DNA from: Bacteroidia bacterium
GTDB lineage: Bacteria > Bacteroidota > Bacteroidia > Flavobacteriales_D > Sanyastnellaceae
Direction: 5' to 3'
NCBI GenBank assembly: GCA_030427925.1
Contig: JAUICJ010000001.1
Span: 62,001-126,000, forward strand
DNA: 64,000 bases
The translations under genes and the position numbers were made by a program. Below the pieces are notes generated by a model. The model had not been told where the DNA came from and did not search any database. It saw nothing but the letters and a program-made list of their open reading frames with translations. Positions 1 through 64,000 of the stretch are shown here, piece by piece. Numbering within the stretch: the stretch's first letter is position 1; every line of letters starts with the position of its first letter.

Positions 1-849
1 CTCCGCTTCCACCCGGAAGAGAAGGCGGGTGACGAATTCTTTGCGGGCCAACTCGCCGAGAACGGCGACGTCTACATCAACGACGCATTCGGAACGGCGC
101 ACCGTGCGCACGCCTCCACGGCCGTCATCGCGCGGTTCTTCCCGGAGGACAAGGCCTTCGGGCTCCTGCTCGCCGGCGAAGTGGACGCGCTGAAACGCGT
201 GCTTGAAGCGCCTGTGAAGCCGTTGACTGCCATCATCGGCGGGGCGAAGGTGAGCTCCAAGCTCGGCATCATTGAGCACCTCATCGGCCGCGTCGATCGC
301 CTCATCATCGGCGGCGGCATGGCCTACACGTTCGTCCAAGCGCAGGGCGGATCCATCGGGAACAGCCTCGTGGAGGAAGAACTGCACGGACAAGCGGTTT
401 CCATCCTGGAAAAAGCAGCCGCGGCCGGCACCGAGTTGTTGCTGCCCACGGACACCGTGGCGACCGATGCCTTCGCCAACGACGCCGCACAGCAGGTGGT
501 GCCCACGAACGCCATTCCGGACGGATGGATGGGCCTGGACATCGGCCCCGAAACGCGAAAAGCATTTGCGGATGCGGTCTTGACCTCGCGGACGGTGCTT
601 TGGAACGGCCCGATGGGCGTGTTCGAAATGCCCAACTTCGCGGTCGGCACGCGCACCATTGCCGAAGCGCTCGCCCGGGTGACTGCGGAAGAAGAGGCGT
701 TCACGCTCATCGGCGGTGGGGATTCTGTGGCGGCCATCAACTTGCTCGGCTTGGCGGACCAAGTCAGCTACGTCAGCACCGGCGGTGGCGCCATGCTCGA
801 ATCGCTCGAAGGCAAGGTGTTGCCCGGGATCCAGGCCATCCTCGACTGA
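1..849 (+). CDS. pgk: Phosphoglycerate kinase, 3' part
   Basis: Glycolytic enzyme that transfers the acyl phosphate of 1,3-bisphosphoglycerate to ADP, in the cytoplasm. The frame is open from the first base, so the 5' end (roughly the first third of a ~400-residue protein) lies outside the window. Visible family motifs are INDAFGTAHRAHAS near the start, the IIGGAKVSSK segment, the WNGPMGVFE block and the C-terminal GGGDSVAAIN and STGGGAMLE nucleotide-binding loops. The stop TGA directly abuts the stop of the convergent regulator gene, sharing the palindrome TGATCA with no room for a terminator between them. Identity is secure; only the start is missing. Confidence 0.98.
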   Translation, partial: LRFHPEEKAGDEFFAGQLAENGDVYINDAFGTAHRAHASTAVIARFFPEDKAFGLLLAGEVDALKRVLEAPVKPLTAIIGGAKVSSKLGIIEHLIGRVDRLIIGGGMAYTFVQAQGGSIGNSLVEEELHGQAVSILEKAAAAGTELLLPTDTVATDAFANDAAQQVVPTNAIPDGWMGLDIGPETRKAFADAVLTSRTVLWNGPMGVFEMPNFAVGTRTIAEALARVTAEEEAFTLIGGGDSVAAINLLGLADQVSYVSTGGGAMLESLEGKVLPGIQAILD

Positions 850-1302
850 TCAAGCCCGCTCGAGCACTTCGCTCATGACGAAGGAGCTCTGGACTTGGCC
901 AATGTTGTCCATCGCCGCCAAACGCTCCGAGATGAAGCGGTGGTAGGCGTCCATGTTCTTCACTTGCACTTCGAGGAGGTAATCGAAACCGCCTGCGATG
1001 TGGAAGCACGCGCGCACTTCCGTGAAATCGCCGATGCGCGCCTCGAATTCCTTCAAGTAACGGGAATCGTGCTGCTTGAGCTGGACGTTGCAAAAGGCGT
1101 GGATTTCCAAACCCAGCAACCGCCGGTCGATGCGCGCCCCATAATTGCGGATGACCCCTTCCGACTCCAAGCGGCGCACCCGATTGAACACCGCGGAACG
1201 GCTCAATCCGGTGAGGTCGCACAGCGTTTGCATGGAAGCGCGCCCATCGGTGCGCAGGCGGTCTACGATGCGGAGGTCGTGGGCGTCGAGGGTCGAATTC
1301 AT
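850..1302 (-). CDS. Lrp/AsnC-family transcriptional regulator
   Basis: DNA-binding regulator of about 150 residues, the usual length of the family. The N-terminal helix-turn-helix is visible (MQTLCDLTGLSRSAVFNRV then RRLESEGVIRNYGA), followed by an effector-binding ligand domain with the typical sequence on facultative C-terminal strands. I chose the ATG giving MNSTLDAHDL because family members start just before this helix; an in-frame ATG 11 codons upstream is possible. It is transcribed divergently from a PLP-dependent sulfur amino acid lyase. That arrangement is known for Lrp-type regulators of methionine gamma-lyase, so local control of that enzyme by an amino acid effector is inferred. 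Confidence 0.93.
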   Translation of the reverse strand: MNSTLDAHDLRIVDRLRTDGRASMQTLCDLTGLSRSAVFNRVRRLESEGVIRNYGARIDRRLLGLEIHAFCNVQLKQHDSRYLKEFEARIGDFTEVRACFHIAGGFDYLLEVQVKNMDAYHRFISERLAAMDNIGQVQSSFVMSEVLERA

Positions 1303-1426
1303 TTGTTTTGAAGCAGGGGACAAACAGGCCCTCAATTTAACCTATTTGGTCCTTTTTTCTTGATTTGACGAAACAAATGAACGGCCATCGCACCACATTT
1401 AGGACAATCCGCACCATTTTCCCTAC
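1303..1426. promoter_or_regulatory. Divergent regulatory region between Lrp-type regulator and PLP lyase
   Basis: This 124-base gap is more AT-rich than its surroundings and must hold both divergent promoters. It contains a small inverted repeat, ATTTG-N6-CAAAT at 1363-1378, and several A/T runs of the kind Lrp proteins bind. No clear TAnnTTTG box was found on either strand. Operator function is inferred only from position. Confidence 0.4.
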
Positions 1427-2668
1427 ATGGAACACCTCGCCACACGTGCCATGTTCGCGGGCTACGACCCCGCAGAAGGCAAAGGAGCCGTCAAGCCACC
1501 GATCTACCTGACGTCCACGTTCATTTTCCCGAATGCCGCCACGGGCGCGCAGCACATGGAGTCGGCCTACGGGGTGGAGGGGGTGGAAGCGCCGGAGCAG
1601 CCGGGATACATTTACAGCCGACTGGCCAACCCGACTGTGGTGGGGGCGGAGCAGCGGCTGGCGGCGTGGGACGAGTCGGAGGACGCGGCGTTCTTTGCGA
1701 GCGGGATGGCGGCGATTTCCACGACGTTGCTGGCGTGGAGTGGGGCGGATCGGCCGGTTTGGTTCTGTCCGCCGTTGTATGGGGGGACGGAGCATTTTCT
1801 GCGGGAGGTGCTGCCGGGGATGGGGGTGCAGGTGGTGGAACTGAACGGGCTGGGCGACCTCGATGCGGTGCTCGAACGGGAGGGGCGGCGGCCGGGGCTG
1901 GTCTACCTTGAGACGCCCGCGAACCCGACGATGCAGCAGCACCGCATCGCATCGGCTGCGGAATGGGCGAAGCGGCATTCGACGGAGGACCACCCCGTGC
2001 TGACGGTGGTGGACAACACGTTCCTCGGTCCCATCCTGCAGCGGCCGCTGGAGCACGGGGCGGATTTGCTGGTGTATTCCGCCACGAAGTACCTCGGGGG
2101 ACACAGCGACCTCATCGCGGGAGCGGTGAGTGGGCGGGCCGTGGCGATGCAGCGGGTGAAGGAGTTCCGGAGTTTCCTCGGGGGGACCTTGGATCCCAAC
2201 ACGGCATGGATGCTCGGGCGGTCGATGGAAACGCTGCACGTGAGGGTTGAACGGCAACAGGCGCACGCCGAGGAGGTGCTCGCGTTCCTGCGCACGCACC
2301 CGGCGGTGGCGTCCTTGCAGAGCGCGTGGCCCGTGGATTGCGACGCGGAAACCGCCGCCATCGCCGCCGAACAAACCCGCGGAGGCGGTTCCATGATCGC
2401 CTTCGAGGTGAAGGGCGGACGCCCCGAAGCCTTTGCCTTCCTCGATGCCCTGAAGCACTTCAAGCTCGCGGTGTCACTGGGCTCTGTGGAGAGCCTCGCT
2501 GAGCACCCGGCCAGCATGACCCATGCGGGCGTGCCTGCGGACGTGAAGGCCGCCACCGGCATCACCGAAGGGCTCATCCGACTCAGCATCGGGTTGGAGC
2601 ACCCGCAGGACTTGATCGCGGATTTGGACCAAGCCTTGAAGGTGGCGGTTCCCGCCCAAACCGCGTAA
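1427..2668 (+). CDS. PLP-dependent Cys/Met metabolism enzyme (methionine gamma-lyase / cystathionine lyase type)
   Basis: A 413-residue enzyme of the trans-sulfuration family (fold type I PLP enzymes), acting in the cytoplasm on sulfur amino acids. Visible motifs are YSRLANPTVVGAEQRLA, which contributes the Tyr-Arg phosphate contacts, ETPANPTMQQH, the VVDNTF cofactor-ring segment, and SATKYLGGHSD, whose Lys221 should form the internal aldimine. The C-terminal SLGSVESLAEHPASMTHAG block is typical of cystathionine gamma-synthase, cystathionine lyases and methionine gamma-lyase alike. The sequence does not decide which reaction is catalysed. The divergent Lrp-type regulator favours a catabolic lyase, in line with known mdeR-mdeA pairs. 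Confidence 0.93.
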   Translation: MEHLATRAMFAGYDPAEGKGAVKPPIYLTSTFIFPNAATGAQHMESAYGVEGVEAPEQPGYIYSRLANPTVVGAEQRLAAWDESEDAAFFASGMAAISTTLLAWSGADRPVWFCPPLYGGTEHFLREVLPGMGVQVVELNGLGDLDAVLEREGRRPGLVYLETPANPTMQQHRIASAAEWAKRHSTEDHPVLTVVDNTFLGPILQRPLEHGADLLVYSATKYLGGHSDLIAGAVSGRAVAMQRVKEFRSFLGGTLDPNTAWMLGRSMETLHVRVERQQAHAEEVLAFLRTHPAVASLQSAWPVDCDAETAAIAAEQTRGGGSMIAFEVKGGRPEAFAFLDALKHFKLAVSLGSVESLAEHPASMTHAGVPADVKAATGITEGLIRLSIGLEHPQDLIADLDQALKVAVPAQTA

Positions 2669-2678
2669 CTTTCCCTTC

Positions 2679-3176
2679 ATGGGAAAGGGCTTCATCTTCG
2701 GATTGCTGCTGGGCTGGGCGGTCGCCGCCACGGGCCAAAGCGCGTACGTTTACCCCGACGCACAGTTGCGGTGGAACGAGGCGATTGTGCACGTGGAGGA
2801 CGGTTTGGTGCGCGAGGGGAACGACTGGCGCGGCGCGGTGCTGTTCACGGTGCAGGGGGACCGGATTTTCCGGGGGTTTTCGACGAGCAGTTTCGATTTG
2901 GTGTACACCGTGCGCGATGGGAAGTTGTGCCGCGGCGATTCGCATTTCAGCGACGACGTGGTGTACACGTTCAGGGCGCCCCGGGTGTACTTGGGGGACA
3001 GCGAGTACTTGCTGGATTTGGTCTACAACCTGCGCGATGAGCCCTTGCACCACGGGGAAGTCGTGAGCGTCTTCAAGGAGGACAGCGGGAGCGCCTACGA
3101 CCGCGTGGTATCGATCCAAGGGCGATTCACCACCGCGGAATGGTTCGCGCTGATGCTCGCTCAGGGCCTGCTTTGA
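2679..3176 (+). CDS. Exported small repeat protein of beta-flower type
   Basis: A 165-residue protein with a signal peptide (GFIFGLLLGWAVAATGQS). The mature part contains a 20-residue repeat with the pattern [VL][VL][YF]T[VF]xxxx[IVL]xxGxS. Good copies lie at about residues 54-73, 74-93 and 94-113, with a weaker copy before them (IVHVEDGLVREG) and a partial one after (LVYNLRDEPLHHG). The pattern resembles the short beta-strand repeats of the recently named 4-fold beta-flower proteins; this link is from memory and unverified. It starts 10 bases after the lyase stop and may be cotranscribed with it, though a TAACTTTC box overlapping that stop could be its own promoter. Function unknown. Confidence 0.75.
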   Translation: MGKGFIFGLLLGWAVAATGQSAYVYPDAQLRWNEAIVHVEDGLVREGNDWRGAVLFTVQGDRIFRGFSTSSFDLVYTVRDGKLCRGDSHFSDDVVYTFRAPRVYLGDSEYLLDLVYNLRDEPLHHGEVVSVFKEDSGSAYDRVVSIQGRFTTAEWFALMLAQGLL

Positions 3177-3179
3177 TTC

Positions 3180-4019
3180 TCAGTCTTGGGCAGCCGCCCA
3201 CGCCAAATGCTCGGAAATGCTCTCGAGCAAGACGTTGAGCGAACGCCCCTCGGCAGTGGCAGCCCACACCTGCTTGCCGCTCGCACAATCGACGAGCTTC
3301 GCGCTGTAAAAGGACTGGCCACCCATGCAGCCTTCCCGGATGAGCACGACGGCTTCGGCGCCCGCGAGTTGGCCCGCTTCCACCACCGACTGCTCGTCGA
3401 AGAGGCCGTTCATGCCGCGTGACGTTTCATTCAACACGGCTTCGAGGTTGCGGCGTTCCAGGATTTCGTAGTGGCGCAGCAGGCGCACGGCGGTTTGTTC
3501 TTCCAACGCCAGCACATCGCCCATTCCCCGGCAGGGCTGCGCGCCCAACCCCACGATGAACACCTCCCGCGAGGCGGCCGGGTTGTCGCGCAACGTGACG
3601 AGCACTCCGGGGATTTCGCGGGGGGCGGCGCCCGGAACGGCGGCGGTCGTTTCTTCCACCACCGACCGCGGAGCCGAAGTGGACGGCGTCAGGATGAACC
3701 GTTCCACGTTGTCGTAGCCGAGGGTCCAAGCCAACGGAAACAACATCACAACGCCCGCGAGGACCGCACCGGGGTTGACGCTATGGGTCTTGCGGATGAT
3801 GCCGTGTTTCGTCTGGTAGCCTGGAGCTTCAAGCTGAACGCCGAGGCTGTAGCCGCTGACTTTGCGGTCGGTGTGGAAATGCGGCGTCGTGCCGACCACG
3901 CGGCCGTCCAACGTCAACACCGCGCCCGAGGGCTCGGACTGGATGAGGACCGTGCTCTTGCAGGCATTCAACGAGACGAGTGCGATTCCCGCCAGGGCCG
4001 CCCATTGACTGAAGCGCAT
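3180..4019 (-). CDS. PEGA-domain lipoprotein with CsgG-like C-terminal domain
   Basis: A 279-residue predicted lipoprotein: the signal peptide ends in the lipobox LNAC, so Cys20 would be lipidated. Residues about 25-65 (VLIQSEPSGAVLTLDGRVVG then TTPHF) match the PEGA surface domain. A hydrophobic segment (PGAVLAGVVMLFPLAW) follows. The C-terminal half (YEILERRNLEAVLNE, GQLAGAEAVVLIREG, LVDCASGKQVW) has the layout of the CsgG/LpoB-type domain found in envelope-assembly lipoproteins. The gene begins one base after purS, so it is probably the last gene of the pssA-purS unit. The function is not known; an envelope role is inferred. Confidence 0.8.
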   Translation of the reverse strand: MRFSQWAALAGIALVSLNACKSTVLIQSEPSGAVLTLDGRVVGTTPHFHTDRKVSGYSLGVQLEAPGYQTKHGIIRKTHSVNPGAVLAGVVMLFPLAWTLGYDNVERFILTPSTSAPRSVVEETTAAVPGAAPREIPGVLVTLRDNPAASREVFIVGLGAQPCRGMGDVLALEEQTAVRLLRHYEILERRNLEAVLNETSRGMNGLFDEQSVVEAGQLAGAEAVVLIREGCMGGQSFYSAKLVDCASGKQVWAATAEGRSLNVLLESISEHLAWAAAQD

Positions 4020-4020
4020 A

Positions 4021-4281
4021 TCAGGCGGTTTCGACCGCAGTCACAGTGAAACTGTACTGCTCCATGATCGTGTTCGCCAGCAACTTTTCGCACGCCTCGC
4101 GCACCTTCTCCTCGGCCGTCGCCTGATCCGCCGCTTCGATGCTCAGCGTAATGTGCTTCCCGATGCGCACGCCGCTGATTTCCGGCAGGCCCACGTGCTT
4201 CATGTTGCTCGAAACGGCTTTTCCTTGGGGATCGAGCAGCGCCGGCAGCGGCATGATGTCAATGGATGCGTGGAAGGTCAT
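4021..4281 (-). CDS. purS: Phosphoribosylformylglycinamidine synthase subunit PurS
   Basis: An 86-residue protein matching PurS, the small structural subunit that bridges PurL and PurQ in purine synthesis (FGAR to FGAM step). Typical features are the MPLPALLDPQGKAV beta-hairpin, the LPEISGVRIGKHITL strand and a C-terminal helix ending EKLLANTIMEQYSF. The start at 4281 gives the family length; the frame is open further upstream, but the extra residues do not look like coding sequence. The gene lies between pssA (11 bases upstream) and a lipoprotein gene; no other pur gene is in the window, so the partner subunits are elsewhere. Confidence 0.92.
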   Translation of the reverse strand: MTFHASIDIMPLPALLDPQGKAVSSNMKHVGLPEISGVRIGKHITLSIEAADQATAEEKVREACEKLLANTIMEQYSFTVTAVETA

Positions 4282-4292
4282 GCGGATGGGTT

Positions 4293-5123
4293 TTACAGGG
4301 ATTTGGACCAAAACCGAGCCCCGAAAACACTCCAGAGCCCGTACAAAAGTAAGTCGGCCAACACGGCCAGCGGCCACGCCCCACCAAAAATTATCACAAC
4401 CGCCGCCGCGCCCACCGCGACCCCGGCGAACGCCTTGCGCGACCGGTCATACACCGGCGACTGCCCCCACCCCTTCAGGTCCATCATCGGCCGCTCCGAA
4501 ACCATGGCCCACGGCACCAACGTGGCCCCGATGAGGCAGGCCAACCCAACATTCAGCGCCCCGCCCAAACCATAAATCCCCGGCCCCCCAAATTCCGTGT
4601 AATGCGCCGCGAGCATCCACGTCGCCCACCACCACAACGCCCCTGCCGGTGCAGGAACCCCCTCAAACCCGAGCCGCTTCGTTTCCGCCCGTACGTTGAA
4701 ACGCGCCAACCGGTACGCCGCCGCCGCCGCCATCGTCAACGGCAACCACTGCAACGTCCACGACAACGCCGGCGCCCATCCCGCGAACAGCGTCACCCCG
4801 ATGATCGCCGGCACCACGCCGCTCGTCACCCCATCCGCCAAACTGTCCAGTTGCACCCCCATCGGTCCAGCCACGCCCAACTTCCGAGCCGCCCACCCAT
4901 CGAACACGTCCATGAACACGGCCGCAAGCCAAATCCCCGCAACCCACCACATGCCCTCCGCCTCCAAAAACAACCGCAACCCTTCGCCTCCCCCATCGAA
5001 TTCCATGACCTCCCGTTCCCAAGGCGCCCACGGCACCCCGTTCACCGCCCACCAACACGCCACCACCCCACCCAATAAATTCCCCATCGTCAGGAGATTA
5101 GGCACCCAAGCACGATTTTTCAT
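4293..5123 (-). CDS. pssA: CDP-alcohol phosphatidyltransferase, probably phosphatidylserine synthase
   Basis: A 276-residue integral membrane enzyme that would condense CDP-diacylglycerol with an alcohol, probably serine, to make phospholipid. The complete CDP-OH signature is visible: DVFDGWAAR, eight residues, then GVQLDSLAD, giving D-x2-DG-x2-AR-x8-G-x3-D-x3-D. The first transmembrane helix follows MKNRAWVPNLLTMGN, a start typical of PssA in this phylum; several more hydrophobic helices follow. The ATG at 5123 is preceded at four bases by a TAGCTTTA promoter box. Serine as substrate is inferred from overall similarity and not from a diagnostic residue. Confidence 0.9.
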   Translation of the reverse strand: MKNRAWVPNLLTMGNLLGGVVACWWAVNGVPWAPWEREVMEFDGGGEGLRLFLEAEGMWWVAGIWLAAVFMDVFDGWAARKLGVAGPMGVQLDSLADGVTSGVVPAIIGVTLFAGWAPALSWTLQWLPLTMAAAAAYRLARFNVRAETKRLGFEGVPAPAGALWWWATWMLAAHYTEFGGPGIYGLGGALNVGLACLIGATLVPWAMVSERPMMDLKGWGQSPVYDRSRKAFAGVAVGAAAVVIIFGGAWPLAVLADLLLYGLWSVFGARFWSKSL

Positions 5124-5127
5124 GCGG

Positions 5128-5157
5128 TAAAGCTACATTTTCGGGCAGGTTTTGCAA
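5128..5157 (-). promoter_or_regulatory. Promoter of pssA unit (TTG-N19-TAGCTTTA)
   Basis: Read on the minus strand, TTG (5157-5155) is followed after 19 bases by TAGCTTTA (5135-5128). This fits the Bacteroidota housekeeping promoter (TTTG, about 20 bases, TAnnTTTG) with one mismatch. The box ends only four bases before the pssA ATG, so the transcript would start at or next to the start codon. Its -33 element lies in the same GTTTTGCAACC tract as that of the oppositely oriented tRNA-Cys promoter. Confidence 0.65.
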
Positions 5158-5184
5158 CCTCGGGCAGACGTTTCCGTATATTTG
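5151..5184 (+). promoter_or_regulatory. Promoter of tRNA-Cys (TTTG-N22-TATATTTG)
   Basis: TTTG at 5151-5154 and an exact TAnnTTTG box, TATATTTG, at 5177-5184 are 22 bases apart, a good fit to the Bacteroidota sigma-70-type promoter. Transcription would begin near 5190, about ten bases before the mature tRNA. Confidence 0.75.
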
Positions 5185-5200
5185 CGAACCCACTCAAATC

Positions 5201-5271
5201 GGTCCGATGGCCGAGTGGCTAGGCACAGCTCTGCAAAAGCTGCTACAGCGGTTCGAGTCCGCTTCGGACCT
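5201..5271 (+). tRNA. tRNA-Cys (anticodon GCA)
   Basis: A 71-base cloverleaf folds completely. The acceptor stem GGTCCGA pairs with TCGGACC, the D arm is GCC/GGC around GAGTGGCTA, the anticodon stem CAGCT/AGCTG encloses the loop CTGCAAA with GCA at 5233-5235, the variable loop has four bases, and the T arm AGCGG/CCGCT encloses TTCGAGT. The discriminator base is T, the identity base expected for tRNA-Cys. CCA is not encoded. Confidence 0.97.
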
Positions 5272-5276
5272 CCAAC

Positions 5277-5308
5277 AAAAAACCCCGAGCTCACGCTCGG
5301 GGTTTTTT
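5277..5308. terminator. Bidirectional intrinsic terminator
   Basis: CCCCGAGC (5283-5290) and GCTCGGGG (5295-5302) form a perfect 8-bp stem with a TCAC loop, flanked by an A run on the left and TTTTTT on the right. It ends the tRNA-Cys transcript and, on the other strand, the repeat-protein gene whose stop is at 5325. Confidence 0.92.
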
Positions 5309-5324
5309 CATCCTTCTATTCAGC

Positions 5325-8036
5325 TCATTGCTTCAAACAGCGGATTGAGGTATGTGGAACGGGCATCGGAGGCCAGCCATAATCAGAGACAGCAAACCCG
5401 CTCGCTGAATCATTCAATCGGTAAACAACGGTTTTTGTAAGCGTTGTGAAATGCGCTTCAGTTCCAAATCCAATTGTAGAAAGAACGTTCCCTCCAGCAG
5501 CCCCAGGATGGGTATTCATCCCTGCGGGCAAGGCATTGAAACCCGATGCGTTATCTCCATTCCACGAAACAGCCTTCAACGCGGTGCCGTTTGATGACAC
5601 ATGCGCGTTCAGAACATCAAACTGGGCTGGAGTGGGCAGTTCCCAACCTACCGGGCAAATTACACCAGGGGTGAAGACATTTGGGTACAGATAACCATAA
5701 GTCCCGACATTCCCTTCGCTTAAATTGGGTGGAGAATAGGACGAGTTGACGAAGTTCACCATTTGTTCACCTCCCGTGCTTTCGTTGAATTGCGTCGACC
5801 GAAGATTCTCGGCGAACCAGCATTGACTACCAATGCCCACAATGGCATAGTTGTAACCATAATAACTCTTCGTCGTCTGGTTGTCGCAAGCGTTCCACGT
5901 GGTGAAGCTGAGGGTATCGCCCCACGCCGTTCCCGCCTCGTTCGTCGAGTAAGGCGCGTAGTAGTAGGTGGTTTCGCGGGTGAGGCCCGTTACGTTGGCG
6001 GAGAACGTGCCGGTGTTTGCGCTGCCGGCGATGGTCGTGCCGCTCGAGAGGTCGGAGGCCGTGCTGTATTTGAAACCGGTGGCCGTGACCGTACCGCCGC
6101 CCGTGTCGGTGATGGTTGCCGTGATGGAAGACGTGGTTTGGCCTGAAACCGTCGCGGCGTTGGTGGTCATCACCACATCGCCCACCGTTTGGAAGCTCAC
6201 CACTTCGCCTGTGGCCGCGTTCAAAATCGTCTCCACGAAGGCCTTGTAGTAATACGTTTGGGCGGTGTTCAACCCCGTGACGACTTCACTGAATGACGAT
6301 GCGCCTGGCGAAGCCACCGCATAGACCGTCGAATCCGTGAACGCTGCGTCTTCTGAGAGCACGAATCCCGCCGATTCCAACTGCAAGCCCCCTCCGTCGA
6401 ACGCCGCATTCAAGGTGCCCCCGTCCGCACCGATTGCCGATGCCCCTTGCGTGGTCACGGTCGCCGGGTCAAACATTTGGTTCAACAAATTCGTGAGCGT
6501 AGCAGAGAGCACATTGTTCATGGAATCCGCCGCGTTGATCTGGGCGACAAGCGCCGCTTCTCGAGCACTCGTGTAGTACCAATTCGAATCGCCCTCCGGC
6601 AACCCATCCGTGTTGTCAAATGCTGGAATCGCAACCCCATCAATGACCAACGAGCTCACCTCCAACGTTCCCGCAACGTGCGCATTCGAACCCATCGAAA
6701 CGCTGTCACCGAACAACGCCGGTTCGTTAAAATGAACGGTATCCGAGAACGTCGCTTCCGCTTCGACCGTCAATTCCCCTTGCAATGTGGTCGTTCCGGA
6801 CGTTTCCAAGGTGTTCAAGGTGGTTGAGCCCTCCACGTTCAATCCCCCATCCACATCCACGCCTCCGGTCACGAGCAAGCTGTCGCTGAGCGAAGTCACC
6901 CCGGTCACCGCAAGCGTGCCGCCCATCGAGGTGTTCCCTCCCACCGACAAGGTGTTCAGCACCGTCGATCCACCAACGACCACATCCCCAGCAAACCCCG
7001 CACCACCGCCCACATGGAGGCTGTCATTCAACAGCGCCGGCGCATTCACCTTCAACGTGTCGTTGAGCGTCGTCACGCCGTCCACGATGAGGCTGTCAGC
7101 AAGCGTTGTGGCGCCATGAACGTCCAGCGTCCCGCTGATGTCCGCATTGCCATTCAAGTCCAAATCCCCGTCCATCCGAACCGCATTCAACGTGGTGTTT
7201 CCATCGACGTTCACCCCCGAGGCAAAGTCCGCCCCCCCATCAACCAACAAGCTGTCCCCGAGGCTCGTCACCCCTTGAACCGACAACGTGCTGCCCAATG
7301 TCGTGGCCCCTGATATGTTCACCGTTCCGCCTAGGTTCGTGTTGCCATCCACCTGCAAATCTTGCTCGAAATACGCGTTGCCGTCCACATTGAGCGAATC
7401 GTTCAACAACGTCGGCCCATCCACATTCAAGGTGTCCCGGAAGGTGCCCACCCCCATCACTTCCAGCGAGGACGCGAACGTGGCAGCGCCATCGACATTC
7501 AGCAAGGCATCGAGGTCGACGTTGCCCACCACGTGAAGGCTGTCGCCCAGCGCCGTGATGCCCGTGACGTGCAACCGCTCCCCGATCCCGACCGCCTTCA
7601 CCACGCGCAACGAATCAGCAAACCGCACCGTTCCCTCCACCAGCAACGAATCCCCCAGCGTCACCACGTCGCTCACATTCAACCGGCCGGAAATGACCGC
7701 GTCCTTGTTCAAGACCAAGCTGTCCCCCGTCAGGGTACCGTTCGTGGTCAAGTTGCCCAAACCCGATGCATCGTATCCGAAAAAGTCCACGTCCATGCCC
7801 GGGCTGGTCCCATTCTCCAGCACATCCGCCCAAGACAGCCCTTCAATCGCCTGCTGCAACCCATCGGCTTTCGTAAACAACGTATCCAAATCTCCACGAA
7901 GCAACAACGCATCCACCCGCAAGTAGACCTTGTCCCCTTGCGCATCCGTTCGCACGGCGACCTGCTGTTGAGCCCATGTGCTCGCTGCACAAGCGAATGC
8001 GCTGGCCAGTAATAATGTTCCTTTGAAGCTACCCAT
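5325..8036 (-). CDS. Exported fibre-like 12-residue-repeat protein with FISUMP C-terminal domain
   Basis: About 903 residues from the ATG giving MGSFKGTLLLASAF, a signal peptide ending around TWAQ; an upstream in-frame ATG would put 39 unlikely residues before it. Residues about 100-455 are some 29 tandem 12-residue repeats with the consensus L-x-V-x-G-x-x-T-L-x-D-S (for example LNVDGPTLLNDS), probably a beta-solenoid or trimeric fibre. Two beta-sandwich segments of fibronectin type III style follow (GLNTAQTYYYKAFV, GLTRETTYYYAPYS). The C-terminal ~190 residues are a FISUMP domain (VGIGSQCWFAENLRS to SIRCLKQ). No T9SS sorting domain is present. The product is probably a cell-surface protein; its role is unknown. 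Confidence 0.85.
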   Translation of the reverse strand: MGSFKGTLLLASAFACAASTWAQQQVAVRTDAQGDKVYLRVDALLLRGDLDTLFTKADGLQQAIEGLSWADVLENGTSPGMDVDFFGYDASGLGNLTTNGTLTGDSLVLNKDAVISGRLNVSDVVTLGDSLLVEGTVRFADSLRVVKAVGIGERLHVTGITALGDSLHVVGNVDLDALLNVDGAATFASSLEVMGVGTFRDTLNVDGPTLLNDSLNVDGNAYFEQDLQVDGNTNLGGTVNISGATTLGSTLSVQGVTSLGDSLLVDGGADFASGVNVDGNTTLNAVRMDGDLDLNGNADISGTLDVHGATTLADSLIVDGVTTLNDTLKVNAPALLNDSLHVGGGAGFAGDVVVGGSTVLNTLSVGGNTSMGGTLAVTGVTSLSDSLLVTGGVDVDGGLNVEGSTTLNTLETSGTTTLQGELTVEAEATFSDTVHFNEPALFGDSVSMGSNAHVAGTLEVSSLVIDGVAIPAFDNTDGLPEGDSNWYYTSAREAALVAQINAADSMNNVLSATLTNLLNQMFDPATVTTQGASAIGADGGTLNAAFDGGGLQLESAGFVLSEDAAFTDSTVYAVASPGASSFSEVVTGLNTAQTYYYKAFVETILNAATGEVVSFQTVGDVVMTTNAATVSGQTTSSITATITDTGGGTVTATGFKYSTASDLSSGTTIAGSANTGTFSANVTGLTRETTYYYAPYSTNEAGTAWGDTLSFTTWNACDNQTTKSYYGYNYAIVGIGSQCWFAENLRSTQFNESTGGEQMVNFVNSSYSPPNLSEGNVGTYGYLYPNVFTPGVICPVGWELPTPAQFDVLNAHVSSNGTALKAVSWNGDNASGFNALPAGMNTHPGAAGGNVLSTIGFGTEAHFTTLTKTVVYRLNDSASGFAVSDYGWPPMPVPHTSIRCLKQ

Positions 8037-8081
8037 AACGTCGACGAGTTTTAATTTTCGAAGGGTTGAATATCGCTCCGC

Positions 8082-8102
8082 AACATGTGAAAAACATGTG
8101 AA
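8082..8102. repeat. Direct repeat AACATGTGAA x2, operator candidate
   Basis: AACATGTGAA occurs at 8082-8091 and again at 8093-8102, a spacing of 11 bases (one helical turn). Each copy contains the palindrome ACATGT. It lies 46-66 bases upstream of the fibre-like protein start, a suitable place for a regulator binding in tandem on one face of the helix. Confidence 0.55.
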
Positions 8103-8264
8103 CAAGCCGGGATGGGCGCATTTCATGAAACCATTGCACCCCATTCTAGACATATCATCAAGGAATGCTTCAGCTCCAAATGGGCGCGATCACGGGGTCA
8201 ACTCATCTGAACCAAAGGATTTCCACCCGAAGCGCACGCATCAACAGTGACCGCACAGCATTCT

Positions 8265-8287
8265 GTTTTGACAAATAGGGTCAAAAC
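8265..8287. repeat. Inverted repeat GTTTTGAC-N7-GTCAAAAC, operator candidate
   Basis: A perfect 8-bp inverted repeat with a 7-base spacer, about 90 bases before the start at 8378. The 15-base centre-to-centre spacing and lack of a T run argue for a dimeric protein-binding site and not a terminator. Confidence 0.5.
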
Positions 8288-8377
8288 CGAGTTCTATTTT
8301 AATTTATTCGCATCCCATCAATTCGCAAAGCAACCCGCCGTTGTAATTTCGCTTCCGACCGACGAGCAGCTAGCCGA

Positions 8378-9640
8378 ATGCCCAGAGCACACAAAGACCA
8401 CAAAACCCCTGAATTTTCCGAAGCGCTGAACGCCCTTCGCGTCGATGTCACAACGCGATGTGGTTTTGAAATAAAAAGCGTCAAGGAATGCCGTGTGCTC
8501 CAACGCGACATGCAACAACACGACCCGCGTTTCTTGCTGGGAATCAGTACGCTGCGTCGATTCTTTGACCTCCTTCCGTCCGATAATCAATTCTCCATCA
8601 CCACCCTCAACACCCTCGCCCGTTACGCCCGTCGGAAGGGGTTCGAATACTATACGAACCTCGCGGCCATTCGAATGGTCAAATCGAATCGGGTGAATTG
8701 GGATTCGGTGATGGAACCTCGTTTGGCGGCAAAAGAGGTGCCCGAGTTGGAAGAGCTCATTGACACCATGAGCCAAGCCCCGTTCGCACAAATGAGCGGT
8801 CGGTTCATCGGGCAATTGCTCGAACGCATCATCCCCGCATACGAAGCAGGCCTGAGTCCGGAACTCATGAAACGCATCATGGGCAATGCGCGAGCTCGGC
8901 AAGTCATTGTTGAACTCGTGCCCCCACTCGCTTGGATGAGCGGTTGCGGGACGCGCATGTTCGAAGCGTTTTTAGCGAAGGCCCAGCGGGAAGAAGAGCG
9001 GCTCTACGCGACGGGCATCCTTGCCATGCATCAACTGTTCTTGGGAAACCTGCCGGAGGCGCGAACCCTGCTCGAAGGGGTCGAAGCCAGCGTCTCGGCC
9101 GATGTGCACATCCTGCCCGCAACCCGCGTCCTCGGCATGCAGTGGCTGTTCAGCGCGTTGGCCGAAGATGAACCGGAAGCCGGAAAGCGATGGGATCGCC
9201 TGCAACAAGGGTACCGCTTGAAAGCGCACTTAACCGATGGCGTCACATCCGATTGGGAGATTCACTTTTGCGAAAAGGCCACGCGGCTCATCGTAATTTC
9301 TGGCCAAATCAACCCCGTCGAACCCCATTTGGCCTTCCTCGAGAGCCTTCAACAGCGCCCGGACCTGCGCATCGAAGCGGGCTACCAACTCGATCTGCTC
9401 AACATCGGAAAAGCATGGCTGCTTTGGCGACTGGGACGAACGAACGAAGCCCGATTGGTGTTCGACCAACTCCATCCAGACGGGCACTATCCGTACGACC
9501 GAACCTTCGGCCGGCTGTTCCATCACGCCCTGGGTGAGCACCTGCATCCGAATGAACCCATCCACCGAGAACGCATTGAAGCGGAGGTGAACCGGTCCGG
9601 TTACACCTGGCTCATTGCCCAATTGCGCCGACGGAATTAA
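8378..9640 (+). CDS. Uncharacterised cytoplasmic helical protein
   Basis: A 420-residue soluble protein with no signal peptide and no family I can name. Residues about 50-90 (GISTLRRFFDLLP, then FSITTLNTLARYARRKGFE) recall a short helical motif seen at the N terminus of some Bacteroidota proteins that may bind DNA; this is weak. The rest is helix-rich and could be TPR-like (LFLGNLPEARTLLEGVEA, AWLLWRLGRTNEARLVFDQL). It is divergent from the fibre-like protein across a repeat-bearing gap, so a regulator of that gene is possible but unproven. The next gene starts 24 bases downstream. Confidence 0.7.
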   Translation: MPRAHKDHKTPEFSEALNALRVDVTTRCGFEIKSVKECRVLQRDMQQHDPRFLLGISTLRRFFDLLPSDNQFSITTLNTLARYARRKGFEYYTNLAAIRMVKSNRVNWDSVMEPRLAAKEVPELEELIDTMSQAPFAQMSGRFIGQLLERIIPAYEAGLSPELMKRIMGNARARQVIVELVPPLAWMSGCGTRMFEAFLAKAQREEERLYATGILAMHQLFLGNLPEARTLLEGVEASVSADVHILPATRVLGMQWLFSALAEDEPEAGKRWDRLQQGYRLKAHLTDGVTSDWEIHFCEKATRLIVISGQINPVEPHLAFLESLQQRPDLRIEAGYQLDLLNIGKAWLLWRLGRTNEARLVFDQLHPDGHYPYDRTFGRLFHHALGEHLHPNEPIHRERIEAEVNRSGYTWLIAQLRRRN

Positions 9641-9664
9641 ACGAACTGCGTTTCTTCCCGTCAC

Positions 9665-11017
9665 ATGCGCATGCAACCCACCCTCTCCCTTGCGCTGATT
9701 GCTGGCTTCATCGGTTCGAGCCTCCATTGCGCCGCTCAAGCCGAGCTCACCAGCTGGCACCTCAACACGGACGGTGCCACCGGCAGTTTTTGGAACGGAG
9801 CCGCCTTCGTCAACAACGGCATCCTCTGCGACGTTGAACTCGTTCAGTATTCCGAAGACAACGTGTACATCACGGCTTCTGGCGTGCCCCGCTACCCAAC
9901 CGGACCCTTCAACGACGGCAACCCGTCTGAACCCACGGACCAGAACTACCTGTTTCGGATTCCCCGGGCCCCCGAAGTGGGTCCGGCCGGCGGCACGTCC
10001 ACCGGGCTCGGTCACATCGGCGTGTTCGTCAACGGCGTGGTGGTGTTCAATCCGCTCGATGCGTTTTCGTACAACAACCAAGGGATTTGGCACCAAAACG
10101 GCGGTTTCTTCGAACTCGACGGCTTCGACTGCGCGGGCGGTCACCCCGCGATGGGCCAATACCACCACCACATGGCCCCCAAACCCCAAGACAACAGCTT
10201 GAACCCGCTCAGCGACGTGTGCAGCGAAGCCGCCTCGCCGAGCCTGTTCACGCTCGACCCCGAGGTGCACAGCCCGCTCCTCGGCTTCGCCTTCGACGGA
10301 TACCCCATCTACGGCCCCATCGGCTACGCAAACCCCGACGGGTCCGGCGGCCTGACGCGCATCGAAACGAGCTACCAGCTCCGCGACATCACCCAACGCC
10401 ACGACCTCGCGGACGGAACGGCGTTGCCACCGAATCAATGGGGCCCTGACGTGGGCGCTCTGGTCACGCCCGCCATTCCGCCCGGTGCGGATCCGGTGGC
10501 AGCCGATTTGGGCGCCTACGCCGAAGACCACGAATACGTGGAAGGCAGCGGCCACCTCGACGTCCACAACGGCCGGTTCGCGGTCACCCCGGAATACCCC
10601 GCAGGCACCTACGCTTACTACGCCACGGTGGACGCCGATTGGAACCCCGCCTACCCGTACTTCATCGCCTCCTACCGCGGCGTCGTCGCGGAGGACAACT
10701 TCGCTGCGCCCGGTCCTCCCGGCAGCGGCGGCGCCTCCACCCAAGTCACCATCGACGAACCCGTTGAAACCTGGAACGGCACCAACGGCATTGCCGAGCG
10801 CGCACCGAGCACTTGGGGCTGCTACCCCAACCCCGCGAACGATCGGCTGGATTGGCTCGGCGATGTGCCCGCCACCCTCGAGGTGCGCGATGCGCAAGGG
10901 CGCTGGGTGGAAACCGTGGTGACGCGCGGCGGAGTCGATTGCGGGGCGTGGCCCAACGGCCTGTACCTCATCGGCACCCCGGCCGGCGGTTTCCGCAAGG
11001 TCACTGTCCAGCACTGA
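9665..11017 (+). CDS. YHYH-domain protein with T9SS sorting domain
   Basis: A 450-residue exported protein. The signal peptide (LSLALIAGFIGSSLHCAAQA) is followed by the YHYH domain: GHIGVFVNGVVVFNPLDA, FDCAGGHPAMGQYHHHMAP and FAFDGYPIYGPIGY are characteristic. The name-giving motif reads YHHH here. The histidine cluster suggests metal binding, but the biochemical role of YHYH proteins is not established to my knowledge. The C-terminal ~75 residues (CYPNPANDRLDWLGD to the end) are a type A T9SS sorting domain, so the protein should be secreted or attached to the cell surface. It is the first gene of a tightly spaced run of exported proteins ending at 13917. Confidence 0.87.
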   Translation: MRMQPTLSLALIAGFIGSSLHCAAQAELTSWHLNTDGATGSFWNGAAFVNNGILCDVELVQYSEDNVYITASGVPRYPTGPFNDGNPSEPTDQNYLFRIPRAPEVGPAGGTSTGLGHIGVFVNGVVVFNPLDAFSYNNQGIWHQNGGFFELDGFDCAGGHPAMGQYHHHMAPKPQDNSLNPLSDVCSEAASPSLFTLDPEVHSPLLGFAFDGYPIYGPIGYANPDGSGGLTRIETSYQLRDITQRHDLADGTALPPNQWGPDVGALVTPAIPPGADPVAADLGAYAEDHEYVEGSGHLDVHNGRFAVTPEYPAGTYAYYATVDADWNPAYPYFIASYRGVVAEDNFAAPGPPGSGGASTQVTIDEPVETWNGTNGIAERAPSTWGCYPNPANDRLDWLGDVPATLEVRDAQGRWVETVVTRGGVDCGAWPNGLYLIGTPAGGFRKVTVQH

Positions 11018-11018
11018 C

Positions 11019-12422
11019 GTGCGGGCGTTCGTTTGGGCCTTGCTGGGGTTGAGCGGCCCCGCTGCGGCCCAATGGGTGGCGGCAGATGCCGTCGATTTCA
11101 CGGGGGATCCGGGTTGGTGGGAAGAGCCCATCGAGGCCGCGGCGTGTGGAGCGGGCTGGGCGGCGGTTTGGGACGTGTACGATTCGGCGGGGGTGCGGAG
11201 GGCGTGGGTTTGGGAGGTGGCGGAGGGCGTGAATGCGTGGGCGCCGTTGCTGGGGGGCGAACCGGGCGCGGCGGCGGGCATCGACGTGTGGGGCGATGGG
11301 GCGGTCATCGCCACCACGCGGTACGCGGTGTCGGACAGCACCGGCGCCACCGCGATCGGGCAGGTTCAAGGGTGGGGCGGCTGCGCACTGCCCGAGCAGG
11401 AGCTCGGCTTCCTGAGCACGTACAACGTCCTGCATGGCGTGCGGGCGAGTGGAAACCAGGTCGCCGTGGTGGGCATGAGCTTGGATCCGTGCTGCGTTCA
11501 CCGGGAGTTGCCGGTGCTGGCGGTGTTGAATGCGGAGGGCGCGGTGGTGCGCAAAGTCGCGGTGGATGTGGCCGGGCCGGCATTGGTGGATACGTTGACT
11601 GCGAGCGGGCCGTTGCCGCAGCAGGCGCGGCCTTTCGGTGGGGATCGGCACGATGACGGGGGCGTGTTTTACGCAGTGGATTGGGACGGCGAGGCGGTGG
11701 TGGCGGCGGGGGCGTATGCGAATGCCCTGCATTACGAGGTGATGGTCGTGCGGTTCACGGCGGAGGGCGCGTTGGATGCGGCGTTTGGGGAGGGCGGCAT
11801 GGTGCGGCTGGATGTGGATCCGGGGAACAACACGTGGGTGGAATCGGTGGCCGTGGGCGCCGATGGGCGGGTGCAGTGCTTGGTGCGGGCGCACGATGCG
11901 GGGGATTTGGAGGCGGCGTTTCACGTGCTGACCTTGGATGCCGCGGGGGCCGTGGTGGGGTGGGCGTCGTCGAGCGGGGCGGAGGGTTTGGAGGCAAAGG
12001 GGATGGCGTGGGGCGCGGGCGCTTGGACGGCGTGGGGCGCGGATGCGGAGGGGGCGCTCGTGGGGCGCTGGGAGGAGGGCGGCGAGGTGGTGGGCCAAAC
12101 CCTGCCCGAGGCCGCAAGTTGGCAAGCCGCCCGTGGCGCGTGGAACGGGGAAGCGATGGCGGTCTTTGGGCGCGTCGAAGGGCCGGTTGCCCGCGTCCGG
12201 ATTTGGCATGCCGACTCCGAAGCGGCGGTGAACCGCCCCCCGGCCCGCTCGCAATGCGGCGGCATCCACCCGCAACCCTGCCCCGCCGGCACCCTCCCGA
12301 CCGTCCCCTTCCCCGCATCCGCGTGGTACGACCTCAGCGGCCGCCCCACCGCGCCCACCGCCCCCGGCTGGTACGTGGTCCGCTCCACCGACGGCACCAC
12401 CTGTCCCGTCATTTTCCAGTAA
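11019..12422 (+). CDS. Delta-60-repeat exported protein with probable T9SS tail
   Basis: A 467-residue protein starting at GTG one base after the upstream TGA. The signal peptide is RAFVWALLGLSGPAAAQ. The body has the loose layout of delta-60 (DUF5122) beta-propeller repeats; the clearest is VRFTAEGALDAAFGEGGMVR followed by a VAVGADGRV strand. The C terminus (PFPASAWYDLSGRP ending TTCPVIFQ) resembles a short T9SS sorting domain. Translation is probably coupled to the YHYH gene. Codons are extremely GC-rich, which creates long antisense open frames that are not genes. Function unknown. Confidence 0.78.
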   Translation: MRAFVWALLGLSGPAAAQWVAADAVDFTGDPGWWEEPIEAAACGAGWAAVWDVYDSAGVRRAWVWEVAEGVNAWAPLLGGEPGAAAGIDVWGDGAVIATTRYAVSDSTGATAIGQVQGWGGCALPEQELGFLSTYNVLHGVRASGNQVAVVGMSLDPCCVHRELPVLAVLNAEGAVVRKVAVDVAGPALVDTLTASGPLPQQARPFGGDRHDDGGVFYAVDWDGEAVVAAGAYANALHYEVMVVRFTAEGALDAAFGEGGMVRLDVDPGNNTWVESVAVGADGRVQCLVRAHDAGDLEAAFHVLTLDAAGAVVGWASSSGAEGLEAKGMAWGAGAWTAWGADAEGALVGRWEEGGEVVGQTLPEAASWQAARGAWNGEAMAVFGRVEGPVARVRIWHADSEAAVNRPPARSQCGGIHPQPCPAGTLPTVPFPASAWYDLSGRPTAPTAPGWYVVRSTDGTTCPVIFQ

Positions 12423-12432
12423 CTTGCCGGCC

Positions 12433-12849
12433 ATGCGCCACCCCCTCCTGATCGCCCTGTTCACGGTCGCCCTGACCCCCTTCGCCGCCGCCCAAACCGA
12501 CGGCGAAGCCCCGCTCCAGCTCGCGGAGAAGATGCCCGTTTGGTCCACCTGCATCAACGCAACCGACGAAGCGGCCTGCACCCAACAAGCCATCGTCACT
12601 TACGTCATCGAGCACATCGTGTTCGGGCGCAAGGCGAAAAAACGCGGCCTCGAAGGCACGGTCATCGTCCGGTTCATCGTGGAAAAGGACGGCAGCATCG
12701 GCGACATCGAAGTCGTGCGCGGCGTCGACCCCCTCCTCGACGACCAAGTCGTGGACGCGGTCCGTAGCTTCCCCGCCTTCCAACCCGGCGAACAGCGCGG
12801 CAAACACGTCCGCGTCCAATACGCCCTGCCCGTCCGCTTTTCCCTCTGA
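12433..12849 (+). CDS. TonB C-terminal-domain periplasmic protein
   Basis: A 138-residue exported protein: a signal peptide (HPLLIALFTVALTPFAAAQ), then a TonB-type C-terminal domain (GLEGTVIVRFIVEKDGSIGD, VEVVRG-like EVVRGVDPLLDDQVV, FPAFQPGEQRGKHVRVQY). It lacks the long Pro-rich stretch and uncleaved anchor of a classical TonB, so it may be a stand-alone periplasmic domain and not an energy transducer for uptake. I took the ATG at 12433, which follows a TAACTTGC box by five bases; a TTG three codons earlier is less likely. It sits between a secreted delta-60 protein and a PhoD-like lipoprotein. Confidence 0.82.
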   Translation: MRHPLLIALFTVALTPFAAAQTDGEAPLQLAEKMPVWSTCINATDEAACTQQAIVTYVIEHIVFGRKAKKRGLEGTVIVRFIVEKDGSIGDIEVVRGVDPLLDDQVVDAVRSFPAFQPGEQRGKHVRVQYALPVRFSL

Positions 12850-12852
12850 CCC

Positions 12853-13917
12853 ATGCGCCTGACCTGGCTCCTCGGCATCGGCCTGCTCCTCGCTTGCTCC
12901 GAACCCGCACCCCCCATCATCATCCGCCCTGCGGCCACGCCCATCCGCCCCGACTTTGAAGTGCGGCGGGAGGTGCGTCGCGTGGGATTTGGCGGGTGCG
13001 CGGGCGATGCGTGCAGCTTGACCCTCCTGGATACGCTAGCGGCCTACCGCCCGGACGTGTTCGTCTGGTTGGGCGACAACGTGTACGTCGAGCACCCCGA
13101 CTCGCTGCCCGCCGCGTACGACCGGCTGGCGGAGGATTCGTCCTTTGCGAACCTGAAATCGACCACGCGCATGCTCGCAACGTGGGATGAATACGATTTC
13201 GGGGGGACTCCGGTCAACAAGGACGCGTTCTTGTCGTTTTGGGAAGATCCGGTGCGTTCGGTGCGCAGGGAGCGCGAGGGGGTGTATGCGAGCTACCTGT
13301 TCGATGGGGCGCGGCGCGATGTGCTCGTGATCCTGCTCGATGCGCGGTCGTTCCGGTCACAGCTGGATTCCGTGGATGGGGTGGCGTTGCGGTACGCCGA
13401 TGGCGCGTCATACTTCGCAGATCACCTGCCGGTGTTGTCGCCGGATTCGACGGTCCTGGGAGCAGAACAGTGGAAGTGGCTGGAGGAGCAGTTGAGCATT
13501 CCGTGCGACATTCGGGTGGTGGCCACATCGGTGCCGTTTGGGCCGGCGTTCAATGGACGGATGACGTGGGCGAATTTCCCGCAAGAGCAGCACCGGATGT
13601 TGGACGCGTTGGCGAAAGCGCATGCTGCGGAGCACACGGTGTTCCTGTCCGGAGTTTCGCATTATGGCGAAATTTCTCGGTTGGATTCAAGCCAAATCGA
13701 CGGCTGGCCCCTCAACCTGCCCCCCCTCTACGATTGCACCTCCAGCAGCCTCTCGAGCACGCCCGGTCGCCCCACCGAAAACCGCCACCGCGTAGGCCTT
13801 CCGGTGGCCACCCACAACGTCGGCCTGCTGGAATGGCAGGGCGATTCCGGGGTCTCCGTGAAGCTCCTGACCCACCCCGAAGCGGCCGGTGGAACATGGG
13901 ATTTGGACCTGAACTGA
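12853..13917 (+). CDS. PhoD-like metallophosphatase lipoprotein
   Basis: A 354-residue predicted lipoprotein; the signal peptide ends LLLACS, with Cys15 as lipid anchor. The catalytic domain resembles alkaline phosphatase D: FGGCAGDAC near the start, VFVWLGDNVYVEHP (metal-binding Asp and Asn), ATWDEYDFGG, LLDARSFRSQLDS and a late LSGVSHYGEISRL segment. In family members the last block usually reads SGDxHxxE; the Ser-His-Tyr-Gly-Glu here is a variant but keeps His and Glu. It probably hydrolyses phosphodiesters or monoesters in the periplasm; substrate unknown. It starts three bases after the upstream gene, so it is in the same operon. Confidence 0.87.
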   Translation: MRLTWLLGIGLLLACSEPAPPIIIRPAATPIRPDFEVRREVRRVGFGGCAGDACSLTLLDTLAAYRPDVFVWLGDNVYVEHPDSLPAAYDRLAEDSSFANLKSTTRMLATWDEYDFGGTPVNKDAFLSFWEDPVRSVRREREGVYASYLFDGARRDVLVILLDARSFRSQLDSVDGVALRYADGASYFADHLPVLSPDSTVLGAEQWKWLEEQLSIPCDIRVVATSVPFGPAFNGRMTWANFPQEQHRMLDALAKAHAAEHTVFLSGVSHYGEISRLDSSQIDGWPLNLPPLYDCTSSSLSSTPGRPTENRHRVGLPVATHNVGLLEWQGDSGVSVKLLTHPEAAGGTWDLDLN

Positions 13918-14086
13918 CGAACGCAACGATTTATTTCGCATCTTTGCCTCGTTCTCCGTTCTCAGAACCGATTGAACAGGCGTGCTTTACCGATCTGGCG
14001 CGCAGACACGAGTGGCGTTGTGAAGGATTCCAGACCGGTACGTTTCCCCCGCGCGGATTTGCGGGGTCTATGAATTTCCATTTTCT
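13918..14086 (+). promoter_or_regulatory. Promoter and long leader of DEAD-box helicase gene
   Basis: The gap carries CATCTTTG (13939-13946), one mismatch from TAnnTTTG, which would give a leader of about 135 bases. Near the gene a hairpin CCCCGC (14047-14052)/GCGGGG (14061-14066) can form, ending about 20 bases before the ATG. Long structured leaders are common for cold-shock RNA helicases; a regulatory role here is inferred. Confidence 0.45.
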
Positions 14087-15805
14087 ATGTTATTTGAAGA
14101 ATTGGGACTCAACACACACGTGTTGGAAGCCCTCAAACCGCTTGGTTACACCGAGCCTACGCCCATTCAGGGCCAAACCATTCCCCTCATTCTTTCCGGA
14201 CGCGATGTGTTGGGCGTGGCCCAAACCGGAACCGGAAAAACCGCAGCCTTCGCGCTGCCCATCGTAAACCAACTGGCCGAACGGTCAGAAGCCGGAGAAA
14301 AACGGCGGGTGCGGGCGCTGATTTTGTCCCCCACCCGTGAACTCGCTTCGCAGATTTACGAGAACATCATCGACTACAGCAAGGGATCGCCCTTGCGTTC
14401 GGTGGTCATTTTTGGCGGGGTTTCCCAGCACCGTCAGGTCGACCAATTGCGCCGGGGGGTGGACATCATCGTGGCGACGCCCGGTCGGTTGTTGGATTTG
14501 GTCGAGCAAGGATTCGTCCACCTCAACCAGCTCAGCCATTTGGTCCTCGATGAAGCCGACACCATGCTCGACATGGGCTTCATCCACGACATCAAGAAGA
14601 TCATCAAGTTGCTGCCAGAAAAGCGGCAGTCGCTGTTCTTCTCGGCGACAATGCCCGACAGCATCACGCAACTCGCGGCCACCATCTTGACCGATCCCGT
14701 GCGCGTGGAAGTGGCCCGCGTAAGCTCCGCTGCAGAAACCGTCCATCAACAGGTCTTCTTCGCATGCCAAAAGGAAAAACGCGACCTCCTCGTGGAAATC
14801 CTCCAGCGGCCCGAAGTCGAAACCGCGCTGGTGTTCACCCGCACGAAGCACGGCGCCGATAAGGTGGTGCGCTACATCAACAAAGCGGGCATCAAGGCGG
14901 AGGCGATTCACGGCAACAAAAGCCAGCCGCAACGGGACCGCGCGATGAACGGATTCCGCCAGGGCAAGATCAACGTGCTCGTGGCCACCGACATCGCGGC
15001 CCGTGGCATCGACGTGGATGCCCTGAGCCACGTCATCAACTTCGAAATCCCGAACATCTCGGAAACGTACGTGCACCGCATCGGCCGAACCGGCCGTGCC
15101 GGCCTGCAGGGCCATGCGATTTCGCTGTGCAACGAAGACGAGGAACGCGACTACTTGCGCGACATCCAGAAGTTGATCCAAAAGGAGTTGCCCGTAGAAC
15201 GCTACGGCAGCTACCCCATCGAACTCGGCGAAGTCGGCATGACGAAGCCCCGCGGTGGCCAAACCCCGAAGAAAGCAAAACCGTCCCGCAGCAGCAACGG
15301 CGGCGGAGGACGCACGGGCGGAGGGCGCCCGCAACGACCGAAAGGCGGAACCAGCGACGGGCAATCCCAACGCCCACAACGCACCGAATCCCAGCGCCCG
15401 CCGCGCTCAGGCGAAGGCCCGAAGCGGCGGATGGGTGAACGCACAGAAGCCCGAAGCGCGAACTCCGATGCCCCTCGCGGACGCAACAACGAGAACCGCA
15501 AGGCCAAGCCCGCTTCCGAAGGCAACCGCAAGCCCGCAAGCCGCCGCAACGACGATCAACGGCCATCGCGCCGCCCTTCAGAAGGCGGCAACCGGAACGG
15601 CGAGAACCGCCGACGCAACGACGATCAACGGCCTGCACGGCGTTCCGCAGAAGGCAGCAACCGCGGCGAAAACCGCCAGCCCCGCAACCAAGAAGCGGCG
15701 CCTCGGCAATTCGGCCGGAGCACTTCCACATCGGAACCCACCACAACCAAACAAAAAAACTTCAGCCTTTCGAGCTTCTTCGGATTCGGAAAGCGTGAAG
15801 ATTAA
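14087..15805 (+). CDS. DEAD-box ATP-dependent RNA helicase
   Basis: A 572-residue RNA helicase of the RhlE/DeaD type, acting on RNA duplexes in ribosome assembly or mRNA decay. The motifs are complete: Q motif PTPIQGQ, Walker A AQTGTGKT (residues 45-52), PTRELASQ, TPGR, DEAD (155-158), SAT (186-188), and in the second RecA domain ATDIAARGIDV and HRIGRTGRAG. From about residue 385 to the end is a low-complexity tail rich in Arg, Asn, Gly, Pro and Ser with recurring RRNDDQRPxRR units, probably a disordered RNA-binding region. The protein is longer than typical RhlE because of this tail. It appears monocistronic; a strong hairpin follows. Confidence 0.95.
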   Translation: MLFEELGLNTHVLEALKPLGYTEPTPIQGQTIPLILSGRDVLGVAQTGTGKTAAFALPIVNQLAERSEAGEKRRVRALILSPTRELASQIYENIIDYSKGSPLRSVVIFGGVSQHRQVDQLRRGVDIIVATPGRLLDLVEQGFVHLNQLSHLVLDEADTMLDMGFIHDIKKIIKLLPEKRQSLFFSATMPDSITQLAATILTDPVRVEVARVSSAAETVHQQVFFACQKEKRDLLVEILQRPEVETALVFTRTKHGADKVVRYINKAGIKAEAIHGNKSQPQRDRAMNGFRQGKINVLVATDIAARGIDVDALSHVINFEIPNISETYVHRIGRTGRAGLQGHAISLCNEDEERDYLRDIQKLIQKELPVERYGSYPIELGEVGMTKPRGGQTPKKAKPSRSSNGGGGRTGGGRPQRPKGGTSDGQSQRPQRTESQRPPRSGEGPKRRMGERTEARSANSDAPRGRNNENRKAKPASEGNRKPASRRNDDQRPSRRPSEGGNRNGENRRRNDDQRPARRSAEGSNRGENRQPRNQEAAPRQFGRSTSTSEPTTTKQKNFSLSSFFGFGKRED

Positions 15806-15820
15806 AAGGTTGGTAACGTT

Positions 15821-15856
15821 TGCAAAGGCCATCCGGAAGTTCGGATGGCCTTTGCA
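15821..15856 (+). terminator. Perfect 15-bp hairpin after helicase gene
   Basis: TGCAAAGGCCATCCG (15821-15835) and CGGATGGCCTTTGCA (15842-15856) pair perfectly around a GAAGTT loop. There is no T run after it, only ACCTTTGCCC, so termination would need help or it may act as a transcript-end stabiliser. Its right arm abuts the CACCTTTG box of the next gene. Confidence 0.6.
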
Positions 15857-15868
15857 CCTTTGCCCATC

Positions 15869-16741
15869 ATGAACAATCCCCGTGTGCTATTGGTGGTCAT
15901 TGCTGCATTGGCTTTGGCCTGTGGATTCCTCGCTTACGAGGTGGTGACTCAGAACGACACCATCGAACAAGTCGAGGCCAGCAACGACGAACTCGAACTC
16001 GAGCGCGAATCCCTGTTGTTTGATTTGGAAAAAATGCGGTTCTCCTACGACACCCTGAAAACGGAGAACACGCTCATGCTCAGCGAAATCGCTGACCAAC
16101 GCGCCCAAATCGACGAGCTGATGACGCGGGTGAAGAACAGCAATTGGTCCCTGGCGAAAGCCCGAAAGGAGGCGGAAACGCTGCGCTCCATCATGCAGGG
16201 ATACGTGGTCACCATCGATTCCTTGAATCAACTCAATGTCGCGCTCCTCGAAGAAAACGAGCAGATGCGCGACCAAGTTGAGACCGTGGAAAAGCGCAAC
16301 CGCGACCTGCGGGAACGGCAGGAAAACATGGAAGAAATCATCACCACCGGCCAGGTTTTGCAGGCGGCGGGCTTGCAGGCGGTGGGGCTGCGCATCCTCG
16401 ATTCCGGGAAGCAACGGGAAACGAATCGGGCGAATCGAACGGACATGATCCGATTGTGCTTCACGTTGCTCGAAAACCGCATCGCCGAGCCGGGCAGCAA
16501 GCAGTTGCACCTGCAAGTTCTTTCTTCCGATGGCGCGGTGTTGCAGCCGGGAACGGGCATCGAATCGAACACGCCCAGCGGCACCCCCGTGAGCGCCTCG
16601 CGCCTCATCGACTATGCGAAGGAACGCCTCGACGCGTGCATTTTCTTCACACCACCGGGAATTTTGGCAGAGGGCATTTACAGCATTCGGCTGCTCGAGG
16701 GCGATGAAGTCATCGGGGAGACCGACATCGAGTTGCGGTAA
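15869..16741 (+). CDS. Membrane-anchored coiled-coil protein of unknown function
   Basis: A 290-residue protein. An N-terminal transmembrane anchor (VLLVVIAALALACGFLAYEV) is followed by about 140 residues of predicted coiled coil rich in Glu, Leu and Arg (DELELERESLLFDLEKMRFS and similar heptads), then a C-terminal globular beta-rich domain (about 170-290) with GLQAVGLRILDSGKQ and HLQVLSSDGAVLQPGTGIE. Nothing marks it as a known enzyme. The start at 15869 removes eight unlikely residues and follows a CACCTTTG promoter-like box by six bases. The layout suggests an inner-membrane protein reaching into the periplasm; role unknown. Confidence 0.8.
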   Translation: MNNPRVLLVVIAALALACGFLAYEVVTQNDTIEQVEASNDELELERESLLFDLEKMRFSYDTLKTENTLMLSEIADQRAQIDELMTRVKNSNWSLAKARKEAETLRSIMQGYVVTIDSLNQLNVALLEENEQMRDQVETVEKRNRDLRERQENMEEIITTGQVLQAAGLQAVGLRILDSGKQRETNRANRTDMIRLCFTLLENRIAEPGSKQLHLQVLSSDGAVLQPGTGIESNTPSGTPVSASRLIDYAKERLDACIFFTPPGILAEGIYSIRLLEGDEVIGETDIELR

Positions 16742-16750
16742 GGCCTGTGC

Positions 16751-17602
16751 CTAGCCAAACCGATATCCCAAGGCGAAAGCCCGCTCGCTGAAACCAATGG
16801 ATTGCGTGGCACCCGCTTCCACGTCCGGTCCTTGAATGCGCACCCACGGAAGGTGAATGCCTCCGGATTGGGCGGTGAGTTGCAAGAACAAATGGCGACC
16901 CGCGTGGAACCGAGCGCCCAACAGCGCACTCGCCCCATACCCCGATACGTGCTGGGCATTCTTCGTCCGCTCGCCGGCCCAGGTAAAGTCGGTGCTGCAC
17001 ACTGCCAATCCCGCACTGAGCGTCGCGAACGCATCGATCCAGCTGTTGGGAAACCGTTCCGTTTCGACCAATCGCGCCGTCCGCTCCAGCCCCACACGCA
17101 CAAAATTCAATCCGTCGCTGTGCTCGTAATTGAAGCCTTCTCCCCACCAAAACTGCTCCCCATTCAACGCCACGACTGAGTTGGGGTCAATGGCCGCGCC
17201 CAAATCCCCCGCGGCGGCCGTGCCACTGGCCGTCAACCACTGGTCGGACAACTTGTATTTCATGTGATCCCATCCGATGCTGACCCAGGTTTGGTCTGCA
17301 ATGCGCCGCGCAAAACGCACATCGAATTGGGGAATGGTGAACAGCGTCGGATTGAAATAGACCTTGCCTTGAAAGCGCTCTGGAATGTCGGTGGCGGCGG
17401 CGTCTTCGAACGTAAGGTCGAACGCGCCATTGGGCCCTTCTCCCCACAGGTGCACATCCGAGCGCAAGTAGCTCGACCGGTTGTACCCCCAACTCATGTA
17501 CCAATCCGCTTGCTGAGCTGCGGCGCTCGCCCCACTTCCCCAGCATGCAAACGCCAGCGCTATCCAACGCGGGTAAAGTTCCCGCCAACGTCCATCAATC
17601 AT
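16751..17602 (-). CDS. Predicted outer-membrane beta-barrel protein
   Basis: A 283-residue protein with an N-terminal signal peptide ([18 protein letters not shown]) and alternating amphipathic strands ([55 protein letters not shown]). It ends in FALGYRFG; a C-terminal aromatic strand like YRF is typical of outer-membrane barrels. No specific family recognised. The ATG follows a TAACTTGC box by four bases. It is convergent with the coiled-coil gene (nine-base gap) and divergent from yraN. Confidence 0.78.
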
Positions 17603-17639
17603 GCGTGCAAGTTACACGGACGGCCGCGTAATTCGGGTC

Positions 17640-18074
17640 ATGAATGAAGGGAAGGAAGTCCCCACCTGCACCCGCTCGAGTGAGCTGGGCAGGTGGGGCG
17701 AGGCGTTGGCCGCCCGCTACTTGGTGGCAGGGGGGTATCAAATCCTCGAGCGCAACTGGCGGGCCGGCCGAACGGAAATCGACCTCATCGCCCGGCACCG
17801 GCACGACACCGTATTCATCGAAGTGAAACTGCGGTCCGACCGTGGGCCTTCGGTGGGGCTCGACTCGGTTCGGGCCGAAAAGCAAGCCCGCATCATCCGG
17901 GCTGCCCACCGGTTTCTGTGCACGCGCGCACGAGCCGGGGGCCAGCCGCGCTTCGACGTCATCTGCATCCGGTACGGGCCTTCGGGGTGGCGGTTGGACC
18001 ATTGGGTGGACGCGTTCATTCCCCTGCCCAATCCGCGCAGGCCGCGCATTCGCGGAACATCGCCCATCGGCTGA
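17640..18074 (+). CDS. yraN: YraN/UPF0102 family nuclease-like protein
   Basis: About 144 residues from the ATG giving MNEGKEVP; 13 upstream in-frame residues are unlike the family. The UPF0102 signature is clear: [36 protein letters not shown] and [12 protein letters not shown]. This is a restriction-endonuclease-like fold in which the Glu-Asp and Glu-x-Lys residues are conserved. The cellular role is not firmly established; links to DNA processing are suggested for homologues. It lies just before the pseudouridine synthase-like gene. Confidence 0.92.
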
Positions 18075-18092
18075 CCACGCGGGTTGAAGGGT

Positions 18093-18100
18093 TATCTTTG
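18093..18100 (+). promoter_or_regulatory. TATCTTTG promoter box six bases before ATG
   Basis: An exact match to the Bacteroidota -7 element TAnnTTTG. It ends at 18100 and the ATG begins at 18107, so RNA would start at or next to the start codon. No clear -33 TTG is seen at the right distance. Confidence 0.6.
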
Positions 18101-18106
18101 CGCCAA

Positions 18107-18964
18107 ATGAAGCAATCCCCATCCACAGGAGGCCGCGGTCGCGGTGGCAACAAGTCCTCGGCGAAGCGCCGGCCTTCGGGAAAACCCACCGCTCCGCACA
18201 AAGGACGCAAGCCTGCGAGCCGTGGCAAGAAACCCACTTCCACGCCACCATCGAACGGGCCCATCCGGTTGAACCGGTATTTGGCCCTTTCGGGCGTTTG
18301 TACCCGACGCGAAGCGGATGTGTTGATCGAAACGGGCGCCGTGAAAGTCAACGGAGAGGTGGTGACGACCATGGGGTACAAGGTGAACGCTGCCGACTCG
18401 GTCAACGTGGGCGGCACGACGATCAAGCCGGAAAAAAAGCGCTACATCCTCCTGAACAAGCCGAAGGGGTTCAGCGCAACATCGGAAGACCCCCGAGGCC
18501 GACGCACGGTGATGGACCTCGTTCGCAACAAGTACCGCGAAGGGGTGTTCCCCGTTGGAAAAATGGAACGCGAGGCTACAGGATTGTTGCTGATGACGAA
18601 CGACGTAACCGTCGCAGAGCGCTTGGGGCACCCGAGGCACGCCGTGCGTCAGATTTACCAAATCACCCTCGGCGAGCGCATCAGCGGAACGCACATCGAA
18701 AAGATGTTGGAGGGATTCGTGTTGGATGAAGGGTTCGTCAAGGCAACCGAGGTGTCGGTGCTCGACGAGGACAGGAGGCAAGTGGGCCTGGAGTTTCACT
18801 CCAACAGAAGCCGCATCGCTCGAAGGCTCTTTGAACACTTCGGCTACCGCGTACTCAAAGTGGATCGGGTGGTTTTGGGCCACTTGACGAAGAAGGATTT
18901 GCCGCGCGGGCATTTCCGGGAACTCACTGAATCCGAATTGAACTTGTTATGGATGTCGCTGTAA
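18107..18964 (+). CDS. RsuA/RluB-family pseudouridine synthase-like protein with altered catalytic motif
   Basis: A 285-residue protein. A basic, low-complexity N-terminal tail (about residues 1-48, rich in Lys, Arg, Ser and Pro) precedes an S4 RNA-binding domain (RLNRYLALSGVCTRREADVL) and a pseudouridine synthase domain (YILLNKPKGFSATSEDPRGR, YRVLKVDRVVLGHLTKKDLP). In the family the catalytic block reads GRLDxxTxGLLLLTNDG, with Asp attacking the uridine. Here it reads GKMEREATGLLLMTNDV: Glu replaces the catalytic Asp and the last Gly is lost. Activity is therefore uncertain. The Bacteroidota RluB tail on the N terminus is normal. The gene overlaps the next one by 16 bases. Confidence 0.88.
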   Translation: MKQSPSTGGRGRGGNKSSAKRRPSGKPTAPHKGRKPASRGKKPTSTPPSNGPIRLNRYLALSGVCTRREADVLIETGAVKVNGEVVTTMGYKVNAADSVNVGGTTIKPEKKRYILLNKPKGFSATSEDPRGRRTVMDLVRNKYREGVFPVGKMEREATGLLLMTNDVTVAERLGHPRHAVRQIYQITLGERISGTHIEKMLEGFVLDEGFVKATEVSVLDEDRRQVGLEFHSNRSRIARRLFEHFGYRVLKVDRVVLGHLTKKDLPRGHFRELTESELNLLWMSL

Positions 18965-19689
18965 ATCAATCCAGTGCGCTGGTCATCATCCCGACCTACA
19001 ATGAACGCGAAAACGTGGTTCGGATGCTCGAGACGGTCATGGGGCTCGAGGGTGATTTTCACGTCTTGGTGGTCGATGACGGCTCGCCTGACGGAACCGC
19101 CGGATTGGTCAAGGAAATGCAGGGCACACATGCCGGGCGCATCCACCTCCTCGAACGCTCTGGAAAGCTGGGATTGGGAACGGCCTACATCGCTGGCTTT
19201 CGCTGGGCGTTGGAACGGGACTACGCCTACATCTTCGAGATGGACTGCGATTTCTCCCACAACCCGAAGGACCTCATCCGATTGAAGGCCGCATGTGAAA
19301 AGGGGGCCGGTGTTGCGGTGGGATCTCGCTACGTACGGGGGGGCAAGGTGGACAACTGGCCCTTGGGCCGGGTGTTGATGAGCTACTTCGCGTCCATATA
19401 CGTGAACCTGGTGCTCTGGCTCGGGGTGCACGACAGCACGGCGGGATTCAAGTGCTACCGCCGGGAAGTCTTGGCAAAAATCAACCTCGACCGCATTCGG
19501 TTCATCGGATATGCCTTTCAGATTGAAATGAAACACAACGCGAAACGGCTTGGATTCCGCATCGAGGAAGTGCCCATCACGTTCATTGATCGCCAATTTG
19601 GGACGAGTAAAATGAGCATGGGCATCTTCAAAGAGGCGTTCCTCGGTGTGTTGCAAATGCGGTTTCGCCGTGTGATTCCCTCCGAATAA
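18949..19689 (+). CDS. Polyprenol-phosphate mannosyltransferase-type GT2 glycosyltransferase
   Basis: A 246-residue soluble GT-A glycosyltransferase resembling DPM1-type dolichyl/polyprenyl-phosphate mannosyltransferase, which moves a sugar from a nucleotide donor to a lipid phosphate at the inner membrane. Motifs are VIIPTYNERENV, VVDDGSPDGTA (donor binding), EMDCDFSHNP (the acidic metal-binding region), VGSRYVRGG and a final RQFGTSKMSMGIFKEA block. The length matches the short form without C-terminal membrane helices. The ATG lies inside the end of the upstream gene, so the two are likely cotranscribed. The exact sugar is not decided by the sequence. Confidence 0.92.
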   Translation: MDVAVNQSSALVIIPTYNERENVVRMLETVMGLEGDFHVLVVDDGSPDGTAGLVKEMQGTHAGRIHLLERSGKLGLGTAYIAGFRWALERDYAYIFEMDCDFSHNPKDLIRLKAACEKGAGVAVGSRYVRGGKVDNWPLGRVLMSYFASIYVNLVLWLGVHDSTAGFKCYRREVLAKINLDRIRFIGYAFQIEMKHNAKRLGFRIEEVPITFIDRQFGTSKMSMGIFKEAFLGVLQMRFRRVIPSE

Positions 19690-19700
19690 AGCCCCTGCAC

Positions 19701-21041
19701 ATGAAGACCCTGTTCAAGCAAGCAAACGTCGTGAACGAAGGCACCGTCGTGGAAGCCGACGTGCTGGTGGAAGGAGGCGTCATCCGCGAAGTTGGGGCCG
19801 GATTGGTTGCGGAAGGGGCGCACGTGGTTCCTGCAAAAGGAAAGTGGTTGATGCCCGGCGCCATCGACGATCAGGTGCACTTTCGGGAGCCGGGGTTGAC
19901 CCACAAGGCGGAAATCGCTACGGAATCTGCCGCAGCAGCAGCAGGAGGCATCACATCGTTCATGGAAATGCCCAATACGGTGCCGCAAGCCTTGACGCAG
20001 CAACTCCTCGCTGACAAGTACGAGCGGGCGGCTGAAGTGAGCGCTGTGAACTACAGTTTTTTCATGGGCGCTTCGAACGAAAACATCGAGGAAGTCCTGA
20101 AAACCGATCCGAAGCGCGTCTGCGGCGTGAAGGTGTTCATGGGCTCCTCAACGGGCAACATGTTGGTGGACAGCCGAAGCGTGCTGGACGGGATTTTCAA
20201 GGAAAGCCCCACTTTGGTGGCGACCCACTGCGAAGATGAGGCCACCGTACGCAAAAACTTGGAGGCGGCCCGCGCTCAATTTGGAGAGCACGTGCCGATG
20301 GCCCAACACCCCATCATCCGCAGCGAAGAAGCGTGCTACCGGAGTTCGTCGTTGGCCGTGGAATTGGCCACGAAGCACAACACCCAACTGCACGTATTGC
20401 ACATCTCCACGGCCAAAGAATTGGCGCTGTTCAACAACGCATTGCCCCTGGAGGAAAAGCGCATCACCGCCGAAGCGTGCATCCACCATTTGTGGTTCAC
20501 CGACGCGGACTACGAGGAGAAAGGAACGTTCATCAAATGGAACCCTGCAGTGAAACGGGCTTCAGACCGGCAAGCCCTGCGCGCAGCATTGCTCGATGGC
20601 ACCATCGATGTCGTCGCCACCGACCACGCTCCCCACACCCTCACGGAGAAGAACCAAGGCTATTTCCAAGCGCCATCGGGAGGTCCCTTGGTGCAGCATG
20701 CCGTGCTGGCCATGCTCGAAATGGTCCGGGAGGGATGGATCGGGGTGGAGCGGGTCGTTGAACTGATGGCACATCGGCCAGCGCGGTTGTTCCGCATTCC
20801 CAACCGGGGATTCATTCGGCCAGGATACGCGGCGGATTTGGTCCTCGTCGACCCGGCAGCGGAAACTGTGGTTCGGCGGGAAACGTTGCTCTACAAATGC
20901 GGGTGGTCGCCGTTTGAGGGCACGACCTTCCACAGCCGCATTGAAGGCACGTGGGTCAATGGGGTGCAGGTTTGGGATGGTCGACGGGTGCTCACGCAGG
21001 CGGGGAATCACGCGGGGGAACGACTGGAATTCAATCGATGA
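19701..21041 (+). CDS. pyrC: Dihydroorotase
   Basis: A 446-residue amidohydrolase of pyrimidine synthesis, closing carbamoyl aspartate to dihydroorotate. The metal-site motif reads IDDQVHFREPG: the first His of the usual HxH is Gln, as I recall for other Bacteroidota dihydroorotases. Other ligands are present: KVFMGSSTGNM (candidate carboxylated Lys), VATHCEDE, LHVLHISTAKE and VATDHAPHT. An alternative is the non-catalytic dihydroorotase-like paralogue, but the full set of remaining ligands favours an enzyme. The stop overlaps the next ATG (ATGA). Confidence 0.9.
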   Translation: MKTLFKQANVVNEGTVVEADVLVEGGVIREVGAGLVAEGAHVVPAKGKWLMPGAIDDQVHFREPGLTHKAEIATESAAAAAGGITSFMEMPNTVPQALTQQLLADKYERAAEVSAVNYSFFMGASNENIEEVLKTDPKRVCGVKVFMGSSTGNMLVDSRSVLDGIFKESPTLVATHCEDEATVRKNLEAARAQFGEHVPMAQHPIIRSEEACYRSSSLAVELATKHNTQLHVLHISTAKELALFNNALPLEEKRITAEACIHHLWFTDADYEEKGTFIKWNPAVKRASDRQALRAALLDGTIDVVATDHAPHTLTEKNQGYFQAPSGGPLVQHAVLAMLEMVREGWIGVERVVELMAHRPARLFRIPNRGFIRPGYAADLVLVDPAAETVVRRETLLYKCGWSPFEGTTFHSRIEGTWVNGVQVWDGRRVLTQAGNHAGERLEFNR

Positions 21042-21409
21042 ACCGTTGGTGGATTGGGGCGATGTTGCTCACCCTCGGGTGTTCCTCGGCACCGAAAGGG
21101 CCGCCGGAGGGCATTTTGGAGGCGGACGCGTTCATCGACGTGATGGCCGACATCCAGTTGTTGGAAGCGAGTTCGAAAAAGCGGCTGAGGCGGGAGGACG
21201 ATGAAGTGGCCATTTACCGAGGCCAATACCAAGCCATCTTTGAATCCCACGGCATCACCGAAGCGGAATTCCGGTCGAGCCATACGTGGTGGTTTGATCA
21301 CCCCGAATTGCTCAATGGCGTTTACGATGGCATCATCGAGCGGTTGAATGAATGGGAGCGGACGTGGACCGAAAGCGAAGGTCAGCCTCCCGTGCGGGAT
21401 CGCAAGTAA
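21038..21409 (+). CDS. DUF4296 lipoprotein
   Basis: A 123-residue predicted lipoprotein: WWIGAMLLTLGCS ends in a lipobox with Cys15. The body matches the small DUF4296 family of Bacteroidota, with FIDVMADIQLLEASSKKR, then YQAIFESHGITEAEFRSS and a helical C terminus. These genes commonly sit beside dihydroorotase and an epimerase in this phylum, as here. ATGA overlap with pyrC implies translational coupling. Function unknown. Its last 28 bases overlap the convergent epimerase gene. Confidence 0.85.
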   Translation: MNRWWIGAMLLTLGCSSAPKGPPEGILEADAFIDVMADIQLLEASSKKRLRREDDEVAIYRGQYQAIFESHGITEAEFRSSHTWWFDHPELLNGVYDGIIERLNEWERTWTESEGQPPVRDRK

Positions 21410-22398
21410 TCCTCTGCCGTTCGCTGCACCGTCGGGAGCATGGGGGTGAACGATGCGTTCAAGGTCCGCTGGAGCTTCGCCGTGCTGTAGCGGTGAGTTC
21501 GAGCCGAAGTCCGCAGCGCTTCGCGGGTCACAAAGGCCGGACGGCGGGTCACGATTTCGGCCAGTCGCGCCACGCGCCATGCCACTTCAGCGACCCATCG
21601 ATGAACGGGCCAAGCCGGGCGCTGGACTCCCAACGCGTCGGCCATGGCGTCGAACAGGGTTTGGTAAGCCGCATGAAAACCGCACACCACGAAGCGCTCA
21701 CCCCAGATGCTGGCCTCCACGACCTTCCACGCCACGACCGCGACATCATCCGCGGCCACAAACCCATTGGAGCCCTTCGGGTAAAAGCGCAGCCCACGGG
21801 CGACTTGCGCAATCAAGGCCGCGCTGCTTCGTCTGTAATCGCCCGGTCCGATGACGATGACGGGATTCAAGACGGCCACGCGCAGCCCTTCTTCCTGACC
21901 GCGCCACACTTCCAACTCCGCTTGGTACTTGCTCCGAGCGTAGTCGGAAACCGCCGGACCATCTTCAAACACCGCATCCTCATGCACTTCCGGCTCCCCA
22001 GGCTTGCGGCCCAACGCTGCAACGGAAGAAATGTAGACCAACTCCTCAACGCCCACAGCGAGCATGGCGTTGACCACGTTGGCCGTGCCTTCCCGGTTCA
22101 CCTGCATCATCCGCCGGGCATCCCGGCGATTGAACGAAACCAAGGCTGCCGCATGCACAACTCGTCGGGCTCCCTCAAACGCGTCCTCCAAGGAAAGGCC
22201 GTCTTCCACGTCGCCCTCGGCCCATTCCAGGCGATCGAATGCTCCGGGATCGTCCGGGAGGGAGAACTTCAGAAAAGATTGAAGCCGAAGCCGATCGGAG
22301 TTGGGGCGGACCAAAACCCGCACCGATTCGCCCTGCGCGAGCCATTCCCGCACCAAGTGCATCCCGACCGAACCCGTTCCTCCCGTGATGACGTTCAT
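21382..22398 (-). CDS. NAD(P)-dependent epimerase/dehydratase (extended SDR)
   Basis: A 338-residue Rossmann-fold oxidoreductase of the extended SDR family. Visible are the N-terminal TGGTGSVGMHLVREWL dinucleotide-binding loop, VVHAAALVSF, the active-site YARSKYQAELEVW (YxxxK motif is Y-A-R-S-K) with SSVAALG supplying Ser, and NPVIVIGPGDY. The substrate is unknown; relatives act on nucleotide sugars, dihydroflavonols or sterols. The ATG follows a TACCTTCG promoter-like box by five bases. The 3' end overlaps DUF4296 on the other strand. Confidence 0.9.
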   Translation of the reverse strand: MNVITGGTGSVGMHLVREWLAQGESVRVLVRPNSDRLRLQSFLKFSLPDDPGAFDRLEWAEGDVEDGLSLEDAFEGARRVVHAAALVSFNRRDARRMMQVNREGTANVVNAMLAVGVEELVYISSVAALGRKPGEPEVHEDAVFEDGPAVSDYARSKYQAELEVWRGQEEGLRVAVLNPVIVIGPGDYRRSSAALIAQVARGLRFYPKGSNGFVAADDVAVVAWKVVEASIWGERFVVCGFHAAYQTLFDAMADALGVQRPAWPVHRWVAEVAWRVARLAEIVTRRPAFVTREALRTSARTHRYSTAKLQRTLNASFTPMLPTVQRTAEDYLRSRTGG

Positions 22399-22454
22399 GG
22401 GGACGAAGGTAATTCTGAAATGTGCGAAGTAATTTGGCCTACGCGGAGCAAGCC

Positions 22455-24251
22455 ATGAAGAAAACGGACCACATTCAGAGCATTCTCGAACGCCTGCCTC
22501 TCAAGCCGGGCGTTTACCAGCACTACGATGCGGACGGTCGGTTGCTCTACGTGGGCAAGGCGAAGGAACTGCGCAAACGCGTGGCGAGTTACTTCACGAA
22601 GCAGGCCCTGGATCATGGGAAGACACGGCTGCTCGTATCGAAAATCGCAGACATCAAGTGGCTCGTCACGCCCACCGAAGCGGACGCATTGCTGCTGGAA
22701 AACAGCCTCATCAAGGAGCACAAGCCGCTGTACAACATCCAGCTGAAGGACGACAAAACGTACCCGTACATCGTCATCAAGAAGGAGCCGTTTCCTCGGG
22801 TGTTCGCCACGCGCAAGCTGATCCGCGATGGGAGCGAATACTTCGGGCCGTATCCGAGTGCGCGGGCAATGCACGTGGTGTTGGAGCTGTGTCGGAAGCT
22901 GTACCCGATTCGGACGTGCTCGCTGGCGTTGACGCCGACGAACGTGCACGAAGGGAAGTTCCGGGAGTGCTTGGAGTACCACATTGGGAACTGCCACGCG
23001 CCGTGTGTGGGGCGCCAAAGCGAGGAATCGTATGGGGAAGCCGTTGCGGCGATTCGGCACATCCTGCGCGGGGATTTGCGGTCGGTCGAGCGGCTGCTGC
23101 GCGAGCGCATCGAGGAGGAGGCCGCGGCGTTTCGATTCGAGGAGGCTGCGGGGTTGAAGAAGCGGTTGGATTTGGTCCAAAAATTCCAAGCGAAGAACAC
23201 GGTCGTCCACCCCTCCATCCACGATGTGAACGTCTTCACGGTCGTCAGCGACGTCCGAACAAGCTATGTCAACTTCCTGAAAATCAACAACGGAAGCATC
23301 GTGCAAGGCCAAACCGTTGAAGTCCGAAAGCGCCTTGGCGAAACCGATGCAGAAGTGCTCGAAGCGGCCATTCCCCTGCTTCGCGACCGGTTCAACAGCG
23401 ACTCGCCCGCCGTCCTCACCCACCACGCAGTGGACGTGCCCGGCGTGGAAATCGTGGTCCCTCAGCGCGGGGATAAAAAGCGGCTCATCGAACTGTCCGA
23501 GCGCAACGCCACCTACTTCATGCGGGACCGGCAAAAGCAACTCGAGCAAGTCGACCCGGAAGCCGCCACGTCCCGGCTGCTCGAAACGGCCGCCGCCGAC
23601 CTCAGGCTCCAAGAACTGCCCCGCCACATCGAGTGCTTCGACAACTCGAACATCCAGGGCACGAATCCCGCCTCCGCGTGCGTGGTGTTCAAAGACGGCA
23701 AACCGTCGAAGGCCGATTACCGCAAATTCAACATCAAAACCGTCGTGGGTCCCGACGACTTTGCCTCCATGCGCGAGGTCGTTTACCGGCGCTACCACCG
23801 GCTCCGCGAAGCAGGCGAACCGTTGCCGCAACTCATCATCATCGACGGAGGCAAAGGCCAACTGTCGCACGCGGTGGAGGCGCTCGAAGAACTCGGCCTG
23901 ATGGGCACGGTTGCCATCATCGGCATTGCAAAACGGCTCGAGGAAATCTTCTTCCCGGGCGACTCCATCCCGCTTTACATCGACAAGCGGTCAACGACGT
24001 TGAAGCTCATCCAGCATCTGCGCAACGAAGCGCACCGGTTCTCGCTCTCACACCACCGCGACCGCAGAAGCAAGGACGCCCTTCGGTCCGCGTTGGATGA
24101 AGTGCCCGGCGTGGGGCCGACCACGCGTCAAAAGCTGCTCACGCACTTCGGGAGCGTCGAAGGGGTGCGGGGCGCATCGGAGTCCGCGCTGCTGGACGTG
24201 GTCAACCTCAAGGTCGCCCGAGCGATCCTCGGCCATTTCAAGGCGGACTAA
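22455..24251 (+). CDS. uvrC: Excinuclease ABC subunit C
   Basis: Nucleotide excision repair nuclease making both incisions around a lesion bound by UvrB. About 598 residues, the normal length. The domains in order are GIY-YIG (PGVYQHYDADGRLLYVGKAK), the UVR/UvrB-contact helix pair (EEEAAAFRFEEAAGLKKRLD), the RNase H-like 3' nuclease domain (IECFDNSNIQGTNPASA, VVGPDDFASMREVVYRRY, IDGGKGQL) and C-terminal helix-hairpin-helix (EVPGVGPTTRQKLLTHFG). I chose the ATG giving MKKTDHIQ; a GTG 11 codons upstream is possible. The stop overlaps the convergent DCC-protein gene by four bases. Confidence 0.97.
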   Translation: MKKTDHIQSILERLPLKPGVYQHYDADGRLLYVGKAKELRKRVASYFTKQALDHGKTRLLVSKIADIKWLVTPTEADALLLENSLIKEHKPLYNIQLKDDKTYPYIVIKKEPFPRVFATRKLIRDGSEYFGPYPSARAMHVVLELCRKLYPIRTCSLALTPTNVHEGKFRECLEYHIGNCHAPCVGRQSEESYGEAVAAIRHILRGDLRSVERLLRERIEEEAAAFRFEEAAGLKKRLDLVQKFQAKNTVVHPSIHDVNVFTVVSDVRTSYVNFLKINNGSIVQGQTVEVRKRLGETDAEVLEAAIPLLRDRFNSDSPAVLTHHAVDVPGVEIVVPQRGDKKRLIELSERNATYFMRDRQKQLEQVDPEAATSRLLETAAADLRLQELPRHIECFDNSNIQGTNPASACVVFKDGKPSKADYRKFNIKTVVGPDDFASMREVVYRRYHRLREAGEPLPQLIIIDGGKGQLSHAVEALEELGLMGTVAIIGIAKRLEEIFFPGDSIPLYIDKRSTTLKLIQHLRNEAHRFSLSHHRDRRSKDALRSALDEVPGVGPTTRQKLLTHFGSVEGVRGASESALLDVVNLKVARAILGHFKAD

Positions 24252-24631
24252 TCCAAGAACCGGGCGTGCTGGTCCGGTGAGGGCAGGGTGCATTGCGTAC
24301 CAAACCACCGGTGCCGGGACCGGCTGACGATGCGGTAAATCGGGTTCGCCACAGGCGGCCAAATCGCACGCAATCCCCAGGCGGTCACGTGCGGTGCCAA
24401 GGCATGAATGGCGGCGCTTTCGATTTGGGCTACGTGGGCCGGCGATTCGAGGTAAACGACGGTGGTGAACGGCGGTCGGCGCAGGGATTCGGGGAGGAAA
24501 CGAGCGGCATGATCCCCTTGCAACGGGGCGAATGAAAGCGGGGATTCGGGACGCAATCGCCGGAGAACCCAGCGCACCGAACGATCGCACAGGCCGCAGG
24601 CTCCGTCGTAAAAGAGCACAGGTCCCGTCAT
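24248..24631 (-). CDS. DCC-family (DUF393) thiol oxidoreductase-like protein
   Basis: A 127-residue protein with the family signature FYDGACGLCDRSVRWVL (D-G-x-C-x-x-C), a short thioredoxin-like domain presumed to do thiol-disulfide chemistry, and the conserved FAPLQGDHA and YRIVSRSRHRWFG segments. The start is set by the ATGA overlap with the upstream nitronate monooxygenase gene, which implies coupling. The substrate is not known. It is the last gene of the long leftward run beginning at slyD or thiL. Confidence 0.88.
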   Translation of the reverse strand: MTGPVLFYDGACGLCDRSVRWVLRRLRPESPLSFAPLQGDHAARFLPESLRRPPFTTVVYLESPAHVAQIESAAIHALAPHVTAWGLRAIWPPVANPIYRIVSRSRHRWFGTQCTLPSPDQHARFLD

Positions 24632-25584
24632 TCGGGCCAAGCAAAATGCGGGTCGTGGATGCCTGCCGAAAGGGCGCGGTATTCGCGTTCGATGGAGGCG
24701 ACGATGTCGGCCGCAGGCAGAAGGTCCGCGAGGCGGGAGGCCACTTGGCCGATTTCCAATTCACCCTCGGCGAGGTCGCCTTCGAACATCCCGCGTTTTG
24801 CCCGACCGCGGCCGAGGAGTTCGGCCAGCTGTTCCGGTGAAGCATGGTCCGCCTCTGCGGTCCAAACCCGGTGCGCAAAGTCGTTTTCAAGCAGCCGAAC
24901 CGGGGTCAAGGCCTTCAGGCTCAATCGGGTTGACCCCTCGCCGGCTTCGACCACGGCGTCCTTGAAGGCGCGGTGGGCCGAAGACTCGTGGGAAGCGACG
25001 AACCGCGAACCGATTTGGACCGCCTCGGCGCCGAGCGCGAAGGCGGCGAGCGTGGTGCGGCCGTCGTGGATGCCCCCAGCAGCGATGACGGGGATGCTGC
25101 ACGCCTCGGCCACGGCGGGCACGAGGCACAGGGTCGTGGTTTCTTCGCGGCCGTTGTGGCCGCCCGCTTCAAAGCCCTCGGCCACCACGGCGTCGACGCC
25201 CGCGGCTTGCGCCTTCAGCGCGAACTTCACGGAGGAAACCACGTGCACCACGCGGATCCCGTGGGCATGCAAATGATCCGTCCACGCCTTCGGGTTGCCC
25301 GCGCTGGTGAACACGACCGGCACCCCGAGTTCCACAATGCTCGCCATGTGCTCCTCGATCGAAGGGTAAATGAGCGGGACGTTGACGGCAAACGGTCGAT
25401 CGGTGGCGGCTTGGGTCTTCTTGATTTGGTCTCGAAGCACTTCAGGATACATGGAGCCTGCGCCCAAAATGCCCAAGCCCCCTGCATTCGAAACCGCGCT
25501 GGCCAGCTCCCACCCTGAACACCAAATCATGCCCGCCTGGATGATGGGAAGCCGGACCCCTAACAACTCACAAATCCGATTCAT
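24628..25584 (-). CDS. Nitronate monooxygenase / FabK-like flavoprotein
   Basis: A 318-residue TIM-barrel flavoprotein of the 2-nitropropane dioxygenase family. Motifs include RLPIIQAGMIWCSGWELASA near the N terminus, SNAGGLGILGAG, VVAEGFEAGGHNGREE (FMN phosphate region with the catalytic-type His), IPVIAAGGIHDGR and LGAEAVQIGSRFVA. The family includes nitronate monooxygenases, which detoxify alkyl nitronates, and the FabK enoyl-ACP reductases; the sequence alone does not separate them with certainty. The gene overlaps both neighbours by ATGA junctions, and a TATCTTCT box lies just before its ATG. Confidence 0.88.
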   Translation of the reverse strand: MNRICELLGVRLPIIQAGMIWCSGWELASAVSNAGGLGILGAGSMYPEVLRDQIKKTQAATDRPFAVNVPLIYPSIEEHMASIVELGVPVVFTSAGNPKAWTDHLHAHGIRVVHVVSSVKFALKAQAAGVDAVVAEGFEAGGHNGREETTTLCLVPAVAEACSIPVIAAGGIHDGRTTLAAFALGAEAVQIGSRFVASHESSAHRAFKDAVVEAGEGSTRLSLKALTPVRLLENDFAHRVWTAEADHASPEQLAELLGRGRAKRGMFEGDLAEGELEIGQVASRLADLLPAADIVASIEREYRALSAGIHDPHFAWPE

Positions 25585-26738
25585 GCCGAGAAGATACGGC
25601 GGTTGGCATCGAGGATTTCGGGGTTGCGAACGACGGTGGTGAAGTGGCGTTGAGCGGCCTTGGATTGTTCAAGCCAAACCGATCGCTCAGCGAGCAATGC
25701 GCTGCGCAATCCTTCCACCCAAGGCTCCCGTTCCAGCGGCCAATCCCAACCCACGCCCAACCCCTCCAAACCGGACCAAGGCGTGCGGTCGGACAAAAAC
25801 ACCGGACAGCCATGCGCCCAGGCTTCCACGATGGCGTGCCCATAATTCTCATGCAAACTGGGCATCAACAAATAATGCGCCTCAAGCAACGCAGAAGAAA
25901 CCTCCGACGGCTCAAGCGCACCGAGGTGCCTCACGGTCAGTGATTGGGGTCGTTCGCGATGCTGAAGCAACCGGCTCAAGCAAGCTTCATCCTCCGCTGG
26001 ACCGATGAGCCGAACCTCGACGGAGGGCGGGTCAACCAAGCCCTTCAATGCCCCTTCAATGGCGCGCACTCCGAACTCGAGGTTCTTGATGGGGTGAATG
26101 CGTCCAAGAGCGACCAACACCCATCGATCGGGCGGCACGCGTTTCTCTTCATTTGGAACTGAACTCGGCACGTTCGAGGCGATGCGAATTGCTGCATTCG
26201 GGAATTGGCGGGCGATGTCGGATGCCTCCACCTGGCTTGAGGCGTGCCAGCGCACCCTGTTGAACCACCCCAGCCTCTTCGCAACCATCAAGAACAAGCG
26301 CTTCTTCATCGGCTTGATGGACAAGGAAGCCTCGCCCATCATCCCCCTTGGGGCGAGAACGATCGAGGTTTCCTCCCTTCGTCGGGCCACCCTCAAAGGA
26401 GTCAGCGCAAAGAACCGAGCGAACAGGCTGTTGAGGTACAGGTAATCGGGTTGCAGCGTCTCGATGATGAGGTGATGCCACAGGCCGCGCGTCCAACGTT
26501 CGCGCGTGAGGTACATGATGTGGCCCCATGGACGCTCCACCCAGGTGTTGAGCGGGAGGTCGGGAAGGGGGGTGTTTTGGCCCAAATCATAGGCTCCCGC
26601 CACCACCCAAACATCGTGCGTTTCCCCCAGCACTTCCACCAAATTCGCGACGCTGCGAATGGGTCCCCCTGCGCGGAAAGCCGGAGTGAACCACTCCGCC
26701 GCGACCAGGATCCGAGGCCGTGGTTCAACCGATTCCAT
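25581..26738 (-). CDS. Glycosyltransferase family 4 protein
   Basis: A 385-residue GT-B glycosyltransferase from the ATG giving MESVEPRPRILVAAEWF; a longer frame upstream lies inside asnB. The N-terminal acceptor domain starts with FTPAFRAGGPIRSVANLVE; the C-terminal donor domain has VLVALGRIHPIKNLEFGVRA and SLHENYGHAIVEAWAHGCPV, the E-x7-E type donor motif of GT4. It probably adds a hexose to a surface glycan or lipid carrier. The start overlaps asnB by 14 bases and the stop overlaps the next gene, so it belongs to one transcript. The pairing with an asparagine synthase-type amidotransferase is typical of exopolysaccharide loci. Confidence 0.9.
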   Translation of the reverse strand: MESVEPRPRILVAAEWFTPAFRAGGPIRSVANLVEVLGETHDVWVVAGAYDLGQNTPLPDLPLNTWVERPWGHIMYLTRERWTRGLWHHLIIETLQPDYLYLNSLFARFFALTPLRVARRREETSIVLAPRGMMGEASLSIKPMKKRLFLMVAKRLGWFNRVRWHASSQVEASDIARQFPNAAIRIASNVPSSVPNEEKRVPPDRWVLVALGRIHPIKNLEFGVRAIEGALKGLVDPPSVEVRLIGPAEDEACLSRLLQHRERPQSLTVRHLGALEPSEVSSALLEAHYLLMPSLHENYGHAIVEAWAHGCPVFLSDRTPWSGLEGLGVGWDWPLEREPWVEGLRSALLAERSVWLEQSKAAQRHFTTVVRNPEILDANRRIFSA

Positions 26739-28593
26739 GGCGATCCATCCAGTCCCCCAACGTGACCAGCATCCAAACCCGCGTGTAATTGACCCGAGCA
26801 TCTCCCGCCAAGAACGCCTTCCACAACCGATCCACTTCCGAACCGTCGAGCACATCGACCCGCTTCAGGGCCTCCAAACCCCTTTCGCACAGCGGTTTCA
26901 GGGGTCCGCGCATCCACTGCTCCCACGGCAACACGAAGCCCATCTTCTTGCGCTGCGTCACCTCATCCGGAAGCAAATCGCCAAGCGCATCCGTCAACAA
27001 CTTTTTCGGCGTACTCGGTTCCTTCCAACCATCCGGGACCGCTAAAGCTGCCGCCACCAAGCGGTGATCGAGGAACGGAACGCGGACCTCGAGGGCGTGG
27101 GCCATGGACATTTGGTCTGCATCCCGGAGCAGCGTGTGGCCAAGGTAAGTCCCCAGCTCGGCGACGCTGACCTTGCTGTAAAATGGCAGGAAAAACCCGG
27201 GTGTGTTGGGTTCAATCTCCTTTGAAAGCCACGAATACACGCGATTGCCGGGAACCTTGCCGCCCTTCCAAATCCGGCGAAGATCTTCCTCCAAAAACAG
27301 CTGCCGCGAAAGCGGGTAGGTGTGCTCCAAATCGAAGTAGTCGCCCGCCAGCACATCCGCCTGTTTCCGCGCCGTCACCGTTCCCTTGCTGGCAGCATAT
27401 GCCTTGCCCGCAAACCGCCGCAAACCGACCGGCCACGAACCCAACCACCTCCATTCCAGCAACTTCTTTGAACGTTGAAACACGGGATAACCGGCGAACA
27501 ACTCATCCCCACCGAGGCCTGACAACGCCACCGTGATGCCCGCGGCCTTCGTGGCCTCGCTCACAACGAACGAATTGGGCCCGTCACCGCTGGGATGGTC
27601 CATGGCCTGAAGCGCTGCGGGAACCTGTTTCAAAAACTGCTCCGCCGTCAACCGGATCTCGTGGTGATCCGTGCCAAACCGTTCCGCCACCATGCGCGAC
27701 CACGGGCTCTCGTCGAACTCGCCTTCATTGAACGTCACGCTGAACGTCGAAACCGGCCGCTCACTGACCTCTTGCATCAGGCCCACCACCGCGCTGGAGT
27801 CCACGCCCCCCGAAAGAAAAGCCCCCAAGGGAACATCCGACCGCATGCGCAACCGAACCGCATCGCGCAACGTGGACCGAAGGGTCGACACCGCGTGTTG
27901 CCGGTCTTGCCACGGCTCCACCTCTCCGATGGCGGTTGCCGCGCTCCACCACCGATGCAATTCGACCTCGGCATCCTGCACGCGCATCCAATGCCCGGCT
28001 GGAAGCAAATTCACGCCTTCGATGAGGGTGTCCGGCGCGTGGACCGTCCCGTAACGCAAATAATCCACCAAGGCCGTGCGATTCAGTTTGCGCTGAACTG
28101 CGCCGGAAGCCAGCAATGCCCGCACCTCGCTCGCAAACGCCAATCCTCCGTCGATGGTAGACCAGTACACGGGCTTGATGCCCAGTCGGTCGCGGGCAAT
28201 GACCAGCTCCTCCCGTTGGGCATTCCACCATGCGAAGGCGAACATGCCGTTGAAGCGATGCAAGGCCTCCATTCCCCACGTCCGCAGCGCCCGCATCAGC
28301 ACTTCCGTGTCCGAATCGGTTTCAAACGTCCCGCCCAGTTCCTCCGCGAGCTCCTTGAAATTGTACAACTCGCCATTGAACACCAGCACATCACCGCTCG
28401 CATCGTGCCATGGCTGGTGGCCCGCCGGAGTGGGATCGAGGATGCTCAAGCGCCGGTGAGCCAGCGCGATTCCCGGGACCGCCCACACGCCCTCATCGTC
28501 GGGACCGCGGTGGCCTTGTGCCGCGTTCATCCGAACGCATGCCGGTTCCGATCGATCCGGGTCCCATCCGTGTATGCCCGCGATTCCGCACAT
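26725..28593 (-). CDS. asnB: Glutamine-hydrolysing asparagine synthase
   Basis: A 622-residue class II amidotransferase. The initiator Met is followed by catalytic Cys2 (MCGIAGIHGW), then the glutaminase features RGPDDEG, AHRRLSILD and FNGELYNFKEL. The synthase domain has the ATP-pyrophosphatase loop LSGGVDSSAVVGLMQ and the later SGLGGDELFAGYPVF. The C-terminal VPFLDHRLV and KKLLTDALGDLLP blocks are standard. It may make asparagine or, given the adjoining glycosyltransferase, amidate a sugar acid in surface glycan synthesis as suggested for wbpS/asnB genes in polysaccharide loci. It starts two bases after thiL. Confidence 0.95.
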   Translation of the reverse strand: MCGIAGIHGWDPDRSEPACVRMNAAQGHRGPDDEGVWAVPGIALAHRRLSILDPTPAGHQPWHDASGDVLVFNGELYNFKELAEELGGTFETDSDTEVLMRALRTWGMEALHRFNGMFAFAWWNAQREELVIARDRLGIKPVYWSTIDGGLAFASEVRALLASGAVQRKLNRTALVDYLRYGTVHAPDTLIEGVNLLPAGHWMRVQDAEVELHRWWSAATAIGEVEPWQDRQHAVSTLRSTLRDAVRLRMRSDVPLGAFLSGGVDSSAVVGLMQEVSERPVSTFSVTFNEGEFDESPWSRMVAERFGTDHHEIRLTAEQFLKQVPAALQAMDHPSGDGPNSFVVSEATKAAGITVALSGLGGDELFAGYPVFQRSKKLLEWRWLGSWPVGLRRFAGKAYAASKGTVTARKQADVLAGDYFDLEHTYPLSRQLFLEEDLRRIWKGGKVPGNRVYSWLSKEIEPNTPGFFLPFYSKVSVAELGTYLGHTLLRDADQMSMAHALEVRVPFLDHRLVAAALAVPDGWKEPSTPKKLLTDALGDLLPDEVTQRKKMGFVLPWEQWMRGPLKPLCERGLEALKRVDVLDGSEVDRLWKAFLAGDARVNYTRVWMLVTLGDWMDRHGIG

Positions 28594-28595
28594 GT

Positions 28596-29627
28596 TCAGT
28601 CTGCTTTGAACGGTTGCCAGCCCTGAGCTTGAAGTTCCACTTCAGCGCCGTTTTTTGTGATGAGTTGACGCTCAGAAGCGTCGTCGGTCAAGTAACCGAT
28701 GATGCTGAACATGGGGTGGTTCAGGATTTGGTCAGCATCCGATTGAGCTACCGTAAAAAGCAGCTCGTAATCTTCCCCGCCGTTGAGCATGCACGTCGTC
28801 GGATCCAAATTGAACTCGCGCGCGGCCTCATACGCCTCGGGGTTGATGGGCAATTTCTCCTCAAAGACCTTGACGCCCACCCCGCTCTCCGTGCACAGGT
28901 GGAAAATTTCCGAGGACAAACCGTCCGAAACATCGATCATCGATGTTGGCTTCAACTTCAACTGAAGCAACTCACGGACCACATCAAACCGAGCCTCCGG
29001 CTTCAACTGCCGCTCCAACACGTAATCGTAACCGGTCAAATCCGGCTGGGCTCCCGGCGCCTCCTTGAATACGTGCTTCTCCCGTTCAAGGACCTGCAGG
29101 CCCATGTACGCCCCTCCAAGCTCCCCAGAAACCACCAATAAATCGCCGGACTTCGCCCCATTCCGGCGCACGATGCGCTCGCTGTCGGCAAACCCCAGCG
29201 CCGTCACGGAAAGGACCAACCCCGATGGACTGGTCGTCGTGTCGCCGCCGATGAGGTCCACGTTGTACAGTTCGCACGCCTTGAGCATGCCCGCATACAG
29301 CTCCTCCACCGCTTCCACCGAGAACCGATTCGACAATGCCATGCTCACCGTCACCTGAGTCGGCGTCGCGTTCATCGCGCAGATGTCGCTCAAGTTCACG
29401 ATGATGGCCTTGTAGCCGAGGTGCTTCAAGGGCGTGTAGGACAAATCAAAATGAACCCCCTCGCACAGCATGTCGGTGCTCACCAGCACCCGCTTGTCTC
29501 CGGGATTCACCACCGCAGCATCGTCCCCCACCCCCAAAAGGGTGGACGGTTGCCGCGTCACCAATTCCGACGTCAAATGCCGGATGAGTCCAAACTCACC
29601 CAGCGACCCGATTTCCGTTCGTTCCAT
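28596..29627 (-). CDS. thiL: Thiamine-monophosphate kinase
   Basis: A 343-residue enzyme that phosphorylates thiamine monophosphate to the diphosphate cofactor, belonging to the PurM-like fold. Motifs are EFGLIRHL, LLGVGDDAAVV (metal-binding Asp pair), STDMLCEGVHFDL, NLSDICAMNATP, LIGGDTTTSPSG, MIDVSDGLSSE and NGGEDYELLF. The length is within the family range. The ATG follows an exact TACCTTTG box by four bases, so the transcript may be leaderless. It precedes asnB by two bases and probably heads the leftward operon. Confidence 0.95.
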   Translation of the reverse strand: MERTEIGSLGEFGLIRHLTSELVTRQPSTLLGVGDDAAVVNPGDKRVLVSTDMLCEGVHFDLSYTPLKHLGYKAIIVNLSDICAMNATPTQVTVSMALSNRFSVEAVEELYAGMLKACELYNVDLIGGDTTTSPSGLVLSVTALGFADSERIVRRNGAKSGDLLVVSGELGGAYMGLQVLEREKHVFKEAPGAQPDLTGYDYVLERQLKPEARFDVVRELLQLKLKPTSMIDVSDGLSSEIFHLCTESGVGVKVFEEKLPINPEAYEAAREFNLDPTTCMLNGGEDYELLFTVAQSDADQILNHPMFSIIGYLTDDASERQLITKNGAEVELQAQGWQPFKAD

Positions 29628-29631
29628 GGAC

Positions 29632-29639
29632 CAAAGGTA
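29632..29639 (-). promoter_or_regulatory. TACCTTTG promoter box four bases before thiL
   Basis: On the minus strand TACCTTTG is an exact TAnnTTTG match, followed by GTCC and the thiL ATG. A -7 box in this place would put the RNA 5' end at the start codon. No clear -33 TTG is visible. Confidence 0.55.
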
Positions 29640-29668
29640 CTCCGTTCCCAGGTCCCGTCACGTGGGAA

Positions 29669-30145
29669 TCAGTTGTCCTGAGGAGCCGCGTCGGAGACCA
29701 ACTCCACCTTGCCCGAGAAGTGCAGGTTCAAGCCCGCAAACGGGTGGTTGAAGTCGATGACGACTTCGTTGAGCAGGACGTCCGCCACGATGCCCATGAG
29801 CTCGTCGCCGTCCTCGGTTTCCATCGGCACCACTTCGCCGACCTCGAAGATGGACTCGTCGAGTTCGCCGTCGACGATGAACGCAGATTTGGGCACGCGC
29901 ACGTACGCCTCCTCATCCTCGTCACCGTAGGCCTCTTCCATGGTCAAGCCGAAGGAGAACTCCTCGCCCTCTTTCAGCCCCATCAGCTTCTGCTCGAACG
30001 ACTCGAGCACCTCGAGTTGGCCGACCGTAAAGGCAAACGGCTCGTCCGCGGGACAAACCTCCAATTCTTCACCGTTGGCATCGTTTTCGCGCAACACGTA
30101 GGTGACCTCGACGTACTTGCCGTCGGCAATGAGCTTCTCGTTCAT
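29669..30145 (-). CDS. slyD: FKBP-type peptidyl-prolyl isomerase, SlyD type
   Basis: A 158-residue cytoplasmic prolyl isomerase and chaperone. It begins MNEKLIADGKYVEVTYVLRE and shows the FKBP strand pattern with the insert-in-flap chaperone domain typical of SlyD: FTVGQLEVLESFEQKLMGLK, MEEAYGDEDEEAY, then NEVVIDFNHPFAGLNLHF. The metal-binding His-rich tail of E. coli SlyD is absent; the tail is short and acidic-polar. The gene is divergent from the M1 peptidase with only 38 bases between, and its ATG follows a TACTTTCG box by four bases. Confidence 0.92.
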   Translation of the reverse strand: MNEKLIADGKYVEVTYVLRENDANGEELEVCPADEPFAFTVGQLEVLESFEQKLMGLKEGEEFSFGLTMEEAYGDEDEEAYVRVPKSAFIVDGELDESIFEVGEVVPMETEDGDELMGIVADVLLNEVVIDFNHPFAGLNLHFSGKVELVSDAAPQDN

Positions 30146-30183
30146 GGCGCGAAAGTACGCGCGGTCCGAACTAACTTGGGACC

Positions 30184-32634
30184 ATGCGATTGAACTTTTT
30201 GACGACCGCCGCAGTGGCCCTGCTCAGTACCGGGGCACTGACCGCCCAAGACACGCTGTTTCACCGAACGCCGCGGTTGTTTTTTCCGCAAGGATGCCAC
30301 AACGGACACCGGCCGCTGCCGGATGCCGATTTGGACCCGCGTTTCGTGAATTACGACATGACGCAGAGCATCGCTCGCAGCGACTCCTTCGATGTGCACC
30401 ACTACGAGGTGACGTTGGACGTGACGGAATACAACTTGCAGCAACTTCAAGGGCATGCGCGCATCGATTTGACGGTGGTGAACGAAGCAGCGAGCGACCT
30501 TTGGTTCGACCTCATCGACCTCGTGGTGGACAGCGTGCACCTGGACGGCAGCAGCGTGTCGTTCTCGCACGTCGATGGCCAATTGCACGTGGCAGCAGGA
30601 ATGGACTGGATCGCTGGAGCCGAGCACGAAGTGGAGGTCTGGTATGGCGGACACCCGTATTCGGATCCGTATTGGGGGGGCGTGTACTTCGCGTCGGACT
30701 ACATCTACCAGCTCGGCATTGGCCTCACTTCCATTCCGCCGAATTTTGGCAAAGTGTGGCATCCGTGCTTTGACAACTTCGTCGAGCGCGCCACCTACAC
30801 GTGGCACGTCACGAGCGCGGGGGGACGAAAAGCGCACAACCAAGGCACGTTCTTGGGAGAAACCGCGCTGGGTGGCGACACCGTCTTGCGCAGCTTCACG
30901 TTGCAGCACCCCATCCCGACGCACCTCGCCGCCTTTGCCGTGGCGAATTACGTCGACAGCAACTTCGTCCACACCGGCGCGTACGGGGAAGTTCCGGTGC
31001 GCTTGACCGGCAAACCCGCGCACATCAACGGCATGGTCAACAAGTTCCAGGATTTGGGCTACGCCATCGACGCCTTGGAATACTGGTGGGGACCGTACGC
31101 TTGGGAACGCGTGGGATATGTTTTGACCACAGACGGTGCTTTGGAAATTCCGACGAACATCGCGTACCCGCAGTTCATGGTGGACGAATCGCTCGCTGCC
31201 AACGGCGATTTGTTGGCCCACGAGCTCGGGCACCATTGGTGGGGCGACTTGGTGGCGCCGACCATCCACAACCACATGTGGCTGAAGGAAGGGCCGGCGG
31301 AGTACAGCAGCCACTTGTTCGTGGAGTGGAAGGATGGGCCGGAGGCGTTCGTGGATTTGGTCAAGGACAACCAGCTGTTCGTGCTGGAGCAGGCGCACAT
31401 CCAAGACGAGGGCTTCCATCCGATGTCGCCGATGCCGGATGCGGAGATTTACGGGCGGCATACGTACTACAAAGGGGCGGCGATGCTGCACAATTTGCGG
31501 GCCTACCTCGGGGATGAGGCGTTCCGTTCGGGCATGCAGCAAGTGATCGCGGAGTTGTACGATTCGCACATGGACGCGGAGCTGTTCCGGGTGACGCTGG
31601 AGGGCGCGACGGGCGTGGATTTGCAGCCGTTTTTCGACGCGCTGATTTACCAGCCAGGCTTCTCGACGTGGGTCATTGATTCAACGGAAGTGGCGCCGCT
31701 CGGGGCGCCGATTCCTGCGACGACCTTGTACCTGCAGCAGAAATTGCGGGCGTGCGAGAATTACCACGAGGGCGTGCCGTTGGACGTGACGGTTTGGGAC
31801 GCGAATTGGAATCGAGTGGAAGGCCAAATCCAAGTCTCCGGCCCCACCGCCACCGCCATCGTAGACCACCTCGGCATCACCGAACCCGCCATGATCGCCC
31901 TCAACGCGAACGGGCGGCTCAACCAGGGTCGCATGGACCACACGTTCCCGGTGACGGGCACGATGGGGCTGACGAACTTGCCGTGGGTGGAGATGCGGCT
32001 CGGGTGCGACGCCATGCCGGAGGGCGACAGCGCGCTCGTTCGGGTGGAACACCATTGGGCCGCGCCGGATGCGGGGCCGGTGGCGCCGTATGTGGACGAG
32101 CTGAGCGGAACGCACTTTTGGGTCGTTGACGGGATTTGGCCCGAGGAAGGCATGGTGCTGGACGCGCGGTTGCAGTACTACGGGAACGACGACACGGACT
32201 TGGACTTCCCGCTCTACGGGGGGACGGAGGAGGGCGCGTTCTTGGCGTGGCGGCCGAGCGCAGGCGAGCCGTGGGTGGAGTACCCGGATTACGAATGGCA
32301 AGGGGGCTCGCTGACGAACGGCAGCGGCATTTTCAAGATCCTGAAGCTGCGGAAAGGGCAGTATGCCTTTGCGAAGGGCGATGTTTCAGTTGGGATTGAA
32401 TCGACGCACGATCAGGAACTCGCGGTGTTCCCCAACCCCGCTTCGGACGTGTTGCAGGTGCCGCTCGAACCCGGCGATGAGACCGTGGTCATCTTCGATG
32501 GGCAAGGGCGAAAAGTGGGTCAACGCAGCGCACGAGGCGAATTGAACGTGCAATGGGACGTCAACGGATGGGAGCCGGGGACTTACGTCGTCGTCGTGGG
32601 GTCCCGCAGCGCTCGGTTCGTGGTGACGAACTGA
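30184..32634 (+). CDS. M1-family metallopeptidase with T9SS sorting domain
   Basis: An 816-residue exported aminopeptidase-like enzyme. The signal peptide is RLNFLTTAAVALLSTGALTA. The M1 zinc site is complete: HELGHHW followed after exactly 18 residues by the Glu of WLKEGPAEYSS (HExxH-x18-E). The substrate-binding GxMEN motif reads GALEI, a departure that may change specificity. A C-terminal ~75-residue type A T9SS domain (AVFPNPASDVLQVPLEPGDE to the end) predicts export to the surface or medium. A role in degrading peptides outside the cell is inferred. TAACTTGG ends three bases before the ATG. Confidence 0.93.
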   Translation: MRLNFLTTAAVALLSTGALTAQDTLFHRTPRLFFPQGCHNGHRPLPDADLDPRFVNYDMTQSIARSDSFDVHHYEVTLDVTEYNLQQLQGHARIDLTVVNEAASDLWFDLIDLVVDSVHLDGSSVSFSHVDGQLHVAAGMDWIAGAEHEVEVWYGGHPYSDPYWGGVYFASDYIYQLGIGLTSIPPNFGKVWHPCFDNFVERATYTWHVTSAGGRKAHNQGTFLGETALGGDTVLRSFTLQHPIPTHLAAFAVANYVDSNFVHTGAYGEVPVRLTGKPAHINGMVNKFQDLGYAIDALEYWWGPYAWERVGYVLTTDGALEIPTNIAYPQFMVDESLAANGDLLAHELGHHWWGDLVAPTIHNHMWLKEGPAEYSSHLFVEWKDGPEAFVDLVKDNQLFVLEQAHIQDEGFHPMSPMPDAEIYGRHTYYKGAAMLHNLRAYLGDEAFRSGMQQVIAELYDSHMDAELFRVTLEGATGVDLQPFFDALIYQPGFSTWVIDSTEVAPLGAPIPATTLYLQQKLRACENYHEGVPLDVTVWDANWNRVEGQIQVSGPTATAIVDHLGITEPAMIALNANGRLNQGRMDHTFPVTGTMGLTNLPWVEMRLGCDAMPEGDSALVRVEHHWAAPDAGPVAPYVDELSGTHFWVVDGIWPEEGMVLDARLQYYGNDDTDLDFPLYGGTEEGAFLAWRPSAGEPWVEYPDYEWQGGSLTNGSGIFKILKLRKGQYAFAKGDVSVGIESTHDQELAVFPNPASDVLQVPLEPGDETVVIFDGQGRKVGQRSARGELNVQWDVNGWEPGTYVVVVGSRSARFVVTN

Positions 32635-32722
32635 TTCCACCATTCAGAACATCCACAGGCCCACTCGGAACATCACCGAGTCGGTCGATGAACAATTCGT
32701 GCAGAGGCGCTACATTGTGGAA

Positions 32723-33487
32723 ATGAGTGCCGGACGAATGAACATCGTGGTGGTCGAGGACGAAGCGGTCATCGCCGACCACATCCTCATGACGTTGCGC
32801 ACCCTCGGGTTCAGGCCGTGGGGGCCGGCCGTAACGTTCGAGGAAGCGCGCGGCTACGTTGAGCGGGGGCCGGTGGATTTGGTTTTGGTGGACATCAACC
32901 TCGGCGGCAAACACGACGGCATTGCCCTCGGGCACTGGCTCAAACAGCAGGCGCAAGTGCCCCACGTATACCTCACGGCGAACAGCGATGCCCGCACCCT
33001 GCACGAAGCGAAGACCACCTTGCCGATGGGGTACCTCGTGAAGCCGTTCCAGCGGCATGACCTGCTCAGCGCCATCGAACTGGCCCGAACGAATTGGGAA
33101 CTCCTCAGCCGGGCCGTGAGCACCTCGGTGGCGGAAACGGGACAAGAAGGAATCCGGTATTTGAAAGACTTGCGGTTGTTGTTCGTGCAGCACAAGGGGG
33201 AACAACGGCGGCTGGATTTGGACGAAATCGTGTACCTGAAAGGCGCGCACGTTTACGTGGAATTGATGATGTGCACGGGCGAGGTCCTTGTCATCCGATC
33301 CACCCTCGCAGCATTCCTCGAATTGTTGCCCCTGGATCGGTTCGTGCGCATCCACCGGTCGTTCATCGCCAACATCAGCTACGCTGAGCATTTTGACGGA
33401 AAGGAGTTGCGCGCGCACGGCCACGTTTTGCCCGTGAGTCGCAACCAGCGCCAAGCACTCCAGCGTCGCTTTCCCACCCTGAATTGA
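32723..33487 (+). CDS. LytTR-family response regulator
   Basis: A 254-residue response regulator. The receiver domain has the acidic pair in VVVEDEAVIADH (Glu12, Asp13), the phosphorylation site Asp57 in LVLVDINLGG, YLTANSD and the conserved Lys of YLVKPFQ. The C-terminal LytTR DNA-binding domain has DEIVYLKGAHVYVEL, TLAAFLELLPLDRFVRIHRS and FIANI. I took the ATG at 32723, four bases after a TACATTGT box; a GTG at 32699 and an ATG at 32738 are alternatives. The stop overlaps the kinase gene start as TTGA, so the two are a coupled two-component pair. Confidence 0.93.
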   Translation: MSAGRMNIVVVEDEAVIADHILMTLRTLGFRPWGPAVTFEEARGYVERGPVDLVLVDINLGGKHDGIALGHWLKQQAQVPHVYLTANSDARTLHEAKTTLPMGYLVKPFQRHDLLSAIELARTNWELLSRAVSTSVAETGQEGIRYLKDLRLLFVQHKGEQRRLDLDEIVYLKGAHVYVELMMCTGEVLVIRSTLAAFLELLPLDRFVRIHRSFIANISYAEHFDGKELRAHGHVLPVSRNQRQALQRRFPTLN

Positions 33488-36400
33488 ACCCGTTGAAGCG
33501 CATCCTTCTGCTCGGTGGCGTCGTTTGTGGGGTGTTGCTCTCCCACCTTGCGGACGCTCAAGACCTGCCGTACACCTGCGAGGTGATGGACTGGAACGCT
33601 TCGAACGGACTGCCTCCGGAGCGGATGACCTTCATGGAGCGGGATTCATTGGGTTACTTGTGGCTCTTCAGCCACCAGGCCATGGCCCGGTTCGATGGCA
33701 AGCGATTCCGGACCTTCTACTATTCCGAAGAACTGCCCGAGTTCGGTCAGCACGAATTCTTGCGCGGCGTTTTCAAACTCCCGTCGGGGAAACTCGCGCT
33801 TCAATTTGGTGTGAAACACTACGATGTTGAGGAACACAACGCGTTTTCGGTTTGGAATCCTTACGAATTGCACCATGAACGTCCCACCGATTGCTTGCCG
33901 CCGTTGCGCAAGGATGATGTGGTGTATGCTTCCATGAGGCCGGCCATCGGATCGGGGGCTACGCAGTGGTTCGTCATGGACACGGTGCACCAAATCCCGC
34001 GCGTCTTGGCCGAAGATGAGGCGTTCGGAGACTCACTCGTCACGCGGGTGATGGGTACCGATTCAACGTGGATCGAACCCCTGTTCAGCGCCCCGAACGA
34101 AGGGGATTTCTACCTCGTCACACCATGGAATCGCGACTCCACGGGCATGATCCACGCGCGGGGCGGCGAAACGAAGACCGCTTGGAACCCATTCTGCAAC
34201 ATCCGCGCGAACTACCGCCTTCGAAGGCACCAAAACCACACGGTGTGGTTCGATCCGGATGGCTCCATGTTGCATTGGGTTTGGCGAGCAGAAGATCATC
34301 CGGAACACGCCGATGACGGATTCGCAATCCAAACCATGGATCGGGGGCTGATTCCCGATACAGCAAGCCTCGAGGGGACCGATTGGAGCGAAGTTATCAA
34401 CCTGAAGCACGGCTACCGGGGCAGTGAAGTGCGCTACAACCCGACGAGTCGGCACATTTGGATCTTCTCAGAAAACGAACTCCACGTCCACGACCGATTC
34501 GGAAAGCTCCTTGCCCATACGGTCCTGGATCCGAAGCGGACTTGGACCCAGACCATTCACGACGTGTTGTTTGTGAACGGTCAGGAAGCCCTCGTGTTGA
34601 GCGCTTCGGGACTGTGCTCCATCGCCCTGTCTCCCAACCCGTTCACCGTCCATGAAATCCCCTTCAAGGAAAAACAAAACTCCATCGGATGGAGAAACCT
34701 AGTGAGTTGGAATGAGGACACCCTGTTGTTCCGTACCGATGCCTTGGGCATCCACCAGCTCAGTGACGGGCGCATTGAGCCGATTCAATTGAGGGAGGAA
34801 AACGGCAAGGGGCTGTACGTTTCCGGTGACACGTTGTTCATCTTGCACAAAGGTGAAATCGCTGCTTACACCGGGTTCCCGAATCCGAAACGAGTGCAAC
34901 GCATCCCGGTGGAGTTGCGTTGGACCTGGGGCCTCGGCCAAACCGCCTCCAAGAAGTGGTGGGCGGGGAACCGGGAATTGTACTTCGGCGACCACCCCAG
35001 TTCTTGGAGGTACTACACCTCCCATGGAGCGAACGTCTACCAAGTCCTCGAAAGCGATGCCTGCGGATGGTTGGTCGCCACCGGAGCTGGGGTGCAGTTG
35101 ATCGATGCCGAACGCGGCGCGCTTCGTCCTGCTGCTGAGCAGTTTCCCGAGTTGGGCGCCATCAAGTCGGGATGCCACGCCCTCCTCGAAGATTCAGCCG
35201 GGGGGTTCTGGATCAGCACCAGCGGTGAAGGACTGTTTGCCTGGAATGCCCGCGAGGCCACGTTGCGCCAGTATTCCGTTCGACAAGGCCTGCCCTCCAA
35301 CACCGTGTACGGCGTGTTGCAGGACCGGCGCGGCCGCATGTGGGGTTCCACCGACCAGGGCCTGTTTCAATTGGACCCGACCTCGGGCGAAGTTGCCGTG
35401 TACGGAATCCGACGGGGCATCCCGGAGGTGGAATTCAACCGGACTTCCTTCCTGCGCCACTTCGATGGTCGGTTTTTCTTTGGCGGCGTTTACCATGGGA
35501 TTTCGTTCCATCCCGACTCGATTGCTTCCGACTTCCGAGAACTTCAGTCCTCCTTGCACCCGGTGGTGGATCGGGTGCTTCAGCACCAGCGCGATGACCG
35601 CGCCGTGGACGATGTGACCGAGGCGTATCGCGCGACTGGCCGGCTGATGCTCGGCCCTTCCGACGATTTCATTGCGATTCGAATGGCCGTGCCGGAGTTC
35701 ATGGATCGGCGGTTCGATTATGAGTTCCGCATTCAGCAGGCCGAATCGTTCAACGACGCGTTGGATTGGCAACCTGTTTTCGAAGACCAAATCACCTGTT
35801 CCTCCTTCAGCCCCGGTCGTTACGTGCTCGAAATCCGTGCCCGTTGCAACGAACTCGGTTGGCTTGACTCCAGAGCGGAAGTCAACTTGGTCGTGTCCTA
35901 CCCGTTTTACCAGCGCGCATGGGTGCGCATCGGGTGCTTCGTTCTGGTATTCGGGATGTTGTGGGTCGTTCAGGAAGCGCGCAATCGGGGTTTGGCCCGA
36001 AGAAACCAGCGCCTTGAAGACCGGGTGAAGCGGCGCACAGAAAGCCTGCGGGAGGCCATTCAAGAGAAGGAAGCCTACCTCGCTGAAACGCATCACCGCG
36101 TGAAAAACAACTTGCAAATCATCAGCAGCCTGCTCGAGCTTCAAGCGCTCCAAATGGACGACGAGGTGCACCGAGAGCAATTCAACTTGAGCAAATCGCG
36201 CATCGACGCCATCAACCTGATCCACCAGCGCATGCTGAGTGAAGAAGGAGAGCGCGTCATGGACTTGAAATCCTACCTGGTGGAGCTGATGCGGCTCATC
36301 GAGCGGGGACAAGTGGCCCAACAGGATGAAGTGCACTTGGAGGTAACCGGCGAAGACGTGACTTTGCGGCTGAAAGAAATGGTGCCGTTGGGGATGATTT

Positions 36401-36666
36401 TCAACGAACTGATGACGAATACCATCAAGCACGTGGTTCCGCAAGCGCGGGAATGCTGGGTGCGCGTCGACATCGCATCCGAACAAGGCGATTGGGTTGA
36501 AATGAACTACCGCGACTCCGGCCCAGGGCTGACCTCAGGTCTGCGATTCGACGAGTCCCAATCCTTGGGCCTGCGGTTGGTGGGGCGGTTCACGCACCAG
36601 CTCCAAGGCTCCGTCGAGGTGCTCGCCGATGGTTCCATCGCTTTGCGCATCCCTCTTCCCTCGTGA
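33484..36666 (+). CDS. Propeller-type sensor histidine kinase (HisKA_2)
   Basis: A 1,060-residue membrane sensor starting at TTG, coupled to the regulator stop. The signal peptide or first helix is LKRILLLGGVVCGVLLSHLA. The long periplasmic part has two-component-regulator propeller repeats (GLPPERMTFMERDSLGYLWL, GLPSNTVYGVLQDRRGRMWG) and a Y_Y_Y-like beta domain (FDYEFRIQQAES). One transmembrane helix (IGCFVLVFGMLWVVQEA) leads to a coiled coil and the cytoplasmic kinase: ETHHRVKNNLQIISSLLELQ is the HisKA_2 dimerisation and phosphate-accepting box, and NELMTNTIKH and DSGPG belong to the ATPase. It senses an unknown periplasmic signal and should phosphorylate the adjacent LytTR regulator. Confidence 0.93.
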   Translation: MNPLKRILLLGGVVCGVLLSHLADAQDLPYTCEVMDWNASNGLPPERMTFMERDSLGYLWLFSHQAMARFDGKRFRTFYYSEELPEFGQHEFLRGVFKLPSGKLALQFGVKHYDVEEHNAFSVWNPYELHHERPTDCLPPLRKDDVVYASMRPAIGSGATQWFVMDTVHQIPRVLAEDEAFGDSLVTRVMGTDSTWIEPLFSAPNEGDFYLVTPWNRDSTGMIHARGGETKTAWNPFCNIRANYRLRRHQNHTVWFDPDGSMLHWVWRAEDHPEHADDGFAIQTMDRGLIPDTASLEGTDWSEVINLKHGYRGSEVRYNPTSRHIWIFSENELHVHDRFGKLLAHTVLDPKRTWTQTIHDVLFVNGQEALVLSASGLCSIALSPNPFTVHEIPFKEKQNSIGWRNLVSWNEDTLLFRTDALGIHQLSDGRIEPIQLREENGKGLYVSGDTLFILHKGEIAAYTGFPNPKRVQRIPVELRWTWGLGQTASKKWWAGNRELYFGDHPSSWRYYTSHGANVYQVLESDACGWLVATGAGVQLIDAERGALRPAAEQFPELGAIKSGCHALLEDSAGGFWISTSGEGLFAWNAREATLRQYSVRQGLPSNTVYGVLQDRRGRMWGSTDQGLFQLDPTSGEVAVYGIRRGIPEVEFNRTSFLRHFDGRFFFGGVYHGISFHPDSIASDFRELQSSLHPVVDRVLQHQRDDRAVDDVTEAYRATGRLMLGPSDDFIAIRMAVPEFMDRRFDYEFRIQQAESFNDALDWQPVFEDQITCSSFSPGRYVLEIRARCNELGWLDSRAEVNLVVSYPFYQRAWVRIGCFVLVFGMLWVVQEARNRGLARRNQRLEDRVKRRTESLREAIQEKEAYLAETHHRVKNNLQIISSLLELQALQMDDEVHREQFNLSKSRIDAINLIHQRMLSEEGERVMDLKSYLVELMRLIERGQVAQQDEVHLEVTGEDVTLRLKEMVPLGMIFNELMTNTIKHVVPQARECWVRVDIASEQGDWVEMNYRDSGPGLTSGLRFDESQSLGLRLVGRFTHQLQGSVEVLADGSIALRIPLPS

Positions 36667-36683
36667 GGAAAAGCCCAGAAATC

Positions 36684-36716
36684 AAAAAAGCCCGCCTCCC
36701 GATGGGGGAGGCGGGC
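36684..36716 (-). terminator. Intrinsic terminator of giant surface-protein gene
   Basis: GCCCGCCTCCC (36690-36700) and GGGAGGCGGGC (36706-36716) form an 11-bp stem with a 5-base loop. On the minus strand the stem is followed by six T (plus-strand A run 36684-36689). It lies 10 bases beyond the stop of the leftward gene and also just after the rightward kinase gene. Confidence 0.93.
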
Positions 36717-36726
36717 CGCTCTTCAC

Positions 36727-39700
36727 TCAATCGCAATCTTCACCAAAACCAGCGAGGAGGATCAAGAGGTCTTGTGTCGTAATCATGGAGTCTCCATTCA
36801 AATCCGGACAATCCGAACCGCTCGATGGCGCGAACGCACAACCGCCATCGTCCACGTTGGCTTCAGGATTGTAATTCGTCGCATTTTCGTAGGTGCAACC
36901 CAGCACCTCTTCGGTGCTGCATACCCCGTTCGGGTCCGTGACGGTGACCATCGCAATGCTGTAACTCAAGTTTCCATTGGAATCCTCAGAAACGATGTTG
37001 ACCACCACCGGATTTCCAAGGTCTTCGCAGCTGAAGTCCGTTTGGAGCAAACTCGTGTAAAGGACTTCACCACAATCGTCGACTGAAGGTGCGGCCAACA
37101 GCGCAGGCGTGCTGATGAACGCCAAGCCATCTTCGTCCAATGGCAACTCAATGTCCTGCGGGAAAATCGTCGGGCCTTGCGTGTCGAGGATGCAACTTCC
37201 GTCCGGTTCGGTGACCGCCGCGTCGTAATTGCACGCCGTCTCATCCGCGCAACCGTGGACTTCCAGTTCATCGCAAACCCCGTCTCCATCGGCGTCACTC
37301 AAGCAATTGCCCTCGCAATCGAAGTGCGTTGCGGCAAGGGTTCCCTCGCAATCGCAGTAAACGTCCTCGATGTAGAAAGTCGTCCCGGCGAATATTCCGC
37401 CCCCAAACGCATTCTGAATGAGCCAGTGTTCGCTGAACTCATCGCTGCCCAACTCAGTGAGTTCCAAAATCATTTGGTCAGGACCCACCCCATCACCAAG
37501 CTGCAACACGTTGTACAAACCGAACGTTGCCGTGGTTCCAAAGCGCGTGATCACCACCGGCAAGTTGTTATCAATCGCCAACTGCAATTCTTGCTCCAAC
37601 GCCAATCCGGTCTCCAGGCTGATGCCAATGCGCCAACGATTCCAATGGCCGTTGTCCGCCCAATTCAGCTCAGCAACCAAGGCCAAATCCGTACCAGCAC
37701 CGCCGCATACTCCGCAATCATCCTCCTCAGCGCAACTGCCATCTTCGTCCGTCGCCAACGCATCGTAGTTGCAGGCACCCGCTGCGGTGCAACCCGCAAC
37801 CTCCAGCTCGTCGCACACGCCGTCGCCATCGCCGTCATTCAAGCACGTGCCGTCGCAAGCGTAGTACTCCGCAGCAACCGAACCCTCGCAATCGCAGTAA
37901 GCATCCGTCAACAACACCTCATCACCCGGCGATGCGGCTCCGCCCAACAGTTCGGAAAGCACCCACGCACCGTCAGGATCCAAGTAGAAGATCGCAAAGT
38001 CCGGATTCGTCGATGTGCCATCGAAGTCCACGTCATAAATCGTGAACATGCCCGTCACACCGTTGTGCGTAATCGCCAACTCCATGCCGTGAGCCATCGC
38101 GCTCTCGATGGCCGCTTGGTGAGGCGCAACGGCCGAGGCCAAAATGCCCAAGCGATGCTGAGGCCAGTTGCCATTGTAAGCCGCATTCTCAGCAACTTCA
38201 AAGTACAAGTCCAAGCCCGTGCCGCCGCACACTCCGCACTCATCGGCCTCCAAACAGCTGCCGTCGTCCGTGGTGGCGTCTGCATTGAAATTGCAAGCCG
38301 CTTCATCCATGCAGCCCGGAACCAAGGGTTCGATGACCGCTTGTACTTCGAGGGCCGGCCCTGGAGACGTGCTGTTGTATTGACCGTAGTAATCGTAGGC
38401 ACGGAAAACCAGGCATTCTCCCGGCATCAACAGAATCGGCTCCATGTTGTGGATGTTTTGAGGACCCTCAATCCAAGCATTCACGGTGCACGAGACCTCC
38501 CCTGAATCGTTCGGACGATGCAACATCACGTAGTCCTGATTCAAATTGTCCTGATTCAAGTCTGCAAACGAAACGAGGACCCCAAATCCATCCACCGGGG
38601 CGCACACCTCGACGAACGGTCCGAATGCATACGTTCCATAGACCGGCGAGGACTCCGTTGAGGCCAGCGGACAATCGCAGGTTGCGCCTGGACCCGCTCC
38701 TCCACACACCCCACATGCATCAAACTCCGAACAGCTGCCGTCCTCATCGGTCGCAGCAGGATCGTAGTTGCATGCCGCGGAATCCGTGCAACCGGGAACT
38801 TCCTCCTGGTCGCAAACCCCATCACCATCGGCATCCAAATCACACGAACCGTCGCAGTTGCGGAACACTTGGGGAATTGACCCCTCACAATCGCAGTAAA
38901 CATCATGTACCGTGAGCACCGTGGCTGCCGGAACCCCGCCTTCGAAGAGTTGACTGAACAGCAAGAGTTCCGTGGACGGATTTGGCCATTTGAAGTAAAG
39001 CAACTGCTTGTCCGTCAAGTAGCCCGTGTAGTTGCAGTTGCCATCGCATTGGACGTAATCCAAATCCACAGACAAAGCGACCCCGTTGGGCGCAACCAAG
39101 CTGGCTTGGGCGTTCCGCGATCCGGCTCGGTTCAATTCAGTCAGGTGCTCCTGTGCCCAAGCCCCGTCCACCGCGAGGTAGTTCATCGGCCAGGTTCCAC
39201 CGTTTTCCGAGGGCAACACCAATGTGCTCAACCCCAATCCATCACCAGAACACGTTCCGCACTCGTCAATTGCGGCGCACGACCCGTCATCTAGCGTAGC
39301 TTCTGGATTGAAATTGCACGCACTTTGATCGGTGCAACCCGGAACGCACGTGCTCCCGTCGCCTCCGCAAACTCCGCACGCATCCACTTCCAAACCACAC
39401 CCACACCATTGGTTGTTTGCATCCACTTGGGCGTAGTCAAAATCGCACGATCCGCAATCATCGGGGTAATAGCATAAGCCATCGAAAATGGCGGTCCCGT
39501 ATTCCGCTGAAAGTTCCTCAAGGGCGGAATCGTCAGCGAGCGGATTGTAGTTGCAGGCCGTGGGATCCGTGCAGCCGATTTCTTCCGGGAAATCCCCTTT
39601 GATGCACCGAACGGATCGGTGATCCCTCCGGTAATTGTTGCAACCGGAATCGTGCCCTCCGCTGATGCGACACGCCTTCGGGCCCGAGTTGCTGGTCGCC

Positions 39701-42700
39701 GTCCAATGGGATGTGGGGCCGATGTTGACGTTTCCAAACAAATCCGTGCCTGCAGGCAGAAGGGTAAAGCCCGATTCGTTCGTGGCGCTTGAATGGTACT
39801 CCTCCGCCATGATCGCAAATGCCGCTGAACTTCCTCCGCCAAACTGATCGAGCAGGGCGTTCCATTCATTTAATGTGGCGGGGTGCCACCCCGTTGGGCA
39901 AAGCCCCCGATAATCCACAACAGCATTCCAATTGTATCGGCGTCCATAGTAGTCGGCGTTGCCTTCGTTGTTCAAGAAGACACTTCGCGCACCAACTTCG
40001 AGGTTTGAATTCACCACGGGTTGCACTTGGAGCGGAATCTCATCCCCATTCGCATAGTGCGTGTTTTGGAGGTTCTCTTGGAACCAACATTGGTCTCCTA
40101 TGGCGACCAACGGGTACTCATGACCGTCATAAGTGACCGAATGCAGAAAGTCGCAGACCTCGCTTCCACACACGCCTGACTCATCCGGATAAGCACAATG
40201 CGCCTCATCTGTAGCTCCCGGCTGGTAATTGCAGGCCAAATCATCGGTGCATCCCACCACCTCATACTCGTCGCACACCCCGTCTCCATCTGCATCGTTG
40301 ATGCAATCGCCTTCGCAATCAAAGAAAACATCGGGCAGCGAGCCCTCGCAATCGCAGAAAACCCCATCCAAGGCAATGGAAGTACCTGCGGGCAACCCTC
40401 CTGCTACCAATTGTCCGAATAAAAGCTGGGGTCCAGGACCATCAACGGGCTTGAAGTAAAGAAGTTGCTTGTCCACCATGTAACCCGTGTAGTCCATGCA
40501 GTTTCCGCTGCACTCGACGTAGTCAAACTCCACGTGGGCCTCAAGCCCATCTGGGGTCGTCAACGTCGCGTTCACCTTGCGGGTTGATGCGTTGTTCAAA
40601 GGCTCCAGGTTCGCCTGGGTCCACTCTGCCGATACCGCGAGGTAATTCTGGGTCCAAGCTGCACCGTCCTCGGCAGGCAAGACCGTTCCCATGAGTCCCA
40701 AACCAGGTCCGCCACACACCCCGCATGCATCGAGGACACCGCACGTCCCGTCGTCGAACGTCGCAGCTTCATTGTAATTGCAGGCTTCTGGATCGGTGCA
40801 CCCATCGATTCCGACCTGTTCATCGAGCACACACCGCACCGAGTTCATGAAAATCAGGTTGTTCATTTGGCCTCTGAACACCACGTCGGCATCGGAACGC
40901 ATGTTTCTCATTTGGTCCGGCCGCACTCCCGGGCTCCACCACTGCCCATTCACATCGATGTGGATGTAGCCGTAGTAATACCGCCAACCGCCAGGTAGCG
41001 CAGAGAAACCGGTTCCATTTGTACCGTTCCAACCGAGATCATCCTTGAGCGATGGGCTCAAATCATTCCGTTGCTGCTGGTTGTATTCCGAAGTTCCTGG
41101 CACGCCAGACGCAAAGAGCAAGGCCTCATCGCTCAGGCCGAGTTCATTTTCTAACACGAACCAGTCGGCATCGGAACTTACGTGCCAACCGGAAGGGCAC
41201 AAGAGCCCGCTGTTGGCTGCGTATCCGTTGTACAACTTACCAAAGGTCGCGCCGTTGTTGGAGTCGTCGCCGTAGTGTGCCCATGCAGGAACGTTCAACA
41301 AGGAGTTGTTGGCTTCATCGATGATGGCCAACGGGGTTCCGTTTCGGTCTTGTTCAGCGCGGAGGTTTTCCTTGAACCAGCACTGGTGTCCAATTTGGAC
41401 CACCTCATAAACGTAACCCTGGTAATCGACCGGGGAACAGTTCGACTGCGAAACCCAAGGGCTGCAGCCTGCTGTTCCTTCCAACCCAAACTGAACAGCG
41501 AACGCGTTCGCACAGGGTTCTGCCAATTCAGCTACATACCCGTTTGGCGCCGCACAGGACCACTCGACGCCGTCGCCATCGCCCAGCCCATCCCCGTCGG
41601 TGTCCTCGAACCAAAACTGCTCAGACAATTCACCAAAGCAACCACAGAATTCCCCCACCTCAAAGGGATAGGAGGTGGTGGTTCCATTGGAGTAGGTGAT
41701 TCCATCGCTTGACAACACGGTGTTTCCCTCGGCGTCATGGATGTTCCAACTGACTTCGTTTGCATAGACGAAGGGCGATTCAAAAACGAACTCGTAGCAC
41801 CCAGCATCCAAGCAAATGAAGTCAGAGCCTGCCACCACCCCTTGACCCCAGGTCGATGCGTCGGTGACCACGACCTGTGCGACATCAATGTAACCGCTGT
41901 AAAGCACCTCACCGTATGCGTTTACGATTTGGTAGCCTCCTGGACTGCCCGGGTTGTAGCCCGTCCAACCGTCGCCATAGCTGTCGAACATGTTGATTTG
42001 AAGGGCAATGCCTTGTTCGTTTTGGTCGCAAGCACACGTCACATCGTAGGTGCAGAAATCGCTGCTCACAGCATCGGGGTGGTAATTGCAGGAGGTCAAC
42101 ACATTGCAAGAACACGTGGCCTCATCCGTGCCTCCGTCGACCACGGTCCAACCGAAGTCGTCCACCAGGACCTGCCGTGCCGCCTCGGCCTCCGAACCGC
42201 ACCAAACCGCATCGTTCACCAATGCCACGCTTGGTTGCAGGGTTTGTCCAGCCCAACCGATGAGCGTTTGGGAATAGTTCAAGGCCGAAATGCCTGAACC
42301 CTCCAGGGTGCGGGTCAACTCGGTCACTTGTCCGATGTTCCAGCCCCCTAAGCTGAAGTTCATGCCTGGGGCATTCATGAAGGTTTCGTAAAAATTGCTG
42401 ACGCTTTCCACATTCCAGTTGGAGAGGTCCAATTCCATGGCGCTCCCCTGAAACGCACGCTTCATGTTCGTAACGCCCGAAACATCCCAATCACTCAAGG
42501 ACTGGTTGTAGGCACTAAAAGCGAAAGTTGAGTTCATGTTGACGATGCCTGAAACATCCCAACTGTTCAACGGCTGATTGAAGGCTGAACTCTTGAACAG
42601 GTTCTCCAACGAATGCACGTTTGGAAACACCCACGCATCCAACGGCTGGTTGTACTCGGCCCCATAAAACATTCCCACGATCAACTGCGCACTCCCCAAA

Positions 42701-43452
42701 TCCCAATCATTCAATGGTTGGTTGTAGGCGCTTCCACGAAACGCATCATTGAAATTGGTCACATTCGAAACGTCCCAGTTTCCAATGGGTTGATTGAACG
42801 CCAGCGATTCGAAAAAAATGCCCTCCATGTTGGTCACTTGGCTCACGTCCCATTCGCTCAAATCCTCATTGAATGAGGCGGCGGCTTCGATGGGAGCATC
42901 GTATCCGTCAGCAAGTAGGTGCAGCTGGCTGCTGAACAACCCCTCCATCGAAGTGACTTGACTGACATCCCAATCGCTGATGTGGCCATACAGGGCTTCG
43001 GCCGACGGTTGGTCAGTCAACCAAAGGGCCACCGCCTCGTGGATGTTCTCCGTGACGAGGCATGAATCATCTGCTCCCACAACCGTGCAAATCAAACCGC
43101 CTGACGGGCTATAGCCGAACGCATTTTGAATTTCTGCTCCGGGAGTGTAACCCTCTTGGCCGACCGGTTCGATGTACAACAAGGCAACTCCATCGAGGTT
43201 GGGAGCGTCGTAAACCACTTGCCAAATCTCAAACTCAGCGGTGATGCTGCCGTCAGACAGAATGACCGGCGCATCATCCGCAACCGCCTGATTCAATTGG
43301 GCTTGAAAATTCAGCGCCTCAGACTGCGCAATGCCGATGTAGTCGTCATGCCAATTATTGTCTGCGGTTGAGGTGAATACCAAATCGCACTGTCCCGAAA
43401 CCGAAGTCAAGGAAAGCGAGACCGCAAAAAGGAAGGAAAATAGTGCTTTCAT
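36727..43452 (-). CDS. Giant Cys-rich modular surface protein (DUF285, FISUMP, dockerin-like end)
   Basis: About 2,241 residues from the ATG giving [20 protein letters not shown], a signal peptide; an upstream ATG adds 22 unlikely residues. The modules in order are an unnamed ~100-residue domain (N terminus); BspA/DUF285 repeats at about 158-400 (units like [15 protein letters not shown]); a GDGW-type beta domain; then two FISUMP domains, four more copies of the unnamed domain (from NYLAVSAEW and similar), and nine to ten Cys modules of the form GCTDPxACNYNPxATxDDGSC with ECGVCGG and [10 protein letters not shown] calcium-type stretches. It ends [16 protein letters not shown] plus 13 residues, a dockerin-like single EF loop. 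No T9SS domain is visible. Probably a surface adhesin; function unknown. Confidence 0.87.
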
Positions 43453-43674
43453 GGTGGTGATGTTTTGGAACACCAAAAAACCATTGAACGCATCAGCCGA
43501 AAAAAATAAATAACGCAACTAACTCATTTTCAACACTTTGAATCTCTACACAGAGGCGAATGAAATGGCTCTTCTTGTTCTTGACGCCCTTTGTCGTGTT
43601 CTAAACGGTTCGAGTGCACCCCGGTCTTCAACACTCATTCACAGTCAATTGCAACGAAAGCGACCTTCGATGCC

Positions 43675-44688
43675 TTACCGAACAGGAAGGGCGGCGATGC
43701 GGCCGCGGCCGGCGAGCCAGGCGGTGGTGCCGTCGGGGGTGAAGCGGAGGGTGAGGAAGGACGAGTCGGGGAGGTGGGTCCAGGTTTGGCCTCCATCGTG
43801 CGACCGATCGATGCCCGGAATCCCCACGGCCCACAGCTCCTGCCCCTCGGTCCCCGGCACCGCCTGCACGCACGACCGGTAACCCGGCCCCTCCCCCGGC
43901 TGGTGAAGCGTCCACGTCTTCCCCGCATCCGCCGTCCGCACCTTGTTCGCCCGGCAATCGTCCATCGCCTCCCAGTCGCCCCCAATCGCCATCCCCGCCT
44001 CCTCGCTCCACATCGCCAGCGAGAACATCCCGGTCATCGCCCCGCCCTGCACCACCGGCGTCTCCACCACCGTCCACGACCGCCCCCGATCCTCCGTCAT
44101 CAACACGCGCGAAGCCGCACCCCCCGTGATGCACCACGCCCGATCGCCCCGCGCCACCACGTTCGTATTGCTCGCCGCAAACGCAGCCTCGCCCGGCAAC
44201 GCCGCCGGCAACGCCTCGCACCCCACGCGCCTCCAAGATCGCCCGCCATCCCGCGTCAACGCCACCGCCGCGCACCCCGCGTCCGGCTCGCTCGGATCCC
44301 CAAACGCCACCCCCTCCCGCTCGTCCCAAAAATCCACCGAATCCCAAAACACCCCCTCCCCGTCCTCGCGGTAAACGACCTCCCAATCCCGCCAATTCTC
44401 CGACCGCATGAACAACCCGGGCGAACCGACCCCGATCGCCACGGCCGCGCCCCCCGCAATCGCCACCGCCCGCACCTCCGGCCGCACCCCCTCAAACTCC
44501 AGCGTGTCCACAAACCACGTCGCGCCCGCATCGAACGTGCACCCCCAAACCCCGCCACTCCCCGCAAACAAAACCGTATCCCGACCGGCCACCTCCAACG
44601 CCCGCACACTCACCCCCGGCAACTCCAGCCCGGCCGGCCGCGGCGCACACGCCACCAACGCCAGCAACGCCCAAATTCCCTGTTTCAT
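43675..44688 (-). CDS. BNR-repeat (Ycf48-like) lipoprotein
   Basis: A 337-residue predicted lipoprotein; the signal GIWALLALVAC ends in a lipobox Cys14. The mature part is a beta-propeller of BNR/Asp-box type: SxDxGxxW-like units such as TFDAGATWFV, TRDGGRSWRR, TEDRGRSWTV, TADAGKTWTL and SHDGGQTWTH. The layout resembles Ycf48/HCF136-like proteins and sialidase-type propellers without catalytic residues that I can identify. It starts nine bases after the DUF4837 gene and ends the panC-tatA-mltD leftward run. Function unknown. Confidence 0.87.
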   Translation of the reverse strand: MKQGIWALLALVACAPRPAGLELPGVSVRALEVAGRDTVLFAGSGGVWGCTFDAGATWFVDTLEFEGVRPEVRAVAIAGGAAVAIGVGSPGLFMRSENWRDWEVVYREDGEGVFWDSVDFWDEREGVAFGDPSEPDAGCAAVALTRDGGRSWRRVGCEALPAALPGEAAFAASNTNVVARGDRAWCITGGAASRVLMTEDRGRSWTVVETPVVQGGAMTGMFSLAMWSEEAGMAIGGDWEAMDDCRANKVRTADAGKTWTLHQPGEGPGYRSCVQAVPGTEGQELWAVGIPGIDRSHDGGQTWTHLPDSSFLTLRFTPDGTTAWLAGRGRIAALPVR

Positions 44689-44697
44689 GCCGTCAAA

Positions 44698-45732
44698 TTA
44701 CGACCCCAACGGCACCACCACCAACGACCGCACCACCGCCTCAATTTCGCGCATGTACTCCCGCTTATCGAAGTACGGCGCATACGCATACCCCTCCACC
44801 GTCACGAGCCGCCCCCGCGACGCGTCATACGTCGTCAAGCTGTAAAACGGCCCGCCCATGTAATCGTTCTCCACCCGCCACAAACCGCGCAACTCCGAAG
44901 CGAACTCGCCGTTGAACGCGACCTCCTCGTACGTCGGGTAGTACCGCATTTCCGTGGTCATGAACGACCCAGGCGTCGGCCCTTCCACGTGCCGCCGCAA
45001 CACCGCATTCCGCGCACGCAACCGCGCGCGCATCGACAGCAACGTGTCGCTCGTGTACGGCTCGAAATAGATGAAAATGCCCTGCTGCACGTCGTGGTTG
45101 TTCCCGCCTTTCATCCGCGTCATTTGGCGGTCGATCCAAACAAATTCCTCCGACTCCTGCGCGAGCTGCGCATCCCGAGGCAGCGTCAACATCACCCCGT
45201 GCCGCTCCGCAAGGTCCCGCGCCAGCGGCTCGTTCACCGAAAGCGCCACCAACTCCCCAAACCGGTCCACCTCCTCGCGGTGGAAGATGCTCAGCAAATC
45301 GCCCCGGCGCTCGTGGAAGCGCCCTGCGAGTTCCGCCGCCGTGCGCCCTTTGCCCGCCACAAACAGCTGCCCCGAAGCAAAGCGGTCGCGGTAGATTTCC
45401 ACGGACGGCTCCTGCGTGTCGATGCGGTCCGCGAGGTCGATGTGGATGATGTTGCGGTGCGGTTTCCAAAACCGATCGAACTCGTCGCGCGGAAGGAACA
45501 CGAGGTCGAATTCCGGCTCGTACTGCGGCAGCACCGCATACGGTACCCCGAAGATGCTCCGGAGCGTGTCACCCAGCGCGCCGTTCCAAGTGGCCTCGTC
45601 CGCAACCACCACGATTTCCCCGGAGGCGCCCACCTTTCCAGGCAACGGCATGCGCGCGCCTTCTTGGCTTCCGCAAGCGGCGAGGAACAAGAGGACGGAC
45701 AGGAGGAGGTTAAAGGGAGCTCGGATCGGCAT
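44698..45732 (-). CDS. DUF4837 lipoprotein
   Basis: A 344-residue predicted lipoprotein with signal peptide NLLLSVLLFLAAC and lipid Cys20. The sequence fits DUF4837, a Bacteroidota-specific family: GASGEIVVVADEATWNGALG, IFGVPYAVLPQYEPEFDLVF, RNIIHIDLAD and a C-terminal YAYAPYFDKREYMREIEAVV. The start overlaps the end of mltD by 23 bases. The conserved location next to a murein-acting gene suggests an envelope role; nothing in the sequence defines it. Confidence 0.87.
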   Translation of the reverse strand: MPIRAPFNLLLSVLLFLAACGSQEGARMPLPGKVGASGEIVVVADEATWNGALGDTLRSIFGVPYAVLPQYEPEFDLVFLPRDEFDRFWKPHRNIIHIDLADRIDTQEPSVEIYRDRFASGQLFVAGKGRTAAELAGRFHERRGDLLSIFHREEVDRFGELVALSVNEPLARDLAERHGVMLTLPRDAQLAQESEEFVWIDRQMTRMKGGNNHDVQQGIFIYFEPYTSDTLLSMRARLRARNAVLRRHVEGPTPGSFMTTEMRYYPTYEEVAFNGEFASELRGLWRVENDYMGGPFYSLTTYDASRGRLVTVEGYAYAPYFDKREYMREIEAVVRSLVVVPLGS

Positions 45733-46963
45733 GGATGTAGAGTTTTTGGCCCACGCGGATCATCGACCCGTTCAAGCCGTTCCATTCTTTCAACTGCTTG
45801 ATGGTAACGCCATGCCGGTTCGCAATCGTGCCCAGCACGTCGCCGCTTTTCACGCGGTAGACGATGGGCTCCGGAATGAACTCAATCTCCGGCGTTTTCT
45901 CAGGTTCAAAGGCCAAAATCCGCTCCTCCAATGCAATGAACGACGGCACCAATTCCACCGGCAAGCGCAACGGCCAATGTTCCGGCGGTCCTGGCAAAAT
46001 CGACTGGCGGTACATCGGGTTGAGCCGTTGCAAAGCCGATTCGGAAATGGGCAACTCGGAGGCGATTTGGTCGAACCGCATCGGAACGCGCACGTGCACG
46101 GTATCGATTTCGGCCAGCGGCGGCAGCGGCTCCGTCGGGTAGATGTTGTGCTCCGCATGGAAGTTCATCAGGTACGCAACGGCCATGAAAGCCGGCACGT
46201 ACCCGCGGGTTTCCGAGGGAAGCCAAGGCCGGATTTCCCAGTAACTCCGTTTGCCGCCGCTGCGCCGAATGGCCTTGTTCACGTTCCCCGGGCCCGCATT
46301 GTAAGCAGCCAAGGCCAAATACCAATCCCCATACAACCCATGCAGCTTCAGCAAATACCGACACGCCGCATCCGTGCTCCGCTCCGGGTCCTTCCGCTCA
46401 TCGATGTAACTGTCCACCCGCAAGCCCATCGACTTGCCCGTGGTGTACATGAACTGCCACAACCCGGTCGCCCCCGCGCGCGAGCGCACCACGGGATTGA
46501 GCGCGCTCTCCACAACGGGTAGGTACTTGATTTCCAAAGGCATTTCGTAGCGATCCAACGCCTCCTCGAAAAGCGGGAAATAATGATCCTGGCGCCCGAG
46601 CATTTCGCCAAGGTGGTTCCGCCGTTTGGACGCATAAAACGCGATGCGCTCGTGCACCAGTGAATTCCAAGCCAAATCCAGCGGGGTCTCCCCATCCAAC
46701 ACCTCCATCCGCCTGCGGATCACCTCCTCCTCCAACGGAGGAACATCCTCCGAATCGAATCCACGGATGTTCCAAATCCCAGTGTCCACCGACAAGCAAC
46801 TCGCATCGCTGCACCACCCAATCCACACCGTGTCCCAAGCGTACCAATTGGTGTCCGGCTCCCAGTCCGAAGCTGGGAGTTTCACTTCAACTTGAATTGA
46901 ATCTTGGGCGGTCGCCCCTGTCACGCACAGCAGCAACGCCACCCAGCCCCACAACCGCACCAC
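45710..46963 (-). CDS. mltD: Membrane-bound lytic transglycosylase D with LysM
   Basis: A 417-residue periplasmic murein hydrolase cleaving between MurNAc and GlcNAc to form anhydro ends. It starts at GTG directly after the tatA stop, with signal peptide VRLWGWVALLLCVTGATAQ. The SLT domain has the catalytic Glu in KYLPVVESALNP, followed by GATGLWQFMYTTGKSMGL and LALAAYNAGPGNVNKAI. One LysM domain (VYRVKSGDVLGTIANRHGVT then KQLKEWNGLNG) forms the C terminus. It lacks a clear lipobox, so it is probably soluble or membrane-tethered by its signal. Confidence 0.93.
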   Translation of the reverse strand: MVRLWGWVALLLCVTGATAQDSIQVEVKLPASDWEPDTNWYAWDTVWIGWCSDASCLSVDTGIWNIRGFDSEDVPPLEEEVIRRRMEVLDGETPLDLAWNSLVHERIAFYASKRRNHLGEMLGRQDHYFPLFEEALDRYEMPLEIKYLPVVESALNPVVRSRAGATGLWQFMYTTGKSMGLRVDSYIDERKDPERSTDAACRYLLKLHGLYGDWYLALAAYNAGPGNVNKAIRRSGGKRSYWEIRPWLPSETRGYVPAFMAVAYLMNFHAEHNIYPTEPLPPLAEIDTVHVRVPMRFDQIASELPISESALQRLNPMYRQSILPGPPEHWPLRLPVELVPSFIALEERILAFEPEKTPEIEFIPEPIVYRVKSGDVLGTIANRHGVTIKQLKEWNGLNGSMIRVGQKLYIHADPSSL

Positions 46964-47128
46964 TCAGTCGACTTTGCGGTCGTCGCGCTCCTCGTTGTTC
47001 GTGGCGTCTTTGAATTCCTTCACGCCTTTGCCCAAACCGCGCATCAGCTCCGGGATTTTCTTCCCCCCGAACAACAGCAAAACGATCAAGGCAATCAGGA
47101 TGATTTGAGATGGTCCGATGGCACCCAT
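46964..47128 (-). CDS. tatA: Twin-arginine translocase subunit TatA/TatE
   Basis: A 54-residue protein from the ATG giving MGAIGPSQIILIALIV. It has one transmembrane helix followed by the conserved hinge FGGKKIPELMRGLGKGVKEF and a short charged tail, the complete TatA layout. It forms the pore-lining component that moves folded proteins across the inner membrane with TatC, which is not in the window. An upstream in-frame start would add 17 residues unlike the family. It is directly followed by mltD with no gap. Confidence 0.93.
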   Translation of the reverse strand: MGAIGPSQIILIALIVLLLFGGKKIPELMRGLGKGVKEFKDATNNEERDDRKVD

Positions 47129-47188
47129 GGCTTCAAGATTTTCGCGCAAGTTCTGAATAAAACACGCTCCCTCCGTCAATTCCGGCCT

Positions 47189-48064
47189 TCAGGAAATGAC
47201 CTCCAGGTTATCGAGCAACCGCACACCACCGACCGTAGCCGCCAAGACCGCAAAATACGGCCCGGTCGCACCCGACATCCAAGAAGCAAACGTATCGCGT
47301 TGGACCAAATCCAAATACGCCAACTCAACCCCTTCCACCGCCATCAACTCCTCGCGCACCATCACCACCGCATCCGGAGGGAAGAGCCCCCGCGCCAGCA
47401 GGTCTTTCAGCCGATGCAACGCCGCAGGAAGGGCGAGCGCGATGCGGCGCGTGTCCGCGGTCAGCCGAACATTGCGCGAGCTCAATGCCAGCCCGTCCAC
47501 GTCCCGAATCAACGGACAACCCACCACCTCCACCTCCGGATGCCGCTCCGCCGCCATCGTTCGAACCACGGCCAGCTGCTGCAAATCCTTCTCGCCGAAA
47601 TACGCCCGATCCGGTCGAACCGCCGCGAACAGCAGGTCCACAATCGCAACCACCCCATCGAAATGTCCAGGGCGATCCACCGCCTCCCAACCCCGGGTCA
47701 ACGCACCCATGTCCACCGGCTTCACCGTCAAATCATCCGCATACATCTCCTCAACCGACGGCATGAACACCGCGTGGCCACCCGCCGCTTCCACCAACTC
47801 CAAATCAGCATCCGGGGTCAACGGATAACCGGAATAATCCGATTCGTTGTTGAACTGCGTGGGGTTCACGAAAATGCTAACCACCACGCGACCAACATCT
47901 TGCGCTGCCAATTGCATCAGGGAAGCGTGCCCGGCATGCAAAGCTCCCATGGTCGGAACAAAACCGATTTGGTGCCCCAAAATGCGCTCGTTGTCCACCC
48001 ACTCCCGGAGCTCCTTCGCACCGCGCAACAACACGGGGGTAATGGCCTGTATTCCTTGACTCAT
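47189..48064 (-). CDS. panC: Pantothenate synthetase (pantoate-beta-alanine ligase)
   Basis: A 291-residue enzyme that joins pantoate and beta-alanine with ATP in coenzyme A synthesis. Motifs are GFVPTMGALHAGHASLM (the HxGH nucleotidyl-transfer motif), VSIFVNPTQFN, the ADDLTVKP region, YFGEKDLQQLAVV, and the GLALSSRNVRLT block. It is divergent from the starch-synthase-like gene; this panC arrangement is common in Bacteroidota. The gap to tatA is 60 bases with no hairpin seen. Confidence 0.96.
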   Translation of the reverse strand: MSQGIQAITPVLLRGAKELREWVDNERILGHQIGFVPTMGALHAGHASLMQLAAQDVGRVVVSIFVNPTQFNNESDYSGYPLTPDADLELVEAAGGHAVFMPSVEEMYADDLTVKPVDMGALTRGWEAVDRPGHFDGVVAIVDLLFAAVRPDRAYFGEKDLQQLAVVRTMAAERHPEVEVVGCPLIRDVDGLALSSRNVRLTADTRRIALALPAALHRLKDLLARGLFPPDAVVMVREELMAVEGVELAYLDLVQRDTFASWMSGATGPYFAVLAATVGGVRLLDNLEVIS

Positions 48065-48075
48065 CGGGGTTTTCC

Positions 48076-48106
48076 TTGGATTATGACAGATAATTTCTTA
48101 CTTTTG
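48076..48106 (+). promoter_or_regulatory. Promoter of starch-synthase-like gene (TTG-N20-TACTTTTG)
   Basis: TTG at 48076-48078 and TACTTTTG at 48099-48106, an exact TAnnTTTG box, are separated by 20 bases. This is the best-formed Bacteroidota promoter in the window apart from that of tRNA-Cys. RNA would start near 48111, leaving a leader of about 20 bases. Confidence 0.75.
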
Positions 48107-48133
48107 TTGCGGTCGGTCCCGTAAGTCAAGAAA

Positions 48134-48964
48134 ATGAGTAAATCTAGGATTCTTTACGTTTCGCAGCACGTGGTTCCTTTCCTCCCTGCGACGCAAATGA
48201 GCAGCGTCAGCCGCAATTTGCCGCAAGGCATTCACGAGAAAGGGCGCGAAATCCGGGTTTTCACTCCACGATTTGGCAAAATTAACGAACGCCGTCATCA
48301 ATTGCACGAAGTCATCCGACTTTCGGGCATGAACCTCAGCGTCGACGACACCGATCATCCGCTGATCATCAAGGTGGCCTCCATCCCGACGGCCCGGATG
48401 CAGGTCTACTTCATTGACAACGAAAGCTATTTCAAGCGCAAATTCGTCTTGCGCGACGCGGACGGCAACTTGTTTGCCGACAATGACGAGCGCGCCATTT
48501 TCTTTGTTCGCGGTGTGCTTGAAACCGTAAAGAAATTGGGCTGGGCTCCCGACATCATCCACTGCAATGGTTGGATGGCGAACCTGCTCCCCGTTTACTT
48601 GAAGGAAGTCTACAAAGACGATCCGTACTTCGCGAACAGCAAGGTCGTCTGCAGCCTGTACGACGAAGGTTTCGAAGGTTCGTTGGACCCCCGCATGGCG
48701 CAGAAAATTGCCATGGACGGCGTGAAAAAGGAATCCGTTTCAACCATCGAGGACCCCACATTCCACAACCTCAACGCATTGGCCATCGAGCATGCCGACG
48801 GGCTCATTGTGGGCTCCGAAGACCTTGACCCCCAGAGCCTCGCGCTCCTCGATCAGCGCGACATCCCCACGATGCGCTACCACGGTGAAGAGGGTTATGT
48901 CTCCGAAATCAACAATTTTTACGATACAATTCTCGAGGGAAAGACTGAGGCTGTCGCGGAATAA
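48134..48964 (+). CDS. Starch/glycogen synthase N-terminal-domain-like protein
   Basis: A 276-residue protein that resembles only the N-terminal catalytic half of glycogen/starch synthase (GT5): RILYVSQHVVPFLPATQMSS, REIRVFTPRFGKINERRHQL, PDIIHCNGWMANLLPVYLK and SKVVCSLYDEGFEG. The C-terminal GT-B donor-binding half is absent, and the ADP-glucose-binding KTGG motif near the N terminus is not present. Short proteins of this kind beside panC are typical of Bacteroidota. It is therefore probably not a functional glycogen synthase; the role is unknown. It appears cotranscribed with the DUF4270 gene 15 bases downstream. Confidence 0.85.
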   Translation: MSKSRILYVSQHVVPFLPATQMSSVSRNLPQGIHEKGREIRVFTPRFGKINERRHQLHEVIRLSGMNLSVDDTDHPLIIKVASIPTARMQVYFIDNESYFKRKFVLRDADGNLFADNDERAIFFVRGVLETVKKLGWAPDIIHCNGWMANLLPVYLKEVYKDDPYFANSKVVCSLYDEGFEGSLDPRMAQKIAMDGVKKESVSTIEDPTFHNLNALAIEHADGLIVGSEDLDPQSLALLDQRDIPTMRYHGEEGYVSEINNFYDTILEGKTEAVAE

Positions 48965-48979
48965 CGGAACTTCGCGCCC

Positions 48980-50320
48980 ATGTGGAAGTTCTGCGCACGC
49001 CTGACCCCGGCAGCCCTGGCCCTGATGATTGGAGGAGTGGCCACCCTCGCGAGTTGCAAGCGACCTGAGACGAATGTGGGATTGGACCTGCAGTCGGCTG
49101 GTGACTTGCTCTCGGCGTACCAAACCGATACAATGGAGCTTCGGCTCACTGCCGTACGCGAGGACAGCCTGGAAACGGACAACCTCAGCACTGCGGTCAT
49201 TGGGCGCATGTGGCATCCCTTGACGGGGTGGCACAAGGGCAGCCTCGCAACCCAATTGCGGTTGTCGGCCCCCGACGTGGATTTCGGCGAAAACCCCGTC
49301 ATCGATAGCTTGTACCTCAGTTTGCATTACACCGGAAGCCTGTTTGGCCAACCAACGGCCCAACGCCTCACCGTGCACCAACTCACGGAACCGGTGCTGC
49401 TCGATTCCACGTATTACAGCAACCGGGACTGGAAAATGGACGACGAGGACTTGGCTGATGCGGCCTTCCAGCCGCTCGTCCTCGATCCCGACCGCGAGGT
49501 GCTCATAGGGGACGACACCCTCAGCCCTGAATTGCGCATTTACCTGAAGGACGCATTTGGACAGTCCCTCCTGGATGCCGACCCCGCGGTGTATGCTTCG
49601 AACACGGAGTGGACGGAATTTTTTCCGGGGTTGTTCATCAGCCCGACGGCAACGGGTGCGGGAGATGGGGCGGTCGGCATCGATTTGGCGAACGGACTGA
49701 GCGAACTCGTCATGCACTATCACAACGACACGGATACGTTGGTTTACGAATTCAGCATCAACGCGTTGTGTGGCAGAGCGAACCACTTCGATCACGATTG
49801 GTTGGGGGATTTGGCACCGTTCAATCACCCCGAAGTCGCTGCGTTGGATCCGAATCAAGGGCTGCATGTGTTTTCCGCAGCGGGTTCCAAGGTGCTCGTC
49901 GAATTCCCGAACCTGCTTGAATTGCGGGAATACCCCGAATTGGCCGTTCACAAGGCGGAACTGTGGTTGCCGGTGAGCGAGGAATCGCTGGATTTGGAGG
50001 CGCGTTATCCGATTCAGGATCAATTTTTTGTCCTGACTTCGAACGCCGATGGGAACCCCGTTTCTACGCCCGACCAAAATTCCATCGGCTTGAACATCAA
50101 CGGAAACTACGACGCCGACACGATGGCCTACCGGTTCAATTTGTCGCAAACCGTTCAGCAGATGTTGAACGGAACCCTTGAAGATCGACCGCTTTACCTC
50201 GTTTCCAACCGGTCGGGGATTTCCTTCCAAGGAGTGAAACTGAATGGGCCCAATGACTTCGATGCGGAAGGCGATCAGGTTTACCGAAATGCACGTTTGG
50301 TGCTCACATTCAGCCATTAA
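48980..50320 (+). CDS. DUF4270 lipoprotein
   Basis: A 446-residue predicted lipoprotein: LALMIGGVATLASC ends in a lipobox with Cys26. The body fits DUF4270, a beta-rich Bacteroidota family with a conserved start (ETNVGLDLQ, then a SVREDSL-like VREDSLETDN) and C-terminal LTFSH-type final strand (NARLVLTFSH). The order panC / starch-synthase-like / DUF4270 / glmS is, as I recall, conserved in many flavobacteria. A role in outer-membrane or surface assembly is inferred from its location only. Confidence 0.85.
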   Translation: MWKFCARLTPAALALMIGGVATLASCKRPETNVGLDLQSAGDLLSAYQTDTMELRLTAVREDSLETDNLSTAVIGRMWHPLTGWHKGSLATQLRLSAPDVDFGENPVIDSLYLSLHYTGSLFGQPTAQRLTVHQLTEPVLLDSTYYSNRDWKMDDEDLADAAFQPLVLDPDREVLIGDDTLSPELRIYLKDAFGQSLLDADPAVYASNTEWTEFFPGLFISPTATGAGDGAVGIDLANGLSELVMHYHNDTDTLVYEFSINALCGRANHFDHDWLGDLAPFNHPEVAALDPNQGLHVFSAAGSKVLVEFPNLLELREYPELAVHKAELWLPVSEESLDLEARYPIQDQFFVLTSNADGNPVSTPDQNSIGLNINGNYDADTMAYRFNLSQTVQQMLNGTLEDRPLYLVSNRSGISFQGVKLNGPNDFDAEGDQVYRNARLVLTFSH

Positions 50321-50347
50321 CCACAGGAACTTCCGTAACTTATCAGC

Positions 50348-52195
50348 ATGTGTGGAATCGTCGCTTACATCGGAAGCCAACAGGCGTTGCCGATTTTGAT
50401 CAATGGATTGCAACGCTTGGAATACCGGGGGTATGACAGTGCGGGGGTGGCCGTTTTGGAAGAGGGACCCCGGTTGCGCGTGGCCAAACGCAAAGGCCGC
50501 GTAGCCGACCTGCTCGAAGCCATCGGGGAGGACGTGATTGCCGGGACCATCGGCATCGGGCACACCCGGTGGGCGACGCACGGGCCGCCGAATGACGTGA
50601 ATGCGCATCCGCATGTGAGCGGGGTTCGGGATTTGGCCTTGATCCACAACGGTATCATCGAGAACTACCATGCCTTGAAGCAGAGCCTGCTGCAACGCGG
50701 GCACCAATTCGAAAGCGACACCGACACGGAAGTCCTCGCCCACCTCATCGAGGAAGTGCGGAAAACAACGGGCAAGCCCCTCTTCGACGCGGTGCGCATC
50801 GCGCTCAACGAAGTCCAAGGCGCCTATGCCATTGTGGTCCTCGATGAATCGAACCCCAATCAGCTCATTGCCGCACGCAAATCCAGCCCGCTGGTCATCG
50901 GCGTAGGCAGCGAAGGCGACTACTACGTAGCGTCCGATGCCACCCCCATCATCGAGTACACCGCCAACGTGGTGTACCTCGAAGACGAGGAAATCGCCCT
51001 CATTGAGCGGGATAACGGCTTGCACATCCGGACCATCCACAACAACGAAGTGACGCCTGAAATCATCGAGTTGGAAATGCAGCTCGAAGCCATTGAAAAA
51101 GGCGGGTATGAGCACTTCATGCTAAAGGAAATCTTCGAACAGCCGCGCTCCATTGCCGACTCGATTCGGGGGCGACTGAATGTGAAGCAAGGGACCATCC
51201 ACATGGCCGGCATCGACGACCACTGGGACCAGTGGCAACAAGCCGGGCGGTTGGTCATTGTGGCGTGCGGAACCAGTTGGCACGCGGGATTGGTGGCGGA
51301 ATACCTGTTCGAGGAGTTCGCGCGCATCCCCGTAGAGGTGGAGTACGCGTCGGAATTCCGTTACCGGAATCCCATCATCCGTCCCGACGACGTGGTCATT
51401 GCCATCAGCCAAAGTGGCGAAACGGCCGACACGTTGGCGGCCATCCAGCTGGCCAAGCAACAAGGGGCGCACGTCTTCGGCGTTTGCAACGTCGTGGGGT
51501 CGAGCATTTCCCGGGAGACCCATGCGGGCGCGTACACCCACGCCGGACCGGAAATCGGCGTGGCGTCGACGAAAGCGTTCACTGCGCAAGTGGCGGTGCT
51601 GACGTTGATGGCGCTGCACATTGGGCAGAAGAAGGGCACGGTGCCGCCGAAGCGGTATTACCGGTTGGTCAATGAGCTGGCGACGATTCCGAAGAAGGTG
51701 GAATCGGTGTTGGAACAGGAGCCGTTGCTGCGCCAAATCGCGGAGGACTTCCACGAATCCACGAACGCATTGTACCTCGGGCGCGGCGTCAACTTCCCCG
51801 TCGCGTTGGAGGGTGCCTTGAAGTTGAAGGAAATCAGCTACATCCACGCGGAGGGCTACCCGGCGGCCGAAATGAAGCACGGTCCCATCGCGTTGATCGA
51901 CGCGGAAATGCCCGTGGTCTTCCTCGCTACAACGGATGAAATCTATGAGAAGGCCGTTTCGAACGTTCAGGAGGTGAAGGCGCGCGGAGGGCGGTTGATC
52001 GCCGTGGTGACGGAGGGCAACCGGGATTTGGCCCAACTGGCAGAATACGTCATCTCCGTGCCTCCTTGCGACGAGGCGCTGGCCCCGCTGCTGTCTACCA
52101 TTCCCCTGCAGCTGCTCAGCTACCACATCGCGGTGCTCCGCGGATGCAACGTGGACCAGCCGCGGAATCTCGCAAAGAGCGTGACCGTCGAATGA
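50348..52195 (+). CDS. glmS: Glutamine-fructose-6-phosphate aminotransferase (isomerising)
   Basis: A 615-residue enzyme making glucosamine-6-phosphate for peptidoglycan and LPS. The N-terminal glutaminase has Cys2 (MCGIVAYIGS), GYDSAGVAV, HTRWATHG and HNGIIENY. Two SIS isomerase domains follow: ACGTSWHAGLVAEY and AISQSGETADTLAAI, then YLGRGVNFPVALEGALKLKE. The C-terminal NLAKSVTVE is the conserved end. No glmS ribozyme is recognisable in the 27-base upstream gap, which has a TAACTTAT box four bases before ATG. The gene probably belongs to the same transcript as the DUF4270 gene. Confidence 0.97.
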   Translation: MCGIVAYIGSQQALPILINGLQRLEYRGYDSAGVAVLEEGPRLRVAKRKGRVADLLEAIGEDVIAGTIGIGHTRWATHGPPNDVNAHPHVSGVRDLALIHNGIIENYHALKQSLLQRGHQFESDTDTEVLAHLIEEVRKTTGKPLFDAVRIALNEVQGAYAIVVLDESNPNQLIAARKSSPLVIGVGSEGDYYVASDATPIIEYTANVVYLEDEEIALIERDNGLHIRTIHNNEVTPEIIELEMQLEAIEKGGYEHFMLKEIFEQPRSIADSIRGRLNVKQGTIHMAGIDDHWDQWQQAGRLVIVACGTSWHAGLVAEYLFEEFARIPVEVEYASEFRYRNPIIRPDDVVIAISQSGETADTLAAIQLAKQQGAHVFGVCNVVGSSISRETHAGAYTHAGPEIGVASTKAFTAQVAVLTLMALHIGQKKGTVPPKRYYRLVNELATIPKKVESVLEQEPLLRQIAEDFHESTNALYLGRGVNFPVALEGALKLKEISYIHAEGYPAAEMKHGPIALIDAEMPVVFLATTDEIYEKAVSNVQEVKARGGRLIAVVTEGNRDLAQLAEYVISVPPCDEALAPLLSTIPLQLLSYHIAVLRGCNVDQPRNLAKSVTVE

Positions 52196-52204
52196 CCCGG
52201 TGGG

Positions 52205-52224
52205 TTATTCACAACTTATTCACA
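52205..52224 (+). promoter_or_regulatory. Two consensus DnaA boxes, 11-base spacing
   Basis: TTATTCACA occurs at 52205-52213 and 52216-52224. Both match the DnaA-box consensus TTATnCACA exactly, have the same orientation and are spaced one helical turn apart. They lie 10-30 bases after glmS and about 110 bases before the outer-membrane protein gene. They may be a DnaA-controlled promoter element or part of an initiation-related site; no larger box cluster or AT-rich unwinding element was seen in the gap. Confidence 0.6.
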
Positions 52225-52332
52225 ATGAACGCTTTGCTTGTGAGTATCAACCAAATGTGACGTCGCAGGGAACAAATTGTACGATTTTTCCGTTTCTTGC
52301 GGGCGGAATTCTAGAAACCACAATACACAGTC

Positions 52333-53112
52333 ATGAAGAAACTCATGTTCGCATTGGCGCTTACAGCGCTTGTTACTGCAGGCGCGACCGCGCAAAAGCA
52401 AATGGGTGATGAGCACAACATCGAGGTGAGCTTTTCGCCGCTTGGAAGCAGCCCGATCGACGGGACCGTCATCAAATACCGGAACTTCCTTGACGACAAC
52501 CGGGCGTTCCGTTTGAGCTTCATGTTGAACACGACGACCGACACGTACGTGACCGCGCAGGAAGGTGATTTCTCTGCTGAGGACCCGGTGAGCCCGCAAT
52601 TGCACGACATCTACGGCAGCACGTCGTTCGGCATCGCTCCGGGTTACGAAATTCACTTCGACGGCACGGATAACTTGTCTCCGTACTTCGCCATCGAAGG
52701 CTACTTCATGACCGGAAAGGACAGCTACGAGCAAGAGTTCTGGGGCCCCAACGACATCGATAACATCGGCCAGTTGGAGAAGAACGTCACGTGGTCTTAC
52801 ACGACTTCGCAGGGCTTCAACGCCATCGGCTTGAACTTGCTGTTCGGTGCGGACTACTACTTCACCGACATGATGTACGTCGGTTTCGAGGCCGGCCTCG
52901 GCTTCGGTTCCACGAACGTCACGAACTTCGAGTACGAAATCAGCGACTTGGTGGCTTACAACTTGAGCAACGGCCTCGCTCCGGACGACGACGCGCCGGT
53001 TTCAGTCGCAGGTGACTTCGACGAATTCGATTTGTACGACGGCTACCTCTCCACTTCGGAGTTGGGCAACGTCTTCCAGGGATCGCTCCGTTTGGGCTTC
53101 CTCTTCCAATAA
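52333..53112 (+). CDS. Predicted outer-membrane beta-barrel protein
   Basis: A 259-residue protein. The signal peptide (MKKLMFALALTALVTAGATA) is followed by strands of an outer-membrane barrel (RAFRLSFMLNTTTDTYV, SPYFAIEGYFMTG, MMYVGFEAGLGFGS) and a C-terminal LRLGFLFQ with aromatic residues in the last strand. It has no close family that I recognise. It has the features of a strongly expressed gene: a separate 137-base upstream region with two DnaA boxes and a stable UUCG-loop terminator directly after. Codon choice is more uniform than in its neighbours (mostly AAC, GGC, ACG, TTC), which also suggests high expression. Confidence 0.82.
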   Translation: MKKLMFALALTALVTAGATAQKQMGDEHNIEVSFSPLGSSPIDGTVIKYRNFLDDNRAFRLSFMLNTTTDTYVTAQEGDFSAEDPVSPQLHDIYGSTSFGIAPGYEIHFDGTDNLSPYFAIEGYFMTGKDSYEQEFWGPNDIDNIGQLEKNVTWSYTTSQGFNAIGLNLLFGADYYFTDMMYVGFEAGLGFGSTNVTNFEYEISDLVAYNLSNGLAPDDDAPVSVAGDFDEFDLYDGYLSTSELGNVFQGSLRLGFLFQ

Positions 53113-53133
53113 GCTTTCCGCACTTTGCGGTGA

Positions 53134-53161
53134 AAGGCGGTCCTTCGGGGCCGCCTTTTTT
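53134..53161 (+). terminator. Intrinsic terminator with UUCG tetraloop
   Basis: AAGGCGGTCC (53134-53143) pairs with GGGCCGCCTT (53148-53157) through one G-T wobble around a TTCG loop, and the 3' arm merges into TTTTTT (53156-53161). It lies 21 bases after the outer-membrane protein stop and isolates that gene from the cyclase. Confidence 0.95.
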
Positions 53162-53212
53162 GTGTCCTGCTGTGGCGGCCGCTTGCAGGCCAAATCCCTA
53201 TCTTCCCGCACC

Positions 53213-53992
53213 ATGAACCCCACCGTTACCCTTCCCGTCTTGAGCATGCTCCTTGGAGGCACGCTCTTTGAAATCGACCTGGGCCGGCCGTTTGACTTGT
53301 CGCTGCCGTTGATCGCGGATCGCGAGGGGCCGTCGGCTTGGTACGTAGAACCGTTGACCATTGAACCCGTGCGGGCCAACGGCTGGGTGGGCGCGGTGGC
53401 CGAAGGTGGAAGCGTGAATTTCCGGGACATCGCCTTCAACCCCCACGGCCACGGCACGCACACGGAATGCGTGGGCCACATCACGGAGGTCGTGCACTCG
53501 GTGAACGATGTGGAAATTCCAGCCTTTCTGGACGCGTACGTGGTCTCCTTGACGCCTGAGGAAACGGCCGCGGGGGACCTCGTTCTGCGGGCCGCCGCCT
53601 TGCTCGATTCGTTGCCCGACGAGCCAGTTTCAGCCGTCATCGTCCGGACCTTGCCCAATGCACCCGAGAAACAAACCCGCAACTGGTCGAACACGAACCC
53701 GCCCTATTTCGAAGCCATCGGACTCGCCGGCCTCGCCCAACGTGGGGTGGAGCACCTTCTGGTCGACCTGCCGTCAGTGGATCGGGAGGAGGACGAAGGG
53801 GAGTTGGCCGGACACCGGGCCTTTTGGCAACTCGACGAGCGGAATGCCCCGAGAATGGACGCCACCATCACCGAGTTCATCTTCGTACCGGACGAGCTCC
53901 CGGACGGTTGGTGCGCCCTGAACTTGCAAACGGCCGCGTTCGTCAACGACGCAACGCCCAGCCGCCCTGTAGTTTATCCCATCAAACCATAA
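53213..53992 (+). CDS. Cyclase-family / kynurenine formamidase-like hydrolase
   Basis: A 259-residue putative metal-dependent amidohydrolase of the cyclase family (PF04199 type). The metal-binding signature is visible as NPHGHGTHTECVGH, and WSNTNPPYFEAIGLAGLAQR with VDLPSVDREED complete the fold. In homologues the first His and the Asp/Glu-His pair bind zinc or manganese; substrates include formylkynurenine, but no kyn genes are present here, so the substrate is unknown. I chose the ATG at 53213, six bases after a TATCTTCC box; the frame is open upstream but would run through the terminator. Confidence 0.88.
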   Translation: MNPTVTLPVLSMLLGGTLFEIDLGRPFDLSLPLIADREGPSAWYVEPLTIEPVRANGWVGAVAEGGSVNFRDIAFNPHGHGTHTECVGHITEVVHSVNDVEIPAFLDAYVVSLTPEETAAGDLVLRAAALLDSLPDEPVSAVIVRTLPNAPEKQTRNWSNTNPPYFEAIGLAGLAQRGVEHLLVDLPSVDREEDEGELAGHRAFWQLDERNAPRMDATITEFIFVPDELPDGWCALNLQTAAFVNDATPSRPVVYPIKP

Positions 53993-54013
53993 ACCTTCAA
54001 CCCTGCCTGAATC

Positions 54014-54424
54014 ATGAAACACTTCCATGCCTTTGCGCTCATCGCCTTGCTCGGAGCGGTGGGCTGCACGAACACCTACCGCAGCGCCAAGCTCTCGGAG
54101 AGCGAAGTGGTGCTCGACATCGCCCCCGTCCAAGTGGACATCGCCGTGGACACCACCGTCACGCTCTCGGGCGTTACCGAATCGACCGTCATCCTGGGCT
54201 TCATTCGTTTGGGCGAAAACAACTACGCGCTTTACCCCCACATGCAATTCGAACGCGGCCCCGGCCGAACGGAGAAGCAAATCGCCGTCTCGAATGCGCT
54301 CCAAGGCACGGACTACGACGTCCTCCTCAACCCGAAGTTCATCGTCCAACAACGCCGCGCCCCCTTCGTCTTGCGCACCACCTGCCAAGTCGTCGGTTAC
54401 GGCGGTAAATTCATTTTCGAATGA
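54014..54424 (+). CDS. Small lipoprotein of unknown function
   Basis: A 136-residue predicted lipoprotein. The signal peptide FHAFALIALLGAVGC ends in a lipobox with Cys18. The mature part is beta-rich (VVLDIAPVQVDIAVDTTVTL, FVLRTTCQVVGYGGKF) and shows no family that I recognise. Its stop overlaps the next start (ATGA), so it is translated together with the following outer-membrane protein, which suggests a joint envelope role. It starts 21 bases after the cyclase gene. Confidence 0.75.
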   Translation: MKHFHAFALIALLGAVGCTNTYRSAKLSESEVVLDIAPVQVDIAVDTTVTLSGVTESTVILGFIRLGENNYALYPHMQFERGPGRTEKQIAVSNALQGTDYDVLLNPKFIVQQRRAPFVLRTTCQVVGYGGKFIFE

Positions 54425-55383
54425 ACCGCATGCGCACGGGCTTGATCGCGGCCGGATTGGTCGCCTTCTGCACAGGGGCCTCGGCCCAAAAACTCGATGA
54501 GTCCTTGTTCGATGGGCGGAAGGGCTCGGAGTTTGACTTGAATTCGGCGATGGGGCAATTGTTGGCGGATTTGGACGAGCGCAGGAGCGAACAGTCCGGA
54601 TTCCAAGTGAGCTTTCAATTCTCCTGGATGGTCGCCCCTGAGGGATTCGCGTATGACGATGGATTGAACATCTTGATGCGCACGGCCGAGATCATGTACC
54701 CGGATTGGACGCCGAATCAAGAAGCGGATTTTTCCCAATCGATCTACAACTCCGGCTTGTACAATCAATTTGCTCAAGAGAACCGCGCAGCGCGGCCTTG
54801 GGGGCTGCGGCTGGCCTGGGTGGGCGAGGACGTGCTCCCGGTGAGTTTGTCCATCGGAGCAGGCCAAATGGGCATTGACTACTACATCGAAGGCCGCCTC
54901 CCGGAAGACGACGTCATCGGACTCAACGCGAACCAGGTGCGCGCCGTGACCTTCATCCACGAATACTTCCAAAACAAGTCCGACTTCGGCAACGTCTGGA
55001 ACTTCCCCGACATGTCGCCCCCACCCGCCTTCGGAGCTTACTACCTCGAAGCGGGAATTGGCAAGCGCGTGCATCCGCTGGCTTCGCTGTTCGTTCATTA
55101 CCGGCAGCCCGTAGGCGTTGGAGCCCAAGTCCGAAGCGACCTGCTGGCCGAGAACACCGCGTTCGACAACCCGGTTGTCACCATCCGCGATGGCGCAGCC
55201 GCGCACTTCGGCCCCATCTTCACCATCCAAGCGCAATACCACGGCCGGTTCATGGAATGGGGCATCGAGCGCGTGGTGCGCACCACCCCGTCCGGATCCT
55301 GGCCGGACAACCTCATTTCAAACGGCGCCATCCCCTTCGATGGGCGCTCGCACACGGAATTGTCCGTCGGATTGCGTTTCTGA
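54421..55383 (+). CDS. Predicted outer-membrane protein
   Basis: A 320-residue exported protein with signal peptide MRTGLIAAGLVAFCTGASAQ. The later part has alternating strand patterns (FQVSFQFSWMVAPEGFAY, GLRLAWVGEDVLPVSLSIGA, PLASLFVHYRQPVGVGAQ) and ends TELSVGLRF, with a terminal Phe as in outer-membrane barrels. No known family recognised. It is coupled to the lipoprotein gene upstream, and a terminator follows at 55428. Confidence 0.75.
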   Translation: MNRMRTGLIAAGLVAFCTGASAQKLDESLFDGRKGSEFDLNSAMGQLLADLDERRSEQSGFQVSFQFSWMVAPEGFAYDDGLNILMRTAEIMYPDWTPNQEADFSQSIYNSGLYNQFAQENRAARPWGLRLAWVGEDVLPVSLSIGAGQMGIDYYIEGRLPEDDVIGLNANQVRAVTFIHEYFQNKSDFGNVWNFPDMSPPPAFGAYYLEAGIGKRVHPLASLFVHYRQPVGVGAQVRSDLLAENTAFDNPVVTIRDGAAAHFGPIFTIQAQYHGRFMEWGIERVVRTTPSGSWPDNLISNGAIPFDGRSHTELSVGLRF

Positions 55384-55427
55384 CCAAGACACCCCCTTAA
55401 AATCGCTCAGGCGCCGCGCTTGGGCAC

Positions 55428-55461
55428 AAAAAAGCCCCGCAGTTCGCACTGCGGGGCTTTC
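55428..55461. terminator. Bidirectional intrinsic terminator
   Basis: AGCCCCGCAG (55433-55442) and CTGCGGGGCT (55449-55458) form a perfect 10-bp stem with a 6-base loop, with an A run on the left and TTT on the right. It serves the rightward outer-membrane protein gene and the leftward susD gene, whose stop is at 55479. Confidence 0.92.
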
Positions 55462-55478
55462 CTTTACCAAATCCCTCC

Positions 55479-56948
55479 TCAGTTCACATCCCACCAAAGC
55501 GGGGTGTTCAACGCGTCACCTCCGTTGGCGGTCACGCCCGCGCTCCAAGAAGCGTTGTTGAGTGTCTGCTCGTCGAGTGGGTACTCCATGCGGTGGGGAA
55601 TGCCATCGCCCTCCAACACGCCGTCCGCCGGCAACTGGAGGATGCCGAAGTCGAGGCGGCGCCATTCGGCCCATCCTTCGTAGCCCTGCATGTAGAGGGC
55701 GATCCACTTTTGGCGTCCGATTTTTTCCTTCCAATCGCCTGCAGCCGTGCCGTACGCGACGTCCGCTTGGGCGATGTAGTCAGCGATGGCCGCTTCGTCG
55801 TCGATGCCCCAGAAGTTCATGCTCAAGCCGATGGCCGCGTTGTAGTGCTCCTCCGCAGACAAGATGCTCGTCCAACCGCGCTCGGCCGCTTCCGCTGCCA
55901 AGAAGTGGGTTTGAGCGGCGTCGAAGAAGATGCCTGGGAAGTCCCCTGCGAGGATGCCTTCAGCGCGTTGGCTGACGGCGGCGTTGGGCGTCAACGCCGC
56001 GTTCGCCTCATCCAAGCCGTACACCTCACCCACGTATTCGCCGTCCGCGTTCATCGCGTAGTAGGCGCCCATGCGGGGATCGTTCAAGCTCGCCAATACG
56101 TCCACCATGGTGTTCGAAGCCGCGAAGTCGTTCCGCGTCTTGTAGTCCTCGTTGATGGGGTTGTTGTTCGGAGCGCCCGGCAAGTAGTTGAACAGGGCGT
56201 TGTCCTCGTTGCCGACGATCAACATGCCGGTGCCGAGTGCTTGCTCCGCTGCTGCTTGCGCGGCTGCAGGGCTCACATCCGCCATGCGCATCGCGACGCG
56301 CAACTTGAGCGAGTTGCCGAACTTCGTCCACATGTCCATGTCACCGCCGTAGATCTGGTCGCCCGAAGGGCCCGCACCGCCGTCCATTCCGGACAACGCG
56401 TCGTTGATCAGGGTGAGCAGGTTCGTGTAGACCGTGGCTTGGTCGTCGTAGGCTGGGGTCGTGTTTTCCACGCCCATCAGCGCTTCGCTCATGGGAATGG
56501 CGCCGTATGCATCGGTCAAATGCTGGTAGGTCCAAGCTTGGAGCAACTTCGCAACGGCGATTTGGTTCGCGTTGGAACCGAAGCCGTTGACGTCCTCGGG
56601 CGTGTCGGTGTTCAGGTCGATGATGCGCTGCAAATCAGCCAACGGCCCTGCATAGAAGTCGCGCCACGCGCCGTTCGCCGTTTCCACGCGGAACCGGTAA
56701 CGGCTCTCGTTTGAATACTGGTTCGATGACCAGTACTGCGCGAGCTGCATGCCGCGGCGGCTGCCCCAGAAGGCATCGTAGTATTCGTCCATGATCCGCT
56801 TTTGGGAAGCGGTCAAGAGGAAACCCGGGGAGACGGAAGTCGGCTCGTTCGGGTTCGTGTTGATCTCCTCGAAGTCCTTCCGGCATCCCGTGAAGGCGAT
56901 GGCGCCGATCAAGCCCATCAGGAGAAACAGTTGTTTGTTCATTTTCAT
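55479..56948 (-). CDS. SusD/RagB-family outer-membrane lipoprotein
   Basis: A 489-residue surface lipoprotein that would form the lid of the adjacent SusC channel and bind its ligand. The signal peptide ends IAFTGC, and the mature N terminus (RKDFEEINTNPNEPTSVSPG) is the typical SusD start. Helical TPR-like segments follow: AKLLQAWTYQHLTDAYGAIP, LINDALSGMDGG, NSLKLRVAMRMADVSPAAA, and a C-terminal KWIALYMQGYEGWAEWRRLD. This layout fits the SusD-like 2 subfamily. It lies 20 bases after susC and is cotranscribed. No glycoside hydrolase or peptidase gene is next to it, so the ligand is unknown. Confidence 0.95.
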   Translation of the reverse strand: MKMNKQLFLLMGLIGAIAFTGCRKDFEEINTNPNEPTSVSPGFLLTASQKRIMDEYYDAFWGSRRGMQLAQYWSSNQYSNESRYRFRVETANGAWRDFYAGPLADLQRIIDLNTDTPEDVNGFGSNANQIAVAKLLQAWTYQHLTDAYGAIPMSEALMGVENTTPAYDDQATVYTNLLTLINDALSGMDGGAGPSGDQIYGGDMDMWTKFGNSLKLRVAMRMADVSPAAAQAAAEQALGTGMLIVGNEDNALFNYLPGAPNNNPINEDYKTRNDFAASNTMVDVLASLNDPRMGAYYAMNADGEYVGEVYGLDEANAALTPNAAVSQRAEGILAGDFPGIFFDAAQTHFLAAEAAERGWTSILSAEEHYNAAIGLSMNFWGIDDEAAIADYIAQADVAYGTAAGDWKEKIGRQKWIALYMQGYEGWAEWRRLDFGILQLPADGVLEGDGIPHRMEYPLDEQTLNNASWSAGVTANGGDALNTPLWWDVN

Positions 56949-56968
56949 GATAGAGATGGGTTAAGGGA

Positions 56969-59900
56969 TCAGAGGTTGAACTTCAGGTTGATGCCGATGG
57001 TGCGCTCAGCGGGCAGCTGACCGCCTTCGAAACCTTGGACGTTGGAAGCTGAGGTGGCCACCTCCGGATCGATGTGCGGAACGTTCTTGTGCAAGATCGC
57101 GAGGTTGCGACCGAACACGCCCACGCTGATGTTGCTGAACGGCAAACCGCTCGTCATGTCGCTCGGCAAGTTGTAGTCCAAACGCATCTCCCGCAACTTC
57201 ACGAAGCTGGCGTCGTATTGGTCAGCCGCGTGGATGACGTAACCTTGGTTGGCGAAGAAGTGATCCTGGGCGCCAATGACCGACGTGTTCGCTTCTCCCG
57301 TGGACGCGTAAACGCCCTCGACGACGATGCCCTCCTCGCGGATGTTGTTCTCGGCGGTTTCAGCGAGCGTGCCGGAGTACTTGCCCCACTGGTTCGAGTA
57401 GCTGTGGATGGAACCGCCTTTTTGGAAGTCCACCAACGCGTAGAAACTCAGGTTCTTGTACTGCAAGGTGGTGTTCACACCGCCCGTGAAGTCCGGGAGG
57501 ATGGTTCCGATCGGCACCACTTCGTCCGTGTACAGGTAGAAGCCGTCGTCGTCCACGAGCTTGTTGCCCGCGTCGTCGTAGAGGAAGTCGTAGCCGTAGA
57601 ACGTGCCGAGCGGTTGGCCCGGGCGCGCTTCAAGCGTGACGCCGAAGAGGGACGTGTAGCGGATGTTCTCCACGCCGTCAGCCAAGGAAACGAGCTCGTT
57701 TTGGTTCTTCGCAAAGTTGAAGCCGATGTCCCAACGGAAATCCTCGGTCATCACCGGCGTGCCGCTCAACGCGAGCTCGATGCCCTTGTTGTTCGTCTCC
57801 CCCGCGTTCAACACCGTGCTGCTGTAGCCGCTGGCTGCAGAAACCGGCACGTTGAAGATGAGGTCCTTCGTCGTGCTGTTGTAGTAGGTGAAGTCCAAAC
57901 GCAACCGGTCGAGGAAGAAGTTTGCCTCCACACCCGCCTCGAAGCTGGACGTGATTTCCGGACGGAGGTTCGGGTTGTTCTGTGCGTTCGGAACCGTGGC
58001 CGAACCGCTCGAACCGAAGTTCGTGTTGATGGCGTACGTCACGCCCGTGCGGTACGGATCGGTGTCGTTACCGACCTGTGCCCAACCGACGCGCACCTTA
58101 CCGAAGCTCAGCGCCGGGATGTCCACCACTTCGCTGAACACATAGCTCGCCGTGGCCGACGGGTAGAAGTAGCTGTTGTTCTCCGTCGGGAGCGTCGAGC
58201 TCCAGTCGTTCCGGCCCGTGATGTCGAGGAACAACGTGCGCTGGAAGCCCAAGCTCACGCTACCGAGGACGGAGTTCACGACCTTTTGGTCCTGGTAATC
58301 CAACACCTCGTAACCCGAAGCCCCGTTCGTGACGGTGTACAGGCCAGCGGTGTTCAAACCACCCAACGTGTACGCGCCCAAGCTCTTGTAATCGCGAATC
58401 CGGCGGTTGACGCCCAAGAAACCGGTGATGTTCAAGTCGTCGTTGAGGTCTTTCACGAAGTTCAAGTACGCGTCGAGGTTCGTTTCCTGCAACTGGCGCG
58501 TGTACTCGCTGTAGTAAGGCTCGCGGACGCCACCGACTGCGATGCGCTCTTCGCGGCGATCGATGTAGAAGTCGGTCAAGGCGCGGCCCATGAGGCTGAA
58601 GACGTCGTTGATTTGGTAGTTCAACGTGATGTTGCCAAACACGCGATCCCGCTGGTCATTCTGCACGTTCATGTACCGCTCCCAGAACGGGTTGTCCCAG
58701 TAGTGCGGCGACGCGTCCGTGACGCTGTTGCGGTTCCACGTCCGATGCGATCCGTCCGGGTTCATGTAGTTGCGCAAGCGGTCCATGCTCAACTGGCGCT
58801 GGCCCCACTGCGTGAACTGGCTCATCACCGACTCACCGTAACCGGTCAGCGGCCGGCCCTCGCCGATGCTTTGCACGTAGTTCGCGCTGACCGAAGCCTT
58901 GAGCTTTTCGGAAACCTGGTTCGCGCCCGCGAACGAGAGCGTGTTCCGATTGAGCGATGAGTTTTCGTAAACCCCCGTTTGGTTGTGGTTCGTGTAAGAC
59001 AAACGGAACGAGCTCACATCCGAAGCGCCCGTGACCGAGAAGTTGTTCGAGTACGTCACGCCGGTTTGGAAGAATTCCTCCACGTCCGACTCAGTGGGAG
59101 CCCAAGGGCGGGCCACACCGAAGTCCTCGTCGCCTTCGTAATCGTACCAGCTGTCCCAGTGGCGGACCAGCGTGCCGTCCAGCGCCGGGCCCCACGATCC
59201 GTCGTAACCGTAGTCCGGAATCGGATGGCCGCCGATGGTGTCAACCCAAGCCGTGCCGGGGCCACCGCCGTAGCTGTTTTGGTAATCCGGCAAGACGTAC
59301 ACGTCATTGAACATGACGCTCGAGCTGACCGAAACGCCCAAACCGCGCTTGCCCGAAGCCTGGTATCCGGCTCCCGACTTCGTGGTGATGACGATGGCAC
59401 CGTTCGAGGCGCGCGATCCGTAGAGGGCCGCAGCGGCCGGGCCCTTCAAGACCGACACCGACTCGATGTCGTCCGGGTTCAAATCCTGGATGGCGTTTCC
59501 GTAGTCGTATCCACCTGCTGAACGCTGCTGGTTCGCGGTCGAGTAGTCCGAGTTGTCCATGGGAACCCCGTCCACCACGAAGAGCGGCTGGTTGTCGCCC
59601 GTGATCGAGCTGGCGCCGCGCAAGAGGATTTTCGAAGACGAACCGATGGACGTGCCCGACGTGACCTGCACCCCGGCGATCTTACCGGTCATTGAGCGCA
59701 CGACGTTTTCCGTTTTTGCTTGCGTGAAGGCGTCGTTGCCCAACTCCTGAACGGAGTAGCCAAGGGCCTTCTTTTCGCGGGAAACCCCGAGGGCCGTCAC
59801 CACCACCTCGTCGAGGGCGACACCGCTCTCCAACTTGACGTTGACGGTGGTGTTTCCATCGAGCTTGATGCGCGTGGTGTTGTACCCCACAAAGCTGAAC

Positions 59901-60109
59901 ACGAGGGCATCCGATGATGGATCTGCTTGAAGGGAGAATCGCCCGTCCAAATCCGTAAACACCCCAGTTCCGGTTCCGTCGACCACGACCGTCACTCCGG
60001 GAAGGGATTCCCCTGAGCTCTTGTCAGTGACCGTACCGGACACTTGGGTTTGGGCCCAGCTAGTTCCTGCGAACAGCAAGGCCATGAAAAAGAGCAGTTG
60101 TGCTTTCAT
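56969..60109 (-). CDS. SusC/RagA-family TonB-dependent outer-membrane transporter
   Basis: A 1,046-residue TonB-linked receptor that imports a large ligand across the outer membrane with SusD. The signal peptide is MKAQLLFFMALLFAGTSWAQ. A carboxypeptidase-regulatory-like domain follows (VSGTVTDKSSGESLPGVTVV to about residue 95), then the plug domain with VRSMTGKIAGVQVTSGTSIG and RGASSITGDNQPLFVVDGVP, then the barrel, ending RTIGINLKFNL. I used the internal ATG at 60109, which gives a clean signal peptide; an ATG two codons earlier is equally possible. The 144-base gap upstream holds no clear promoter, so it may be read from the sensor kinase gene or its own promoter. Confidence 0.96.
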   Translation of the reverse strand: MKAQLLFFMALLFAGTSWAQTQVSGTVTDKSSGESLPGVTVVVDGTGTGVFTDLDGRFSLQADPSSDALVFSFVGYNTTRIKLDGNTTVNVKLESGVALDEVVVTALGVSREKKALGYSVQELGNDAFTQAKTENVVRSMTGKIAGVQVTSGTSIGSSSKILLRGASSITGDNQPLFVVDGVPMDNSDYSTANQQRSAGGYDYGNAIQDLNPDDIESVSVLKGPAAAALYGSRASNGAIVITTKSGAGYQASGKRGLGVSVSSSVMFNDVYVLPDYQNSYGGGPGTAWVDTIGGHPIPDYGYDGSWGPALDGTLVRHWDSWYDYEGDEDFGVARPWAPTESDVEEFFQTGVTYSNNFSVTGASDVSSFRLSYTNHNQTGVYENSSLNRNTLSFAGANQVSEKLKASVSANYVQSIGEGRPLTGYGESVMSQFTQWGQRQLSMDRLRNYMNPDGSHRTWNRNSVTDASPHYWDNPFWERYMNVQNDQRDRVFGNITLNYQINDVFSLMGRALTDFYIDRREERIAVGGVREPYYSEYTRQLQETNLDAYLNFVKDLNDDLNITGFLGVNRRIRDYKSLGAYTLGGLNTAGLYTVTNGASGYEVLDYQDQKVVNSVLGSVSLGFQRTLFLDITGRNDWSSTLPTENNSYFYPSATASYVFSEVVDIPALSFGKVRVGWAQVGNDTDPYRTGVTYAINTNFGSSGSATVPNAQNNPNLRPEITSSFEAGVEANFFLDRLRLDFTYYNSTTKDLIFNVPVSAASGYSSTVLNAGETNNKGIELALSGTPVMTEDFRWDIGFNFAKNQNELVSLADGVENIRYTSLFGVTLEARPGQPLGTFYGYDFLYDDAGNKLVDDDGFYLYTDEVVPIGTILPDFTGGVNTTLQYKNLSFYALVDFQKGGSIHSYSNQWGKYSGTLAETAENNIREEGIVVEGVYASTGEANTSVIGAQDHFFANQGYVIHAADQYDASFVKLREMRLDYNLPSDMTSGLPFSNISVGVFGRNLAILHKNVPHIDPEVATSASNVQGFEGGQLPAERTIGINLKFNL

Positions 60110-60253
60110 GAACAAACGGTTTAGTTGTTTTCAGTCGTTTGGGAACACCCTACCGAGTCAAAAAGACACGGTATAGAAAGCAAGTATCGGCACAATGAAT
60201 AACAAAAGCTTATGCTTGAGTTAACATATTTTCCCCGTATGACGGTGGAAAAG

Positions 60254-61684
60254 TCACTCCAGTGCTGTAGGCAACCACACTGAAAACGTGGTGCCCTCTC
60301 CCTGTATCGAGGCGACTTCAATGCTTCCACCGAAGTGATTTACAAGCATTTGGGCCATACTCAGACCCAATCCTGTTCCACTGGATTTCGTGGTGAACCG
60401 CGGTTCAAAAATCCGGTCAAGTCGTTCGGTGGCGATGCCCACGCCCTCGTCGATGACGCGCACGAGGCAACCTTGGCCCGCTCCTTCTGCTTGGATGCGC
60501 ACGGAACCCGCCCCCTTTTCTTCTACGGCCTGTACGGCGTTGGACAGGAGGTTGTTGAACACGCGGAGCAGGTGCTTGCGGGTTCCCCGGACCATCAGGT
60601 CTTCTTCGGGCAAGACCGCAACGACGCCATGAGGTTCGTACAAAATCGCCGACGCAGTAATCACTTCCTTGAGGTCCACGTGTTCAAAACGGTCCGGATC
60701 GATGCTCGCCATTTGGGAGAAGTCGCTGGCCACGGCGGTGAGCACGTCGATTTGGGCAATGGCCATCGGGGCGAATCGCTCCACGCGCTGGGCCAAATTC
60801 GGTCGGTCTTCCCGGACCGCCCGCTCCAGCTGTTGCACGCCGAGCTTCAGCGGCGTTAGGGGATTCTTGATTTCATGGGCCACTTGCATCGCCATGGAAC
60901 GCCAGGCACCCTCGCGCTCGGACTTTGCCAGTTCGTCGACCTTCTCTTTCAGCGCGCCCAGCAGGGCATTGTACTGCTTCACGAGCTCACCGATGGCGTC
61001 GGATCCTTCGTAGTGAATGGGGTCCTGCGCGGTGGTCAAGTCGAGTTTGCTGAGGCGCTCGCGCAATGCGGTGAGCGGACGGACGATGTTGTTCGTCAGG
61101 AAGATGGCGAGCAGCCCAGCGCCGATGAACAGGGCGATGTACAACGGCGCCAAATTCGCAACGAACGGCAAAAAGCCGCTGGTTTCCATTTGGCGCTTGT
61201 CGTACCGAACGTTGGCGATGGTCACCACATCCCCTTGGTGGTCCCGAAAGTTCCAGTAGGCCATGATGTAATCGCCGTAGTCGATGTCCTCGCCTTCGGA
61301 TTCGATTTGGGCGTGCAGATCCTCCATGATGTCCGGGGGAACCTGAAGCAACGCGGTGCTGTCGCTCGGGGCCCCGAAAAGGGAACTGATGAGCAACTTT
61401 CCCTCTGGATTGTAGAGGCTGATGCTGAGTCCGTGAATGTCCGAGAGCTCACAGATTCGATCGGAAAAAAGCGCGGGAATGACCTCGTCGGACCACGCGC
61501 CTTCGTAATTGTTGAACGCGTATTCCAAACTCCGCTCCACCGCCGCTTCCTTGCGCTGCAGCCGCAATTTGTTGTAGACTTCCTGCTGCTCCAGATCAAA
61601 CCGAAAAGCGACCAACCCCGTGCCGACCAGTGCGAGCACAATCAAAGCAAACATGCCCAGGAGGATGCGAATGCGGAAACCCAT
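60254..61684 (-). CDS. HAMP sensor histidine kinase
   Basis: A 476-residue membrane kinase. The first helix (IRILLGMFALIVLALVGTGL) and a second one (PLYIALFIGAGLLAIFLTNN) enclose a periplasmic sensor of about 150 residues, then HAMP (RPLTALRERLSKLDLTTAQ), the His box VAHEIKNPLTPLKLGVQQL and an ATPase domain with NNLLSNAVQAVEEK, DEGVGIA and SSGTGLGLSMAQ. The kinase core resembles NtrY-type kinases. No response regulator is adjacent, so its partner is elsewhere. The ATG follows a TAGCTTCG promoter-like box by four bases, and the atp-operon terminator stands just upstream. Confidence 0.95.
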   Translation of the reverse strand: MGFRIRILLGMFALIVLALVGTGLVAFRFDLEQQEVYNKLRLQRKEAAVERSLEYAFNNYEGAWSDEVIPALFSDRICELSDIHGLSISLYNPEGKLLISSLFGAPSDSTALLQVPPDIMEDLHAQIESEGEDIDYGDYIMAYWNFRDHQGDVVTIANVRYDKRQMETSGFLPFVANLAPLYIALFIGAGLLAIFLTNNIVRPLTALRERLSKLDLTTAQDPIHYEGSDAIGELVKQYNALLGALKEKVDELAKSEREGAWRSMAMQVAHEIKNPLTPLKLGVQQLERAVREDRPNLAQRVERFAPMAIAQIDVLTAVASDFSQMASIDPDRFEHVDLKEVITASAILYEPHGVVAVLPEEDLMVRGTRKHLLRVFNNLLSNAVQAVEEKGAGSVRIQAEGAGQGCLVRVIDEGVGIATERLDRIFEPRFTTKSSGTGLGLSMAQMLVNHFGGSIEVASIQGEGTTFSVWLPTALE

Positions 61685-61708
61685 GGAACGAAGCTAGTGC
61701 AGGGAATG

Positions 61709-61739
61709 AAAAAGCCCGCTGTTGAGGAGCGGGCTTTTT
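61709..61739 (-). terminator. Intrinsic terminator of the ATP synthase operon
   Basis: AAAAAGCCCGCT (61709-61720) and AGCGGGCTTTTT (61728-61739) form a 12-bp stem with a 7-base loop. Read on the minus strand, GC-rich pairs are followed by T-rich sequence. It lies 22 bases beyond the atpG stop and ends the atp transcript before the kinase gene. Confidence 0.92.
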
Positions 61740-61761
61740 CATCGGGACGTGTAGCTTGAAC

Positions 61762-62634
61762 TTAGCCGTCCAAGGCCTCTGAACCGGCCACGATCTCGAG
61801 GATTTCGGTCGTGATCGCCGCTTGACGCGCCTTGTTGTAGGAGATGCGCAAGTCGCGGAGGAGCTCTGAGGCGTTTTCCGTGGCTTGGTGCATCGCCGTC
61901 ATCCGCGCTCCATGCTCCGATGCGTGGCTCTCGAGCAGTCCTTTGTAGAGCTGCACTTTCAAGGAGTTCGGGATGATGCGCTCCACGATTTCGGCTTGCG
62001 ACGGTTCGAAGATGTACTCCGTTTCGCTCGTGGAGGCCTCGTCAGCCGAAGGGAGGAGCGGAAGGAAGGCTTCGTTGGTCGGGATTTGGACCGCCGCGTT
62101 GACGAACTTGTTGTAGAACAAACGCACTTCATCGTACGTCCCATCCGCAAACTGCTTCAAAATTCGGTCGCCCAAATCCTGCGCTGCTGCGAAATTCAAG
62201 TCCTCAAAGATGTTCCAAGTGTCCTCTGCGAATCCTTGCGGCTTCAACTCCGTACGGCGGCGGAACGCGTCGTTCGCCTTCTTGCCCAACGGCAACACGT
62301 GGTAGGATTTCGACGCATCGCGCATGGCGACGTTGACCTCCTTGATGATGTTGTTGTTGAAGCCACCGCACAACCCCCGGTTGGACGTGACGGCCACCAG
62401 CAACACCCGCTTCACCGGACGCTGCTCAGAATAGACCCCTTCGCCAGAGGCCAAGGATCCACTCACATTGGCCAACACGGATTGGAGCTTCTCTGCATAA
62501 GGCCGCATCCGCGTGATGGCGTCCTGAGCGCGGCGCAATTTCGCCACGGACACCATCTTCATTGCAGAGGTGATCTGCATGGTGTTCTGCACCGAAGTGA
62601 TGCGCTCCCGTACTTCTTTGAGTCCTCCAGCCAT
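61762..62634 (-). CDS. atpG: ATP synthase gamma subunit
   Basis: A 290-residue central-stalk subunit of F1-ATPase, coupling proton flow to catalysis. Long N- and C-terminal helices are typical: LKEVRERITSVQNTMQITSA with MKMVSVAKLRRAQDAI at the start, VTSNRGLCGGFNNNIIKEV in the Rossmann part, and ENASELLRDLRISYNKARQA with AITTEILEIVAGSEAL at the end. It lies 11 bases after atpA and is the last gene of this transcript; a terminator follows. atpB, E, F, H are presumably upstream outside the window, and atpD/C are not downstream of it here. Confidence 0.97.
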   Translation of the reverse strand: MAGGLKEVRERITSVQNTMQITSAMKMVSVAKLRRAQDAITRMRPYAEKLQSVLANVSGSLASGEGVYSEQRPVKRVLLVAVTSNRGLCGGFNNNIIKEVNVAMRDASKSYHVLPLGKKANDAFRRRTELKPQGFAEDTWNIFEDLNFAAAQDLGDRILKQFADGTYDEVRLFYNKFVNAAVQIPTNEAFLPLLPSADEASTSETEYIFEPSQAEIVERIIPNSLKVQLYKGLLESHASEHGARMTAMHQATENASELLRDLRISYNKARQAAITTEILEIVAGSEALDG

Positions 62635-62645
62635 GGGGCTTCAGC

Positions 62646-64000
62646 TTAAGCGTACTGGGCGGCTACCTCCTTGGCAGCAGCTTCGAGCACGTTGGTTTGT
62701 TCGTCCGAGTACTTGCCTGCTTTGAGCTGTGCCAACGTATCAGCATGCTTCATGCGCATGTAGTCCAAAAACGATGCTTCGAATTCCCGCACCTTATTCA
62801 CCGGGACGTTGCGGAGCAAGTTCTTGGTGCCGCAGTAGATGATGGCGGTTTGCTCTTCGACCGGCATGGGCGAATTCTGGTCCTGCTTGAGGATTTCCAC
62901 GTTGCGCTCCCCTTTTCCGAGGACCGCCTTGGTGGCGTCATCGAGGTCCGAACCGAACTTCGAGAAGGCCTCCAACTCGCGGTATTGGGCTTGGTCAAGC
63001 TTCAACGTACCCGCCACTTTCTTCATGGACTTGATTTGGGCAGAACCACCGACGCGGCTCACCGAAATCCCCACGTTGATGGCCGGACGGACACCGCTGA
63101 GGAACAGGTTCGATTCCAAGAAAATCTGACCGTCCGTGATGGAGATGACGTTCGTCGGGATGTACGCCGAAACGTCACCGGCCTGCGTCTCAATGATCGG
63201 CAATGCCGTCAACGAGCCGCCTCCCTTCACGACGGGCTTGAGCGACTCGGGCAAGTCGTTCATGTCCTTCGCGATGTTGTCCTCACCGATGATTTTCGCT
63301 GCACGCTCCAACAGGCGGCTGTGCAAGTAGAACACGTCTCCCGGGTAAGCCTCGCGTCCTGGAGGACGACGGAGCAACAACGAGACCTCACGGTAAGCGA
63401 CGGCCTGCTTTGACAAGTCATCATAGACCACCAAGGCCGGACGACCCGTATCGCGGAAGTACTCGCCGATGGCGGCACCGGTAAACGGAGCGTAGAACTG
63501 GAGTGGCGCAGGATCCGAAGCCGTAGCTGCGACGACCACCGTGTAAGGAAGCGCACCCGCGTCTTCGAGGGTCTTCACAATCCCTGCAACCGTGGAGCCT
63601 TTTTGGCCAATGGCCACGTAGATGCAGAACACCGGCTCACCCGCATCATAGAACTCCTTCTGGTTGATGATGGTGTCGATGGCCACCGTCGTCTTGCCCG
63701 TCTGGCGGTCACCGATGATGAGCTCACGCTGGCCGCGACCGATCGGAATCATCGCGTCGATGGACTTGATGCCCGTTTGGAGTGGCTCGGCCACCGGCTG
63801 GCGGTAAATCACACCCGGAGCGCGGCGTTCCACCGGCATTTCGTACAAGTCGCCCTTGATGGGGCCCTTGCCGTCGATGGGTTCACCGAGCATGTTGACC
63901 ACGCGGCCCAACATGCCTTCTCCCGCACGCACTGAAGCGATGCGGCCCGTGCGCTTGACCGTTGCGCCTTCCTTCAAGTCACCAGAAGGCTCGAGCAATA
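62646..64000 (-). CDS. atpA: ATP synthase alpha subunit, 3' part
   Basis: The non-catalytic nucleotide-binding subunit of F1-ATPase. About 451 codons are in the window; the frame is still open at the right edge, so roughly the first 75 residues of a ~525-residue protein are missing. Walker A reads [16 protein letters not shown], and [58 protein letters not shown] and [20 protein letters not shown] are all conserved. The end is shorter than some homologues but normal. Confidence 0.98.

Follow-up and report, generated by a model that had tools for sequence, protein, structure and literature searches.

A tandem pair of perfect DnaA boxes was identified between glmS and an outer-membrane protein gene in the window, a 64-kb stretch of a Bacteroidia genome (hereafter the source genome). 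The pair is probably a double DnaA box through which the promoter of the downstream gene is controlled; this gene encodes a predicted eight-stranded outer-membrane beta-barrel protein. We infer DnaA as the binder and the barrel gene as the target from sequence comparison among relatives.

Results

A tandem pair of perfect DnaA boxes follows glmS

The upstream gene, glmS, is an ORF at 50348-52195 on the plus strand (stop codon 52193-52195) encoding glutamine-fructose-6-phosphate transaminase with SIS and GATase domains, and most relatives carry one strong orthologue of it. The tandem TTATTCACA-AC-TTATTCACA occupies 52205-52224, 9 bp 3' of the glmS stop codon. Box 1 (52205-52213) and box 2 (52216-52224) are both perfect, lie on the plus strand in equal orientation with starts 11 bp apart and a 2-bp gap, and are identical in the same-genus relative G001. 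The arrangement that the initial annotation had described, two perfect direct boxes at 11-bp spacing between glmS and an outer-membrane gene, was thereby confirmed. The glmS/barrel gap is 137 bp long, the local GC content is 44% vs 60% for the window, the barrel gene starts at 52333, and the two boxes in the gap are the only perfect TTATNCACA matches in the 64 kb. The annotation had also reported no further boxes in the gap, which holds for perfect boxes but not for an imperfect inverted third one, TGTGAGTAT, on the minus strand at 52239-52247. Box 3 stands 14 bp past box 2, a gap matching the spacing of the relatives' inverted pair TTATCAACA-N14-TGTTGATAA, and is weaker in G001 (GGTGAGAAT).

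The tandem pair is present in one copy in the 2.95-Mb source genome, with 0 copies for the reversed-pattern control, and such an arrangement is expected ~2 × 10−6 times per window and ~1 × 10−4 times per genome. The box count alone is weak evidence, since at least two boxes anywhere in 64 kb were reached by 9 of 100 shuffles, and no genome-wide enrichment was found for single perfect boxes (25 vs 39 for the reversed pattern) or for the relaxed form TTATNMACA (47 vs 48). Two boxes per 64 kb are not rare; the tandem form is. A chance origin of the pair was rejected because the tandem is unique in the genome and is kept in relatives.

The boxes are conserved where glmS adjoins the barrel gene

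A search for the exact pair in 60 genomes, including the source genome, detected it just 3' of glmS in the source genome and in G001, and also in G024. The G024 pair was first taken as the same element and was then rejected, as it sits upstream of mraZ. Between the source genome and G001, a 24-bp block comprising the pair and the following ATGA is letter-identical, a second block, ATCAACCAAATGTGAC (52246-52261), flanked in the alignment of the two by the boxes on one side and the putative core promoter on the other, is also unchanged together with most of that promoter, and the intervening gap bases vary. The next relative, G013, has CTATTAACA-GG-TTATCAACA at the equivalent site, and most relatives have A instead of C at box position 6, unlike the classical TTATNCACA.

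Relatives of the barrel protein were collected as 80 named loci, in which glmS is directly upstream in 43, separated by other DNA in 31, and not found on the piece in 6. TTATNMACA was present no more than 180 bp from the ATG of the barrel gene at 35 of the 43 glmS-adjacent loci, a count that is partly circular because the motif was defined after inspecting the glmS gaps (the mraZ and rpiB sets described below played no part in the choice). The other 8 of the 43 adjacent gaps lack a TTATNMACA box, and within the same 180 bp none was found at the 37 loci with glmS separated or not found. No box stands beside either gene at any of the 31 loci where the two are separated (31/31), indicating that the barrel gene does not need the box. 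At 25 of the 35 box-bearing named loci, the start of a plus-strand box is located 104-106 bp upstream of the ATG.

Shuffling was carried out on the adjacent gaps of the source genome and 42 named loci, with L141, a near-duplicate of the source locus, omitted. Boxes were observed in 35 of these 43 gaps vs a mean of 1.3 and a maximum of 6 over 300 shuffles, with the locus counts not being independent because the loci are related; among non-redundant gaps, 14 of 19 carried TTATNMACA vs a mean of 0.58. Control patterns of equal make-up occurred in the gaps at near chance frequency. The intergenic background of TTATNMACA is 0.19 per kb as sampled in G012 and G038; in the source contig, spurious long ORFs mask most gaps. 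Conservation between glmS and this gene in relatives, which the initial annotation had proposed as a check, thus takes the form of an exact copy in G001 and of box variants in most adjacent gaps.

With one mismatch or fewer allowed, direct pairs with a 2-3-bp gap were found in 2 of the 19 representatives (shuffles, 0.00) and inverted pairs with a 13-15-bp gap in 8 of them (shuffles, 0.01). The source gap has the direct geometry exactly and the inverted geometry imperfectly, through box 3. Box 2 can pair with box 3, and some relatives have perfect inverted repeats, as would be expected if the gap encoded an RNA element, for instance a hairpin at the glmS 3' end or a terminator. However, the gap folds no better than its shuffles (z −1.0), has no T-run, and gave no match in an Rfam search, and direct repeats are what the source genome, G001 and G013 carry; an RNA element is therefore very improbable.

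The barrel gene and its putative promoter

The putative target gene (52333-53112, plus strand) encodes an exported protein of 259 residues with a signal peptide, predicted to be an outer-membrane beta-barrel. The structure model has eight strands (pLDDT 77, pTM 0.65), and Foldseek revealed weak likeness to CarO, OmpW, and OmpA, with no match below E 0.001. Thirteen of 24 aligned proteins match the Pfam family OMP_b-brl, but the window protein itself does not. A GC-rich hairpin followed by a T-run was read by eye from the sequence 3' of the gene (53133-53162, plus strand), and is not among the calls of the terminator scan.

A block of the form TTG ... TTTCTTGC at 52275-52300 on the plus strand is conserved between the source genome and G001, with a similar TTGCAC-type block in relatives. 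It is the putative core promoter, which we take to be of the Bacteroidota type, and the predicted transcription start lies ~30 bp before the barrel ATG. A sigma-70 promoter scan gave no match here.

The order of boxes, core promoter, and gene argues for transcriptional control by the boxes. DnaA would occupy both boxes, and perhaps also the imperfect box 3, probably in the form of a cooperative dimer or a short oligomer. The putative contact would be located ~80-100 bp upstream of the predicted start site and upstream of the −33 region, a position that slightly favours activation over repression. DnaA bound at the pair would alter transcription of the barrel gene with the cell cycle.

The predicted origin of replication lies upstream of rpiB

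The presence of DnaA boxes, the low local GC content, and a change of skew nearby could suggest that the pair is part of the replication origin. With coarse sampling the skew had put glmS near the flip, and oriC at glmS was a serious candidate until a finer sampling shifted the minimum and shared gene order pointed to the rpiB upstream gap. In the closed genome G012, the cumulative GC-skew minimum is at ~3.645 Mb, 45 kb from the glmS end at 3.600 Mb. On the source contig C36, it is at ~140 kb, ~25 kb beyond glmS (112-114 kb). The two skew-minimum regions have gene order in common, and both minima are close to the rpiB upstream gap, with the identity of rpiB confirmed for G012.

This gap is AT-rich and contains a stretch rich in T and A, trios resembling TAGTAGT, a short GC-rich linker, and a DnaA box. 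The predicted oriC spans C36:141,568-142,025 in the source genome (~79,600 in window coordinates, outside the window; loci L063 and L221-L250), with the start of the origin block at C36:141,619, at a distance of 27.4 kb from the box pair. Matches to rpiB were obtained in 41 of 45 genomes, and 30 of these loci were analysed. Scored with an origin-block matrix, 26 of the 30 relatives lay above every control (best control, 17.7), scores that lean upward because 7 of the 30 regions served as the seed of the matrix and all 30 were used to refine it. In the 26 relatives above control, the box next to the DnaA trios ends in AACA (19), CACA (5), or GACA (2), a count that omits the four lowest matrix rows (G003, G008, G015, and G009), and in 21, 7, and 2, respectively, of all 30 regions. 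The numbering of the closed genome G038 starts about at the predicted origin (rpiB at 880-1302), and dnaA is distant from it, 1.98 Mb away in G012 and on a separate contig in the source genome.

The oriC of this order thus most likely lies upstream of rpiB, away from both the glmS pair and dnaA, as predicted from skew, synteny, and block conservation. The glmS gap has neither the skew minimum nor, by eye, an AT-rich/DnaA-trio unwinding element beside its boxes, and a role of the pair as part of the origin, one option of the initial annotation, was rejected as extremely unlikely. The doubt that the annotation itself had voiced about a full oriC in the gap was right: the predicted origin is elsewhere yet close, invisible from the window, and was located by the GC skew that had been suggested for this purpose together with synteny. 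Among the three options initially offered, namely DnaA control of the outer-membrane gene, a titration site, or part of oriC, the first is the best supported, since the boxes stand at a fixed distance from the gene start and occur far above chance.

The proximity to oriC bears on the remaining option, an origin-proximal site for DnaA titration or for control of DnaA-ATP/ADP, like datA or DARS, whose effect would be on initiation and would not involve the neighbouring gene. The pair is 27 kb from the predicted oriC, and DnaA boxes of E. coli are concentrated near oriC, as stated in a section of PMC12371093. On the other hand, the pair offers just two perfect boxes at a fixed distance from the start of one gene, which is unexpected for titration alone, and boxes are absent from relatives without glmS-barrel adjacency; we consider titration as the sole role improbable. 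One site may serve both titration and gene control. Under control of the barrel gene by DnaA, the distance of 27 kb means that the locus would be copied soon after initiation, when DnaA availability would also shift.

Is DnaA the binder?

The boxes of the source genome and G001 are classical in sequence and have the tandem form with a 2-bp gap. Sections of PMC11317965 state for E. coli that the preferred target of DnaA is a pair of boxes separated by 2 or 3 bp, that a tandem pair with a 2-3-bp gap is the best predictor of DnaA binding, and that binding is lost when either box or the spacing is altered. TTATNMACA was enriched at two further places. Upstream of rpiB, 18 of 30 regions hold 30 sites in total (shuffle mean, 3.9 sites). 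Upstream of mraZ, 16 of 30 regions hold 19 sites (shuffle mean, 1.3 sites; 30 loci out of 33 genomes with a match). An AACA or CACA box also adjoins the DnaA-trios at the predicted origin, which supports TTATNMACA as the putative DnaA box form of this order.

The source DnaA (L002) keeps the equivalents of R399, D433, H434, and H439 and has Ala at the positions of P423 and T435; the same Ala pair was seen by eye in the DnaA of G012 (L106). The roles of the DnaA recognition residues, including the base-contacting P423 and T435 of E. coli, are described in part of PMC7561715, and Ala at these two positions could fit the relaxed box position 6. No TTATNNACA was found in 17.9 kb around the source dnaA, and hence no sign of classical dnaA autoregulation. 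A second, weak DnaA-domain match just above the family cut-off is present at C21:323-556 (L003) and is perhaps an Hda-like protein.

A different transcription factor could regulate the barrel gene through a site that resembles a DnaA box. The tightly fixed distance to the ATG is typical of an ordinary activator or repressor, and TTATYAACA, with the non-classical A at position 6, is the form present in most relatives, where it is often arranged as an inverted pair. This reading is nevertheless unlikely given the perfect classical boxes in 2-bp tandem in the source genome and G001, the mixture of direct, inverted, and single arrangements among relatives, and the enrichment of the same motif at the predicted oriC and beside DnaA-trios.

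Paired boxes at other promoters in Flavobacteriales

The inverted pair was found in 15 of 60 genomes vs 3 of 60 for the reversed control. Its contexts, with gene families checked on examples, are gyrA/Clp ATPase in 5, gyrA alone in 1, the barrel gene in 3, a cell-wall hydrolase in 2, and no common gene in 4. At the divergent gyrA/Clp ATPase promoter, the inverted pair has a 13-15-bp gap (at ~689 in L255 and at ~1501 in each of L256, L257, L260, and L261); the one beside gyrA is at L258. Nine of the 60 genomes carry direct pairs with either box form, against none for the control; besides those of the source genome and G001, the pairs are located before mraZ in 3, beside a hydrolase in 1, and elsewhere for the remainder. 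Tandem pairs upstream of mraZ in several genera adjoin GGGAGAAAGTG repeats (L005, L307, and L308), and at the source mraZ, on contig C23 near 36,932 (L289 and L331), TTATCAACA is accompanied by a second, imperfect box in tandem. Box pairs also stand beside a glucosaminidase-like cell-wall hydrolase gene in three relatives, two of them checked (L252, L254, and L304).

Two further sites were observed in the source genome. The gyrB gene has TTATCCACA ~85 bp upstream (C31:55,697; L282). Within the window, a second tandem pair, imperfect with one mismatch in each box, TGTGAAAAA-CA-TGTGAACAA with a 2-bp gap, is present at 8086-8105, ~50-70 bp upstream of the point where a large exported protein, encoded on the minus strand, probably starts.

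Discussion

Double DnaA boxes of E. coli occur at the purH, polA, mutH/DARS2, nrdA, and mioC promoters, as listed in a section of PMC11317965. The glmS-gap pair resembles them in being tandem, in its 2-3-bp gap class, and in its location in an intergenic control region, and it is conserved with the gene that follows (35 of 43 adjacent loci; 0 of 37 otherwise). It differs in that its putative target is an outer-membrane barrel, whereas the E. coli targets are nucleotide and replication genes, and in that the form in relatives is relaxed to TTATNMACA; it is a predicted site. As in datA and DARS of E. coli, some of which are near oriC, the DnaA boxes lie outside oriC, but the glmS gap has no multi-box cluster and is tied to the promoter of one gene. 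Part of PMC7561715 describes an oriC basal unwinding system with DnaA-trios in B. subtilis and C. difficile. The glmS gap shares the box type with such origins and lacks the AT-rich/trio block, which is located 27 kb away at rpiB.

The paired boxes at the gyrA/Clp, mraZ, hydrolase, and barrel promoters, together with the boxes at the source mraZ and gyrB, suggest a tentative wider reading, on balance doubtful, in which a Flavobacteriales DnaA regulon with paired TTATNMACA boxes would tie initiation to envelope building and DNA topology through the glmS-linked barrel, the mraZ division and cell-wall cluster, a peptidoglycan hydrolase, and gyrA/Clp. If such a regulon is true, the relaxed box would have its counterpart in the Ala residues of DnaA at the positions of P423 and T435.

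Literature searches among openly licensed papers on DnaA boxes in Bacteroidetes, Flavobacterium, or Flavobacteriia, mraZ, and DnaA-trios listed none that addressed replication-envelope coupling as judged by title and start of abstract. The coupling of replication to envelope growth is little described in Bacteroidota. The conserved putative DnaA site before an envelope gene is a directly testable link between the two, and the predicted oriC at rpiB is a site at which initiation could be tested.
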